Origin: Bacteroidales bacterium
GTDB lineage: Bacteria > Bacteroidota > Bacteroidia > Bacteroidales > UBA932
Reading direction: 5' to 3'
Assembly: GCA_017561665.1 (NCBI GenBank)
Contig: JAFZBQ010000033.1
Span: forward strand, 1-47,515
DNA: 47,515 nucleotides
Both the position numbers and the translations under genes were made by a program. Positions 1 through 47,515 of the stretch are shown here, piece after piece; position 1 is the stretch's first letter; each line of letters opens with the position of its first letter. The notes beneath the pieces are model-generated. The model did not search any database and was not told the origin of the DNA. It was given only the letters and a program-made list of their open reading frames with translations.

Positions 1-87
1 ACGCCTATAAGATAATCCTTCCCTGTAGAAAAGATTCACGGCTTGCTCGTAGTACAGATTTCTCAGTGATTTACGATACACAAACAT
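1..87 (-). CDS. HTH protein, probable transposase N-terminus (partial)
   Basis: An ATG at 87 on the minus strand opens a reading frame of 29 codons that continues off the left edge. The peptide begins MFVYRKSLRNLYYEQAVNLF and continues YREGLSYRR, which resembles the first helices of the helix-turn-helix found at the start of IS-type transposases (the 'EQAV.L...G.SYR.I' pattern). It is too short to assign a family. Just upstream, on the same strand, lie an inverted repeat (92-108) and a sequence starting TGTCTTTCCC (130 to 121) that could be the outer end of an insertion sequence. It may equally be an ordinary HTH regulator. The function is inferred from a very short peptide. Confidence 0.4.
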   Translation of the reverse strand, partial: MFVYRKSLRNLYYEQAVNLFYREGLSYRR

Positions 88-91
88 TGTA

Positions 92-108
92 ACTCGTGTT
101 TTACGAGT
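92..108. repeat. Short inverted repeat upstream of the edge gene
   Basis: ACTCGT and ACGAGT form perfect 6-bp arms separated by GTTTT. The repeat sits 5 bases upstream of the minus-strand ATG at 87. It could be an operator or a small hairpin in the leader of that gene. No partner copy was seen elsewhere in the window. Confidence 0.4.
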
Positions 109-157
109 CAACTTTTTTTAGGGAAAGACACCTCGTCCACTATTAGCGGGTTTTTCG

Positions 158-165
158 TACCTTTG
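158..165 (+). promoter_or_regulatory. Bacteroidetes -7 promoter element
   Basis: TACCTTTG matches the Bacteroidetes -7 consensus TAnnTTTG exactly. It lies 39 bases before the ATG of the rhodanese lipoprotein at 205, which leaves a normal leader. No clear TTG was seen at -33. Confidence 0.6.
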
Positions 166-204
166 GCTTAGATATACTGCATAGACGATATCTCACCTTT
201 TAAT

Positions 205-888
205 ATGAAACACCTGATTATGTGCATACTTTCCCTGTTGAGCTTGTTTGGCTGCAAGGGATACGAAGATCTTACGGTTGATGAGTTTGAGAAGATGCTC
301 GCCGAAGACAACACCCTGCAGCTGGTGGACGTACGCACGGCAGAAGAGTACGCAGCCGGCCATCTGCCCGGAGCTATAAATATCGACTGGCGCGGCAATG
401 ATTTCTTAGATAACGCGATGACCCTTCTGAACAAAGACCGCGCAACGATGGTCTATTGCCGCAGCGGTAGGCGCAGCGCGGATGCTGCCGCCATACTTGA
501 TGGATTGGGCTATAAGACTTACAATATGCTGGGGGGATATCTCGCCTGGACCAAAGCCGGAAAGCCCACCACTACATCCAGTCCTGAAACCTGCAATAAA
601 ACAAATACAGATATGACTAACGAAATGAAATTCTGCCAGAGCTGCGGAATGCCGCTCACGGAAGAGATGCTTGGCACCAACGCCGACGGCAGCAAAAACG
701 AAGACTACTGCATCTATTGCTACAAGGACGGTGCCTTTACCAAGGAGTGCACGATGGACGAGATGATTGAATTCTGCGCCCAGTTTGTGGACGAGGTGAA
801 CAAAAACCTTCCCCAGCCCATTACCAAAGAGGAGTATATAGCCCAAATGAAGCAATACTTCCCGATGCTCAAACGTTGGAAGAAATAA
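205..888 (+). CDS. Lipoprotein rhodanese fused to a zinc-ribbon domain
   Basis: This is a 227-residue protein with three parts. Residues 1-17 are a lipoprotein signal ending in the lipobox LFGC (Cys17). Residues about 23-120 are a rhodanese domain with active-site Cys85 in YCRSGRRS, implying sulfur transfer or redox chemistry outside the cytoplasm. Residues about 141-227 are a zinc-ribbon domain (Cys144, Cys147, Cys169, Cys172 as CxxC pairs) of a type usually found alone as a short protein. Methionines at 137 (base 613) and 141 (base 625) sit exactly at the domain boundary, so an internal start could also produce the zinc ribbon alone. The stop overlaps the next start by one base (TAATG). The domain calls are firm; the physiological role is unknown. 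Confidence 0.8.
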   Translation: MKHLIMCILSLLSLFGCKGYEDLTVDEFEKMLAEDNTLQLVDVRTAEEYAAGHLPGAINIDWRGNDFLDNAMTLLNKDRATMVYCRSGRRSADAAAILDGLGYKTYNMLGGYLAWTKAGKPTTTSSPETCNKTNTDMTNEMKFCQSCGMPLTEEMLGTNADGSKNEDYCIYCYKDGAFTKECTMDEMIEFCAQFVDEVNKNLPQPITKEEYIAQMKQYFPMLKRWKK

Positions 889-1511
889 TGAACGCAAACT
901 TCATCATACGCAACGAGCGGCAGGAAGAATACCGCCAGGTCGAGAATCTCGTACGCGAATCGTTTTGGAATATCTACCGCCCGGGCTGCCTGGAGCATTA
1001 TGTTCTCCACTGCCTCAGGGACGACCCCGCATTTATTCCGGAGCTGGATTTCGTGATGGAAGCCGACGGGAAAATAATCGGCCAATGCATCTATATGCGG
1101 GCCACAATCAGCTCTGACGACGGCAGGACAATTCCAATATTGACTATGGGGCCTATCGGAATACTCCCGGAATACAAGCGTCAGGGTTACGGCAAGGCGC
1201 TACTAGACTACAGCCTCAAAAAGGCAGCCGAAATGGGATTCGGAGCCGTTTGTTTCGAAGGGAATATCGGTTTCTACGGCAAGTGCGGCTTCACATACGC
1301 ATCCGAGTTCTCAATCCGCTATCACGGTCTCCCTGAGGGCGAAGACGCCTCTTTCTTTCTCTGCAAAGAACTCATTTCCGGATATCTGACAGGCATCACC
1401 GGAGAGTATGCCACACCCGCCGGCTACTTCGTAGACGAGAACGAGTGCGAAGAGTTTGACAAGGCATTCCCTCCTAAGGAAAAACTGAAACTCCCGGGAC
1501 AACTCTGGTAA
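888..1511 (+). CDS. GNAT family N-acetyltransferase
   Basis: A 207-residue GNAT acetyltransferase that would transfer an acyl group from acyl-CoA to an unknown amine. The acetyl-CoA pyrophosphate-binding motif is visible at about residues 97-102 (KRQGYG) after the beta strand ILTMGPIGILP, and a typical late 'GFYGKCGF' element follows at about residue 130. I chose the ATG at 888 rather than the in-frame TTG at 876, because 888 overlaps the preceding stop (TAATG), a usual sign of translational coupling to the rhodanese lipoprotein. Substrate is not predictable from sequence. The stop at 1511 is only 7 bases before a promoter element for the next gene. Confidence 0.85.
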   Translation: MNANFIIRNERQEEYRQVENLVRESFWNIYRPGCLEHYVLHCLRDDPAFIPELDFVMEADGKIIGQCIYMRATISSDDGRTIPILTMGPIGILPEYKRQGYGKALLDYSLKKAAEMGFGAVCFEGNIGFYGKCGFTYASEFSIRYHGLPEGEDASFFLCKELISGYLTGITGEYATPAGYFVDENECEEFDKAFPPKEKLKLPGQLW

Positions 1512-1517
1512 TTATTG

Positions 1518-1525
1518 TACTTTTG
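1518..1525 (+). promoter_or_regulatory. -7 element almost touching the next start codon
   Basis: TACTTTTG matches TAnnTTTG. Only five bases (CGGGG) separate it from the ATG at 1531. With transcription starting a few bases after the element, the mRNA of the 1531 gene would have a very short leader or none. Confidence 0.5.
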
Positions 1526-1530
1526 CGGGG

Positions 1531-2478
1531 ATGAAACTACCGGAGAAACTGTCCAAATGGCTCAAGCCGCGGCTGCGGCTGTGGCGGATGTACAACGAAT
1601 TGGGGTACATCCCGTGGCGCAAGCCTCGCAAAAAGAAGGAGAAGAAGCCGCGCAAAGGCGTCTATATCGGCACACGCGAGGCTATCCCGTTTCTGAACAA
1701 CGACGCCAAGCGCACGTTCTCCCATTTGCTGCTGCGGCCAGGCTATATGATGCGGGACTACATAATGCGCGGCCAGCACGAACGCTACCTCGCCCCCTTC
1801 ACCGCCCTGCTGGTGTTCTATTCCGTATTCACCCTGATCGTTGCCGTAGTAAAACCGGGCACCGAAAAAGATTCAATGGCCGACAGCCTTATCCGGGGCT
1901 TCAGCGACGCCGCCCTTATGGACGAGCTTCAGGACGAAGACGCCCATCTGAAGATAGATGATGACGGCACCGCCACCTTCAACGTCTCGGGTGAGAAACT
2001 CCGGACCATTGTAAATACGATGAAGGACGCCTTGCTGCTGACCCGCCTGGACCTCTACCCCGAAGCGGCCGACGCCCCCTGGAAGCAATCCCTCGCCGCC
2101 ATCGAAGGCGACCTTCGCAGCAAGGGCATACCGCTGTTTCTTGGCAACTTCCTTATGATCTGGCTGGTGCTGATAGTCGTGCTTCGCAGATATAAAATAA
2201 GCGCTTCGGGCGCAGCGGCCGCATCGGCATACGTCCTGTGCCAGTTCTGCATCTTCATGTTCCTGGCGCTGCTCCTCTCTTTAGGGCAGAATACCAACCT
2301 GGGGCTGATACTGATGGGCATCCTGCTGTTCATAGACTATTGCCAGATGCTGCAGATCGGCAACAAGAAGGCCCTGAAGCTAACCATCAAGACCGGCTTG
2401 TGGTACCTGCTCTTTTTGATTCTCATCTACGCAATAATCGGGACAGCCGTCTTCCTGTTCGCAATGTCAAAGGTATGA
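1531..2478 (+). CDS. DUF3667-like integral membrane protein
   Basis: A 315-residue membrane protein of unknown function. The N-terminal 45 residues are strongly basic (KPRKKKEKKPRK). Residues 50-108 carry the pattern typical of the DUF3667 family: an acidic/amide turn, 'TFSHLLLRPGYMMRDYI', then 'RGQHERYLAPF' leading into a first membrane segment (about 89-107). A soluble loop of about 90 residues follows, then four more hydrophobic segments (about 201-219, 228-250, 256-274, 289-312). The zinc-ribbon that many family members carry at the N-terminus is missing. The stop overlaps the start of the phosphatase gene (ATGA), so the two are probably co-translated. Family membership is inferred from motif resemblance. 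Confidence 0.65.
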   Translation: MKLPEKLSKWLKPRLRLWRMYNELGYIPWRKPRKKKEKKPRKGVYIGTREAIPFLNNDAKRTFSHLLLRPGYMMRDYIMRGQHERYLAPFTALLVFYSVFTLIVAVVKPGTEKDSMADSLIRGFSDAALMDELQDEDAHLKIDDDGTATFNVSGEKLRTIVNTMKDALLLTRLDLYPEAADAPWKQSLAAIEGDLRSKGIPLFLGNFLMIWLVLIVVLRRYKISASGAAAASAYVLCQFCIFMFLALLLSLGQNTNLGLILMGILLFIDYCQMLQIGNKKALKLTIKTGLWYLLFLILIYAIIGTAVFLFAMSKV

Positions 2479-2933
2479 TGCACAGAATCTTATTTGTCTG
2501 TCACGGAAACATCTGCCGCAGCGCTATGGCGGAGTTCATACTCAAGGCAATGGTCAAGGAGCGCGGCATAGAAGACCAGTACCATATCGAATCGGCGGCG
2601 GTTTCTTACGAGGAGATGGGCAACCCCATCTATCCACCGGCAAAGCGCTGCCTGACGCAGCACGGCATCCCTTTCGACAATCAAAAACGGGCACGGCGCA
2701 TCAACAGCGGCGACTACGACCGCTTCGATACCATCATCTGTATGGACGCCTCAAACCTGAGGCTGATGAAATACATCATTCCAGATGACCCGGAGGGCAA
2801 AATCCATATGATGATGTCCTACGCCGGCAAAAGCCGCGACGTGGCCGACCCCTGGTACACCGGCGACTTTGAGGCGACCTACCGCGACCTTGTGGAAGGC
2901 TGCACGGCAATGCTGGACCAATACACAGAATGA
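2475..2933 (+). CDS. Low-molecular-weight protein tyrosine phosphatase
   Basis: A 152-residue phosphatase. The CX5R phosphate-binding loop (CHGNICRS, Cys9) lies at the N-terminus, and the general-acid aspartate is in DPWYTGDF near the C-terminus, as in the LMW-PTP family. It hydrolyses phosphotyrosine on cytoplasmic proteins; in bacteria such enzymes often control polysaccharide export kinases, but no such kinase is in the window. Two consecutive ATGs (2475 and 2478) are possible starts; the first overlaps the upstream stop as ATGA. The gene is followed after 7 bases by the PfkB kinase gene, so 1531-3831 looks like one transcript. Confidence 0.9.
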   Translation: MMHRILFVCHGNICRSAMAEFILKAMVKERGIEDQYHIESAAVSYEEMGNPIYPPAKRCLTQHGIPFDNQKRARRINSGDYDRFDTIICMDASNLRLMKYIIPDDPEGKIHMMMSYAGKSRDVADPWYTGDFEATYRDLVEGCTAMLDQYTE

Positions 2934-2940
2934 TAATCAT

Positions 2941-3831
2941 ATGACAATCACAGGCATAGGCGAAACCGTACTGGACATGGTATTCGAAAATATGCAGCCG
3001 AGGGCTGCCGTTCCGGGCGGCTCCACATTCAACGCTATGATATCGCTTGGCCGCACTGCCGGCCGCGACTTTTCCGCCACCGGACTGAGAATGGTGACAC
3101 AGATAGGCGACGATGCCGTCGGCGATATTGTCGTCTCGTTTATGGAAGAGAACGGAGTCGGCACAGAGGCGGTGAGAAGGGCGCACGGACAGACATCGGT
3201 TTCGATGGCAATGCTGGACGAGAGCCGCAATGCCAAATACGAGTTCTACCGTGACCTGAATATTCCAAGGTTTGAGGCGCCGGAGTTGGAATTCGCGCCT
3301 GGCGATATCGTCCTGTTCGGATCTTTCTTTGCCGTCAATCCCGAGACCCGTGAGCAGGTCCGTGCCATCATTCGCAAGGCGCGCCAAGCCGGCGCCACTG
3401 TCTATTACGACATCAATTTCCGCAAAAATCACAACGCCGCCGATTCGCCGCCTCAAATAGAAGAGAACATCGCCCTAAGCGATATAGTCCGCGGCTCGTC
3501 AGAGGATATCGAGGCGCTTTATGGCACCCAGGATGTCGCAGAGGTATATACTCAACACATATCACCGCTCTGCAGCAACTTTATCTGCACCAAAGGGGCG
3601 CGCGAGACGGAGGTATTCTCGCCCGGCTTCCGCCGCAGCTATCCGGTGCCGCAGGAGACGCCTGTGGTTAGTACAATAGGTGCCGGCGATAATTTTAACG
3701 CCGGCACCATATATGCCCTTATCAAATTCGGTAACCTGGACTGGGACGCCATTGTCCCCATCGCTCACAGTTTCTCTGCCAACGTCGTGGCCAGTCTCTA
3801 TAATTACGTGGATGCCGGTTTCAGGCCTTGA
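2941..3831 (+). CDS. PfkB family carbohydrate kinase
   Basis: A 296-residue ribokinase-family (PfkB) sugar kinase. The N-terminal substrate side shows 'GGSTFNAMISLGR' (residues 26-38), and the C-terminal signature has the catalytic Asp250 in TIGAGDNFNAG. It would phosphorylate a sugar such as fructose using ATP in the cytoplasm; the exact sugar cannot be read from the sequence. It is the last gene of the 1531-3831 cluster. Its 3' end overlaps the 3' end of the convergent acyltransferase gene by 11 bases, leaving no room for a terminator between them. Confidence 0.85.
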   Translation: MTITGIGETVLDMVFENMQPRAAVPGGSTFNAMISLGRTAGRDFSATGLRMVTQIGDDAVGDIVVSFMEENGVGTEAVRRAHGQTSVSMAMLDESRNAKYEFYRDLNIPRFEAPELEFAPGDIVLFGSFFAVNPETREQVRAIIRKARQAGATVYYDINFRKNHNAADSPPQIEENIALSDIVRGSSEDIEALYGTQDVAEVYTQHISPLCSNFICTKGARETEVFSPGFRRSYPVPQETPVVSTIGAGDNFNAGTIYALIKFGNLDWDAIVPIAHSFSANVVASLYNYVDAGFRP

Positions 3832-4930
3832 CCTTCTTTTCTCCGAACACGCACCAGCGGACGAGCGGTATGCGGCGGATAATCTCGTAAATCAGAGGCG
3901 AGAGTGTGAATACTGCTACTGCCAGAATAACGTACATAGCCCACGGCGGCAGTTGGGTGTACTGTTTCATCATATAGCCCAGGCTGGCGATTACCAGATA
4001 GTGAACGATATAGAGACCGAAGCTGCTCCGGGTCATATAGCCGGCGAACTTACCGGTATAGTCAAATTTGGCCTTGAACCATGCCATCAGCGCCAGGCAG
4101 GCCAGCCAGCCGTATATGCAATTCAGCGGGCTGCCAAGATACTGGGGAGAAGTATTGTCCTGACCGAATGTCGTAATTATCAACGCCGTTCCGGCTGCCA
4201 CTGCGGCGACCAGAAGCGGTATCCAAATCTTAGCCAGTTTCTCCTGAACCTGCTCGTGAGCAAAAACGAAGTAACCCAGCAGGAAAGGAATCAGATAGAA
4301 CAACGGCTTGTAGAGGTTCCAGAGACCGTCGGCGCTTTCTGGGCGGGGATTCTTTATCAATGTCTGCTCACCTGCCCAGAACAGCACGCCTAGCAGTATT
4401 ACCACCACCAGATTAGCCTTGCCGCACAAGTTGTAGAATTTGTCCTTGCTGTCGATTGCGCGTATCAGCAGAAGCACCAGGCAGAGCAGCCACAGCACCT
4501 GGATGAACCACAGAGGACCGGTGCCGCTGATGGACCACATAATGAACTTTGCCACTGCCGGCATCTCGCCAAAAGTACCTGCCTTTGCCGCCACGGCGGT
4601 ATTGAAATAGCCCACCATCCAGTGGAACACGAACAGACCGATGGTGCCGGGTACCAGCAGCTTGCGGGTACGGGCCCTGAACCACTCCCCCGCCGACTTC
4701 TTTTCCAGCGCATAGCGGGCGCTGATGCCTGCCAGGATGAACAGCAACGGCATAAAGAACGGATAGAGGATATACATCACGATATCCTGATACTGTTTTA
4801 CCTGCGGAAATTCTCCGAACCCGCCGATACCGCCAAATACGCCTTTGTTATTGTAGAAATAGATTACGTGGTAGAACAGCACCAGCAGCACAGTAACCCA
4901 GCGCAGATTGTCTATCCAATGCTTTCTCAT
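3821..4930 (-). CDS. Acyltransferase-3 family membrane protein
   Basis: A 369-residue polytopic membrane protein of the acyltransferase-3 family (OafA/NodX type). The N-terminus has the family hallmark: 'WIDNLRWVTVLLVLFYHVIYFY' spanning the first membrane helix with His21, followed by about nine more hydrophobic segments and a basic C-terminal tail. Such proteins O-acylate surface glycans or other cell-envelope acceptors at the inner membrane. The acceptor is unknown. Its start overlaps the stop of the upstream AbrB-like gene (ATGA), so the two are coupled. It converges with and overlaps the PfkB gene at its 3' end. Confidence 0.85.
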   Translation of the reverse strand: MRKHWIDNLRWVTVLLVLFYHVIYFYNNKGVFGGIGGFGEFPQVKQYQDIVMYILYPFFMPLLFILAGISARYALEKKSAGEWFRARTRKLLVPGTIGLFVFHWMVGYFNTAVAAKAGTFGEMPAVAKFIMWSISGTGPLWFIQVLWLLCLVLLLIRAIDSKDKFYNLCGKANLVVVILLGVLFWAGEQTLIKNPRPESADGLWNLYKPLFYLIPFLLGYFVFAHEQVQEKLAKIWIPLLVAAVAAGTALIITTFGQDNTSPQYLGSPLNCIYGWLACLALMAWFKAKFDYTGKFAGYMTRSSFGLYIVHYLVIASLGYMMKQYTQLPPWAMYVILAVAVFTLSPLIYEIIRRIPLVRWCVFGEKKVKA

Positions 4931-5136
4931 TTTGAAAGGCCCTCCATCGCCTGATCTATCGCACTTTGAAACACTTGCGTTTTGATAAGTGCCATCCCTC
5001 TCTGGTCTCCGAGTACCAGCAGGGCATCGCCCGGTTTGATGTCATAAAGCTTGCGGGCGTCGCGAGGAATCACAACCTGCCCTTTGTCACCCACCTTCAC
5101 TACTCCGAAGATGTATTTGCCTTCATTATCTTGCAT
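4927..5136 (-). CDS. AbrB/SpoVT-type DNA-binding protein
   Basis: A 69-residue protein with an AbrB-like swapped-hairpin fold: 'VVKVGDKGQVVIPRDARKLYDIKPGDALLVLGD' is the classic AbrB/MazE N-terminal motif. A frame from the GTG at 5163 would add nine residues, but that codon lies inside the minus-strand promoter element (5170-5163), so the ATG at 5136 (MQDNEGKYIF) is the better start. It is probably a transcriptional regulator, perhaps of its own two-gene operon with the acyltransferase. No toxin partner is adjacent, which argues against an antitoxin role. Confidence 0.8.
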   Translation of the reverse strand: MQDNEGKYIFGVVKVGDKGQVVIPRDARKLYDIKPGDALLVLGDQRGMALIKTQVFQSAIDQAMEGLSK

Positions 5137-5162
5137 ATGTGGTAAATGTTGGAAATTTCCCA

Positions 5163-5170
5163 CAAATATA
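5163..5170 (-). promoter_or_regulatory. -7 promoter element for the AbrB-like operon
   Basis: TATATTTG on the minus strand fits TAnnTTTG. Transcription would start near 5157, which rules against the upstream GTG and supports the ATG at 5136. Confidence 0.6.
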
Positions 5171-5200
5171 ACACTATTTCATTATTTCCAAAAAATTCGT

Positions 5201-5208
5201 TAACTTTA
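5201..5208 (+). promoter_or_regulatory. Probable -7 element for the GH97-glp operon
   Basis: TAACTTTA differs from TAnnTTTG only at the last base and is placed 30 bases before the ATG at 5239. It is divergent from the AbrB promoter, with 30 bases between the two elements. Confidence 0.45.
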
Positions 5209-5238
5209 TAGTTTAAGAACACAATTATCAAAAACTAC

Positions 5239-7200
5239 ATGAAAAAAGTGCTGATTACTGCCCTGGCCGCGCTTCTGGCCCTGTCTGTACAGGCAAAGGA
5301 TTACAAGATTTCATCTCCCGACGGAAGGATAAACGTAATGATTCAAAGCGGCTCCACCCTTTCCTGGAGCGTTTCAAAAGACGGTACGCAATTGATGGCG
5401 CCGTCTAAAATGTGCCTTACTCTTGCCGATGGCATCCAGTACGGCCCGAATGCCAAATTCCGTAAGGCACAGCGCAGCAGCGTATCTCAGACCCTGAAGG
5501 CGCAGAACTACAAGCGCAGCGAGGTCAAAGACAATTATAATCAGCTGAAACTTGTTTCAAAGCAGTTTGACCTGATATTCCGCGTGGCCGACGACGGCGT
5601 GGCATACAGATTCGTCACAAAGAAAGCAGAAACCATCGCTTCCGAGACTGCGGAATTCAATTTCCCCGACGACCCGATGGGTTGGATTCCCTACGTAAGG
5701 AACGGCGGCTCTTTTGAAAACCAATTCTTCAATTCGTTTGAGAATGTGTATTCCAACATACGCATTTCGGCATGGGACCCTACCCGTATGGCGTTCCTGC
5801 CGGTGACCCTTGAATCAACCGCCGGCCCCAGAATCTGCATCACCGAATCCGACCTGCTCAACTATCCCGGAATGTACCTTTGCAACCGAAACGGCGGCAC
5901 CGGCCTGGAGGCGATGTTTGCCGGCTATCCCAAGACCATCGTCCAGGGCGGCCACAACATGCTGCAGGGTGTAATCACCTCCCGCGAACCCTACATTTAC
6001 AAAGGCGAAAAGGGCGAGGAACTCCCCTGGAGGGTGATGGTAATCACCGACGATGACGCCTCGCTGGCCGACAACGACCTCGTATGGCGCCTGGCAAAGC
6101 CATCGGAAGGCGATTTCTCGTGGGTAAAGCCCGGCAAGGTGGCGTGGGACTGGTGGAACGACTGGAATATCAAGGGAGTTGATTTCGCTTCCGGCATCAA
6201 CAACGACACATACAAGTATTATATAGATTTTGCTGCGGCCCACGGCGTGGAATATGTGATTCTGGACGAAGGCTGGGCGGTAAACCTGCAGGCCGACCTG
6301 ATGCAGGTGGTGCCTGAAATTGACCTGCCGATGCTCAGCCGCTACGCCATCGAGCGCGGCGTCAAACTGGTGCTCTGGGCCGGTTACTGGGCCTTCAACC
6401 GCGATATGGAAGGGGTCTGCAAGCACTACAGCGAGATGGGCATCGCCGGCTGGAAAATCGACTTTATGAATCGCGACGACCAGCCGATGGTGGCCTTCTA
6501 CGAGCAGGCCGCCCGCACCGCCGCAAAGTATCATCAGTTCGTCGATTTCCACGGCGCGTTCAAGCCCGCCGGCCTGATACGCACCTGGCCAAACGTCCTC
6601 AATTTCGAAGGAGTGAACGGCCTTGAGCAACTCAAGTGGATGGGGCCGGAATATGACGAGGTTACCTACGATGTCACAATACCTTTCACCCGCCTGGTGG
6701 CCGGCCCGTGCGACTACACCCAGGGCGCGATGCGCAACGCCATAAAGGCGAATTACTACCCTTGCGACAACGAGCCGATGAGCCAGGGCACCCGCTGCCG
6801 TCAGCTGGCGGAATACATAGTGTTTGACGCACCTTTCACGATGTTGTGCGACTCCCCCACCAACTATGAGGCAGAGGAGGAATGCACCCGCTTCATCGCC
6901 TCCGTCCCCACTGTCTGGGACGAGACCATAGCTTTGGACGGCCGCATCGGCGACTATGTCGTGATGGCCCGCCGCAGCGGCGGCAAGTGGTATCTGGCCG
7001 CAATGACCGACTGGGACGCACGGGACATCACCATCAAACTGCCTTTCGAGGCTGCTGACGGCACCGAAGCCACCCTCTGGCGCGACGGCGTCAATGCCCA
7101 CCGCAACGGCCAGGACTACCGTAAGGAGGCCGTCAAGGTCAGCGGCGGCGAAGTCAAGGTTCACCTGGCGCCCGGCGGCGGCTGTGTAGTTGTTTTCTAA
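5239..7200 (+). CDS. GH97 family alpha-glycosidase, probable retaining type
   Basis: A 653-residue exported glycoside hydrolase of family 97. Residues 1-19 are a signal peptide (cleavage after VQA). The N-terminal beta-sandwich starts 'SPDGRINVMI', the catalytic (beta/alpha)8 barrel begins near 'WDWWNDWN' (303-310) and contains 'GWKIDFMNRDDQ' with Asp408 and 'VDFHGAFKP' with Gly439. Known inverting members such as SusB use glutamate bases, whereas retaining members use an aspartate nucleophile in the KIDFM motif and lack a base glutamate. Asp408 with Gly439 therefore suggests the retaining, alpha-galactosidase-like branch; this is inference by motif. It is followed after 9 bases by glpA, so its product is probably linked to glycerol metabolism. 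Confidence 0.88.
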   Translation: MKKVLITALAALLALSVQAKDYKISSPDGRINVMIQSGSTLSWSVSKDGTQLMAPSKMCLTLADGIQYGPNAKFRKAQRSSVSQTLKAQNYKRSEVKDNYNQLKLVSKQFDLIFRVADDGVAYRFVTKKAETIASETAEFNFPDDPMGWIPYVRNGGSFENQFFNSFENVYSNIRISAWDPTRMAFLPVTLESTAGPRICITESDLLNYPGMYLCNRNGGTGLEAMFAGYPKTIVQGGHNMLQGVITSREPYIYKGEKGEELPWRVMVITDDDASLADNDLVWRLAKPSEGDFSWVKPGKVAWDWWNDWNIKGVDFASGINNDTYKYYIDFAAAHGVEYVILDEGWAVNLQADLMQVVPEIDLPMLSRYAIERGVKLVLWAGYWAFNRDMEGVCKHYSEMGIAGWKIDFMNRDDQPMVAFYEQAARTAAKYHQFVDFHGAFKPAGLIRTWPNVLNFEGVNGLEQLKWMGPEYDEVTYDVTIPFTRLVAGPCDYTQGAMRNAIKANYYPCDNEPMSQGTRCRQLAEYIVFDAPFTMLCDSPTNYEAEEECTRFIASVPTVWDETIALDGRIGDYVVMARRSGGKWYLAAMTDWDARDITIKLPFEAADGTEATLWRDGVNAHRNGQDYRKEAVKVSGGEVKVHLAPGGGCVVVF

Positions 7201-7209
7201 ATCAGAACA

Positions 7210-8805
7210 ATGAGTAACCAAGAATACGACGTTATTATTATTGGCGGCGGCATCACCGGAGCCGGGACTATGCGCGACTGCGCGATGCGCGGACTCAAGA
7301 CGCTTCTCATTGAGCGCAGCGACATCGCCACCGGCGCCACCGGCCGCAACCACGGCCTGCTTCACTCCGGCGCCCGCTATGCCGTGAACGACCCCGAAAG
7401 CGCTGAGGAATGTATCAAGGAGAATATGATCCTGCGCCGCATCGCCTCGCACTGCGTGGATGAGACCGACGGCCTGTTCATCACTCTTCCTGAAGATGAC
7501 CTGGCCTATCAGCAGACGTTTGTGGAGGCGTGCCGCAAGGCCGGCATCAGCGCCGAGGTTATCGATCCGGAACTTGCCAAGAGGCTGGAACCGTCTGTCA
7601 ATCCCGACATAACCGGAGCGGTACGCGTGCCCGACGGCAGTGTGGACCCGTTCCGCCTGTGCGCCGCCAATATGCTGGACGGCAAACTACACGGCGGCCA
7701 GGTGCGCCTGCACACCACGGTAACGGGCTTCATTAAAGAAAGTGATACCATTCGCGGCGTACACACCCGCAACCTTGTCACCGGAGAGGAGCGGGATTTC
7801 TACGCTCCCGTCACGGTAAACGCCGGCGGCATCTGGGGGCACGACATCGCAGAAATGGCGGGGGTCCACGTTGGAATGTATCCCGCAAAAGGAGCGCTTC
7901 TGGTATTTGCCCACCGCGTCAACAATATGGTGATAAACCGCTGTCGCAAGCCATCCAATGCCGACATTCTGGTGCCGGGCGACACCGTCTGCATTATCGG
8001 CACCACCTCAACCCGCATACCGTTCGAAGAGTGCGACAACGTCAGCGTCACCCCCGACGAAGTCAACTTGCTTATAACCGAGGGGGCCAAAATGACGCCT
8101 TCGCTCTCCTCTACCCGCATCCTGCGCGCCTACGCCGGGGTTCGGCCGCTTGTCAGCGCCGACGATGACCCGTCAGGGCGAAACATCTCCCGCGGCATTG
8201 TTTGCCTGGACCACGAAGAACGCGACGGCCTAAAAGGTTTCATAACCATTACCGGCGGCAAACTTATGACCTATCGCCTGATGGCCGAGATTGCCACCGA
8301 TGCCATCTGCCGGAAACTGGCCGTTGACAAGCAGTGCCAAACCGCAGAGACACCGCTGCCGGGCAGCGAAGAAAGTTCTTACGAAGCTGTGGCACGCAAG
8401 ATCTGGGAGAAGCCCTCCATGGCTCAGAAGGCCGCCGCAGCCCGCATGGGCACCCGCGCCAGCCGCATACGCACCCGGGATACCCTTGACGAAGCGCTTA
8501 TCTGCGAATGCGAGGAGGTCTCCGTAGGCGAAGTCATCAACGCCATAGAACGGCTGGACGCCTCCACCCTAACCGACCTGCGCCGCCGCACCAGAATCGG
8601 AATGGGAACCTGCCAGGGCGAGTTCTGCGCCTGCCGGGCCGCCGGCCTGCTGGCCAAATCGCACGGTTGCATAGAGAAAGAACGCGAAGACCTCAAGGAA
8701 TTCCTCCAAGAGCGCTGGAAGGGCAACTTCCCTATCGGATGGGGCGATACCCTGCGCGAGGCGGAATACACCCAATGGGTCTATAAACACGTACTGGGAT
8801 TATGA
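7210..8805 (+). CDS. glpA: Anaerobic glycerol-3-phosphate dehydrogenase subunit A
   Basis: A 531-residue FAD subunit that oxidises sn-glycerol 3-phosphate to dihydroxyacetone phosphate under anaerobic conditions. The FAD dinucleotide motif 'VIIIGGGITGAG' lies at residues 8-19. The DAO-type catalytic core runs to about residue 370. The C-terminal BFD-like domain carries four cysteines for a [2Fe-2S] cluster: Cys432 and Cys434 (CECEEV) and Cys468 and Cys473 (TCQGEFC), which distinguishes GlpA from aerobic GlpD. Its stop overlaps glpB by 4 bases (ATGA). It would work with GlpB and the membrane anchor GlpC to feed electrons to menaquinone. Confidence 0.95.
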   Translation: MSNQEYDVIIIGGGITGAGTMRDCAMRGLKTLLIERSDIATGATGRNHGLLHSGARYAVNDPESAEECIKENMILRRIASHCVDETDGLFITLPEDDLAYQQTFVEACRKAGISAEVIDPELAKRLEPSVNPDITGAVRVPDGSVDPFRLCAANMLDGKLHGGQVRLHTTVTGFIKESDTIRGVHTRNLVTGEERDFYAPVTVNAGGIWGHDIAEMAGVHVGMYPAKGALLVFAHRVNNMVINRCRKPSNADILVPGDTVCIIGTTSTRIPFEECDNVSVTPDEVNLLITEGAKMTPSLSSTRILRAYAGVRPLVSADDDPSGRNISRGIVCLDHEERDGLKGFITITGGKLMTYRLMAEIATDAICRKLAVDKQCQTAETPLPGSEESSYEAVARKIWEKPSMAQKAAAARMGTRASRIRTRDTLDEALICECEEVSVGEVINAIERLDASTLTDLRRRTRIGMGTCQGEFCACRAAGLLAKSHGCIEKEREDLKEFLQERWKGNFPIGWGDTLREAEYTQWVYKHVLGL

Positions 8806-9935
8806 AGTTCAATACAGTCATAATCGGCGGCGGACTGGCCGGGCTTACGGCCGGTATCAGCCTCCAAAAGGCGGGCTGCTCCACCGCCATCATCAGCACA
8901 GGGCAGAATGCGCTGCATTTCTTCTCCGGCACGCTGGAGTCTATGGAAGATGCTCCACAACGCGTCACCGACCTCTTTGCCGAGGCGGGCATCGCTCTGC
9001 ACTACACCCCCGGCGTACGGCTTATGCCGATGGGAACATTCAAGAAAGCAGCCCTCTCCCTGGAGGACATCAGCCTGTTCCCCGAAACCAAGATCGGTCA
9101 GAAAGCACTGATTGTCAGTTTCACCGGCTACCACGACTTCTTTTGTTCGTTCCTGGCCGAAGGACTGGAAAAGCAGGGGGTTCAGTGCCGTATCAAGCTT
9201 CTCAATCTCCCCGAACTGGAGCAGTTGGAAAAGAGCCCCAGCGAGATGCGCAGCGTCCAGATTGCCCGCACGATGGACCGCATCTGGGAAACCGTTGTGC
9301 GCGAAATCCGCATCCTGCTCCGCGACGAAGACACGGTGATTCTGCCGCAAGTATTCGGACTCAGGGACACTTCTGTACTGAGCCGCATCCGACAGGGCAT
9401 TCCGGCGCAAGTCGTCTTTACAGGTACCCTGCCCCCGTCGGTGCCGGGCATCCGCACACAGATTCTCCTTAAGCGGCGCTACGAGCTGCTGGGCGGCACA
9501 TACCTGATGGGAGACGAGGCCACCGGGGCGCACGTATATGACGGCGCTGTTCACAGCATAGTTACCCATAACCTCGGGAACCACTTCCTGGAGGCCGACA
9601 ATTTCATACTCTCCACCGGAGCCTTCTTCTCCAAGGGACTCAAGTCCAACCCGTTCGAGATATCGGAGCCGGTATTCGGACTTGACGTGGAACAGGCCGG
9701 GGACCGCAGCGACTGGTATAATCCCGAGTTTATGCGGGAGCAGCCATATATGAAATACGGCGTCGCCACCGATTCTTCGTTGCACGCACTCAAGGGCGGC
9801 GAACCGATAAAGAACCTGTACGCCATCGGCTCAATTTTGGGTGAAACCCGTCCCGAACTGGGCACCGGCGGCGGACTGGCAATACGCAGCGCCCTGGCGG
9901 CGGCAGATGAAATACTTAAAAATACAAAGGAATGA
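8802..9935 (+). CDS. glpB: Anaerobic glycerol-3-phosphate dehydrogenase subunit B
   Basis: A 377-residue flavoprotein subunit of the GlpABC complex. The FAD/NAD motif 'VIIGGGLAGLTAGISLQKAG' starts at residue 7, and a GlpB-like 'NALHFFSGTLESM' follows. The C-terminal half ends with 'GSILGETRPELGTGGGLAIRSA', typical of the FAD-binding end of GlpB. It overlaps glpA upstream and glpC downstream by 4 bases each (ATGA), as expected for stoichiometric production of the three subunits. Confidence 0.93.
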   Translation: MKFNTVIIGGGLAGLTAGISLQKAGCSTAIISTGQNALHFFSGTLESMEDAPQRVTDLFAEAGIALHYTPGVRLMPMGTFKKAALSLEDISLFPETKIGQKALIVSFTGYHDFFCSFLAEGLEKQGVQCRIKLLNLPELEQLEKSPSEMRSVQIARTMDRIWETVVREIRILLRDEDTVILPQVFGLRDTSVLSRIRQGIPAQVVFTGTLPPSVPGIRTQILLKRRYELLGGTYLMGDEATGAHVYDGAVHSIVTHNLGNHFLEADNFILSTGAFFSKGLKSNPFEISEPVFGLDVEQAGDRSDWYNPEFMREQPYMKYGVATDSSLHALKGGEPIKNLYAIGSILGETRPELGTGGGLAIRSALAAADEILKNTKE

Positions 9936-11158
9936 AACTGCAGGAATATACATCAAGCACGCACAACTTCGAAGAGTGCATGAAATGCACAGTGTGCACA
10001 GCATACTGCCCCGTGCTGCAGGTCAATCCTCTATACCCCGGTCCAAAACAGGCCGGACCCGACGGCGAACGCCTTCGCCTTAAGGATCCCTTCTTCTTCA
10101 ACTATGCCTTGAAGTACTGTCTGAACTGTAAGCGGTGCGAAGTCGCCTGTCCTTCCGGCGTAAAGGTGGCCGACCTCATCCAGGCCGCCCGCATCAAATA
10201 CGACACTTCCCCGCCCAAATGGCGCGACCGACTGCTGGCATCCACCGACTTTATGGGAAGCCTGGCGCGGCCGGTAGCCCCCATCGCCAACGCCGTCACC
10301 GGCCTTGGAGTGACCAGGACTATGATGGATGCGATGTTCAAGATTGACCACCGCAGAACCTTTCCGAAGTACAGCCCGTACAGTTTCGAATTCTGGATGG
10401 GCCGGCACGAAAAGGAGCAGGCGGCATTCGGCGAGCAGGTGGCCTACTTCCACGGCTGTTATGTCAACTATAATTATCCCCGACTGGGGAAAGATCTGGT
10501 CAAGGTGCTCAACGCGCTGGGAGTTGGAGTACAGCTGCTGGACAAGGAGAAATGCTGCGGAATAGCGATGATTACCAACCGGATGACCAAAGAGGCCACC
10601 CGCAACGCCAAGCACAATGTATCTGAACTCTCCAAAGCGGTGGACAAGGGCCTGATGGTGCTCACCACCTCGTCGTCCTGCACGCTGACCCTGCGCGACG
10701 AATACCCGTCGCTGCTGGGAGTGGACAATTCTTCCGTGCGCGACTTTGTGATTATGGCGTCGCGCTACATTTACGAACGTCTCGAAAAGGGCGCCGCCCT
10801 CCGTTTCAAACCAGACTATCACAAGAAGGTGGCCTATCACACCCCCTGCCATATGGAAAAGCTCGGCTGGGGTGTATTCTCCGAGAAACTGCTGCGGATG
10901 ATTCCGGGCGTGGAGTTCACCATGCTCGATTCCGCCTGCTGCGGCATCGCCGGCACATACGGCTTCAAGCGGGAAAACTACGAAGCCTCACAGGCCATCG
11001 GCCAGCCCCTTTTCGACCAGATCAAGGCGGTCAATCCAGACGTCGTGGCCTGCGACTGCGAGACCTGCAAATGGCAGATAGAGATGTCCACCGGCTATAC
11101 CGTCATGAATCCCATTTCCATTCTGGCAGAGGCGATAGATAACAACAAAACCGAATAA
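9932..11158 (+). CDS. glpC: Anaerobic glycerol-3-phosphate dehydrogenase subunit C
   Basis: A 408-residue iron-sulfur and membrane-association subunit of the anaerobic G3P dehydrogenase. Two [4Fe-4S] ferredoxin motifs are present at the N-terminus: Cys16/19/22/26 and Cys63/66/69/73, each CxxCxxCxxxC. Two CCG domains follow, with 'KCCGIAM', 'HTPCHMEKLG' and 'SACCGIAGTYGF', which in GlpC and heterodisulfide-reductase-like proteins bind the quinone-side cofactor. It passes electrons from GlpA to menaquinone. Start overlaps glpB (ATGA); the transporter gene begins 3 bases after the stop. Confidence 0.94.
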   Translation: MKLQEYTSSTHNFEECMKCTVCTAYCPVLQVNPLYPGPKQAGPDGERLRLKDPFFFNYALKYCLNCKRCEVACPSGVKVADLIQAARIKYDTSPPKWRDRLLASTDFMGSLARPVAPIANAVTGLGVTRTMMDAMFKIDHRRTFPKYSPYSFEFWMGRHEKEQAAFGEQVAYFHGCYVNYNYPRLGKDLVKVLNALGVGVQLLDKEKCCGIAMITNRMTKEATRNAKHNVSELSKAVDKGLMVLTTSSSCTLTLRDEYPSLLGVDNSSVRDFVIMASRYIYERLEKGAALRFKPDYHKKVAYHTPCHMEKLGWGVFSEKLLRMIPGVEFTMLDSACCGIAGTYGFKRENYEASQAIGQPLFDQIKAVNPDVVACDCETCKWQIEMSTGYTVMNPISILAEAIDNNKTE

Positions 11159-11161
11159 TCC

Positions 11162-12541
11162 ATGTTGAAATTCTTGAAACAACCCGCATACAAGCCGGCC
11201 GAGACCGGCCCCGAAGCGGATAAGAAATACAAAAGGCTGCGCTGGCAGGTCTTTCTGGGAGCGTTCATAGGATACGCCGGATTCTATCTGGTGCGCAAAA
11301 ACCTGTCGATGGCCATCCCGGCTATGGCCCCGCTGGGCTTCGAAAAGACCGAGCTCGGCTTCGTATTGGGTCTGAACGCCGCCGCCTACGCCTTGTCAAA
11401 GTTCCTGATGGGCAGCGTTTCCGACCGGTCCAACGCACGTGTTTTCCTACCTCTGGGACTGATACTTACAGCCATTTCAATGTGCTTTATGATAGTCCCC
11501 ATCCAGTGGATCGGGGCCGACCACAAGGCACTGGCCATACTGGTGATGGGCATTCTCAATTTCCTGGTGGGATGGTTCAACGGAATGGGCTGGCCTCCTT
11601 GCGGACGGGTGATGACGCACTGGTTCTCCGTGAGCGAGCGCGGCACAATGATGAGTATCTGGAACTGCGCACACAACGTCGGCGGCGCACTTGTCGGTCC
11701 TATGGCAACATACGGTGCCGCCTGGTTCGGCAGCTGGTTCTACGGCAGCCACAGCGAGCTTTACTTCCTTATCGGTACCTTCGCCTTCCCGGCAGCAGTG
11801 GCGCTGTTCATAGCCCTGCTGGCCTATATCCTGCTGCGCGATACACCGCAGTCCTGCGGCCTGCAGAGCGTGGAAGCTTGGCGTAACGACTATCCCAAGA
11901 ACTATTCTGAAAAGCACGAAACCACCCTCACCACAAAGGAGATTCTCTTCCAACACGTTCTCAACAATAAGTTCCTGTGGTTCATCGCCCTGGCAAACGC
12001 CTTCGTGTATATGGTGCGCTACGGCTGCCTCGATTGGGCGCCGACAATCCTCACGGAGAAAGGCATCGACCTCAAGAGCGCCGGCTGGGCCTATTTTGCC
12101 TACGAGTTTGCCGCCATTCCCGGCACCCTGCTCTGCGGATGGCTCTCAGACAAACTGTTCCACGGCAAGCGCGCCCTGCCGACGATGATCTTCATGGCTC
12201 TGGTACTGGTATTCGTAGGTTTGTACTGGGCCTTCATCGATAACCTCACCGTGGTCATCATCTGCCTTATCGGCATCGGCTTCTTCATCTACGGCCCGGT
12301 GATGCTCATAGGCGTACAGGCGCTTGACCTGGCACCCAAGAACGCTGCAGGCACCGCAGCCGGCCTCACCGGTTTCTTCGGCTACTTCCTGGGCACATTC
12401 ATCCTGGCCAACACCGTCATCGGCCTGGTGGCTCAACACGCCGGCTGGGGCTGGACATTCGCTATGCTCATAGCCGCCTGCCTGCTGGCCATCCTCTTTA
12501 TGGGTATGACCCTCCGCGAAGAGCGGAAGCCCTCCGAATAA
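11162..12541 (+). CDS. glpT: GlpT-type glycerol-3-phosphate/organophosphate antiporter
   Basis: A 459-residue major-facilitator protein of the organophosphate:phosphate antiporter family with about twelve membrane segments. The residues that define substrate phosphate binding in E. coli GlpT appear conserved: an arginine in 'GFYLVRKNLS' (Arg45 equivalent), histidine in 'CAHNVGGAL' (His165 equivalent) and arginine in 'VYMVRYGCLDW' (Arg269 equivalent). The position directly after glpABC supports glycerol 3-phosphate as substrate. A UhpC/hexose-phosphate role is the main alternative. The gene ends 34 bases before the palindromic array; no U-tract terminator was seen. Confidence 0.88.
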   Translation: MLKFLKQPAYKPAETGPEADKKYKRLRWQVFLGAFIGYAGFYLVRKNLSMAIPAMAPLGFEKTELGFVLGLNAAAYALSKFLMGSVSDRSNARVFLPLGLILTAISMCFMIVPIQWIGADHKALAILVMGILNFLVGWFNGMGWPPCGRVMTHWFSVSERGTMMSIWNCAHNVGGALVGPMATYGAAWFGSWFYGSHSELYFLIGTFAFPAAVALFIALLAYILLRDTPQSCGLQSVEAWRNDYPKNYSEKHETTLTTKEILFQHVLNNKFLWFIALANAFVYMVRYGCLDWAPTILTEKGIDLKSAGWAYFAYEFAAIPGTLLCGWLSDKLFHGKRALPTMIFMALVLVFVGLYWAFIDNLTVVIICLIGIGFFIYGPVMLIGVQALDLAPKNAAGTAAGLTGFFGYFLGTFILANTVIGLVAQHAGWGWTFAMLIAACLLAILFMGMTLREERKPSE

Positions 12542-12574
12542 AAGAAATGCCCGCCTCAACGGCGAGCATTCAGA

Positions 12575-12593
12575 TTGCCGGTCAGGCCGGCAA
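12575..12593. repeat. GC-rich hairpin flanking the 20-bp array (left)
   Basis: TTGCCGG and CCGGCAA form a perfect 7-bp stem with loop TCAGG. It directly abuts the first 20-bp repeat. There is no T-run after it, so it is not a standard intrinsic terminator. It resembles dispersed REP-type palindromes. Confidence 0.7.
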
Positions 12594-12713
12594 TGACGTT
12601 GGCGTCACCCCCGTGACGTTAGTGTCATCCCTGTGACGTTAGCTTCACCCCCGTGACGTTGGTGTCATCCCTGTGACGTTGGTGTCACCCCTGTGATGTT
12701 GACGTCACCCCCG
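12594..12713. repeat. Six tandem 20-bp palindromic repeats
   Basis: Six exactly contiguous 20-bp units start at 12594, 12614, 12634, 12654, 12674 and 12694, with consensus TGACGTTRGTGTCAYCCCYG. Each unit holds a small inverted repeat: in the first, TGACG and CGTCA flank a 4-base loop. Changes between units are mostly single transitions. The array lies between the 3' ends of two convergent glp operons. It is not a CRISPR because there are no spacers. Confidence 0.95.
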
Positions 12714-12726
12714 GCTTGACCGGGGG
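12708..12726. repeat. GC-rich hairpin flanking the 20-bp array (right)
   Basis: CCCCCGG and CCGGGGG pair perfectly around loop CTTGA. It overlaps the end of the sixth repeat and ends 13 bases from the glpF stop, so it may slow or end transcription from the glpK-glpF side. There is no T-run. Confidence 0.7.
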
Positions 12727-12739
12727 CCGTAGAAGCCAG

Positions 12740-13480
12740 CTAGAACACAAGAAGGAAGAGACCGGCGGCCAGTGCACAGCCTACCATAGGGCCAACGACG
12801 GGAACCCAGCTGTACCACCAGCCGGAATCGCGTTTGCCCTTGATGGGAAGCAAGGCGTGAGCCAGACGCGGCGAGAGGTCGCGGGCGGGGTTGATGGCAT
12901 AACCGGTGGTTGCACCTAGCGACATACCGATGGCCATAATCAGGCAGGTGACGGGCCAGGAACCGATGGAGCCGGTGCCGGCAGCGACACCGCCCATAGA
13001 GAAGGCATTACCTTCTGTGCCGAGCGCCAGAATCACGAATACCAGCACGCAGGTCGCGATTGCCTCGCAGAGGAAATTGCGCCAGGGATTCTTGATGGCA
13101 GGCATGGTGCAGAATGTACCCAGAATGGTGTCAGGCTGGTCTGCGGTAGCCTTGTAGTGGTCCTTATAGAAAATCCACACCAGCACGGCACCCAGGAAAC
13201 CGCCCAGCATCTGGGCGATGATGTAGCCCAGCACCAGCGACCACTCGAACTTGCCGGCAATGGCCAGGCCGACGGAGACGGCGGGATTCAGATGCGCGCC
13301 CGAAACAGGGCCGGCGACCAGCACACCCATCATTACGGCGAGGCCCCAGCCGAGGGCTATTACAACCCAGCCGGCACCCTTTGCCTTGGAATAATTCAGA
13401 GAGCAGGCGGCGCAGACGCCGTCACCGAAAAGTACCAGCACCAGTGTGCCGAGAAATTCAAAAATATACTTGGGATCCAT
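12740..13480 (-). CDS. glpF: Glycerol facilitator (aquaglyceroporin)
   Basis: A 246-residue MIP-family channel with six membrane segments and two half helices. The two NPA boxes are 'SGAHLNPAVS' in the first half and 'YAINPARDLSPR' in the second. The aspartate after the second box (NPARD) is typical of glycerol-conducting members rather than water-only aquaporins. It lets glycerol diffuse across the inner membrane. It starts 1 base after the glpK stop and is the last gene of the 17324-12740 operon. Confidence 0.95.
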   Translation of the reverse strand: MDPKYIFEFLGTLVLVLFGDGVCAACSLNYSKAKGAGWVVIALGWGLAVMMGVLVAGPVSGAHLNPAVSVGLAIAGKFEWSLVLGYIIAQMLGGFLGAVLVWIFYKDHYKATADQPDTILGTFCTMPAIKNPWRNFLCEAIATCVLVFVILALGTEGNAFSMGGVAAGTGSIGSWPVTCLIMAIGMSLGATTGYAINPARDLSPRLAHALLPIKGKRDSGWWYSWVPVVGPMVGCALAAGLFLLVF

Positions 13481-13481
13481 T

Positions 13482-14966
13482 TTACTGTTTGCTTATAGTT
13501 CTTGAAATTGCATCTTTCCAACCGGCTTTAACGCCAGCAACGTCAGCTCCGGAGGGCTTGAACGTGCGTTCTGCCTTCCACTGCCGCTTGACTTCGTCCA
13601 GGGAACTCCAGAAGCCCACTGCCAGTCCTGCCAGGTAGCAGGCCCCCATGGCGGTGGTTTCGGTAACTTCCGGACGGATAACTTCAGCGCCGAGGATGTC
13701 GCTCTGGAACTGCATCATAAGATTGTTCCGGGAAGCGCCGCCGTCCACCTTCAAGTTGGCCAGACGGACTCCGGCGTCACGTTCCATCGCCGCCACGATA
13801 TCCATAGTCTGGAAGGCGATGCCCTCCAAAGCGGCGCGGGCTATGTGGGCCGCGGTGGTGCCGCGGGTAATGCCGCAGATGACGCCGTGGGCATACTGGT
13901 CCCAATAAGGTGCGCCCATACCGGTAAGGGCCGGCACAAAGTAAACGCCGCCGTTGTCGGGAACCGATGCCGCGAGGGCCTCTATCTCGGAAGACGAGCG
14001 GATGATGCCCAGGCCGTCACGCAGCCACTGCACCACGCTGCCACCCACGAATATGGAGCCTTCCAGCGCATAATTCACCGTATCCCCTATCTTCCAGGCA
14101 ACGGTGGTAAGAAGATTATTCTTCGAAAGGATCGGCTTTTCGCCCGTATTCATCAACAGGAAGCAACCGGTGCCGTAAGTGTTCTTGACGGAACCGGGCT
14201 CGGTGCACATCTGGCCGAATAGGGCCGCCTGCTGGTCGCCGGCGATGCCTGCAATGGGCACTTCGTGGGCGAAGATGGTGGTCTTGGTGTAGCCGTAAAC
14301 TTCTGAAGAAGAACATACGCGCGGCATCATTGAGGCCGGCACGCCAAGCAAATCCAGAAGTTCCTTATCCCATTCCAAAGTGTTGATATTGAACAGCATC
14401 GTGCGGGAGGCATTGGAGACGTCGGTAACATGCACCTCGCCGCGGGTCAGCTGCCAAACCAGCCAGCTGTCCACGGTGCCGAAGCGCAGTTTGCCCGCCT
14501 CCGCTCTCTCGCGAGCGCCGGGCACATTGTCCAGAATCCATTTGATCTTGGTACCGGAGAAATAGGCGTCTATGATAAGGCCGGTCTTCTCGCGGATCAT
14601 GTCCACCAGACCCTGAGCCTTCAATGAATCGCAGAACTCGGAGGTGCGGCGGTCCTGCCAGACAATGGCATTGCAGACAGGTTTGCCCGTCTCCGCGTCC
14701 CACACGATGGTGGTCTCGCGCTGGTTGGTGATGCCTATGGCGGCGATATCAAGGCCGTTGATGCCGATTTTGCTGATGGCCTCGGCAATCACTGAAGCCT
14801 CGGATGCCCATATTTCCATGGGGTCGTGCTCCACCCATCCCGGTTTCGGGAAATGCTGGGTGAACTCCTGCTGGGCCGTGGAACAAATGCGGCCCTCGTG
14901 GTCGAAAACAATGGCCCTGGAAGAGCTTGTTCCCTGATCCAGAGCCAATATGTATTTACTTTTCAT
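13482..14966 (-). CDS. glpK: Glycerol kinase
   Basis: A 494-residue FGGY-family kinase that makes sn-glycerol 3-phosphate from glycerol and ATP in the cytoplasm. The N-terminus shows '[19 protein letters not shown]', the glycerol-binding region '[13 protein letters not shown]', and later '[14 protein letters not shown]' and '[20 protein letters not shown]', all diagnostic for GlpK. Length matches the family. It lies 7 bases downstream of the lipoprotein hydrolase gene, so both are probably on the transcript that starts upstream of 17324. Confidence 0.96.
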
Positions 14967-14973
14967 TTACCTT

Positions 14974-15939
14974 CTACTTTTTCATCAGGCCGTGTACACG
15001 GTTAAGGAAATCCTCTACGCGTGCCTTGTACTCTTCCGGATGTTTCTGGAAGGAGTTGGCGTGAACCGCACCGGGTGCTACCCAGTACTCTTTGTAGCCC
15101 TGCTCCTTTGCGGCAAAATTAACCCAAAGGTGTTCGATGGGAACGAAGTCGTCTGCATCACCGTGGATGAAGTACATCGGGATGGTGCATTTCTTGAGCT
15201 GAGGCACAGTTGAGGCCTCCCAGAAACCCCAGCCGTATTTCTTCTTGGTTACCAGGGATGCGCTCTGAAGCACATCCGGCGGGATGAATGCGAAGCTCTG
15301 TTTGCGGTTGCCGTTGAACTGCATCACTACAGATGAATAGCCACAGTCCTCAACCACGCAGCGCACGTATTCCGGCAGCGGGTCGCCACTGGTCATCATC
15401 ACAGTTGCAGCACCCATTGACACGCCGTGAAGCACCATGAAGTCGTCGTTGAAGACATTGTGCGCCACCTCAATCCATTTTTCTATGTCAAACCGGTCGT
15501 ACCAGCCCATCTGGATGTGGTCGCCCTCCGAATAGCCGTGATACTGCAAATCGGGGAAGAGCACGTTGTAGTTGAAATCGTCGCGGTACATACGCACCAG
15601 GTAGAGGAACACAAAGTGGTTGTCGCCATAACCGTGAACCACAATAGCGGTGCCTTTTGCCTTTGCGGGGTCCTTGGCCGGCACATAGCATGCATGAACT
15701 TTGAAGTTGCGATAGCCGACTATGGTAGTATCCTTCAAGATACCTTCTGCCTTGAGGTCGTCATACCACTTGGTACTGCCGGGCAGCAGGGAATCTGCTT
15801 TATGGCGGCAACGCTCTATATCGTCGATCCCGTGAGGGTTAGGATTGAGCGCATAGTTGCTCATAAACTTGCCTGCCATACAACCGGTCAGGCTCGCAGC
15901 CACAAAAAACAATGCAGCCAGTTGGAATAATCTCTTCAT
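14974..15939 (-). CDS. Lipoprotein alpha/beta hydrolase
   Basis: A 321-residue alpha/beta-fold hydrolase anchored as a lipoprotein (lipobox LTGC, Cys20). The catalytic triad is visible: Ser174 in GVSMG, Asp264 in 'HGDADDFVP' and His293 in 'GAVHANSF'; the oxyanion motif is 'VVHGYGDN' (101-108). This implies an esterase or lipase-like activity outside the cytoplasm. The reading frame extends upstream to 16008, but the ATG at 15939 begins the signal peptide and follows the barrel gene's stop by 5 bases. Being upstream of glpK-glpF suggests that it could release glycerol from an ester, which is inference. A peptidase activity is the alternative. Confidence 0.85.
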   Translation of the reverse strand: MKRLFQLAALFFVAASLTGCMAGKFMSNYALNPNPHGIDDIERCRHKADSLLPGSTKWYDDLKAEGILKDTTIVGYRNFKVHACYVPAKDPAKAKGTAIVVHGYGDNHFVFLYLVRMYRDDFNYNVLFPDLQYHGYSEGDHIQMGWYDRFDIEKWIEVAHNVFNDDFMVLHGVSMGAATVMMTSGDPLPEYVRCVVEDCGYSSVVMQFNGNRKQSFAFIPPDVLQSASLVTKKKYGWGFWEASTVPQLKKCTIPMYFIHGDADDFVPIEHLWVNFAAKEQGYKEYWVAPGAVHANSFQKHPEEYKARVEDFLNRVHGLMKK

Positions 15940-15944
15940 ACCTG

Positions 15945-17324
15945 TTAGAACTGATAGTTGATACCGATACCGATCCAGAGGCCAGCATCCATTCCCTCGG
16001 TGAAGCATTTTGCAAAGTCGGCGGAAACGATAAAGTTCTGGTTCATCGCAATCTTGAGGCCGGCACCGCCGCTGTAAACGAGATAGTTCACCTTGGATGC
16101 ATCGTAGATGGGAGTGTGCGATCCGGTGAGCAAATCAAACGCCGGATCGTAAATCTTTCCGTCCGCATCTGCAATAGCTGCAAGGGCGTCTGCCTTATAA
16201 GGCCTTGTGATGATACCGGCGTCAAAGAACGGGTTAACTGCTATGTAGAAGTACTGCTTGGCAACGGTGAACTTCACCAGCTTGATGCGCAGTTCGGTAT
16301 TTGCCCATGCCATACCTTCTGCCAGGACACGGTTCTCGCGCAGACCGCGGATGGTGTTGGAAGATCCGAAGCCCTCGGAAATCATGTTACGCTGGACCAG
16401 CAGAGGGTTGTTCTGAATCATTGCCAGAGGTGTTTCGCCCAAGATTGTGTGCTGCCAGGCCAGGCGGTATGCGAATACGGGATTGCCGGCGGGGATGGGA
16501 ACGGGAATGCTGATGTACTGGCGGAAATAAGCGCAGGCCTTCAGATAGCGCTGGTCCAGGACATTTCCGTTAAGGTATGCTTCGGCCCAGATGCCTCTGT
16601 TAGGAGCGGCTTCGATGTCACGGGTGTCGTAAACAACACCGGCATTGAGTTCCAGCGCCATACTTCCATCCTTCTCTTCATCGGAAATCACTCCATTTCT
16701 GGAGAGGAAGTTGTACAGGGTGGCATCGGTGTTATAAAACTGCTTATTACCGTCGACTTCCACACCGACGTCCTTCATCGGGCCAAGTTTCCAGTTCCAG
16801 AAGTTCACGCCGGCAGCCCAGTTCAGGTTGTCGGTGATACGGCCCTGGAAATTGGCGAGGATGCGGAGCATCTCGCGGCTCATTCCGTAGTAGTTTACGT
16901 TGTCTTTGGTGAGAGGAACATATATGTCCCTGTTGCCCCAAACATCATAGTTCTGCGTTGCAGCGGCGCCGTTGAAGCCCCACATGCTGTACAGAGGGTC
17001 GGTCATATAGGTAACGGATGCATTCACGCGCATATTGGGAATCAGATACTTGGAGTCGTATGCCAGATACAGGCGCATACGGTGGCTGTGGGTGAAATAC
17101 GAACCTTCCCAACTGATCTTGTGGAGGGGATCGGGATAGGTCTTTCCGTCGCCATAGTAATAAATGTCTCCGAAGGCACCGGCCTGGAATCCGTTGTCCA
17201 CAGAATAAGTTGCTGTGGGCAGAATACCAAGGCTCCAACCCTTCTTCATCTCTTTTTCCTCTTCCTGCGCAAACGCATTGAAAGCCAACGCAGCAAGCAA
17301 TGTAATAATTAGTAGCTTTTTCAT
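15945..17324 (-). CDS. BamA/TamA-like outer-membrane beta-barrel
   Basis: A 459-residue outer-membrane protein. Residues 1-19 form a signal peptide (AFA cleavage), and the rest has alternating amphipathic strands and a C-terminal phenylalanine (INYQF), as in Omp85-type barrels. The 'NTIRGLRENRVLAEGMAWANTELRIKL' segment matches the conserved late strands of the surface-antigen D15/BamA C-terminal domain. There are no POTRA domains before the barrel. It is clearly paralogous to the barrel half of the gene at 18373-20064 (shared 'GILP..SY....G.Q.G...DI..YG' start and 'GLWAEAYLNG'-like segments). It heads the operon containing the lipoprotein hydrolase, glpK and glpF. Confidence 0.82.
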   Translation of the reverse strand: MKKLLIITLLAALAFNAFAQEEEKEMKKGWSLGILPTATYSVDNGFQAGAFGDIYYYGDGKTYPDPLHKISWEGSYFTHSHRMRLYLAYDSKYLIPNMRVNASVTYMTDPLYSMWGFNGAAATQNYDVWGNRDIYVPLTKDNVNYYGMSREMLRILANFQGRITDNLNWAAGVNFWNWKLGPMKDVGVEVDGNKQFYNTDATLYNFLSRNGVISDEEKDGSMALELNAGVVYDTRDIEAAPNRGIWAEAYLNGNVLDQRYLKACAYFRQYISIPVPIPAGNPVFAYRLAWQHTILGETPLAMIQNNPLLVQRNMISEGFGSSNTIRGLRENRVLAEGMAWANTELRIKLVKFTVAKQYFYIAVNPFFDAGIITRPYKADALAAIADADGKIYDPAFDLLTGSHTPIYDASKVNYLVYSGGAGLKIAMNQNFIVSADFAKCFTEGMDAGLWIGIGINYQF

Positions 17325-17354
17325 TATTAATTGGTTAAAATTTTATCTATTATA

Positions 17355-17362
17355 CAAACTTA
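17355..17362 (-). promoter_or_regulatory. -7 element for the barrel-hydrolase-glpK-glpF operon
   Basis: TAAGTTTG on the minus strand fits TAnnTTTG and lies 31 bases before the ATG at 17324. The surrounding region is AT-rich. It is divergent from the element at 17403. Confidence 0.55.
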
Positions 17363-17402
17363 CTCAAAATAATGTTAAAAACCTTGAATTGTGAAAAATT
17401 AT

Positions 17403-17410
17403 TACCTTTA
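17403..17410 (+). promoter_or_regulatory. Probable -7 element for the EF-hand lipoprotein gene
   Basis: TACCTTTA is one base off the consensus TAnnTTTG and lies 25 bases before the ATG at 17435. Confidence 0.45.
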
Positions 17411-17434
17411 CATAAAATAAGTTTAAACCGCCCT

Positions 17435-18124
17435 ATGAAGCGTCTGATGACATACGGATTGGCTTTGCTGCTCGCACTTTCGTGCGCCGGAATAGAGCAG
17501 CCGGAAGTCTTGAACGACGACAAGGCTCTGGACGGCTGGTGGTACCTGGCTTATCTTTACGATCAGGAGAACCTTTCGTCGGGGGAGAAACTCCTCTTTG
17601 ACATGAAGTACACGGCAGAAGACACTTGGGAGTGGCGGCATATCGTAGGCACCAATTTCACCGCATACGAGCTTGGCTTCTATATCGGATACGAAACCGA
17701 CCCCGAGACTGGCGACATAGTGACCATAGACAATAAAAAACGTGTCGAGGAACATCTGCCGCAACAGATGTTTTCGTCGCTATTCATGAGTCCGGGGCCT
17801 TATGGAAATTGCATTCCGTACACGACCAATGAGGACGGCGACCGTCTGGACACATACTCAAACATGGAAGTCGGCGACGATACCATCTCCCTTATCTGCA
17901 CGGGCGGACCCTACTCTTTTGACTGGATTGACAGTGACACTGCCGCCGACCTGAATTATGACGGCAAAATAGACTATTTTGACATGTTCTGGCAGTTCCG
18001 CACCCCAAACATACCCCAGCAGATCGAGGGGGTCTACCCCACCACTTTCAAGGTCACCAATATATGGAAACGCGCAGACGAGGCGACCTTCCAAAACTGG
18101 AAAAACACTCTAGAAAATCTTTAA
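17435..18124 (+). CDS. Lipoprotein of unknown function with an EF-hand-like loop
   Basis: A 229-residue lipoprotein (lipobox LALSC, Cys17). I do not recognise a family. The N-terminal part is acidic and rich in aromatic residues ('LDGWWYLAYLYDQENL'), in the style of Bacteroidales lipocalin-like or domain-of-unknown-function lipoproteins. Near the C-terminus 'DLNYDGKIDYFD' matches a calcium-binding EF-hand/dockerin loop (DxNxDGxID). I chose the ATG at 17435, not the in-frame ATG at 17372, because only the former gives a proper signal peptide and lies downstream of the promoter-like element. It is followed after 12 bases by a small membrane protein gene. Confidence 0.75.
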   Translation: MKRLMTYGLALLLALSCAGIEQPEVLNDDKALDGWWYLAYLYDQENLSSGEKLLFDMKYTAEDTWEWRHIVGTNFTAYELGFYIGYETDPETGDIVTIDNKKRVEEHLPQQMFSSLFMSPGPYGNCIPYTTNEDGDRLDTYSNMEVGDDTISLICTGGPYSFDWIDSDTAADLNYDGKIDYFDMFWQFRTPNIPQQIEGVYPTTFKVTNIWKRADEATFQNWKNTLENL

Positions 18125-18136
18125 AACCAAATAGTT

Positions 18137-18322
18137 ATGGCAAGTTTAATTTACATTATCGGCGTTGTCCTCTCTATAATTGCAGTATTGGACATCCTCA
18201 AGAAACCCATCTCCCTGGTGGGCAAGATTATCTCCTGCATCCTGGTTCTGGCACTCAGCTGGGTCGGCCTGCTCATCTACTTCCTGTATGCACGCGACCG
18301 CCTCACCAAGTGGTTCAAATAG
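18137..18322 (+). CDS. Small PLDc_N-like membrane protein
   Basis: A 61-residue protein with two membrane helices (about 4-20 and 29-50) and a basic tail. The pattern 'ILKKPISLVGKIISCILVLALSWVGLLIYFLYARDRL' resembles the phospholipase D-nuclease N-terminal domain, which is often found alone as a short membrane protein of unknown role. It is probably co-transcribed with the lipoprotein upstream; an intrinsic terminator follows. Confidence 0.75.
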   Translation: MASLIYIIGVVLSIIAVLDILKKPISLVGKIISCILVLALSWVGLLIYFLYARDRLTKWFK

Positions 18323-18342
18323 CAGGTTATAACGCCAACAAG

Positions 18343-18371
18343 AAAGCCGGTCCAGGTGGATCGGCTTTTTT
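18343..18371 (+). terminator. Intrinsic terminator
   Basis: AAAGCCGGTCC (18343-18353) and GGATCGGCTTT (18358-18368) pair with one G-T wobble around loop AGGT, followed by three more Ts. It ends the lipoprotein/PLDc_N transcript and lies directly beside the stop of the convergent barrel gene, so it may act on both strands, more weakly on the minus strand. Confidence 0.85.
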
Positions 18372-18372
18372 A

Positions 18373-20064
18373 TTAGAAGATGTAATTGAGGGCGATGTAC
18401 AAGGCGCTGTCGCCGTCGGTCTTTTTGAACGGCCTGGCCCATTCTGCCGATATTATGAAGTTGGTGTTCATAACCAGCTTGAGTCCGGCACCGGCGCTGC
18501 AGTGCAGTTTGAGCGCCTCGGCCTTCAGGTCGTCTACCGGGCGTCCATAAAACCGCGCCAACTCCTCTCCTTTATATAATCTCGTGACCATCCCGGCGTC
18601 GAACAGTGGATTGGTGGCCACGTACCAGTTCTGGCCGATGAACTTGAAATCGAACAGCCTGATTCGCAGTTCGCTGTTCATCCAGGCGTAACTGTCACCC
18701 ACCAGCCTCTGTGCGAGAAGGCCGCGGACGGTATTGATGCCGCCCAGGCCGTCGGTGCAGGTCTGGCGAAGGAACAGGGTGCTGATGTTCTGCATACTGT
18801 AGAACGGCGCACAGCCGGCCACAGTTCCCTGGTATGCCAGGTGATAGGCAAACACCATACGGTCAGGCCAAAGCGAAACGTACTGGCGCAGATGTGCCGC
18901 CAGTCTAAGATAATTGTAGCCGTCTCCGAACAAGTCGGGTGAGCCGTTCAGATATGCTTCGGCCCAAAGGCCGCGGTTGGGAGCCGATTCATTGTCGCGG
19001 GTATCCAGCACCAAACCCGCCTTCATCTCCAGGCGATGGCCGCCGGTGGCCTCGCTTCCTTCAAATACGCCGGCCTCGCACATCTGATGATACAGCGTTT
19101 GAGTAGGGTCATAGACCTCGTAATACTTCTTTGTCTCCTTGTCTTTCTTCTTCAGATCGATATCGTCCAGACCATAGTACCAGTAGCTAACGCCGCCGAC
19201 CCAGTTCAGGTGCGGAACTATCTGACCCTGAAAATCTGCCAGTACACGCACCATAGAGCGCTTATAAGCATATCGTGCCTCGCGGGTCTTTTCATTGGCA
19301 TCGCGCGACTTGTCATAAGCCTCCAGACCGTTCAGGCCATAGAAGAGGAACATAGGGTCGTACTGATAACTGGCGGAGAATGTGGTGCGGATGCCCGGAA
19401 TCAGATAGCGCGAATCGAACTGGCCGTGAAGCAGCGTCTGGCCGCCGGTATAGCGCGACGCCTCCACGTACATCCGTTGCAGATATTCGGGATAAATCTT
19501 GCCGTAATTGAAGATATCGGCGCAGACTCCGTACTGGAGGCCCAGGTCGGAGTTGTAGCTGACGCACGGCAGAATACCGATATTCCACCCTTCCACCTTC
19601 TCATCTTCTCCGGCGAAAGCCGTTCCGGAAAGGGCCAGCAAAGCAATCACTGCAGCGACTTTTGCGCTCTCGCGGTTGTCCACCTTCTTCCCGTAGACCA
19701 CGTATCTTTGGAACAGGAACTCGGTTACAAGATTGGCAAACATACACAGGAACAGCACCAGATACTCGTTCCAGTGCAGCGTTTCGGTCAGGTAGTCGCC
19801 ACCCCAGGTGCTCAGGGGCGTGAAAACCGCGTAGTAGCATATCACCTTGAACATCGCAACCGGAACGTTAGCGGTGCTCTTGAAGGTGAACCGGCGGTTC
19901 AAGGTAAAGTTCCACACCACCGACAGTGTCAGCGCAATCAAATAACACGGCCAGTAGCGCCAGCCGGTAAATTCGTTAAGCAGTGCGAAGGATATGGTCT
20001 GAATCAGACCGGCGCTCATAGAGAACAGCAGGAACTTGATGGCCCTTATAAACTCCTTATTCAT
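18373..20064 (-). CDS. GtrA-like inner-membrane domain fused to outer-membrane barrel
   Basis: A 563-residue fusion. Residues 1-127 form a GtrA-like domain with four membrane helices ('RAIKFLLFSMSAGLIQTISF', 'WNFTLNRRFTFKS', 'LFLCMFANLVTEFLFQRYVVYGKK'). Residues about 128-151 look like a complete signal peptide: charged KKVDNRESAK, hydrophobic VAAVIALLALSG, and cleavage motif TAFA. Residues 152-563 form an Omp85-like barrel paralogous to the 15945-17324 protein, ending in phenylalanine (LNYIF). No stop lies between the halves. A GTG at 19683 could start the barrel separately. The gene overlaps the acyl-CoA synthetase stop by 8 bases. GtrA proteins usually help move lipid-linked sugars across the inner membrane; the role here is unknown. 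Confidence 0.85.
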   Translation of the reverse strand: MNKEFIRAIKFLLFSMSAGLIQTISFALLNEFTGWRYWPCYLIALTLSVVWNFTLNRRFTFKSTANVPVAMFKVICYYAVFTPLSTWGGDYLTETLHWNEYLVLFLCMFANLVTEFLFQRYVVYGKKVDNRESAKVAAVIALLALSGTAFAGEDEKVEGWNIGILPCVSYNSDLGLQYGVCADIFNYGKIYPEYLQRMYVEASRYTGGQTLLHGQFDSRYLIPGIRTTFSASYQYDPMFLFYGLNGLEAYDKSRDANEKTREARYAYKRSMVRVLADFQGQIVPHLNWVGGVSYWYYGLDDIDLKKKDKETKKYYEVYDPTQTLYHQMCEAGVFEGSEATGGHRLEMKAGLVLDTRDNESAPNRGLWAEAYLNGSPDLFGDGYNYLRLAAHLRQYVSLWPDRMVFAYHLAYQGTVAGCAPFYSMQNISTLFLRQTCTDGLGGINTVRGLLAQRLVGDSYAWMNSELRIRLFDFKFIGQNWYVATNPLFDAGMVTRLYKGEELARFYGRPVDDLKAEALKLHCSAGAGLKLVMNTNFIISAEWARPFKKTDGDSALYIALNYIF

Positions 20065-21766
20065 TTTCTTCAGCCTCCAGTTTAGTATAAGCCACTTTGC
20101 CGACCAGCGTCGTGGGGAGCGAATCGCGCACCTCTATCTCGCTTGGCATCGCATATTTTGCAATCTGATGGCGGCAATGCTCCATAATGCTCTCGCGCAG
20201 CTGCTCGGAATCTTCGTAGCCCGGCTTGAGCACCAGGAACGCCTTTACGCGATGCATCTTGTACGGGTCGCGAACCCCTATCACGCAGCTGCGCTGCACG
20301 GCGGGATGACCCTCCAGGATATTCTCTATCTGGGAAGGATATACGTTGTAGCCGCTGGTCACTATCATCCTCTTGATGCGCTGGCGGAAATATATGAAGC
20401 CTTCGGAATCCATCACGCCCAGGTCGCCTGTATGGAGCCATACGTGACCGTCGGCGTGCAGGCGCATAGTCTCTGCATTTTCCTTTTCGTGATTGATGTA
20501 GCCCAGCATCATCGAGGGGCCGGTCAGGCAGATTTCACCCTCCTCTCCGTAAGGCACCTCGTCGCAGGTTCCCGGTTTGCATATCTGGAAATATGTATCG
20601 GGATAAGGGATGCCGATGCTCCCCTCCTTCTCTTTGTTATAGGGTGTCAGGCAGCAGGCGGTGACGCACTCGGTGGTGCCATAGCCCTCGCGCACGCGGA
20701 CGCCGGCATTGTGGTCGGAGAGGAACTTGTCAAACTTTTTCTTGAGCTCTATCGTAAGAGAATCGCCGCCAGAGAAAACGCCTTTCAGGCAGCTCAGGTC
20801 GGCGCCGTCAAGATATTTGTTGCGGGTAATCGCCTCGAATAGCGTGGGCACGCCGGCAATTACGTTGGGACGGTTCTTCTTGATGAGGTTGGCGTAACTC
20901 TTGACGTTGAAACGGGGCACCAGTATGGCCGTGCCGCCCACCACCATCATAGTGTGGATGCACACGCCCAGGCCGAAGCCGTGGAATACCGGCATCGCCG
21001 CCAGCATCTTGGCGTGATGCACTTCAAAATTGGCCATGGCGCCGGTCTGCTGCCCAAGGGCGTTGAAGTTCAGGTCGGATAGCATGATACCCTTGGTGGT
21101 GCCGGTGGTGCCGCCGGAGAAGAGTACGACCGCCTCCTTGGTGTAGTCCTTATCGGCCACATAGCCCTCTTTCACACTTTCGGCGCCCTTTATAAAATCT
21201 TTCCAGAGAATCACGTTGCCTTCGCTCTTGATCTTGGGGAACTTGCGCTCGGTGAGCAGTTTCTGTCCCAGGGAAAGCGGGAACGGCAGCTCTTCGGAGA
21301 CGCGGGCGATAATCAGCCTGGATATCGGGCGTATCTTCTCCACCTCAAGGAATTTGGAGTAGAATTGGTCCAGCGTGACGGCGATGTCGCACGAAGCCTC
21401 GTTCATATAGAAGGCGATCTCCGCCTCCGCCGAGAGCGGATGGACCATAGATGCCACGGCGCCGATACGGTTGAGGCCGTACAGGCAGTAGATTGCCTGC
21501 GGCACGTTGGGAAGGCAAATCAGCACCCGCTGCCCGGCACGGACGCCCAAGGCATAAAAGGCTCGGGCCACAAGGTCCAGGTTTTCTGCAACCGATTTGT
21601 ATGATATCTTGCGCCCCATAAAGGTAAGGCACGTGAAATCGCCCTCCCGTGCCGCCGTTTGAAGCACCGCGCCGGACATTGTGGTTTCCAGATAATCGAG
21701 ATGTGCAGGAACTTCTCCGTAGCTCTCGAGCCAGGGAGTCGCTATATTGTCGTATACGTACTTCAT
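20057..21766 (-). CDS. AMP-dependent acyl-CoA synthetase (fatty acid:CoA ligase)
   Basis: A 569-residue ANL-superfamily enzyme that activates a carboxylic acid, probably a fatty acid, to acyl-AMP and then acyl-CoA. The phosphate-binding loop 'FSGGTTGTTKG' is at residues 216-226, and the adenylate motif 'REGYGTTEC' and hinge region 'HTGDLGVMDSEGFIYFRQRIKRMI' are intact. The C-terminal lysine lies in 'LPTTLVGKVAYTKL'. The first 30 residues diverge from the usual N-terminus. It follows the CoA-acyltransferase-fold gene by 9 bases and overlaps the GtrA-barrel gene, so the three are probably one operon. Substrate chain length is not predictable. Confidence 0.9.
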   Translation of the reverse strand: MKYVYDNIATPWLESYGEVPAHLDYLETTMSGAVLQTAAREGDFTCLTFMGRKISYKSVAENLDLVARAFYALGVRAGQRVLICLPNVPQAIYCLYGLNRIGAVASMVHPLSAEAEIAFYMNEASCDIAVTLDQFYSKFLEVEKIRPISRLIIARVSEELPFPLSLGQKLLTERKFPKIKSEGNVILWKDFIKGAESVKEGYVADKDYTKEAVVLFSGGTTGTTKGIMLSDLNFNALGQQTGAMANFEVHHAKMLAAMPVFHGFGLGVCIHTMMVVGGTAILVPRFNVKSYANLIKKNRPNVIAGVPTLFEAITRNKYLDGADLSCLKGVFSGGDSLTIELKKKFDKFLSDHNAGVRVREGYGTTECVTACCLTPYNKEKEGSIGIPYPDTYFQICKPGTCDEVPYGEEGEICLTGPSMMLGYINHEKENAETMRLHADGHVWLHTGDLGVMDSEGFIYFRQRIKRMIVTSGYNVYPSQIENILEGHPAVQRSCVIGVRDPYKMHRVKAFLVLKPGYEDSEQLRESIMEHCRHQIAKYAMPSEIEVRDSLPTTLVGKVAYTKLEAEENE

Positions 21767-21775
21767 CGGTTCGGG

Positions 21776-22672
21776 TTAGTTCTCAAATTCTACGGGAGTG
21801 GCCGCATCCAGGTCAAGCAGCTCGGGGTGCGCAAACAGGTAGCGCATCAACTTCACTGTCTTGGAGAAGTAGTATCCGTCGGCGATACGCTCGTCCACCG
21901 TCAGGCCAAGCTTGATGGTGTTGCGAAGGTCGTAGGTGCCGTCCTCATGCCAGAACGGGCGGAGTTTCTTCTCGCTGATGACCATAAAGAATGATATATT
22001 GCCCCAGTCGAACAGATGGTGATAGTCGGCGTGAAGTTTGATGCTGCCCAGATTTGTCAGATATGCACTCGAGAAGCAGGGATCGTCCTTGGCCAGGGAC
22101 TTGGGATAGTGGCCGTAATACTCCAGCTTGTTGAGTGTCCAGGCGACCAGTTTGTAGATCGGTCTCGGGAGAACCTGGAGAATATTCATCGCTTTGGTGA
22201 TACCCACCACTTTATCTTCTTTGCGCACCTTGTGGACAAATTTCTGCACATAGTCGTGCACCTGTTCTATCGGAGCGCCACCCTCCGGATCTAGGACGAA
22301 CTTTGCAATCGCCTCTTCCGCCTCGTCGTTGAACTGGCGCTTTACATTGAAAGCAACAACTATTTTCTTGCGCTCGTAATACCGGTGGCCGGCGATGAAA
22401 TAGTTCATCTTGGGACGCAGCAGGAATGTCTTTGCCGTAACGGCCGTGATTACGTGGAACCAGGTGTACTTGAATTCGGGGTTCGATGCGTTCTTCTTCT
22501 CGAGATACTTGTCCACCTCCGTGAGGTCTATCACCTCTCCCATCACCGCCTCGTTTTTTGTCCTGGGACCCATTATGTAGGGCATCAGTATATGCAACGA
22601 ATCCAGTCCTGACACATAGTATGCGTCATACCGGTCCCGCCAGTTTCTCTTACGGGTTTTTGAATCTTCCAT
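21776..22672 (-). CDS. CoA-dependent acyltransferase-fold protein (E2/CAT-like) with altered active site
   Basis: A 298-residue protein with the fold of chloramphenicol acetyltransferase and 2-oxoacid dehydrogenase E2 catalytic domains, but with no lipoyl or peripheral-subunit-binding domain. The C-terminal active-site motif, normally HxxxDG, reads ExxxDG (Glu261 to Gly266 in 'LTVDERIADGYYFS'), so the general-base histidine is replaced. It may use a different base, a nearby histidine such as those in 'ADYHHLFDWG' (215-223), or be non-catalytic. It is the first gene of the operon with acyl-CoA synthetase and the GtrA-barrel fusion. Fold assignment is from motif resemblance. Confidence 0.65.
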   Translation of the reverse strand: MEDSKTRKRNWRDRYDAYYVSGLDSLHILMPYIMGPRTKNEAVMGEVIDLTEVDKYLEKKNASNPEFKYTWFHVITAVTAKTFLLRPKMNYFIAGHRYYERKKIVVAFNVKRQFNDEAEEAIAKFVLDPEGGAPIEQVHDYVQKFVHKVRKEDKVVGITKAMNILQVLPRPIYKLVAWTLNKLEYYGHYPKSLAKDDPCFSSAYLTNLGSIKLHADYHHLFDWGNISFFMVISEKKLRPFWHEDGTYDLRNTIKLGLTVDERIADGYYFSKTVKLMRYLFAHPELLDLDAATPVEFEN

Positions 22673-22697
22673 CAGTATATCAGTTATTGTCGAACTG

Positions 22698-22705
22698 CGA
22701 AGGTA
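22698..22705 (-). promoter_or_regulatory. Possible -7 element for the acyltransferase operon
   Basis: TACCTTCG on the minus strand is one base from TAnnTTTG and lies 26 bases before the ATG at 22672, downstream of the terminator of the preceding operon. Confidence 0.35.
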
Positions 22706-22707
22706 CT

Positions 22708-22746
22708 AAAAAAACGCAAAAAGGCGGCACTTGCAGCGCCGCCTTT
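22708..22746 (-). terminator. Intrinsic terminator of the nucleobase operon
   Basis: On the minus strand AAAGGCGGC and GCCGCCTTT form a perfect 9-bp stem, followed by TTTTTGCG and seven Ts. It lies 24 bases after the purine permease stop. Confidence 0.9.
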
Positions 22747-22769
22747 CAAGGTGAGAGGTAATATATCCC

Positions 22770-24095
22770 TTAGATGAAGATGTACTTGCAGATAAACAGG
22801 GCTGCAAGAATCCACATCGTGATGGAGATGTCTTTGAACTTGCCGGCAACGGCGTGGCAGACAACGTAAGAGATAACACCAAGAAGGATACCGTCGGAAA
22901 TGCTGTATGCCAGCGGCATCATAATGATGGTAATGAATGCAGGGATGGACTTGCAATAGTCCTCCCAATGGATGGTCTTGACAGACGGCATCATCATAAC
23001 TCCCACAATAATAAGGGCGGGAGCAGTGGCTGCGCCGGGGATTGCCAGGAATATGGGGCTCAGGAACAGCGCCAGTGCAAATAGAACTGCAACGGAGAAA
23101 GCTGTGAGACCGGTACGGCCGCCCTCTCCTACGCCAGATGCACTCTCTACATATGTGGTTGTTGTAGATGTTCCGAAGCAAGCACCTGCAACTGTTGCGA
23201 TTGAATCGGCAAGGAACATCTTTTCCACGCCGGGAATCTCATCGTTGCCCTTATTGATAAGGCCGGCACCCTGGTGTACACCAATGATAGTGCCCATAGT
23301 ATCGAACATATCGATAAACAGGAATGTAAACACTACTGCCAGCATATCCCAACTGAGAATCTGACTCCATTCAAACTGGCAGAAGATGGGCGCGATGCTG
23401 TCGGGCAGAGAGACGAATTTCTCCGGGAGGGTTGTGATGGCAGCACCTGTAGCCGGATCCTTTATAAACAGGCCGATGATGGCTGTGATGAGGATGCCCC
23501 AGAGGATGCCGCCGCGCACCTTGGCCATAACCAGACCGGCGGTAATTGCCAGGCCAATCAGACCCAGGAGGGCCTTTCCGTGAGTTATGTCACCCAATAC
23601 AACGAGAGTGGCGTCGCTATTGACAATAACGCCGGCGTTCTGAAGACCGATGAAGGCGATGAACAGGCCGATACCGGCTCCGATTGCCTTTTTGAGAGTA
23701 CCGGGGATGGCATTGATAAGCCAGGTACGAACCTTAGTCAAGGTTAGGATAATAAAAATGATACCCTCAAGGAACACGGCTGTGAGAGCGAACTGCCAGG
23801 TGTGCCCCATTGTGAGGCAGACAGTAAACACGAAGAAAGCGTTAAGGCCCATGCCGGGGGCGAGGGCAAACGGCTTCTTTGCATAGAGCGCCATTACCAG
23901 CGTTCCGACGATGGCTGCCAGGGCGGTAGCGGTAAATACGCTGCCGGCAGGCATTCCGGGCAGAGCACTGAAAATGCCCGGGTTGACAGCCAGAATGTAC
24001 GCCATAGTGAGAAACGTGGTCAGACCCGCCAGAATCTCGGTACGTACGTTATGCTGCGTCTTGTCAAACCCAAAGACTTTTGACATGAAACTCAT
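22770..24095 (-). CDS. NCS2-family purine permease (AzgA type)
   Basis: A 441-residue, about 12-14 helix nucleobase transporter of the AzgA/PbuG branch (hypoxanthine, guanine or adenine). Signature segments are 'VRTEILAGLTTFLTMAYILAVNPGIFS' at the N-terminus and 'CFGTSTTTTYVESASGVGEGGRTGLT', the substrate-site region of this branch. A second ATG nine bases in (MSKVFGF) is an equally good start. It is the last gene of the operon, following the Tsx-like gene by 18 bases, and is ended by the strong terminator at 22708-22746. Confidence 0.9.
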   Translation of the reverse strand: MSFMSKVFGFDKTQHNVRTEILAGLTTFLTMAYILAVNPGIFSALPGMPAGSVFTATALAAIVGTLVMALYAKKPFALAPGMGLNAFFVFTVCLTMGHTWQFALTAVFLEGIIFIILTLTKVRTWLINAIPGTLKKAIGAGIGLFIAFIGLQNAGVIVNSDATLVVLGDITHGKALLGLIGLAITAGLVMAKVRGGILWGILITAIIGLFIKDPATGAAITTLPEKFVSLPDSIAPIFCQFEWSQILSWDMLAVVFTFLFIDMFDTMGTIIGVHQGAGLINKGNDEIPGVEKMFLADSIATVAGACFGTSTTTTYVESASGVGEGGRTGLTAFSVAVLFALALFLSPIFLAIPGAATAPALIIVGVMMMPSVKTIHWEDYCKSIPAFITIIMMPLAYSISDGILLGVISYVVCHAVAGKFKDISITMWILAALFICKYIFI

Positions 24096-24113
24096 AGCTG
24101 ATATGATTTAGAA

Positions 24114-24830
24114 TTAGAATACCCACTTGGTACCAAGGCAAGGCATTATGTTGAAGCCCTGCATGCCTGCAAAGTTGTAGCTGAACTCAACCTCGCTGCC
24201 GATATTGAAATGGTCGAACAACTGATACCAGATCTGAGGCTCTGAGAGAATCACCAGATTATCATACTCGCACCAGAAATCGATGAATCCGCTGAAACGG
24301 AGGCCGGGAGCACCAAACAAATCCTGGCAACCCCAGACAGCCGTGAACTGTAGAGGCACCTTGGAAGGAAGCTTTACGAAATATTTGTAGAGCAGTTTGA
24401 GGTTGAGGGTGTTCTTGAAATCCTTGCTGTGCATGAAATAATCCACACCTGTGAGGAAAGCGCTGTTTACGGGGAATGCGGCATAAGGATCGATGGGAGG
24501 ATTCAACACATAGTGGCCGAAACCGCCGTTGTACTCAAGTTGCCAGCTGAACGGAGCCAGTTTTGAATCCTGCCAGAAGTTCAGGCAGCGCGCAATCTCA
24601 AAGTAGGTGTTACCAGGAGACAGTATTGTACCGTCAGATAAATCTTTTAGATTGTAGTCGTAATCGATAAAGAAGAAGGTATTACCCCAGTTGTCCATGT
24701 GGAAACCTTCCATGGTGGTGGTAAAGTGACCTCTGCCAAAATCGTAGAAGGTCTGGAAGTTGGTCTGTGCATTGGCCGCGGTTGCCATTGCCAGCAGCGC
24801 GAAAGCTGCAACGAAGAGTTTTTTAAACAT
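24114..24830 (-). CDS. Tsx-like outer-membrane protein (DUF5020-like)
   Basis: A 238-residue outer-membrane protein with a signal peptide (cleavage after ANA, residue 21) and a C-terminal aromatic residue (KWVF). Alternating strands, 'TNFQTFYDFGRGHFTTTMEG' and 'FFFIDYDYNL' resemble DUF5020, a family I believe to be related to nucleoside channels of the Tsx type. Its position between apt and a purine permease agrees with a role as an outer-membrane pore for nucleosides or bases; this function is inference from family likeness and context. Confidence 0.7.
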   Translation of the reverse strand: MFKKLFVAAFALLAMATAANAQTNFQTFYDFGRGHFTTTMEGFHMDNWGNTFFFIDYDYNLKDLSDGTILSPGNTYFEIARCLNFWQDSKLAPFSWQLEYNGGFGHYVLNPPIDPYAAFPVNSAFLTGVDYFMHSKDFKNTLNLKLLYKYFVKLPSKVPLQFTAVWGCQDLFGAPGLRFSGFIDFWCEYDNLVILSEPQIWYQLFDHFNIGSEVEFSYNFAGMQGFNIMPCLGTKWVF

Positions 24831-24856
24831 AAGTATATGGTTAATATGATGATAGA

Positions 24857-25390
24857 TTAATTCTCGCTCAACTGCAATAAAGAACTTACGGGGATATCCT
24901 CCGGTATTGGACTCAGACGGGGAACGTCCGTGATATCTATGATGAAATTCAGGAACACCGCCTTGGGATGGAACTTCTTCACCAGATTCGCCGCCGCAGA
25001 AGCCGTGCCGCCGGTGGCCAGGATATCGTCGTGAATCAGTACCACGTCGTCGGGCGAAATGGCATCGGTGTGAATCTCAACCATATCGGTGCCGTATTCC
25101 TTGGTGTAGGTCTCGCGCACGGTATCTGCCGGCAGTTTGCCCGGCTTGCGGATGGGGACGAACCCCGCCCCCAGCCTGTGCGCCACCGCCGCTGCAGATA
25201 TGAACCCGCGCGACTCAATGCCGGCCACCTTTGTAATACCTTTGTCCTTATAGATTTCACAGATGGCATCCACAATTTCTTTCATGCAATCCTTCTCTTT
25301 GAACAGAGTCGTCACATCAAAGAACATGATGCCCTTGACCGGATAGTCCGGAACCACCCGCAAGTGCTTTATCAGCAAATCTTTATTCAT
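24857..25390 (-). CDS. apt: Adenine phosphoribosyltransferase
   Basis: A 177-residue type I phosphoribosyltransferase that salvages adenine to AMP with PRPP. The PRPP-binding motif 'VVLIHDDILATGGTASAA' is intact, and 'AGIESRGFISAAAVAHRLGAGFVPIRKPGKLP' is diagnostic for Apt. Length matches the family. Its start overlaps the stop of the upstream permease by 8 bases, so it is translationally coupled. Confidence 0.95.
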   Translation of the reverse strand: MNKDLLIKHLRVVPDYPVKGIMFFDVTTLFKEKDCMKEIVDAICEIYKDKGITKVAGIESRGFISAAAVAHRLGAGFVPIRKPGKLPADTVRETYTKEYGTDMVEIHTDAISPDDVVLIHDDILATGGTASAAANLVKKFHPKAVFLNFIIDITDVPRLSPIPEDIPVSSLLQLSEN

Positions 25391-26738
25391 TCTTTTCCAG
25401 CCTGTTTACCTCAAAATCGACCGACTTGTCGCCGGCATCGTTCTTGCCGAACTCGTAGTCCTTGCCGGGAAGGATTGCGTTGAGGACGATACCCACGAGG
25501 GCTGCCACTGCAAGACCGGAAAGCTTGACGGAACCGATGGTGATGGAGCCGGCAGCGCTATAGGATATACCGATTGCGAGCACCAGAATCAAGGCCATTA
25601 CAAGCACGTTGCGGGACGATTTGAAATCTACCTGATTTTCCACTACGTTGCGTACGCCGACGGCGGAAATCATACCGTAGAGCACGAGCGAAACGCCGCC
25701 GATGGTGGCTGCGGGCATCGCACCGATGAGTGCCGAGAACTTGGGGCAGAAAGAGAGGATGATTGCGAACACGGCTGCGATACGGATCACGCGAGGGTCA
25801 TAAACCTTTGTGAGATTGAGCACACCGGTATTCTCTCCATAAGTAGTGTTTGCGGGGGCACCGAAAAGTGATGCAAGCGCGGTGGCGAGACCGTCGCCCA
25901 TCAGCGTGCGGTGCAGGCCGGGATCTTCAAGATAGTTTATACCGGTAGTGGATGAAATTGCGCACATATCGCCGATATGCTCCATCATGGTTGCCAGGGA
26001 GATGGGAATGATGGCGATAATGGCGGCAATGATCAGGCTCCAGTTAGGATTGCCGAACACAGACATAGCGGTGTTGTTCCACTGAACGGGGAGGCCTATC
26101 CAAGCCGCCTCCTTGACTGCAGAGAAGTCGCACAGGCCGCAGCAGGCTGCCACGATATAAGAGCCAAGCACACCCAGGAGGATGGGAATGATCTTGATCA
26201 TGCCCTTGCCCCAGATATTGCAAACCACGATGATTGCAATTGCCAGCAGGGCGATCCACCAGTTCTGGTTGCAGTTGTTGATGGCAGAACCTGCCAGGAT
26301 GAGACCGATGGCGATGATGATGGGGCCGGTAACCACAGGCGGGAAGAAACGCATAACCCTCTTTGCGCCGAAGGCTGCGAAAAGTCCTGCGAGGATAAAG
26401 TAGATGAGACCTGCGCAGAATACGCCGATGCAGGCGTAAGGAAGAGCCTCTGCCTGCGAGAGGCCGCCGGCCATTCCCATCTGAACCACCGTTGCGTAAC
26501 CGCCAAGAAATGCGAAAGAAGATCCCAGGAATGCGGGAACTTTGAGCTTGGTGCAAAGATGGAAGATGAGGGTACCCAGACCTGCAAAGAGGAGCGTCGC
26601 AGACATCGAGAGACCGGTGATGACGGGCACCAGAACTGTAGCTCCGAACATCGCGAACATGTGCTGCAGACCCAGGGTCAGCATTCTGCCCCTACCCAGG
26701 GTACGGGCATCGTAGATAGCTTGATCGCTGATTTTCAT
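25383..26738 (-). CDS. Uracil/xanthine permease, NCS2 family
   Basis: A 451-residue membrane transporter of the UraA/xanthine branch of NCS2. Typical segments are 'GLQHMFAMFGATVLVPVITGL' at the N-terminus and the substrate-site motif 'GAPANTTYGENTGVLNLTKV'. The GENTG form is that of uracil permeases (UraA, PyrP), while xanthine members have related forms, so uracil is the likeliest substrate. The frame extends to 26780 but the ATG at 26738 starts at the conserved N-terminus and lies downstream of a promoter-like element. It leads the nucleobase operon. Confidence 0.9.
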   Translation of the reverse strand: MKISDQAIYDARTLGRGRMLTLGLQHMFAMFGATVLVPVITGLSMSATLLFAGLGTLIFHLCTKLKVPAFLGSSFAFLGGYATVVQMGMAGGLSQAEALPYACIGVFCAGLIYFILAGLFAAFGAKRVMRFFPPVVTGPIIIAIGLILAGSAINNCNQNWWIALLAIAIIVVCNIWGKGMIKIIPILLGVLGSYIVAACCGLCDFSAVKEAAWIGLPVQWNNTAMSVFGNPNWSLIIAAIIAIIPISLATMMEHIGDMCAISSTTGINYLEDPGLHRTLMGDGLATALASLFGAPANTTYGENTGVLNLTKVYDPRVIRIAAVFAIILSFCPKFSALIGAMPAATIGGVSLVLYGMISAVGVRNVVENQVDFKSSRNVLVMALILVLAIGISYSAAGSITIGSVKLSGLAVAALVGIVLNAILPGKDYEFGKNDAGDKSVDFEVNRLEKNE

Positions 26739-26779
26739 AGTATATTTAGTTAGATGTGATTTGGCATAATACCGGTGCA

Positions 26780-26787
26780 TAAAGTTA
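26780..26787 (-). promoter_or_regulatory. Possible -7 element for the nucleobase operon
   Basis: TAACTTTA on the minus strand, one base from TAnnTTTG, 41 bases before the ATG at 26738. The bases from 26788 to 26853 show no gene, riboswitch-like fold or clear terminator. Confidence 0.4.
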
Positions 26788-26853
26788 CGTCATCTGCCGC
26801 ACACCTTCGCAGTGGAGGCGCGCAGTATTATTCACAATTTTTTAACAGAAAAA

Positions 26854-28458
26854 CTACCGGTACTTGATCACCAGCATATCACCTTCGTCCAGCAGGAAAT
26901 GTGCCGGGCCAGGCTGCTGTTCGCAGAAAACGCCGTCACGTGCTATAGTGTAAACCATGTCGGTAAAGACGGCATCTACACTCATTTTGTCTTTGAGTGA
27001 TTTGTTGGCGACGGTGAGGTATTTATTGCCGCGGTTGGTAATGAAGCCGATCAGAGCATCCTGGTCGGTGACCAGGCCGCTTATCTCGGGCGGCAGGTCG
27101 GCTTCTCGGAGAAGCTCCGACCAATATGGGATCAGGTTTGTGTGGCGCACTTTATCCGACTCGCAGCCGTCGAAAACCCATCCACGCCGGTGAAGTTCGG
27201 TATTAAAATCCTTCAGGGTGTCATATGCCTCAGTCCAGGTACCGTCAAGCAAAAGCGGCGCATAGCTGGTGCCGCCGTACTGCAAGATTACGAAATACTG
27301 TATCACCTGCGCGCCGAAGGCCAGGTTGGTGTAGACCTGAAGGCGGAGATTCTCCAACGTGGGTTTGGCAAACAGATGCTCTTCATTGTCTATCCAGCAG
27401 CTTGCCGCAAACCCCCACCACGGTATGCCGTACTGCTTGGTGAGTCGCGATACAATCTCGTTGCATTTCCACCAGTAGCAGACTATCCCGTCGGGATACG
27501 TAGGGTCTCCCTCAGGACGGCACGGATACATATCGTAAGAAAGGAATTTGACGCCGCAGTCACGTATGAATGACTCGATATAGTCGTAATAGGTTGCCGT
27601 TCCAAGCCCCTCCTGACTGCCTTCCGGATTGAGGTTGATATAAACCGGATGAATGGGATCCAGGCTCTCTATCTTTTCCTTTCGCAACTTGAGGGAAGGG
27701 ATCAAGACTGTCGATGGCTCGTCGTAGATATGGTAGGCAAATGTCGCCGGATGGTCCTTGAGCTGATTGATTATCTCGTCAAGCCCTTTGTAATTCTCGG
27801 GGTCACGGTCGTAAGCCTCGGCATAGGGCCAAACCACCGGCACGCACTTCATACCGACCTGCTCCGCCAGGTCCAGCTGGTGCATAAACGGCCCCTCGTC
27901 GGTCTCGACAGTGATTATATTGATGCCGGCGTCGGCCAGTTTTTGAAAGGTCTCCAGTGTGGCCATATGGTTCTTGGGGCCGCGGTATCCCATCGCCTTA
28001 AAGACAGGGCGGGTAGCCTCAGAATATGGGTCACGGACTAGTAGCGGAAGCATTGCGGCGGTGGACCGGCCGTCCGGCGTTGTGGCGGTGACGATAAAAT
28101 CCGCAGGCGATGCCGGGTCGGGCGCGGTGACTACAATCTGGCCGTGGGAGGCACAACCGGCCGGCACAGTGATGCCCCACCCCTCTTTGCCGGTGACATA
28201 GATGGTTGCCGCTTCGGGCAAAGTGTAATTGATGGTGACACTGCCGCCGGCATCTATTCCATAGCGACACCTGTCAAAAGAGAAAGCGAATACAGACTGA
28301 CCGTCCGGTACGATACCGTCAGCATCAGGCACTCCGGGGAGAGCCTGATGCTGCAGTTCGTCCAGACTCTGCTGTAACTCGTCTACCCTAGCCTTGTCTG
28401 CCTTGTCGCAGGCAAAAACAAGCAGCAGGGCCGAGAGCAGAAGCGTCAGTCTTTTCAT
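26854..28458 (-). CDS. Lipoprotein TIM-barrel glycosidase-like protein in rhamnose operon
   Basis: A 534-residue lipoprotein (lipobox VFAC, Cys17). Residues about 20-40 form a short coiled coil (DKARVDELQQSLDELQH), as in DUF4988-type surface lipoproteins, followed by an Ig-like domain (about 50-145) and a TIM-barrel domain from about residue 150. The barrel shows 'AYHIYDEPS' in the position where clan-A glycosidases carry Asn-Glu-Pro, and later 'LQVYTNLAFGAQVIQYF'. I do not recognise a defined GH family. It starts 4 bases after rhaT, so it may act on a rhamnose-containing glycan at the cell surface; this link is inferred from the operon. Confidence 0.7.
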   Translation of the reverse strand: MKRLTLLLSALLLVFACDKADKARVDELQQSLDELQHQALPGVPDADGIVPDGQSVFAFSFDRCRYGIDAGGSVTINYTLPEAATIYVTGKEGWGITVPAGCASHGQIVVTAPDPASPADFIVTATTPDGRSTAAMLPLLVRDPYSEATRPVFKAMGYRGPKNHMATLETFQKLADAGINIITVETDEGPFMHQLDLAEQVGMKCVPVVWPYAEAYDRDPENYKGLDEIINQLKDHPATFAYHIYDEPSTVLIPSLKLRKEKIESLDPIHPVYINLNPEGSQEGLGTATYYDYIESFIRDCGVKFLSYDMYPCRPEGDPTYPDGIVCYWWKCNEIVSRLTKQYGIPWWGFAASCWIDNEEHLFAKPTLENLRLQVYTNLAFGAQVIQYFVILQYGGTSYAPLLLDGTWTEAYDTLKDFNTELHRRGWVFDGCESDKVRHTNLIPYWSELLREADLPPEISGLVTDQDALIGFITNRGNKYLTVANKSLKDKMSVDAVFTDMVYTIARDGVFCEQQPGPAHFLLDEGDMLVIKYR

Positions 28459-28462
28459 GATC

Positions 28463-29494
28463 CTAGCCTATAAGCTGAGGCAGGAAGATGGAGAATATCA
28501 GAATGGCAAGGCCGATGGCCAGAACCCAGATGATTTTGGGTTTGCAGCCCTTCCACTCCTTGAGCACGATACCCCAGAAGTTGGAGAAGAGGATGTCGAG
28601 GGACATCAGGATTGCCCAGGCGAATGCCAGAAGTGCGGGTGAGCTCTGCAGGAACGATTTACCAAGGCTCAGGCCGAAGAACTGGCTGTACCAGAGGATA
28701 CCGGCCAGGGCGCAGAACAGCAGGTTGTGCCCCCACAGCTTACCCTTCTTATAGTCTCCCCAGGTCTTGTTCTTGGAGTTCTGGCTGAAGCAGTAGATGG
28801 CATTTACGATGAAGCCGCCGATAGTCACCAGCAGCACGGCGGGGAGCTGCTTGAACATATCGTTGGTCCCCTCGAAGAACATCTTGTCGCCGCAGCCGAG
28901 GCCGATGGCGAAGCAGGCGCTCATAAAGCCGGAAATCAGCGCCACCAGGATACCCTTGCCGAAATTGAACCGTTGGGGCTGCTCGCCATCCTTCTTATCC
29001 TTGGCAGCAGCCTTGGCCCTCATACTGCCGGCCAGGCCGATAATCAGCACGCCGATAAACATCACCACCACACCGGCGATAACCGCACCGGTGATAGTGC
29101 CCACGGCGCCGGAGCTAAGACCCAGCAGGTCGGTTGCAACCGGAGTCAGGATTACGCCAAGAGCAGAGCAGATACCCAAAGCCAGGCTCTGGCCCAGGGC
29201 CACGCCCAGATAGCGCATAGAAAGGCCGAATGTAAGGCCTCCGATGCCCCACAGCATACCGAAGAATATGGTGAGCAGGGTCGCCTTGGGATCGGCTGTA
29301 TAGAGCGACATCAGGTTCTCACCCGGAGTCACTGCCAACAGAGCGCCCAGGAACGGGAAGATGAGCCAGGCGAAGACGCCCTGGACAATCCAGTAGCTCT
29401 CCCAGCTCCACTCCTTGATCTTATTGATGGGGACGTAGCTGCTCGCCTGGCAGAACGCACCTATCGCAATTATTAACAGACCGAGAAATATCAT
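28463..29494 (-). CDS. rhaT: L-rhamnose/proton symporter RhaT
   Basis: A 343-residue, ten-helix drug/metabolite-superfamily transporter. 'AIGAFCQASSYVPINKIKEWSWESYWIVQG' at the N-terminus is characteristic of RhaT, as is 'GMLWGIGGLTFGLSMRYLGVALGQ'. It imports L-rhamnose across the inner membrane. It lies 12 bases after rhaA and 4 bases before the lipoprotein gene. Confidence 0.93.
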   Translation of the reverse strand: MIFLGLLIIAIGAFCQASSYVPINKIKEWSWESYWIVQGVFAWLIFPFLGALLAVTPGENLMSLYTADPKATLLTIFFGMLWGIGGLTFGLSMRYLGVALGQSLALGICSALGVILTPVATDLLGLSSGAVGTITGAVIAGVVVMFIGVLIIGLAGSMRAKAAAKDKKDGEQPQRFNFGKGILVALISGFMSACFAIGLGCGDKMFFEGTNDMFKQLPAVLLVTIGGFIVNAIYCFSQNSKNKTWGDYKKGKLWGHNLLFCALAGILWYSQFFGLSLGKSFLQSSPALLAFAWAILMSLDILFSNFWGIVLKEWKGCKPKIIWVLAIGLAILIFSIFLPQLIG

Positions 29495-29506
29495 GGCTTA
29501 CAATGA

Positions 29507-30760
29507 TTAACGTTTGCTTGTAACCTGTGCCTCATATTTCTGGATGACCTCGATGAACTCGTCGCCCACGGGCACGTTGTTCTTGAGGCAGAACATATCG
29601 TAGATAGCGCCCCAAGGCATTGCCTTTGCCTCTTCGAAGAGTGCGAGCACCTCGAAGTGCTTGTCCTCGAGCTCGTATTTGCTCATCAGCTCGCGAGGCT
29701 CCAGCATAGCGCGCAGCATGCACTTCTGGGCAGCGCGGCTGCCGGTAACGTAAGCGCCAACGCGGTTCATTGCGCCGTCGAAATAATCCAAACCATAATG
29801 TACGCGCTCCAGAGCATTTGCACGGACGATCTCTGCAAAGAGCTCCAGGGTGTTGTCGTCCATAATGGTTACGTGGTCGGAATCCCAGCGGATGGGTCGG
29901 CTCACGTGCAGCATCAGCTCGGGCACGAAGTTGAGCAGTGCGGATACCTTGTCGGCGGGTATCTCTGCGGGATGATAGTGGCCGGTGTCGATTGTAGGGA
30001 TCTTGCCGTTTGCTGCAGCGTATGCAGTGTAGAAGTCGTGTGAACCCACGGTGAAACTCTCCAGGCCGATGCCGAACACCTTGCCTTCTATGGAGTCCTT
30101 CATATGCTTCTTGTCCTCTGCGAAAATCTTGTCCAGGGAGTCCTTGAGCAGGCTGCGATATAGCATATGGTTTACGGAGACATCCTTGCATCCGTCGTGT
30201 ACCCATACGTTCAGGATACAGGGATCGCCCTGAGCCTTACCCATCTCGTCGGCGATGTCACGGCAGCGCTTGGTATGCTCGATCCAGAAATCGCGGATGC
30301 CCTTGTCGGGGTTTGAGAGCGAGAGGTTGCCGCTCTTGGGATGCGAGAAAGATGTGGAGTTGAAGTCCAGCTTGGTATCGTTTGCCTTACCCCAGTCAAT
30401 CCAGCTCTTGAAATAATCCACGGTTACCTCGTCACGGTCCACGACCTTGCCTTGGAAGTCGCCGTATATCTCGTGCAGATTCAGGCGGTGTGTACCGGGA
30501 ATCAGGCTCTTTGCCTTGAGCACGTCGGCGCGGAGTTCATCTATATTGCGGGCAGCGCCGGGATAATTGCCGGTGGACTGGATACCGCCCGAAAGGGCGC
30601 CGGCCTGCACCTCGAAGCCCTTTACATCGTCTGCCTGCCAGCAGTGCATCGAGAGGTGGAAATTCTGAAGCTGCTCCAGCACTTTGTCGGTATTGACACC
30701 GATGGCAGCATAGCGTTCTTTTGCAAGCTCGTAAGCTTTAATTACTTGTTGTTCTTTCAT
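29507..30760 (-). CDS. rhaA: L-rhamnose isomerase
   Basis: A 417-residue metal-dependent isomerase converting L-rhamnose to L-rhamnulose. It matches RhaA in length and in segments such as 'HLSMHCWQADDVKGFE', 'RLNLHEIYGD', 'VWVHDGCKDV' and 'TGHYHPAE', which carry the metal and substrate ligands. It starts 6 bases after the rhaB stop. Confidence 0.95.
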   Translation of the reverse strand: MKEQQVIKAYELAKERYAAIGVNTDKVLEQLQNFHLSMHCWQADDVKGFEVQAGALSGGIQSTGNYPGAARNIDELRADVLKAKSLIPGTHRLNLHEIYGDFQGKVVDRDEVTVDYFKSWIDWGKANDTKLDFNSTSFSHPKSGNLSLSNPDKGIRDFWIEHTKRCRDIADEMGKAQGDPCILNVWVHDGCKDVSVNHMLYRSLLKDSLDKIFAEDKKHMKDSIEGKVFGIGLESFTVGSHDFYTAYAAANGKIPTIDTGHYHPAEIPADKVSALLNFVPELMLHVSRPIRWDSDHVTIMDDNTLELFAEIVRANALERVHYGLDYFDGAMNRVGAYVTGSRAAQKCMLRAMLEPRELMSKYELEDKHFEVLALFEEAKAMPWGAIYDMFCLKNNVPVGDEFIEVIQKYEAQVTSKR

Positions 30761-30766
30761 GGAATG

Positions 30767-32242
30767 TTATTTTGATATTACTTTTTTGAATTTTTCGTAA
30801 GCGGCATCCCAGAGGACGGCATCCTGAGGCAGATATTCCTCAGTGGTGATGCTGTCACCGATCAGGCGGCGCATATCCTCCTTTGTGCTGACTATGCCGG
30901 CGGCACGCGCCTGAATCATCACATTGCCGATGGTGGTTGCCTCGGAAGGACCGGCGAGCACGCGCAACTTGGTGGCGTTGGCGGTGATCTGGTTCAGCAG
31001 AGCATTCTTGCTGCCGCCGCCGATTATATGCAGCACCTCTATGGGTTCCTTCACAAACTTGGCATTGAGGGTGTCTATCACATTGCGGTACTTGAGCGCA
31101 AGGCTCTCGAAGATACAGCGCACCATCGCCTTGTCATCTTCGGGTATGGGCTCGCCGTGTGCCGCGCAATAATCCTTGATGGCCTTCTCCATATCCTCCG
31201 GAGCTGCGAACGACGGATCGTCGGGATCGACAAACGACACGAACGGAGCCGCCTTGCCCATCATCTCCACAATCTGGGGATAGCTGTAGTCCTTGCCCTG
31301 CTCTTTCCATTTCACGCGGCACTGCTCCAGCAGCCACATTCCTGTGACGTTCTTCAGGAAGCGGATGGTACCGTCTATGCCGCCTTCGTTGGTGTAATTC
31401 TCCTTGAACGACTCGGCGCCGATAATCGGTTCATAGGCCTCGATGCCGATCAGCGACCAGGTGCCTGAAGACAAATAAGCGAAGTTCTTTGTTGTTGCGG
31501 GGACGGCTGCCACGGCACTGCCGGTATCGTGACCTGCGACGGCCACCACCTTCACTGCACCAAGACCGGTCTCACGCGCCAGGTCGTCGGTAAGCGTGCC
31601 TACGATATGGCCGGGCATCACGATCTCCGGGAAAAGCTTAGGGCTGATTCCGGCCGCCTCAAGCAGTCCCTCGTCTATCTTCTTGTCATAAGGATTCAGG
31701 AACTGCGAAGTGGAGAGGATGGTGTATTCGCACACCATCTTGCCGGTGAGCAGATACGACAGCGCATCGGGCAGGAACAGCACCTTGTCGGCCGCCTCCA
31801 GTGATGAATTACCCTCGCGGTGCAGCGTAAAGAGCTGGAACAGCGTGTTGAAATTCATGAACTGGATGCCGGTGCGGCGGTAAACCTCGTTCTTGGGGAC
31901 AATCTTGAAATACTCTTCCATCATTCCGTCGGTATAGTGGTCGCGATATGCCCGGGGCTGCGAGAGGATGTGCCCGTCGCGGCCCACACAAACTATATCC
32001 ACACCCCAGGTATCGATACCGATAGAGGCCACGTCGATGCCGCTGGCGCCTATCTTCTTGAGACCCTTGCGGATTTCGTCAAAGAGATAATACAAGTTGC
32101 AGTATGTGCGGCCGGCTATTGTAGAAAAGCCGTTGGAAAAGCGGTGAACCTCTTCCAATTCAAGTTTCCCCTTGTCCAAAGTGGCGAGGACAACCCTGCC
32201 GCTGGTCGCCCCCAAATCGATGCTTATTGAGTTAAATGCCAT
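30767..32242 (-). CDS. rhaB: Rhamnulokinase
   Basis: A 491-residue FGGY-family kinase that phosphorylates L-rhamnulose. The N-terminus 'SIDLGATSGRVVLATLD' and 'SIGIDTWGVDIVCVGRDGH' are typical of RhaB, as is 'HIIGGGSKNALLNQITANAT' in the C-terminal lobe. It is the first gene of rhaBAT and is preceded by a good promoter. No rhamnulose-1-phosphate aldolase (RhaD) and no RhaR-type regulator were found in the window. Confidence 0.95.
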   Translation of the reverse strand: MAFNSISIDLGATSGRVVLATLDKGKLELEEVHRFSNGFSTIAGRTYCNLYYLFDEIRKGLKKIGASGIDVASIGIDTWGVDIVCVGRDGHILSQPRAYRDHYTDGMMEEYFKIVPKNEVYRRTGIQFMNFNTLFQLFTLHREGNSSLEAADKVLFLPDALSYLLTGKMVCEYTILSTSQFLNPYDKKIDEGLLEAAGISPKLFPEIVMPGHIVGTLTDDLARETGLGAVKVVAVAGHDTGSAVAAVPATTKNFAYLSSGTWSLIGIEAYEPIIGAESFKENYTNEGGIDGTIRFLKNVTGMWLLEQCRVKWKEQGKDYSYPQIVEMMGKAAPFVSFVDPDDPSFAAPEDMEKAIKDYCAAHGEPIPEDDKAMVRCIFESLALKYRNVIDTLNAKFVKEPIEVLHIIGGGSKNALLNQITANATKLRVLAGPSEATTIGNVMIQARAAGIVSTKEDMRRLIGDSITTEEYLPQDAVLWDAAYEKFKKVISK

Positions 32243-32269
32243 ATTGTGTATTAATTGAATTCAATCTTT

Positions 32270-32300
32270 CAAAAGTAAAAATTCTTTCTCTAAAAGTCAA
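32270..32300 (-). promoter_or_regulatory. Complete -33/-7 promoter for the rhamnose operon
   Basis: On the minus strand TTG (32300-32298) is separated by 20 bases from TACTTTTG (32277-32270), matching the Bacteroidetes TTG-N19-21-TAnnTTTG architecture. The -33 part lies inside the last codons of the upstream MBL gene. Confidence 0.7.
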
Positions 32301-33057
32301 TACGTAACCCGTCGAAAGCTGGCTCAACTCCGGGAGGAAGAATCTTCTTGAGGTCTTCGTGGCGGGGCAGCTGATGCGAAAGATGCGTCAGGAAAGTCTG
32401 CTTTGCGCCCACCTTTGCGGCGACCTCAAGCGCCTGGTCCAGAGTGAAGTGCGATATATGGCGCTTGAATCGGATGGCATTTATCACAAACGTTTCCACG
32501 CCTCGGAACTTCTCTATGCTCTCTTCGGAAATTTTACTGGCGTCTGTCAGATAGCCGAATTTTCCGAATCGGAATCCAAGCACAGGCAAAGTAAAATGAA
32601 GCGCCCGCACCGGAATAATCTCAACCCCGCCAATTTCAAACGGCTCGTCGGTTATCGTGTGCAACTCATAACGCGGCGCGCCCGGATAGGGATTCTCGTC
32701 AAACGCGTAGCTGTATTCCTTTTTAAGCGATTCCTGCACATACCCCTCGCAATAAATGGGGAACGCCCGCCTCTCGAAGTAATTGAAACTGCGCACGTCG
32801 TCCAGACCGCCGGTGTGGTCCTTGTGGTTGTGGGTCAGCAGAATGGCGTCTATGTGGCGGATGTCCTCCCGCAGCATCTGGCTGCGGAAATCGGGGCCGC
32901 AGTCCACCAGAAGCTTGAGCCCCTCATACTCAACGTAAATGGAGCTGCGGTAGCGCTTGTCCTTGGCATCCGGAGAAGTGCATACTTCACAGCCGCAACC
33001 CAACATAGGAACGCCGGAAGAGGTGCCGGTACCCATGAATATAACCTTGTTTGCCAT
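32290..33057 (-). CDS. MBL-fold metallohydrolase, PhnP-like
   Basis: A 255-residue metallo-beta-lactamase-fold hydrolase. The zinc motif HxHxDH is at residues 76-81 (LLTHNHKDHTGG). Near the N-terminus 'GTSSGVPMLGCGCEVC' supplies the cysteine-rich site also seen in PhnP-type phosphodiesterases. Its exact substrate in Bacteroidetes is not known to me; a cyclic phosphodiesterase role is plausible. It is the last gene of the operon that begins at 41851, 2 bases after mtaB. Confidence 0.85.
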   Translation of the reverse strand: MANKVIFMGTGTSSGVPMLGCGCEVCTSPDAKDKRYRSSIYVEYEGLKLLVDCGPDFRSQMLREDIRHIDAILLTHNHKDHTGGLDDVRSFNYFERRAFPIYCEGYVQESLKKEYSYAFDENPYPGAPRYELHTITDEPFEIGGVEIIPVRALHFTLPVLGFRFGKFGYLTDASKISEESIEKFRGVETFVINAIRFKRHISHFTLDQALEVAAKVGAKQTFLTHLSHQLPRHEDLKKILPPGVEPAFDGLRIDF

Positions 33058-33059
33058 AG

Positions 33060-34301
33060 TTATAATATAACATCGACTATCCGCCCAACCAGCGCCGGGT
33101 CATAGTCGCGTTCTACCTTGATATAATTGCGGCTGTAGCCGAACATCCTCCCCTCTTTGTTTGTACTCTCGAACAGCACCTGCTCTCTGCGACCGCGGTT
33201 GGCGGCATAAAACTCTGCGTGCAGCCGCTCGCACAACTCCTCCAATGCCTGAACTCGTGCCTTTTTATCGGCTTCAGATACTTGATTCGGCATCTCCGCC
33301 GCCGGGGTTCCGGCCCGCCGGGAATAAGGGAAAATGTGGATGAACGCCGGCCGTATCTCCTCCAGAAATCTGTAGGTCGTCTCAAAATCATCCTGTGTCT
33401 CACCGGGGAACCCCACAATCACGTCGATGCCGAAAAACACGTGATCCATACGGCTGCGGACGAACTCTATCTTGCGGCGGAAAAAGTCGGTGTTGTAGCG
33501 GCGGTGCATCGCGGCCAGGATCCGGTCGCAACCCGACTGCAGCGGGATGTGGAAGTGCGGCAGAATCTTGGTGCCGGAGGCTATCCAGTCCACTATTTCA
33601 TCGGTAAGGAGATTGGGTTCTATGGAAGATATGCGATAACGCTCTATCCCTTCGACATCATTCAGCGCTTTCAAAAGATCCAGGAAACTCTCACCCGTGC
33701 TCTTGCCAAAATCGCCGGTATTGACGCCGGTAATCACCACCTCCTTGAAACCGGCGGCGGCGATTGCGCGGGCCTGCCCAACGATTTCTGCAATCGGGGC
33801 ATTGCGGCTGTCACCGCGGGCCAGGGGCACCGTGCAGTAGGTGCAGTGGTAGTCGCATCCGTCCTGAACCTTCAAGAAGGCGCGGGTCCGCTCTGTGGTG
33901 GAATAAGCAGAAAAGTATTTGCGACTCTCTCCTATCGGCTTTACGAAGACCTTCCGGTCCAAAATATCGGCGGTGGCGATGCTCAGCAGGTCGCTCTTAT
34001 AGTCGCTGCCGACAACCGCCCAGACGCCCGGCATATCGGCCAGGGACTCGGCTCTCAACTGCGCCTGGCAACCGGTTACAACTATCCTGGCCTCTGGAGT
34101 GAGACGATGCAGGCGGCCAATGAAATTGCGCCCCTTCTTGTCGGCGGCGGCCGTCACGCTGCAGGTATTTACTACATATATATCTGCCTTCTCAGTTGGT
34201 GGCACAACCGTGAAACCGGCGCTGAGAAATTCACGCTCGAAGGTGGATGTCTCCGCAAAGCTCAGTTTGCACCCCAGCGTAGAAAAGGCGACTGTCTTCA
34301 T
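33060..34301 (-). CDS. mtaB: tRNA t6A37 methylthiotransferase MtaB
   Basis: A 413-residue radical-SAM enzyme that adds a methylthio group to t6A37 of tRNAs. The UPF0004 domain has Cys11, Cys47 and Cys78 for the auxiliary cluster, and the radical-SAM cluster cysteines are Cys149, Cys153 and Cys156 ('DGCDYHCTYC'). A C-terminal TRAM-like segment follows. The 'TLGCKLSFAETS' N-terminus (TLGCKxN-type) is of the MtaB rather than the MiaB or RimO type. It starts 1 base after folB. Confidence 0.92.
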   Translation of the reverse strand: MKTVAFSTLGCKLSFAETSTFEREFLSAGFTVVPPTEKADIYVVNTCSVTAAADKKGRNFIGRLHRLTPEARIVVTGCQAQLRAESLADMPGVWAVVGSDYKSDLLSIATADILDRKVFVKPIGESRKYFSAYSTTERTRAFLKVQDGCDYHCTYCTVPLARGDSRNAPIAEIVGQARAIAAAGFKEVVITGVNTGDFGKSTGESFLDLLKALNDVEGIERYRISSIEPNLLTDEIVDWIASGTKILPHFHIPLQSGCDRILAAMHRRYNTDFFRRKIEFVRSRMDHVFFGIDVIVGFPGETQDDFETTYRFLEEIRPAFIHIFPYSRRAGTPAAEMPNQVSEADKKARVQALEELCERLHAEFYAANRGRREQVLFESTNKEGRMFGYSRNYIKVERDYDPALVGRIVDVIL

Positions 34302-34302
34302 A

Positions 34303-34683
34303 TCAGAAACTCAGGGTGATGCAGGCGGCGGTATCGGGAGTATCCAGCGCCGTGACGGCGTAGGTAAATGGCGGACGCATCTTGCACACTGTCACGGTGG
34401 CGCTCTTTACCTCGGGGGCCTGACGGCGGATTTCCGTGAGGATGGTGCCGGCCACCTTCTCCAGCAGAAACACCGGAGTTGCCATCGCGTCCTTCACGAT
34501 ATTGTACAGCACCGCATAGTCCAGGGTATCGTTTATAAGATCTGTCTCCGCAGCCTTTTTCAAAGGCACTTTACAGCTGAGATTCACCACAAAGTCGTTG
34601 CCTGCAGTGCGTTCTTCAGGCAGGCAGCCGTGGTATGCGTGGAACTTGAGATTCTTTAGTTCGATGGTGCCGTATTTCTTCAT
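34303..34683 (-). CDS. folB: Dihydroneopterin aldolase
   Basis: A 126-residue FolB-family protein that cleaves dihydroneopterin in folate synthesis. The segments 'IELKNLKFHAYHGCLPEERTAGNDF' and 'TVTVCKMRPPF' hold the conserved pterin-binding and catalytic residues (the glutamate of LPEE and the lysine before MRPP). It lies 12 bases after the methylase gene and 1 base before mtaB. Confidence 0.92.
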   Translation of the reverse strand: MKKYGTIELKNLKFHAYHGCLPEERTAGNDFVVNLSCKVPLKKAAETDLINDTLDYAVLYNIVKDAMATPVFLLEKVAGTILTEIRRQAPEVKSATVTVCKMRPPFTYAVTALDTPDTAACITLSF

Positions 34684-34695
34684 AACCGTCTGATA

Positions 34696-35400
34696 TTAAG
34701 CAGATATAACAAACACGCAAGGCCGTTTGCCGATAGTCGTGCCAGCCCTCTTCCATTCCTCTACCGTCAGGGTGCGGATAAAGGCGTCGGACTGTGTGAT
34801 GTTGGCGGCCACGCACACTCTTGTCGTGGCCGAAAGCACCTGCAGCATATCGGCCATCAGGGCGTCGTTTCGGTACGGAGTCTCTATGATAATCTGGGTC
34901 TGGCCGGTGCGGCGGGAGAGCTTTTCCAAATCCGCCAACCGTGCGCGGCGTTCCTGCGGTTTTACGGGAAGATATCCGGTAAAGGCAAACGACTGGCCGT
35001 TCATTCCGCTGGACATCAGCGCCATCATCAGCGACGACGGCCCCACCAGCGGTACCACTTCAATTCCGTGTTGGTGGGCGGCTGCCACCAGGATGCTACC
35101 GGGATCGGCCACTGCCGGCAATCCGGCCTCGCTGATAAGACCGACATCCTCGCCCGCCTCCAGCAGAGCCACATATCCGGCGGCATCCGCGGCGGCGGTA
35201 TGCTCGTTAAGCTCGTAGAAAGTCAGGCTGTCGATGCCTCCCTTGAGGCCTGCGGCAGAAAGGAAACGGCGGGCGGTGCGCACCTCCTCCACCACGAACG
35301 TGCGGATATGCGCGATGGCGCCAAAGACGCCGCCGGCAAGCACTTCGTGCGGGTCTCCCTCGCCCAGTGGCGAAGGTATCAGATAAAGTTTGCCTTTCAT
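34696..35400 (-). CDS. RsmI-like SAM-dependent methyltransferase
   Basis: A 234-residue tetrapyrrole-methylase-fold enzyme related to RsmI, the 16S rRNA C1402 2'-O-methyltransferase. Motifs seen are 'LYLIPSPLGEGDP', 'GLISEAGLPAVADPGSILVAAAHQHGIEVVPLVGPSSLMMALMSSG' and 'FAFTGYLPVKPQER'. It differs at the N-terminus from typical RsmI (SPLGEGDP rather than TPIGNLxD), as usual for a separate Bacteroidetes branch whose target may differ. It sits 12 bases after the AddA-like gene. Confidence 0.85.
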   Translation of the reverse strand: MKGKLYLIPSPLGEGDPHEVLAGGVFGAIAHIRTFVVEEVRTARRFLSAAGLKGGIDSLTFYELNEHTAAADAAGYVALLEAGEDVGLISEAGLPAVADPGSILVAAAHQHGIEVVPLVGPSSLMMALMSSGMNGQSFAFTGYLPVKPQERRARLADLEKLSRRTGQTQIIIETPYRNDALMADMLQVLSATTRVCVAANITQSDAFIRTLTVEEWKRAGTTIGKRPCVFVISA

Positions 35401-35412
35401 CGAAAGGCGAAT

Positions 35413-38394
35413 TTACGCAACTTTTTCGATATTATTCTCTGCCGCGTACCAAAGATATCCCTCCACATTTCCGTAGCCCATCCGGCGCAGCATTTCCATA
35501 TAGCGGGCCACCTGCTTGCGGTATCCTCCGTGCCGCTCGCCAAACTTGTAGTCGACCACCGCCACTTTACCGCCGCGGATGATAACCCTGTCGGGGCGGT
35601 ATACCTGGCCGTCGGTGTCGATGATGGAAAGTTCGTTCAGAGCCTCCCCTTCGCCGGAGAACCAGCAGTAGCTCTTGACAGAGTCCAGCATTTCATTTAC
35701 GCGGGCTACCGTATCGTCCCGATCCGCCGCAGCAAGTTCGCCGCCGGCCACCGCAGTATCCACAGAAGCGGCCACATCGGCGACAGTGTCGATGCGCGAA
35801 AGTATGTCATGCATCACGATACCCCTCGCACGCGCCGCGTCGCGCTCCTCCGGATCAAAGAAATCCGAGCCGCGGTATACCAGCGCCAGGCGCTTGCTGC
35901 CGCCGGTGCCCTCCATAGGAATGGAGTTGTAATCATCCATCCGGACAGATTCCACTTCGCCGTCACTCTCTTCCGAGCGGTCATAACGCCGCCTTTCGCC
36001 AGCCTCATATACATCGTTCACAAGCTTGCCATCCGAAGACAACAGTGAATACAGGAGGTCGGAGATTCCTTTCTTATGCGTCTTCTTCTCTGCAAACACT
36101 ATAAGTTCGTGTTTGGCGCGGGTAAAGGCCACGTACGCGGTGTTCAGCGAATCCATCTTGTATAGCAGCGACATCGCATCATAGTCGCCCTTGAACGCTG
36201 TTTCGGCGGCATTTTTCCTGAATTCTACCGGCAGCAGGCCTGATTTCAGTTCGGATGTATCGTCGCACCACATATAGTTTGGCAAGTCCGAGCGGGGCGT
36301 TAGCGGCTCGTAGAAGAGAGGCATTATCACAACCGGGCAGCCCAGTCCCTTGGCTTTGTGGATTGTCATTATCCGCACGGCATTGGCGCCGCGGGGTGCC
36401 GACACAGCCTGCTGGCATCCGATTTCTCCCCACCATTTAAGAAATCCCGCCATATCGGAACCGTGGTCACGCATATAATCCAGAACCAGGTCCATAAAGG
36501 TCATAAGGTAAGGCATCTGACCCGCAGCGAGGCTCCGGTCCATCGAGCGGACTACGCTTTCGCAAATATCATATATCGAGTTGCCGCCGAGCGCCACCTT
36601 GTCCATATCAACCCCCATCTCCTTTATCACCTGCAGGTTGGTGGCATCATCGGGATTGACGATATACTTGAGCACGGCGACCACTCTCTGCACATACGAA
36701 GATGCACCCACAAGAAGGGACTCGTCGGTTATGACATCTATTCCGTCGGCAATAAGCTGCTCTGCAACCAGGGATGCCTGGGAATTGGTACGTACCAGAA
36801 CATAGACCGCACTCCGTGGATAGCCCAAAGCGTCCAGGGCTTCTATCTCGCCCTTGAGGGCTCCGAGAGCAGGATGCTTCTCTTGGGACGATTCATTGTC
36901 AAGGTAAGTTATCTTGACGTGACCCTCCTTGCCGGAATTTACACTCTGACGGCAATCTTCATACGCCCTGGCAATGGTTTCATCACCCTCGAACAACCCC
37001 GAATCCTTATCTGTCATTCGTTTGAAAACATCGTTGTTGAATTCCACTATCGCCCTGTCGCTGCGGAAGTTGGTGCTTAGCGTTTGCGGATTCACGTTGC
37101 GCCCGGCAAACTCTTTCTGGATTCCGCTGTCAAGAGTGTTCCAGTCGCTGCCTCTCCATCTATAAATGCTCTGCTTGACATCTCCCACAATCAAATTGTC
37201 GTTGCCGCTGTCCAGGCTCTGCTCCAGCAGAGGGCGGAAATTGGCCCACTGCATCAGCGAGAAGTCCTGGAATTCGTCCAGAAGATAGTGGTCTATCCAA
37301 CTCCCGACCCTCTCGTAGATAAACGGGGTGTCACTGCCGTCTATCATCTTGTTAAGGGCCTGGGTGGTCTCGCCCAACAGCATTATGTTGTTCTCTTTGA
37401 GATAAGCGGAGAGAGTGTCGTAGATACTGCGGAATATCTTCATCACCCCCACGTTGCTGCGGACGATCTGGGCGGTGCGGTATTGCCTGTAACCGCCAAA
37501 CAAATCAACGATTGCCGTAAGCAGTGCGCCCAGGTCCGGGTTGTCATTGCTGCATTTGTCCGCCAGTGCCTTCAGGCGGTCTCCGGGCTCCTTAATCTCC
37601 CCATTCGCATACTTTTGCACCAGCCCCATTCCGCCGCTCTTTTTATAAGGGAAATCATCTACGGTAAGACCCTGCTTTGCAATTGTCGCCATAGCCTCCC
37701 TGGCCAGCGACCGGAGGTTTTTCTCAAAATCGGCAACCGTCTTCGCGGCAAGGAGCTCGATCTCCTCTATCTTTTTGCGGTCGGCCCTGTAAGTGGCCGA
37801 TTTAACCTTGAAATCTTCTTTGACAAATAGTTGCGCAAACTCCAGAAGCTGTTTCTCATAACCGTTGTTGGACTTATATCGAAGTTGGTCCAGGGCAAAC
37901 TTGTTGATTATGTCAAACGATTTTTCCGGAACGGAATCATCGTCCAGGCCGGAGAGCATCTCGTCCACCACGTGGGTCAGGACATCGTCGTCCCTGAGTT
38001 CCACCCGGTAATTGGAGAAACTGCCCAGTTCGCGGGCAAACGAACGGAATATCTGCTGGAAGAACCGGTCTATGGTGCAGACCTGGAAATTGGAGTAATC
38101 GTGCAATATGGCGGTCAGCGCCGCTTTCGCCCGAGCCATTACACCAGCCTTCTCTCCCGGATCCAGTCCTTCCAGTTCCTCCCCCTTGCCTTGCGATAGC
38201 TCGTGCAGGGTCTTCACAATCCTGCTCTTCATCTCCTCGGTGGCCTTGTTGGTAAAGGTCACCGCAAGAATATGCTTATAGGCATCTTTTTCCGCTCCGT
38301 CTGCCAGCAGGAAAGAGATGTACTTGTGGGTCAGCGTGTGGGTTTTTCCGCTGCCGGCCGACGCTTTGTATATGTCGAGTTGTCCGTGTGACAT
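35413..38394 (-). CDS. AddA/RecB-like UvrD helicase-nuclease
   Basis: A 993-residue superfamily-1A helicase with a C-terminal nuclease, acting in double-strand-break repair. Walker A is 'ASAGSGKTHT' (11-20), with helicase motifs 'AVTFTNKATEEMK', 'LLDEFQD', 'VGDVKQSIYRWRGSD', 'IMTIHKAKGLGCPVVI' and 'VAFTRAKHELIVF' in order. The PD-(D/E)XK site is 'VAVVDYKFGE' near the C-terminus. Three in-frame starts exist (38436, 38400, 38394); the AGGAGG at 38406-38401 is spaced six bases from 38394, so I chose that start. It follows the AddB-like gene directly, and the two would form a RecBCD-like complex. Confidence 0.92.
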   Translation of the reverse strand: MSHGQLDIYKASAGSGKTHTLTHKYISFLLADGAEKDAYKHILAVTFTNKATEEMKSRIVKTLHELSQGKGEELEGLDPGEKAGVMARAKAALTAILHDYSNFQVCTIDRFFQQIFRSFARELGSFSNYRVELRDDDVLTHVVDEMLSGLDDDSVPEKSFDIINKFALDQLRYKSNNGYEKQLLEFAQLFVKEDFKVKSATYRADRKKIEEIELLAAKTVADFEKNLRSLAREAMATIAKQGLTVDDFPYKKSGGMGLVQKYANGEIKEPGDRLKALADKCSNDNPDLGALLTAIVDLFGGYRQYRTAQIVRSNVGVMKIFRSIYDTLSAYLKENNIMLLGETTQALNKMIDGSDTPFIYERVGSWIDHYLLDEFQDFSLMQWANFRPLLEQSLDSGNDNLIVGDVKQSIYRWRGSDWNTLDSGIQKEFAGRNVNPQTLSTNFRSDRAIVEFNNDVFKRMTDKDSGLFEGDETIARAYEDCRQSVNSGKEGHVKITYLDNESSQEKHPALGALKGEIEALDALGYPRSAVYVLVRTNSQASLVAEQLIADGIDVITDESLLVGASSYVQRVVAVLKYIVNPDDATNLQVIKEMGVDMDKVALGGNSIYDICESVVRSMDRSLAAGQMPYLMTFMDLVLDYMRDHGSDMAGFLKWWGEIGCQQAVSAPRGANAVRIMTIHKAKGLGCPVVIMPLFYEPLTPRSDLPNYMWCDDTSELKSGLLPVEFRKNAAETAFKGDYDAMSLLYKMDSLNTAYVAFTRAKHELIVFAEKKTHKKGISDLLYSLLSSDGKLVNDVYEAGERRRYDRSEESDGEVESVRMDDYNSIPMEGTGGSKRLALVYRGSDFFDPEERDAARARGIVMHDILSRIDTVADVAASVDTAVAGGELAAADRDDTVARVNEMLDSVKSYCWFSGEGEALNELSIIDTDGQVYRPDRVIIRGGKVAVVDYKFGERHGGYRKQVARYMEMLRRMGYGNVEGYLWYAAENNIEKVA

Positions 38395-38400
38395 TTCCAT

Positions 38401-38406
38401 TCCTCC
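38401..38406 (-). promoter_or_regulatory. Shine-Dalgarno AGGAGG that decides the addA-like start
   Basis: A perfect AGGAGG on the minus strand overlaps the stop of the AddB-like gene and lies six bases before the ATG at 38394. The ATG at 38400 would have no room for ribosome binding. Strong sites of this kind are uncommon elsewhere in this window. Confidence 0.7.
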
Positions 38407-41207
38407 TATCTGCCGCAAATGGCCTTTGCGGGACAATATTTGCAGGCATCGCTGCCAGCCTCAACCCCGTGGAACTCGAGTTCCGGATTAAAAATCTCTT
38501 TCAGAAGGCCCTTGAGCCTCCCGATAAATTCACCGAGCGTCTCCGGGGGGCAGTACTTGGTCTCAACAGAAGAGTAAAACAACTTCTTGACATCGTACAC
38601 GGCCAGCTGGAATTCCTGCCTTGAGGGATCCTCAAGATTCATAAGCATAGCGTATGTCAGCAGCTGGAAGGATGTCTTGGCATTGCCGGCAAACACGGCG
38701 TCCAGACAATCGGTCTTGAGGAACGACGACACCTCCTTCACACTGCCGGTCTTGTAATCGCAGATGCGCATCAAACCGTCCTTGCGGTCCAGCCTGTCTA
38801 TGAATCCCTTGAAATGGACCTGCCGGCTCTGCCCGCCGACATTTATATCGACAGGTTTGATGTATCTCTTTTCGCTACCCTCATAAACAAACGGAGCGTA
38901 CTCCCGGTCGTTCTCCAAAGTGGCCGCCACCAGTTCCGCAACCAGATTGGCCGTAATCTGGTTCCGCTTTGAAAGCGGGCTTGCAGGCCCCCTCTTGATA
39001 ACTTCGTTCAATTCCTCCGCCACCATGTCAAGAATGGTTTGCCGTTGTTTGAGGATGGCATCTATCCAGGCCTTGTCCACAACCCCACCCTGACCGACGC
39101 CGGAGTATATCCTCTGCATAGTATGGTGGAAGGTATCCCCGAATTTGCCGGCATCGACCTCCTCGCTGACCTCCTCTTCCTCTGCCAGACCCACTATCTG
39201 TGAATAATAGAATTTGAGCGGACACTCCATATACTGCATCACGCTGCTGGCAGAAAAGGCCTTGAAGTGCCCCTTCTCATCGGGCTCAAAGAAATGATTG
39301 AAGAGCTGCTCCATCACCTCCTCCGATTTTTTGACGCTCCTGATGTCACCCTCCACCGGTTTTATCTCAAGGTCGACGCTCTGGAAAGTCATCGGGAAAC
39401 CATAATGGTATTTCAGCTGCTTGACAAAGTGGCTCTCCTCTCCGCTGAGCATCCCCTTGGTGCGGGAGTCATAGACCAGCACGACCTTCTTTGCCCTGTA
39501 GATGCTGCGGTAAAAGTGATAGGCGGCGATGGAGTCGAACAATTCCACCGTAGGCAGGCCGAAGCCGCGGCGGACGTTGTATGGTATCAGGCTGTCGCTC
39601 TGCTGTTTAGCAGGGAAGACGCCCTCGTTTACAGAAAGGATGATGAGGGTGTCGAAGTCGATGGCGCGTACCTCCAGCGGACCCATCACCTGCAGGCCGC
39701 TGAGCGGTTCGCCGCGGAAATCGACGGTGAGGCGGGAGGTGATTTCACGAAGGAACCTGAAACAGGTGCGCATCTCCATCGGGATGTCCAGATCCTTGAG
39801 ATGACTCACGGCGGTGTAGTAGCCGTGGGAGAACTCCCTCTCAATGTCGGGGAGCGACGGCGCCAGCACAGATAGCACATTCATCTGCCAGTCATACAGG
39901 CCTTTGGTATCTGCGACCGGGACAAAAATGGCCGCCAGGGCCTCATTGCCGGCAAAACTTTCTGCCGGAACATAAATCTCGTTGCCCTCCACAATCTGCC
40001 GCTTGATCAGCGAGGCCTCTTCAGAGGCGACATTGCGGATAAACGGGTGGTTCAGGATTGCCGATACATCCTTATGATAGAAGCCGGCCGGGCGCTTGTT
40101 GATCTGCAGCGCCGCCATCATATCCATAAGCGACGCGGTGGAACTGTTGTGCAGCCCGTAGCCCATCGTGACGTTGATGTGGCTGATATTTTCCGGAATG
40201 GAATTGAGCAGCGGCATCAGCAGATTCTCGTCCGGCAGCACCACCGCAGTGGAATCCTCCCCTGCTACGGCCAGTTCGCAGGCCGCCACCTTGGCCTGTG
40301 CCACGGCGCTGGAGGCCGCAACAACCTTGATTTCAGGCCGTGCAGACGCCTCCGCCTCCAATGGATATCTTGATGGGTATCTCTCTTTATAATTCTTTAT
40401 GAAATATGATGCCTTGTTGACGGGATCGGTAAGGCACTCTCCGTAAAAATCCCAATAGAAATCTCCGTCAAATTCTTGTTTGATATAGTCATACAGCGCC
40501 GTCTCGCACTTGCACAGAGCATTCTGCCCCACAACGACGATTCTATCGTATGCTTCCAGCTTCTCTTGTATCGAGTCAGTCTCTCCAAACTGAATGCGCT
40601 CCGCCACCTCTCGCTGCATCATACCCTCGTAAGCTATGCCGCGCGAAGACAGATCACTCCGGAATGAGGTGTATAACTCAAAGAGTATCTCCCACAGTCC
40701 CAGGAACTTCTTCCTCTGCTCCGAATCCTTGCCGGCAATCACCACGCCCCAGAAGCGCTTGAGGGCATCTATCTGTTCCGGCTCCAGGAATTCGTAGCCC
40801 GAATCCAGCTCCCGCAAGTCTCGGATATGGGTAAACAGCTTGGAGGCATCGGCCTCGTACTTGTCCACGTCGCTGAAATCGGCGGTTACGGTCTCTCCCA
40901 GAGAGACAAAAGCATCGAAACTCTCCGCCTCGCGTCCCTTCTCCCTGCAGATGCGGGAGTAATTCTCCCAAAGGATGTACATCAGCAGAATCTTGTCTCC
41001 CCTCTTGTAGGGACTCAATTTGGCGAACAGATCGCCAATTGTGACGATATCGGGAGACAGAAGCGGCCGTTCGCTGCACTGCCCCAGATACTTCTGGAAG
41101 AAGAGCGAAGACCGGCGGGAAGGGAACACGAAAAGGCACCGCCGCAAATCCACATCACTCTGCGCGGTGTATGCCCTGGCTATCTGATATAAAAAGCTGT
41201 TTGTCAT
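38406..41207 (-). CDS. AddB-like PD-(D/E)XK nuclease with iron-sulfur staple
   Basis: A 933-residue protein of the AddB/inactivated-helicase type. The N-terminus 'RRCLFVFPSRRSSLFFQKYLG' occupies the place of Walker A but lacks its lysine/glycine pattern. The C-terminal nuclease has 'DRLDRKDGLMRICDYKTGS'. Four cysteines arranged as in the AddB iron-sulfur staple are Cys662 (YMECPLKFYY) and Cys922, Cys925, Cys931 (CKYCPAKAIC), enclosing the nuclease domain. It overlaps the PAP2 gene by 4 bases upstream and abuts the AddA-like gene downstream. Confidence 0.88.
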   Translation of the reverse strand: MTNSFLYQIARAYTAQSDVDLRRCLFVFPSRRSSLFFQKYLGQCSERPLLSPDIVTIGDLFAKLSPYKRGDKILLMYILWENYSRICREKGREAESFDAFVSLGETVTADFSDVDKYEADASKLFTHIRDLRELDSGYEFLEPEQIDALKRFWGVVIAGKDSEQRKKFLGLWEILFELYTSFRSDLSSRGIAYEGMMQREVAERIQFGETDSIQEKLEAYDRIVVVGQNALCKCETALYDYIKQEFDGDFYWDFYGECLTDPVNKASYFIKNYKERYPSRYPLEAEASARPEIKVVAASSAVAQAKVAACELAVAGEDSTAVVLPDENLLMPLLNSIPENISHINVTMGYGLHNSSTASLMDMMAALQINKRPAGFYHKDVSAILNHPFIRNVASEEASLIKRQIVEGNEIYVPAESFAGNEALAAIFVPVADTKGLYDWQMNVLSVLAPSLPDIEREFSHGYYTAVSHLKDLDIPMEMRTCFRFLREITSRLTVDFRGEPLSGLQVMGPLEVRAIDFDTLIILSVNEGVFPAKQQSDSLIPYNVRRGFGLPTVELFDSIAAYHFYRSIYRAKKVVLVYDSRTKGMLSGEESHFVKQLKYHYGFPMTFQSVDLEIKPVEGDIRSVKKSEEVMEQLFNHFFEPDEKGHFKAFSASSVMQYMECPLKFYYSQIVGLAEEEEVSEEVDAGKFGDTFHHTMQRIYSGVGQGGVVDKAWIDAILKQRQTILDMVAEELNEVIKRGPASPLSKRNQITANLVAELVAATLENDREYAPFVYEGSEKRYIKPVDINVGGQSRQVHFKGFIDRLDRKDGLMRICDYKTGSVKEVSSFLKTDCLDAVFAGNAKTSFQLLTYAMLMNLEDPSRQEFQLAVYDVKKLFYSSVETKYCPPETLGEFIGRLKGLLKEIFNPELEFHGVEAGSDACKYCPAKAICGR

Positions 41208-41851
41208 TGAGCCGACGGATACTTTTCTGCAATCTTATCAATTGCAAATCTATAGAGCAATGTGAGTAGAATTGCTACACATATACCATAAATAATCCCG
41301 ACCAACACATCGCCGGGAAAATGATAGCCAAGATAGATGCGGCTGTAGGACACCAGCAGCGCCCACACTACCAGCGCAAAACGCAGCCATCGGTGGCCCA
41401 GGATGCCCGAAACCAGCAGCGCATAGCATATTGTATTGGCGGCGTGGGCAGAGAAAAAGCCGTAGGGCGACCCCGTCCCGGTGGGGAAACGGCCGCCGGC
41501 GGTGGCAGGATTGTAGCCCGGCCGCGGACGCGCCACCAATTCTTTTACAAGATTGCAGCCCCAGTCGCATAGCAGATAGCCGAACACGCACACCGCCACC
41601 GCCGCCAATCCGGCAATCCAGAACTTACTGTCGGCTATCGGTTTTCGTATGGCATAACCGCCGCATTGCGTAGCATAGAACCGTTTGAAAAAGCACGCCA
41701 CCGCCAGCAGCAGATACATAGGGAACCATATTGCAATTGCTGAGAGCGGTTTCATTATAGCGTCAAGAAACGGCGTCCATGCTCCGTTTACAGCCAGGAG
41801 CAAACGTTCGTCAAATGACAATATATTGTCAAAAACCGTTGCAGATATCAT
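41204..41851 (-). CDS. PAP2 family membrane phosphatase
   Basis: A 215-residue membrane protein with the three PAP2 motifs: 'KELVARPRP' (KxxxxxxRP), 'GFFSAHAAN' (PSGH-like, with FSAH) and 'SRIYLGYHFPGDVLVG' (SRxxxxxHxxxD). It would dephosphorylate a lipid phosphate such as undecaprenyl pyrophosphate or phosphatidate at the membrane. The GTG at 41863 is in frame but falls at the predicted transcription start, so the ATG at 41851 is preferred. It leads the seven-gene operon running to 32290. Confidence 0.9.
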   Translation of the reverse strand: MISATVFDNILSFDERLLLAVNGAWTPFLDAIMKPLSAIAIWFPMYLLLAVACFFKRFYATQCGGYAIRKPIADSKFWIAGLAAVAVCVFGYLLCDWGCNLVKELVARPRPGYNPATAGGRFPTGTGSPYGFFSAHAANTICYALLVSGILGHRWLRFALVVWALLVSYSRIYLGYHFPGDVLVGIIYGICVAILLTLLYRFAIDKIAEKYPSAQ

Positions 41852-41867
41852 CGTAACTCGCACCCTA

Positions 41868-41875
41868 CAAATTTA
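41868..41875 (-). promoter_or_regulatory. -7 element of the PAP2-addBA operon
   Basis: TAAATTTG on the minus strand fits TAnnTTTG, 16 bases before the ATG at 41851. It is back-to-back with the plus-strand element at 41886. Confidence 0.6.
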
Positions 41876-41885
41876 AGAAATAATG

Positions 41886-41893
41886 TATATTTG
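41886..41893 (+). promoter_or_regulatory. -7 element of the tricorn-protease/susC operon
   Basis: TATATTTG fits TAnnTTTG and lies 39 bases before the ATG at 41933. Confidence 0.6.
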
Positions 41894-41932
41894 TAGACTG
41901 GATATTTTGCGAGCATTGAAAATTACAATAAT

Positions 41933-44900
41933 ATGAGAAGACATATCTGCCCGGCTATCGCCATTTTACTATTCATTTCTTCTACCCTGGTCGCACAGGA
42001 AACGCCCCGCTGGTTGCGCCACGCAGCCATATCGCCAGACGGACAAACGGTAGCGTTTGCCTATCAGGGTGATATTTTCACAGTAAATGCAGACGGCGGA
42101 CAAGCCCGGCAGATTACAAGTTCCCCATATTACGAAAGCGACCCGCTCTGGAGCGCCGATGGCAAGCAACTGATTTTCAGCTCTTTACGTGACAACAGCA
42201 AGGACATCTGGGTGGTTCCGGCCACTGGCGGCACGCCCAGACAGTTGACCACATTTACCGGCGAAGAAACTCCGCTGGCCGTGCTGCCGGACGGCACCGT
42301 GATTTACAGCGCCAACATACTGCCCGACACGCAGGCGGCAGTTTATCCCAACACCGCCCAACTCTACAAAGTGCCGCTTGCCGGAGGCAAGAGTGAACTG
42401 GTGGCATCCATCAATATTCCAAATATGGCCGTTTCTGCCGACGGTGCAGTGCTTTACGAAGACTACAAGGGCTATGAAGACGGCCTGCGAAAGCACCATA
42501 CATCGTCCGTAACCCGCGACATTTGGTATTACAACGATGGCAAACCCGGTTTCACGATGGATTCCGGCGGTACATTTACCCGACTGACCACCTTCGCCGG
42601 AGAAGATCGCAACCCGGTATTCGCCCCGGGCGGCAAGGAATACTACTTCCTGAGCGAGCGCGGCGGCACATTCAACGTATGGAAAGGGACGCTCGACGGC
42701 AGCGCCAAGCCCACCCAGATCACCGCATTCGAGACCCATCCGGTACGTGGCCTGAGCATCTCCGCCGGCGGCAAACTCCTTTTCTCTTTCAATGGCGACC
42801 TCTACACGATGAAAGAAGGGGCACAGCCGGTAAAACTGGCCGTCACTGTCACAAAAGACAAACTTGTCAAGGATAAAGTGCGCAGGCAGGTCAACTTCGG
42901 TGCCGTGGATATCGCCGCCTCTCCAAACGGCAAGGAGGTGGCCCTTGAATCGCGCGGCGATATTTTCGTCACATCAATCGAACACAAAACCACCCGCCGC
43001 ATCACATGCACTCCCGAGCGCGAACGGGGGGTATGTTTCTCCGACGACGGCCGCGAGCTCTATTATGCTGCAGAGAGAAATGGCAGCTGGGGCATCTGGA
43101 AGACATATCTGACAGAAAAGAAAGACAAGTATTTCACATTTACCTTCGATTTCAAGGAAGAGCGGGTTACCCCGGAAGGTGTCACCTGCACCAATCCGGT
43201 GATCTCTCCCGACGGCAAATACCTGGCATATTTCAAGGACCGCACCGATATCGTAGTGCGCAACTTAAAGTCGGGCAAGGACAAGACCGTGTTGCAAGGC
43301 GCCCTATACTCCTACAAGGACGGCGACCTGGACTTTGAATGGAGTCCCGACAGCCGGTACCTTCTGAGCGAATATCAGGCAGACGGCGGTTGGAACAATA
43401 CCGACATAGCCTTGATAGAGGTAGAGACCGCCAAAGTAACCAACCTGACCCGCAGCGGCTATTCCGACAGCAACTTCCGCTGGGCGCTGGGCGGCAAGGC
43501 GATGACCTGGGCAAGCGACAAGGCGGGCTACCGCAGCCATGGCAGCTGGGGCGCTGAGAAGGACATCTACATTATGTTCTTCGATGGTGAAGCATACTAC
43601 AAGTTCACCCGTGACGAAGAGGAAGACAAGATAGAGAAGCTCCTCAGCGAAGATGACAAGAAGGCCAAAAAGAAAGAGGAGCAGGACAGCATAAAAGTAG
43701 AAAAGGGCAAGATCGACCCGCTTGTTCTCGACCTGGACAACCGCGAGGACCGCATAGTCCGGCTCACCGGCGTATCGGCCCGAATGGGCGACCATTTCCT
43801 GAGCTCTGACGGCACCAAGCTGCTCTTTGTCCAAAGGCTAGAAAAAGGGTATGACCTCTGCCAGTTGGATATCAAGTCCCGTTCTGTCAAGGTCATCGAC
43901 AAAGGTGTCCGCGGCAGTTTCTTCCCCTCCCCTGACGGGAAATCGGTATTCCTGCTAAGCAGTATGTCCATCAAGAAACTGGATCCCAACACCGGCAAGG
44001 GCGAATCCATATCCTTTGCCGACGAATACGACTACTACCCCGCCGCAGAACGGGAGTATATTCTGGCCCATGCCTGGAAACAAGTCAAGGAAAAGTTTTA
44101 TGACGAGACCATACACGGCATTGACTGGGATGGTTTCTACGAGAATTACAAGCAGTTCCTCCCGTACATAGACAATAACTACGACTACCGTGAACTGTTG
44201 TCAGAGTTTCTTGGAGAGCTCAATGCCTCCCACACAGGCGCCCGCTACCGCCCCACCGGCGGATCTTCTGCCGGCCGGCTCGGTGTGCTGTACGATGACG
44301 GCTACGACGGCGAAGGCCTCAAAATCAAGGAGATACTACCGGGCAGCTGTCTGGCGCTGGTCAAGCCCGACCTGAAGGAGGGTGACATCATCACCTCGGT
44401 AGACGGCGTGGCGATTGCCCCCGGCACCGCCTGGTACGACGCCCTGCGCTACACTTCGGGCAAGAAGACCGTGCTTGGCATAAAGAGCGGCCATAAAGAG
44501 ACCAAGGTCACCGTCAAACCGGTATCATCAGATTCCGAAGGCCTTTACAAACGCTGGATTCGCCGCAACGAACAGCTGGTAGAAAAGCTTTCCGGCGGCC
44601 GGGTCGGTTACGTTCATGTCCAGGGAATGAACTCCGACAGTTTCCGTGAAGTTTATTCCCGCGCACTGGGCAAATACCGTTCTTGCGATGCCCTCATCGT
44701 GGACACCCGCCACAACGGCGGCGGATGGCTCCACGACGACCTGGCCACATTCCTCGGTGGGAAACCATACATCGATTTCAAACCCCGCGGCCAATATATC
44801 GGCACCGAGCCATACAGCAAATGGAACAAGCCCTCCTGCGTACTGATTTGCGAAGACGACTATTCCGACGCATCGGGCTTCCCCTACATATACAAACAAC

Positions 44901-45160
44901 TCGGCATTGGCAAATTGATTGGAGCTCCCGTGCCCGGCACCATGACCGCCGTATGGTGGGAAACCCAGATCGACCCCACCCTTGTCTTCGGCATCCCCGA
45001 AGTTACTTCGGTAAGCCGCGCCGACGGCAGCGTCTTGGAAAACCAGCAGATAGAACCCGACATCCTGGTGTTTAACGACCCCGCATCCGTGCTTGCCGGA
45101 GAAGACCGCCAGATAGAGACTGCGGTGGCAGAGATGCTCAGACAAATCGATAATAAATAA
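41933..45160 (+). CDS. Tricorn-like S41 peptidase with beta-propellers
   Basis: A 1075-residue exported protease. A signal peptide (1-21, cleavage near VAQ) precedes WD40/PD40-type propeller repeats ('AISPDGQTVAFAYQGDIFTVNADGG' and similar) up to about residue 600, a highly charged insertion near 560-600 (KKAKKKEEQ), a tricorn core domain with His767 ('NASHTGARYRP'), a PDZ domain (about 785-865) and the S41 catalytic domain. Ser978-Asp979 in 'DDYSDASGFPY' align with the tricorn Ser-Asp pair, and 'DTRHNGGG' is the oxyanion strand. It would cleave peptides in the periplasm. The susC gene begins 7 bases after its stop. Confidence 0.92.
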   Translation: MRRHICPAIAILLFISSTLVAQETPRWLRHAAISPDGQTVAFAYQGDIFTVNADGGQARQITSSPYYESDPLWSADGKQLIFSSLRDNSKDIWVVPATGGTPRQLTTFTGEETPLAVLPDGTVIYSANILPDTQAAVYPNTAQLYKVPLAGGKSELVASINIPNMAVSADGAVLYEDYKGYEDGLRKHHTSSVTRDIWYYNDGKPGFTMDSGGTFTRLTTFAGEDRNPVFAPGGKEYYFLSERGGTFNVWKGTLDGSAKPTQITAFETHPVRGLSISAGGKLLFSFNGDLYTMKEGAQPVKLAVTVTKDKLVKDKVRRQVNFGAVDIAASPNGKEVALESRGDIFVTSIEHKTTRRITCTPERERGVCFSDDGRELYYAAERNGSWGIWKTYLTEKKDKYFTFTFDFKEERVTPEGVTCTNPVISPDGKYLAYFKDRTDIVVRNLKSGKDKTVLQGALYSYKDGDLDFEWSPDSRYLLSEYQADGGWNNTDIALIEVETAKVTNLTRSGYSDSNFRWALGGKAMTWASDKAGYRSHGSWGAEKDIYIMFFDGEAYYKFTRDEEEDKIEKLLSEDDKKAKKKEEQDSIKVEKGKIDPLVLDLDNREDRIVRLTGVSARMGDHFLSSDGTKLLFVQRLEKGYDLCQLDIKSRSVKVIDKGVRGSFFPSPDGKSVFLLSSMSIKKLDPNTGKGESISFADEYDYYPAAEREYILAHAWKQVKEKFYDETIHGIDWDGFYENYKQFLPYIDNNYDYRELLSEFLGELNASHTGARYRPTGGSSAGRLGVLYDDGYDGEGLKIKEILPGSCLALVKPDLKEGDIITSVDGVAIAPGTAWYDALRYTSGKKTVLGIKSGHKETKVTVKPVSSDSEGLYKRWIRRNEQLVEKLSGGRVGYVHVQGMNSDSFREVYSRALGKYRSCDALIVDTRHNGGGWLHDDLATFLGGKPYIDFKPRGQYIGTEPYSKWNKPSCVLICEDDYSDASGFPYIYKQLGIGKLIGAPVPGTMTAVWWETQIDPTLVFGIPEVTSVSRADGSVLENQQIEPDILVFNDPASVLAGEDRQIETAVAEMLRQIDNK

Positions 45161-45167
45161 ACCATAT

Positions 45168-47515
45168 ATGACCAGACTACGAAAAATCACCTTCCTGTTG
45201 CTGCTACTGCTCTCGGCGGCCCACTCTCCAGGGCTGCTGGCCCAGATGAAGTTGTACACGGTTTCCGGAACCGTCACCGACACCGAAGGTGAACCCCTCA
45301 CGGGCGTCTATGTTTATATCAAAGGCGGCAGCGAAGGGACTATGACCGATCTTGACGGAAAATACACCATCAAGCTTTCCAAACCCACTACAATTGCCTT
45401 CCAATACGTGGGAATGGAGAACCAGGAGGTGAAGATAGACCGGTCGCAGACCCTTGATATCAAGATGAAAGCCGACAATTCCATTGAAGAGGCGGTGATT
45501 TCTGCCGGCTACGGTCTTGTCCAGAAACGCTCCGACATGACCGGAAGTGCATTCCAGGTCACCCGCGAGCAGTTCAAGACCCTGCCCGCTTCGCGAGTTG
45601 ACAACCTGCTGCAAGGCATGGTGCCTGGCCTCGACATCCAGGAGTCGGAAACCTCCGCCACCCGCACCAGATACAAGATAAGGGTCAGGGGCGATGCCTC
45701 CCTCAACGCCACCAGCGAGCCGCTATGGGTTGTGGACGGCGTCCCTATCTATACCGGCACCCAAGGCAGCCTGAATGGCACCAGCTACACCGTGAGCCCG
45801 ATGTCTTTCATCAATCCTGACGATATTGAGTCCATCACCGTCCTTAAGGATGCGGCGACGACATCCATCTACGGCGCCGACGGTGCCAACGGCGTTATCC
45901 TGGTCACCACCCGGCAGGGCAAGGGCGACGGCAAGCTGCGCATCTCCGCATCCATGAAATACGGTCTCTCCCGCGTGGACCGCTCCACTACCATCAAACT
46001 ACTCAATGCAGAGCAATGGTGGGGCCTGGCCAAGACCGCCTGGGTAAATGCCGGCTACGACCTGGCCTACTTCCCCTATCAGGACAACTACCTTAACTCC
46101 TACTCCACTACCGATACGGATTGGTACGACGTATACCTGGGGACGGGTAATATGCGGGAATTCACCGTCAATGTCGATTCCGGCACCGAGCGTGCCAAGC
46201 ATTATCTGGGCCTTACCTACTACGGAGAAGACCTGGTGAAGAAGGGCAACGACCAGCAGCGCTTCTCAATCCGCGACCGCTCCAACTTCAAACTGGCCGA
46301 CCGCCTCTCTTTCGACATCAATCTTGCCCTCTCATATAACTTAAACAATCTGACTTCCATTTCCGACTCTTATTACCGCCAGATACCGATATTTTCCCCT
46401 TACGACCTGGACGGTGTGACTCCGCGCCTGTATAACTGCTATAGCGAAACCACCGACAGCTACACTCCAAAGGAGCGCAAGTTTGTCTATTCCGCAGTGC
46501 CTAACAGGGATCTGGCAGATAATATCCAGAGGACGATGCAGCTCGACGGCAACGCCACCCTCACCTACGACATCATCAAGGGGCTCAAGCTGACCTCGAT
46601 GTTCGGCGTGAACGCCATAAACTGCCTTGAACTGATGTACTACCCCAAGACCACTCTCGACGGCAAAACCAGCTATGAGCAGGATGGTATTTCAAGACGC
46701 GCCGGCGTGTTCGATTTCACATGGAACAACATCGACCGTCTCAACTTTGACCGCAGTTTTGGCAAGCACCGCATCGGTGCTCTGGCCGGCATCGAGTTTG
46801 TCGACACAGAAAACCGCACCCTCTATGCAACGGGCAGCGGATTTGCCAACGACCATATCAAGGAGGTGGGCTATTCAATAACCGCTTCACGCAACGGATC
46901 TTCCACTGCCAGCAATTCCCGGTCGCTCTCTTATCTGGGCACCCTGAATTATTCATACGACAACCGCTACTATCTCTCGGCTTCGTACCGCCGCCAGGGC
47001 AAATCGTCGTTCAGCACCTACTCCCGCTGGGGCGAATTCACATCGATAGGTGCATCCTGGAACGTTCATAACGAGTCGTTCTTCAACATTCCGTTCATCA
47101 ATATGCTCAAGCTCAAGACCAGCTACGGCAACAGCGGCAACTCCCGTGTGGACACAAGTGCCGCATACGGAACATACACCTACGGTTCTTCTACCTACTA
47201 CGGCGGCCAGATGGGCGCAACCCAGGGGTCTGCTCCCAACCCCGGCCTGAGCTGGGAAACCACATACATCACCAATGTCGGACTGGATGTCGGCCTGTTC
47301 GAGGGCCGTATCGACCTTGAGCTGGAATGGTACCGGAAATACACCAAGAACCTGCTCTACGACGGACGTGTATCCTCCATCATCAGCGAAGGCACCGTGA
47401 CCCGCAACGTGGGCGAAATGGAAAACCGGGGCTTTGAAGTCCATCTGGTTACCCGCAACATAGCCTCGGGCGATTTCTTATGGACTACCGACCTCAACGG
47501 TTCTGTGAACCGCAA
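45168..47515 (+). CDS. SusC/RagA-type TonB-dependent receptor (partial, 3' end off window)
   Basis: A frame open from the ATG at 45168 to the window end (782 codons and two bases). A signal peptide (about 1-26, ending LLAQ) is followed by a carboxypeptidase-D-like domain ('VSGTVTDTEGEPLTGVYVYI'), the plug with the SusC signature 'LWVVDGVPIY' and 'ITVLKDAATTSIYGADGANGVI', and the start of the 22-strand barrel. It imports a glycan or peptide ligand across the outer membrane with TonB energy, normally with a SusD lipoprotein encoded just downstream, outside this window. Being 7 bases after a tricorn-like protease suggests a peptide or protein ligand, which is inference. Confidence 0.93.
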   Translation, partial: MTRLRKITFLLLLLLSAAHSPGLLAQMKLYTVSGTVTDTEGEPLTGVYVYIKGGSEGTMTDLDGKYTIKLSKPTTIAFQYVGMENQEVKIDRSQTLDIKMKADNSIEEAVISAGYGLVQKRSDMTGSAFQVTREQFKTLPASRVDNLLQGMVPGLDIQESETSATRTRYKIRVRGDASLNATSEPLWVVDGVPIYTGTQGSLNGTSYTVSPMSFINPDDIESITVLKDAATTSIYGADGANGVILVTTRQGKGDGKLRISASMKYGLSRVDRSTTIKLLNAEQWWGLAKTAWVNAGYDLAYFPYQDNYLNSYSTTDTDWYDVYLGTGNMREFTVNVDSGTERAKHYLGLTYYGEDLVKKGNDQQRFSIRDRSNFKLADRLSFDINLALSYNLNNLTSISDSYYRQIPIFSPYDLDGVTPRLYNCYSETTDSYTPKERKFVYSAVPNRDLADNIQRTMQLDGNATLTYDIIKGLKLTSMFGVNAINCLELMYYPKTTLDGKTSYEQDGISRRAGVFDFTWNNIDRLNFDRSFGKHRIGALAGIEFVDTENRTLYATGSGFANDHIKEVGYSITASRNGSSTASNSRSLSYLGTLNYSYDNRYYLSASYRRQGKSSFSTYSRWGEFTSIGASWNVHNESFFNIPFINMLKLKTSYGNSGNSRVDTSAAYGTYTYGSSTYYGGQMGATQGSAPNPGLSWETTYITNVGLDVGLFEGRIDLELEWYRKYTKNLLYDGRVSSIISEGTVTRNVGEMENRGFEVHLVTRNIASGDFLWTTDLNGSVNR

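Follow-up and report, generated by a model that had tools for sequence, protein, structure and literature searches.

A single open reading frame in the window, the whole 47,515-nt stretch of Bacteroidales DNA that was analysed, joins a GtrA-type inner-membrane protein to an Omp85-type outer-membrane barrel. Comparison with its nearest relative, the same-genus genome G023, shows, at the level of aligned sequence, that both genes were merged in frame by a deletion that corresponds to 44 nt of the G023 sequence. We give about an even chance to the full reading of a lineage-specific gene fusion by deletion, in which the barrel is freed by a signal peptidase I cut after Ala151.

The order of GtrA domain, signal-like stretch and Omp85 barrel in one frame (Table 1), as given in the preliminary description of this DNA, was borne out by the open reading frame and by the profile searches with Pfam and NCBIfam. 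In Pfam, GtrA_DPMS_TM (PF04138) matched residues 10–123 with 40.8 bits (cut-off 26.1) and Omp85 (PF01103) residues 223–553 with 40.6 bits (cut-off 24), and the NCBIfam model NF047779 ('Omp85 family outer membrane protein') matched residues 157–563 with 282.4 bits (cut-off 200). As both domains score above the curated cut-offs and each half has orthologues with 80–91% identity in genomes of the same genus, the fused frame is more than a chance observation.

Table 1: Features of the fused gene and its surroundings (positions in the window).
Feature	Position	Strand	Evidence or remark
Fused ORF, 563 aa	18373..20064	minus	single open frame from the ATG at 20064 to a stop codon whose last base is 18373
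GtrA/DPMS transmembrane domain, residues 1–127, four predicted helices	19684..20064	minus	PF04138, model, K/R pattern
In-frame GTG, codon 128, proposed internal start	19681..19683	minus	non-GTG in 4 of 7 relatives
Signal-peptide-like stretch, residues 128–151	19612..19683	minus	alignment with signal peptides of separate barrels, charge, hydropathy, helix 131–145 in model
Fusion junction, about codons 135/136	19657..19662	minus	comparison with G023
Omp85-type barrel without POTRA, residues 152–563 and stop	18373..19611	minus	NF047779, invariant columns, model, BamA/TamA fold
Second, separate Omp85-family barrel, 459 aa	15945..17324	minus	paralogue of the fused barrel, with a usual signal peptide at its N-terminus
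Upstream acyl-CoA ligase (AMP-binding)	20057..21766	minus	overlaps the fused ORF by 8 nt
Upstream protein with weak 2-oxoacid dehydrogenase acyltransferase domain match	21776..22672	minus	below Pfam cut-off

Relatives were covered by a protein search in 198 related genomes plus the 26 genomes of the genus (the window's included) and by a scan of genome contigs, from which the best 80 of 579 GtrA loci were taken. Of the other 25 genomes in the genus, five have a gtrA orthologue (G016, G017, G018, G021 and G023), and each time the barrel adjoins it as a separate match. Among the best 80 of the 579 loci the GtrA frame ends at residue 124–155 in every case, and a barrel follows in five; loci L062–L064 were taken as the same records as G023, G016 and G017, and L065 and L066 are new, which gives seven other genomes with the pair. 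In all seven the pair consists of two genes and in none is it fused. They overlap in different frames by 1 nt in G023, 4 nt in G018 and L066, 10 nt in G016 and G021 and 56 nt in G017; in L065 a gap of 24 nt lies between the gtrA stop and the barrel ATG (assigned in this analysis), both in the same frame. The 56-nt overlap of the two frames in G017 is found at 2632–2687 of locus L004 and means that the GtrA tail there is read out of the signal-peptide sequence of the barrel. Overlaps of 1 or 4 nt are a layout associated with translational coupling, as described in an excerpt of PMC10666635. The idea of a gene designed to give two products was not borne out, with a separate stop and start in every other genome that has the pair, and the 1:1 ratio expected from a single mRNA is nothing special, as the two genes overlap by 1–56 nt in six of the seven relatives.

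The GtrA of G023 is 91% identical to that of the window. Between GtrA codon 135 and the barrel signal peptide 44 nt of G023 are absent in the window, and in G023 these hold the last residues and the stop of GtrA together with the ATG and first codons of the barrel. Part of what the preliminary description had named as counting against its reading, a stop codon and a separate start between the halves in related genomes, is thus present, although a deletion lies behind it; a frameshift is ruled out because the two frames meet in a clean 44-nt gap relative to G023. For a random deletion the in-frame outcome alone has one chance in three, and an out-of-frame loss would remove the barrel start. In the relatives gtrA and the barrel gene sit side by side where a tight operon ends, and their ends overlap or lie close together; compared with them, a deletion in the window lineage has taken the end and stop of GtrA together with the barrel start and joined the remainder in frame, so that what remains of the barrel signal peptide now sits after the fourth helix and basic tail of GtrA.

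Another origin, in which recombination would have brought in the barrel half from a different species, is not supported by identities in 200-nt segments: the window and G023 are among the best or tied on either side of the junction (76–77% across it), and their identity falls below that of other relatives only at about 19300–18801. G017 and G018 are 88–99% identical in the ligase and 94–99% in the barrel, yet 71–75% in gtrA and 51–70% in the junction and signal peptide, a contrast seen in loci L003 (G018) and L004 (G017) over the region matching window positions 20093–19582. Judging from these identities, gtrA with the junction and the barrel signal peptide has been exchanged as a block. The junction is therefore a changeable spot in the genus, and a fusion at this site is less surprising.

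At the junction, residues 128–135 (VDNRESAK) are a remnant of the GtrA tail, and residues 136–151 (VAAVIALLALSGTAFA) form an uncharged h/c-region kept from the barrel's own signal peptide, with Gly152 next. By inspection and Kyte–Doolittle hydropathy the basic n-region, the hydrophobic h-region and the A-x-A site are all present. Residues 119–135 carry five K/R and two D/E, and the 19-mer 133–151 has a mean hydropathy of 1.74, as high as the top GtrA helix segment (1.70). In five relatives of the same genus the barrel signal peptide ends with A-x-A before Gly, in the same column as A-F-A|G of the window. The n-region of the window contains two acidic residues, both within VDNRESAK, and it lacks the M-K-K/R with which the barrels usually start. 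The position is also different, as the stretch occupies residues 128–151 of 563 and is N-terminal in the separate barrels of the relatives. On this alignment the 'internal signal peptide' of the preliminary description is the N-terminal signal peptide of the barrel minus Met and first residues, stranded by the fusion.

A model of residues 1–177 (mean pLDDT 80.3) has five helices, of which four make up GtrA (2–33, 37–59, 67–95 and 100–123) and the fifth covers residues 131–145. The GtrA part of the full-length model (18–128, pLDDT <50) is meaningless, as the underlying alignment had no GtrA rows. K/R counts of three at the N-terminus, one, four and none in loops 1 to 3 and five in the tail predict an N-in/C-in topology. 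The argument that the C-terminus of GtrA lies inside is thus in line with both the K/R pattern and the helix model. No structure matched the GtrA model in Foldseek at E 0.001, and the best solved structural match was a dolichyl-phosphate mannose synthase, a weak one (E 0.91). According to an excerpt of PMC7389260, GtrA/DPMS members are small and hydrophobic with three to four predicted transmembrane helices, are linked to cell-surface polysaccharides and are thought to flip lipid-linked sugars. The window protein resembles this family (PF04138) in passing the curated score, in its four helices and in its N-in/C-in charges, and differs from it in a shortened C-terminal tail that runs on into an exported barrel.

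The barrel model has 16 strands, the first at residue 159, and ends with the C-terminal Phe563; comparison of structure models gave a fold of the BamA/TamA type. All invariant columns of a 29-row barrel alignment are present in the window barrel, among them R447-G448, which we take to be the motif at the tip of Omp85 loop 6. Among PDB sequences the barrel profile had no hit at E 0.1. POTRA domains are absent, since the first strand begins seven residues past the predicted cut, and it is this absence that places the barrel in the 'noNterm' subgroup of Omp85 proteins (Heinz and Lithgow 2014), with which it shares a 16-stranded BamA/TamA-type barrel. The 28 other aligned barrels are separate genes, 27 of them beginning with a signal peptide-like stretch, whereas in the window a polytopic inner-membrane protein carries the barrel as its C-terminal half. 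The dN/dS of the window barrel is 0.049–0.120 against six relatives and 0.042–0.123 in the other 15 pairs, values which, with dS saturated (1.15–2.45 in the window pairs), are a long-time average and say little about selection since the fusion.

For processing we propose that GtrA would be inserted by SRP/Sec with both termini in the cytoplasm and that the old h-region would enter the translocon as a fifth, N-in/C-out segment. As the C-terminus of GtrA is predicted inside, the next hydrophobic stretch is oriented like a signal peptide. Signal peptidase I would then cut after Ala151 and the barrel would cross the periplasm to BAM. An uncut barrel, in the model tethered to the inner membrane by seven residues (152–158), could hardly reach the outer membrane; as the first strand starts at 159, nothing is left to bridge the periplasm, and for the fused product cleavage is the one evident route to a working barrel. 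In E. coli, a polytopic protein engineered to carry a signal peptidase I site behind an internal membrane segment released its passenger, as reported in an excerpt of PMC5449189, which makes the cleavage step feasible. That the living lineage makes one GtrA/Omp85 polyprotein, split by signal peptidase I at the stranded signal peptide, and that the overlapping genes of the relatives represent the step before it, is a joint reading that we put forward tentatively, at a little under an even chance.

This reading has to be weighed against an error of consensus or assembly, or a minority strain variant, with two genes in the living population. The fusion is unique among the eight genomes with the pair, it comes from a draft genome (127 contigs, 89.9% complete, 2.98% contamination), and the nearest relatives are rumen metagenome assemblies, as the window genome probably is too. 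However, a clean in-frame loss of 44-nt size is unusual as a short-read error, and 26 sense-strand genes of the window each match one ORF of G021 with lengths within 30 residues and none broken; by the same length test, G016 has two genes that seem broken and G023 has one. The window gene at 1531–2478 is shorter than its G023 counterpart (315 vs 431 aa). The low dN/dS and the intact state of both the barrel and its neighbours speak against a pseudogene or a poor assembly. We regard an artefact as unlikely and the fusion as probably the true chromosomal state. The DUF3667 protein encoded at 1531–2478 is without about 114 N-terminal residues of the G023 protein and its gene adjoins a GNAT gene placed elsewhere in G023, which indicates a local rearrangement or a truncation.

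Should the fusion be real, the barrel half might still not be released but stay uncleaved or misfolded and be degraded, the lineage living with GtrA and the second barrel. The n-region is poorer than in the relatives, another Omp85-family barrel lies 1 kb off, and decay might not yet be visible if the fusion is young, a point on which dS gives no resolution. We nevertheless find this outcome distinctly unlikely, as the frame of the barrel is unbroken and retains every invariant column of the 29 rows, dN/dS is low, the h-region and the A-F-A|G site are well kept and the other barrel is only about 43% identical to the fused one. The preliminary description had further proposed that the GTG at 19683 could start the barrel alone, which would give an ordinary N-terminal signal (MDNRESAKVAAVIALLALSGTAFA). 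This GTG is indeed in frame and is the last in-frame ATG, GTG or TTG that spares the whole h-region, other candidates lying within GtrA (103–122), within the h-region (139 and 142) or past it (157). It is not a conserved start but a Val codon of the GtrA tail: the equivalent codon is GTG in three of the five same-genus relatives, GTA in G023 and GTT in G017, and ACC in L065 and ATC in L066, the two others. The real barrel starts of the relatives are ATG, mostly followed by K/R. We thus consider separate synthesis from this codon very unlikely.

A known parallel to the polyprotein reading is FbcH of Bradyrhizobium, a cytochrome b/c1 precursor which is cut at an internal signal peptide and whose processing has been shown. 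As in the window, a single gene encodes an inner-membrane part and an exported part with an internal signal peptide between them; in FbcH, however, the partner is a membrane-anchored cytochrome and not an outer-membrane barrel, and processing in the window is a prediction. The new part compared with known processed fusions such as FbcH is therefore the outer-membrane barrel as partner. Conservation of the fusion among relatives, as for an FbcH-type processed fusion, was not found in the seven other genomes with the pair. The actinobacterial Rieske protein Sco2149 exports its C-terminal domain by an internal N-in/C-out Tat signal after its helices, and a reporter was set free from proteins of this type once a signal peptidase I site had been added, both according to excerpts of PMC5449189 and PMC13186574. 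There the signal is a twin-arginine one and the cofactor domain stays anchored, whereas the window stretch has no RR motif.

No GtrA-Omp85 fusion was found in the literature searched, which lay mostly outside subscription journals. A survey for a second fusion of GtrA to an exported protein found PF04138 matches in 205 of 398 genomes, and among the matches listed frames of more than 250 aa occurred in G346, G372, G313, G022, G035 and G309. The first two and G022 were read and contain no such fusion, a count that refers to these three. In G346 and G372 the frame is open upstream by chance, and GtrA lies at its end. Among the frames read, the nearest C-terminal GtrA fusion is that of G022, with an acyltransferase on the cytosolic side. 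This 448-aa protein of the same genus is encoded at 770–2116 of locus L143. If real and processed, the fusion in the window would be a natural experiment on whether an entire polytopic protein can replace the n-region of an outer-membrane protein signal peptide, and would mean that overlapping operon genes can merge by one deletion with neither product lost. If it is a variant of a draft genome, it is a warning that fused architectures from single drafts need a check in relatives.

Concerning the neighbourhood, the upstream ligase is present in 16 of the 26 genus genomes at E 1e-100, and the protein with the weak acyltransferase match is also a neighbour in L062–L064. G006 has the ligase with 86% identity and no gtrA match of the window kind; at 3218–6814 of its locus L169, genes for SLBB/Poly_export polysaccharide export and Wzz-like proteins lie between the ligase and a more distant barrel. 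The slot between ligase and barrel thus seems to be a variable site for envelope polysaccharide functions, which would be fitting for a GtrA protein. Among the best 80 of the 579 GtrA loci (L062–L141), GtrA relatives with 60–73% identity are found in records titled Oscillospiraceae, Lachnospiraceae, Clostridiales, others and Bacteroidales, suggesting either transfer of GtrA across phyla or mislabelled bins. On the other side of the fused gene, the plus strand at 17372–18322 encodes a secreted-looking protein of 250 aa without a Pfam match and a small membrane protein of 61 aa that is PLDc_N-like below cut-off. These genes separate the two barrels of the window, and in G023 both barrels adjoin.
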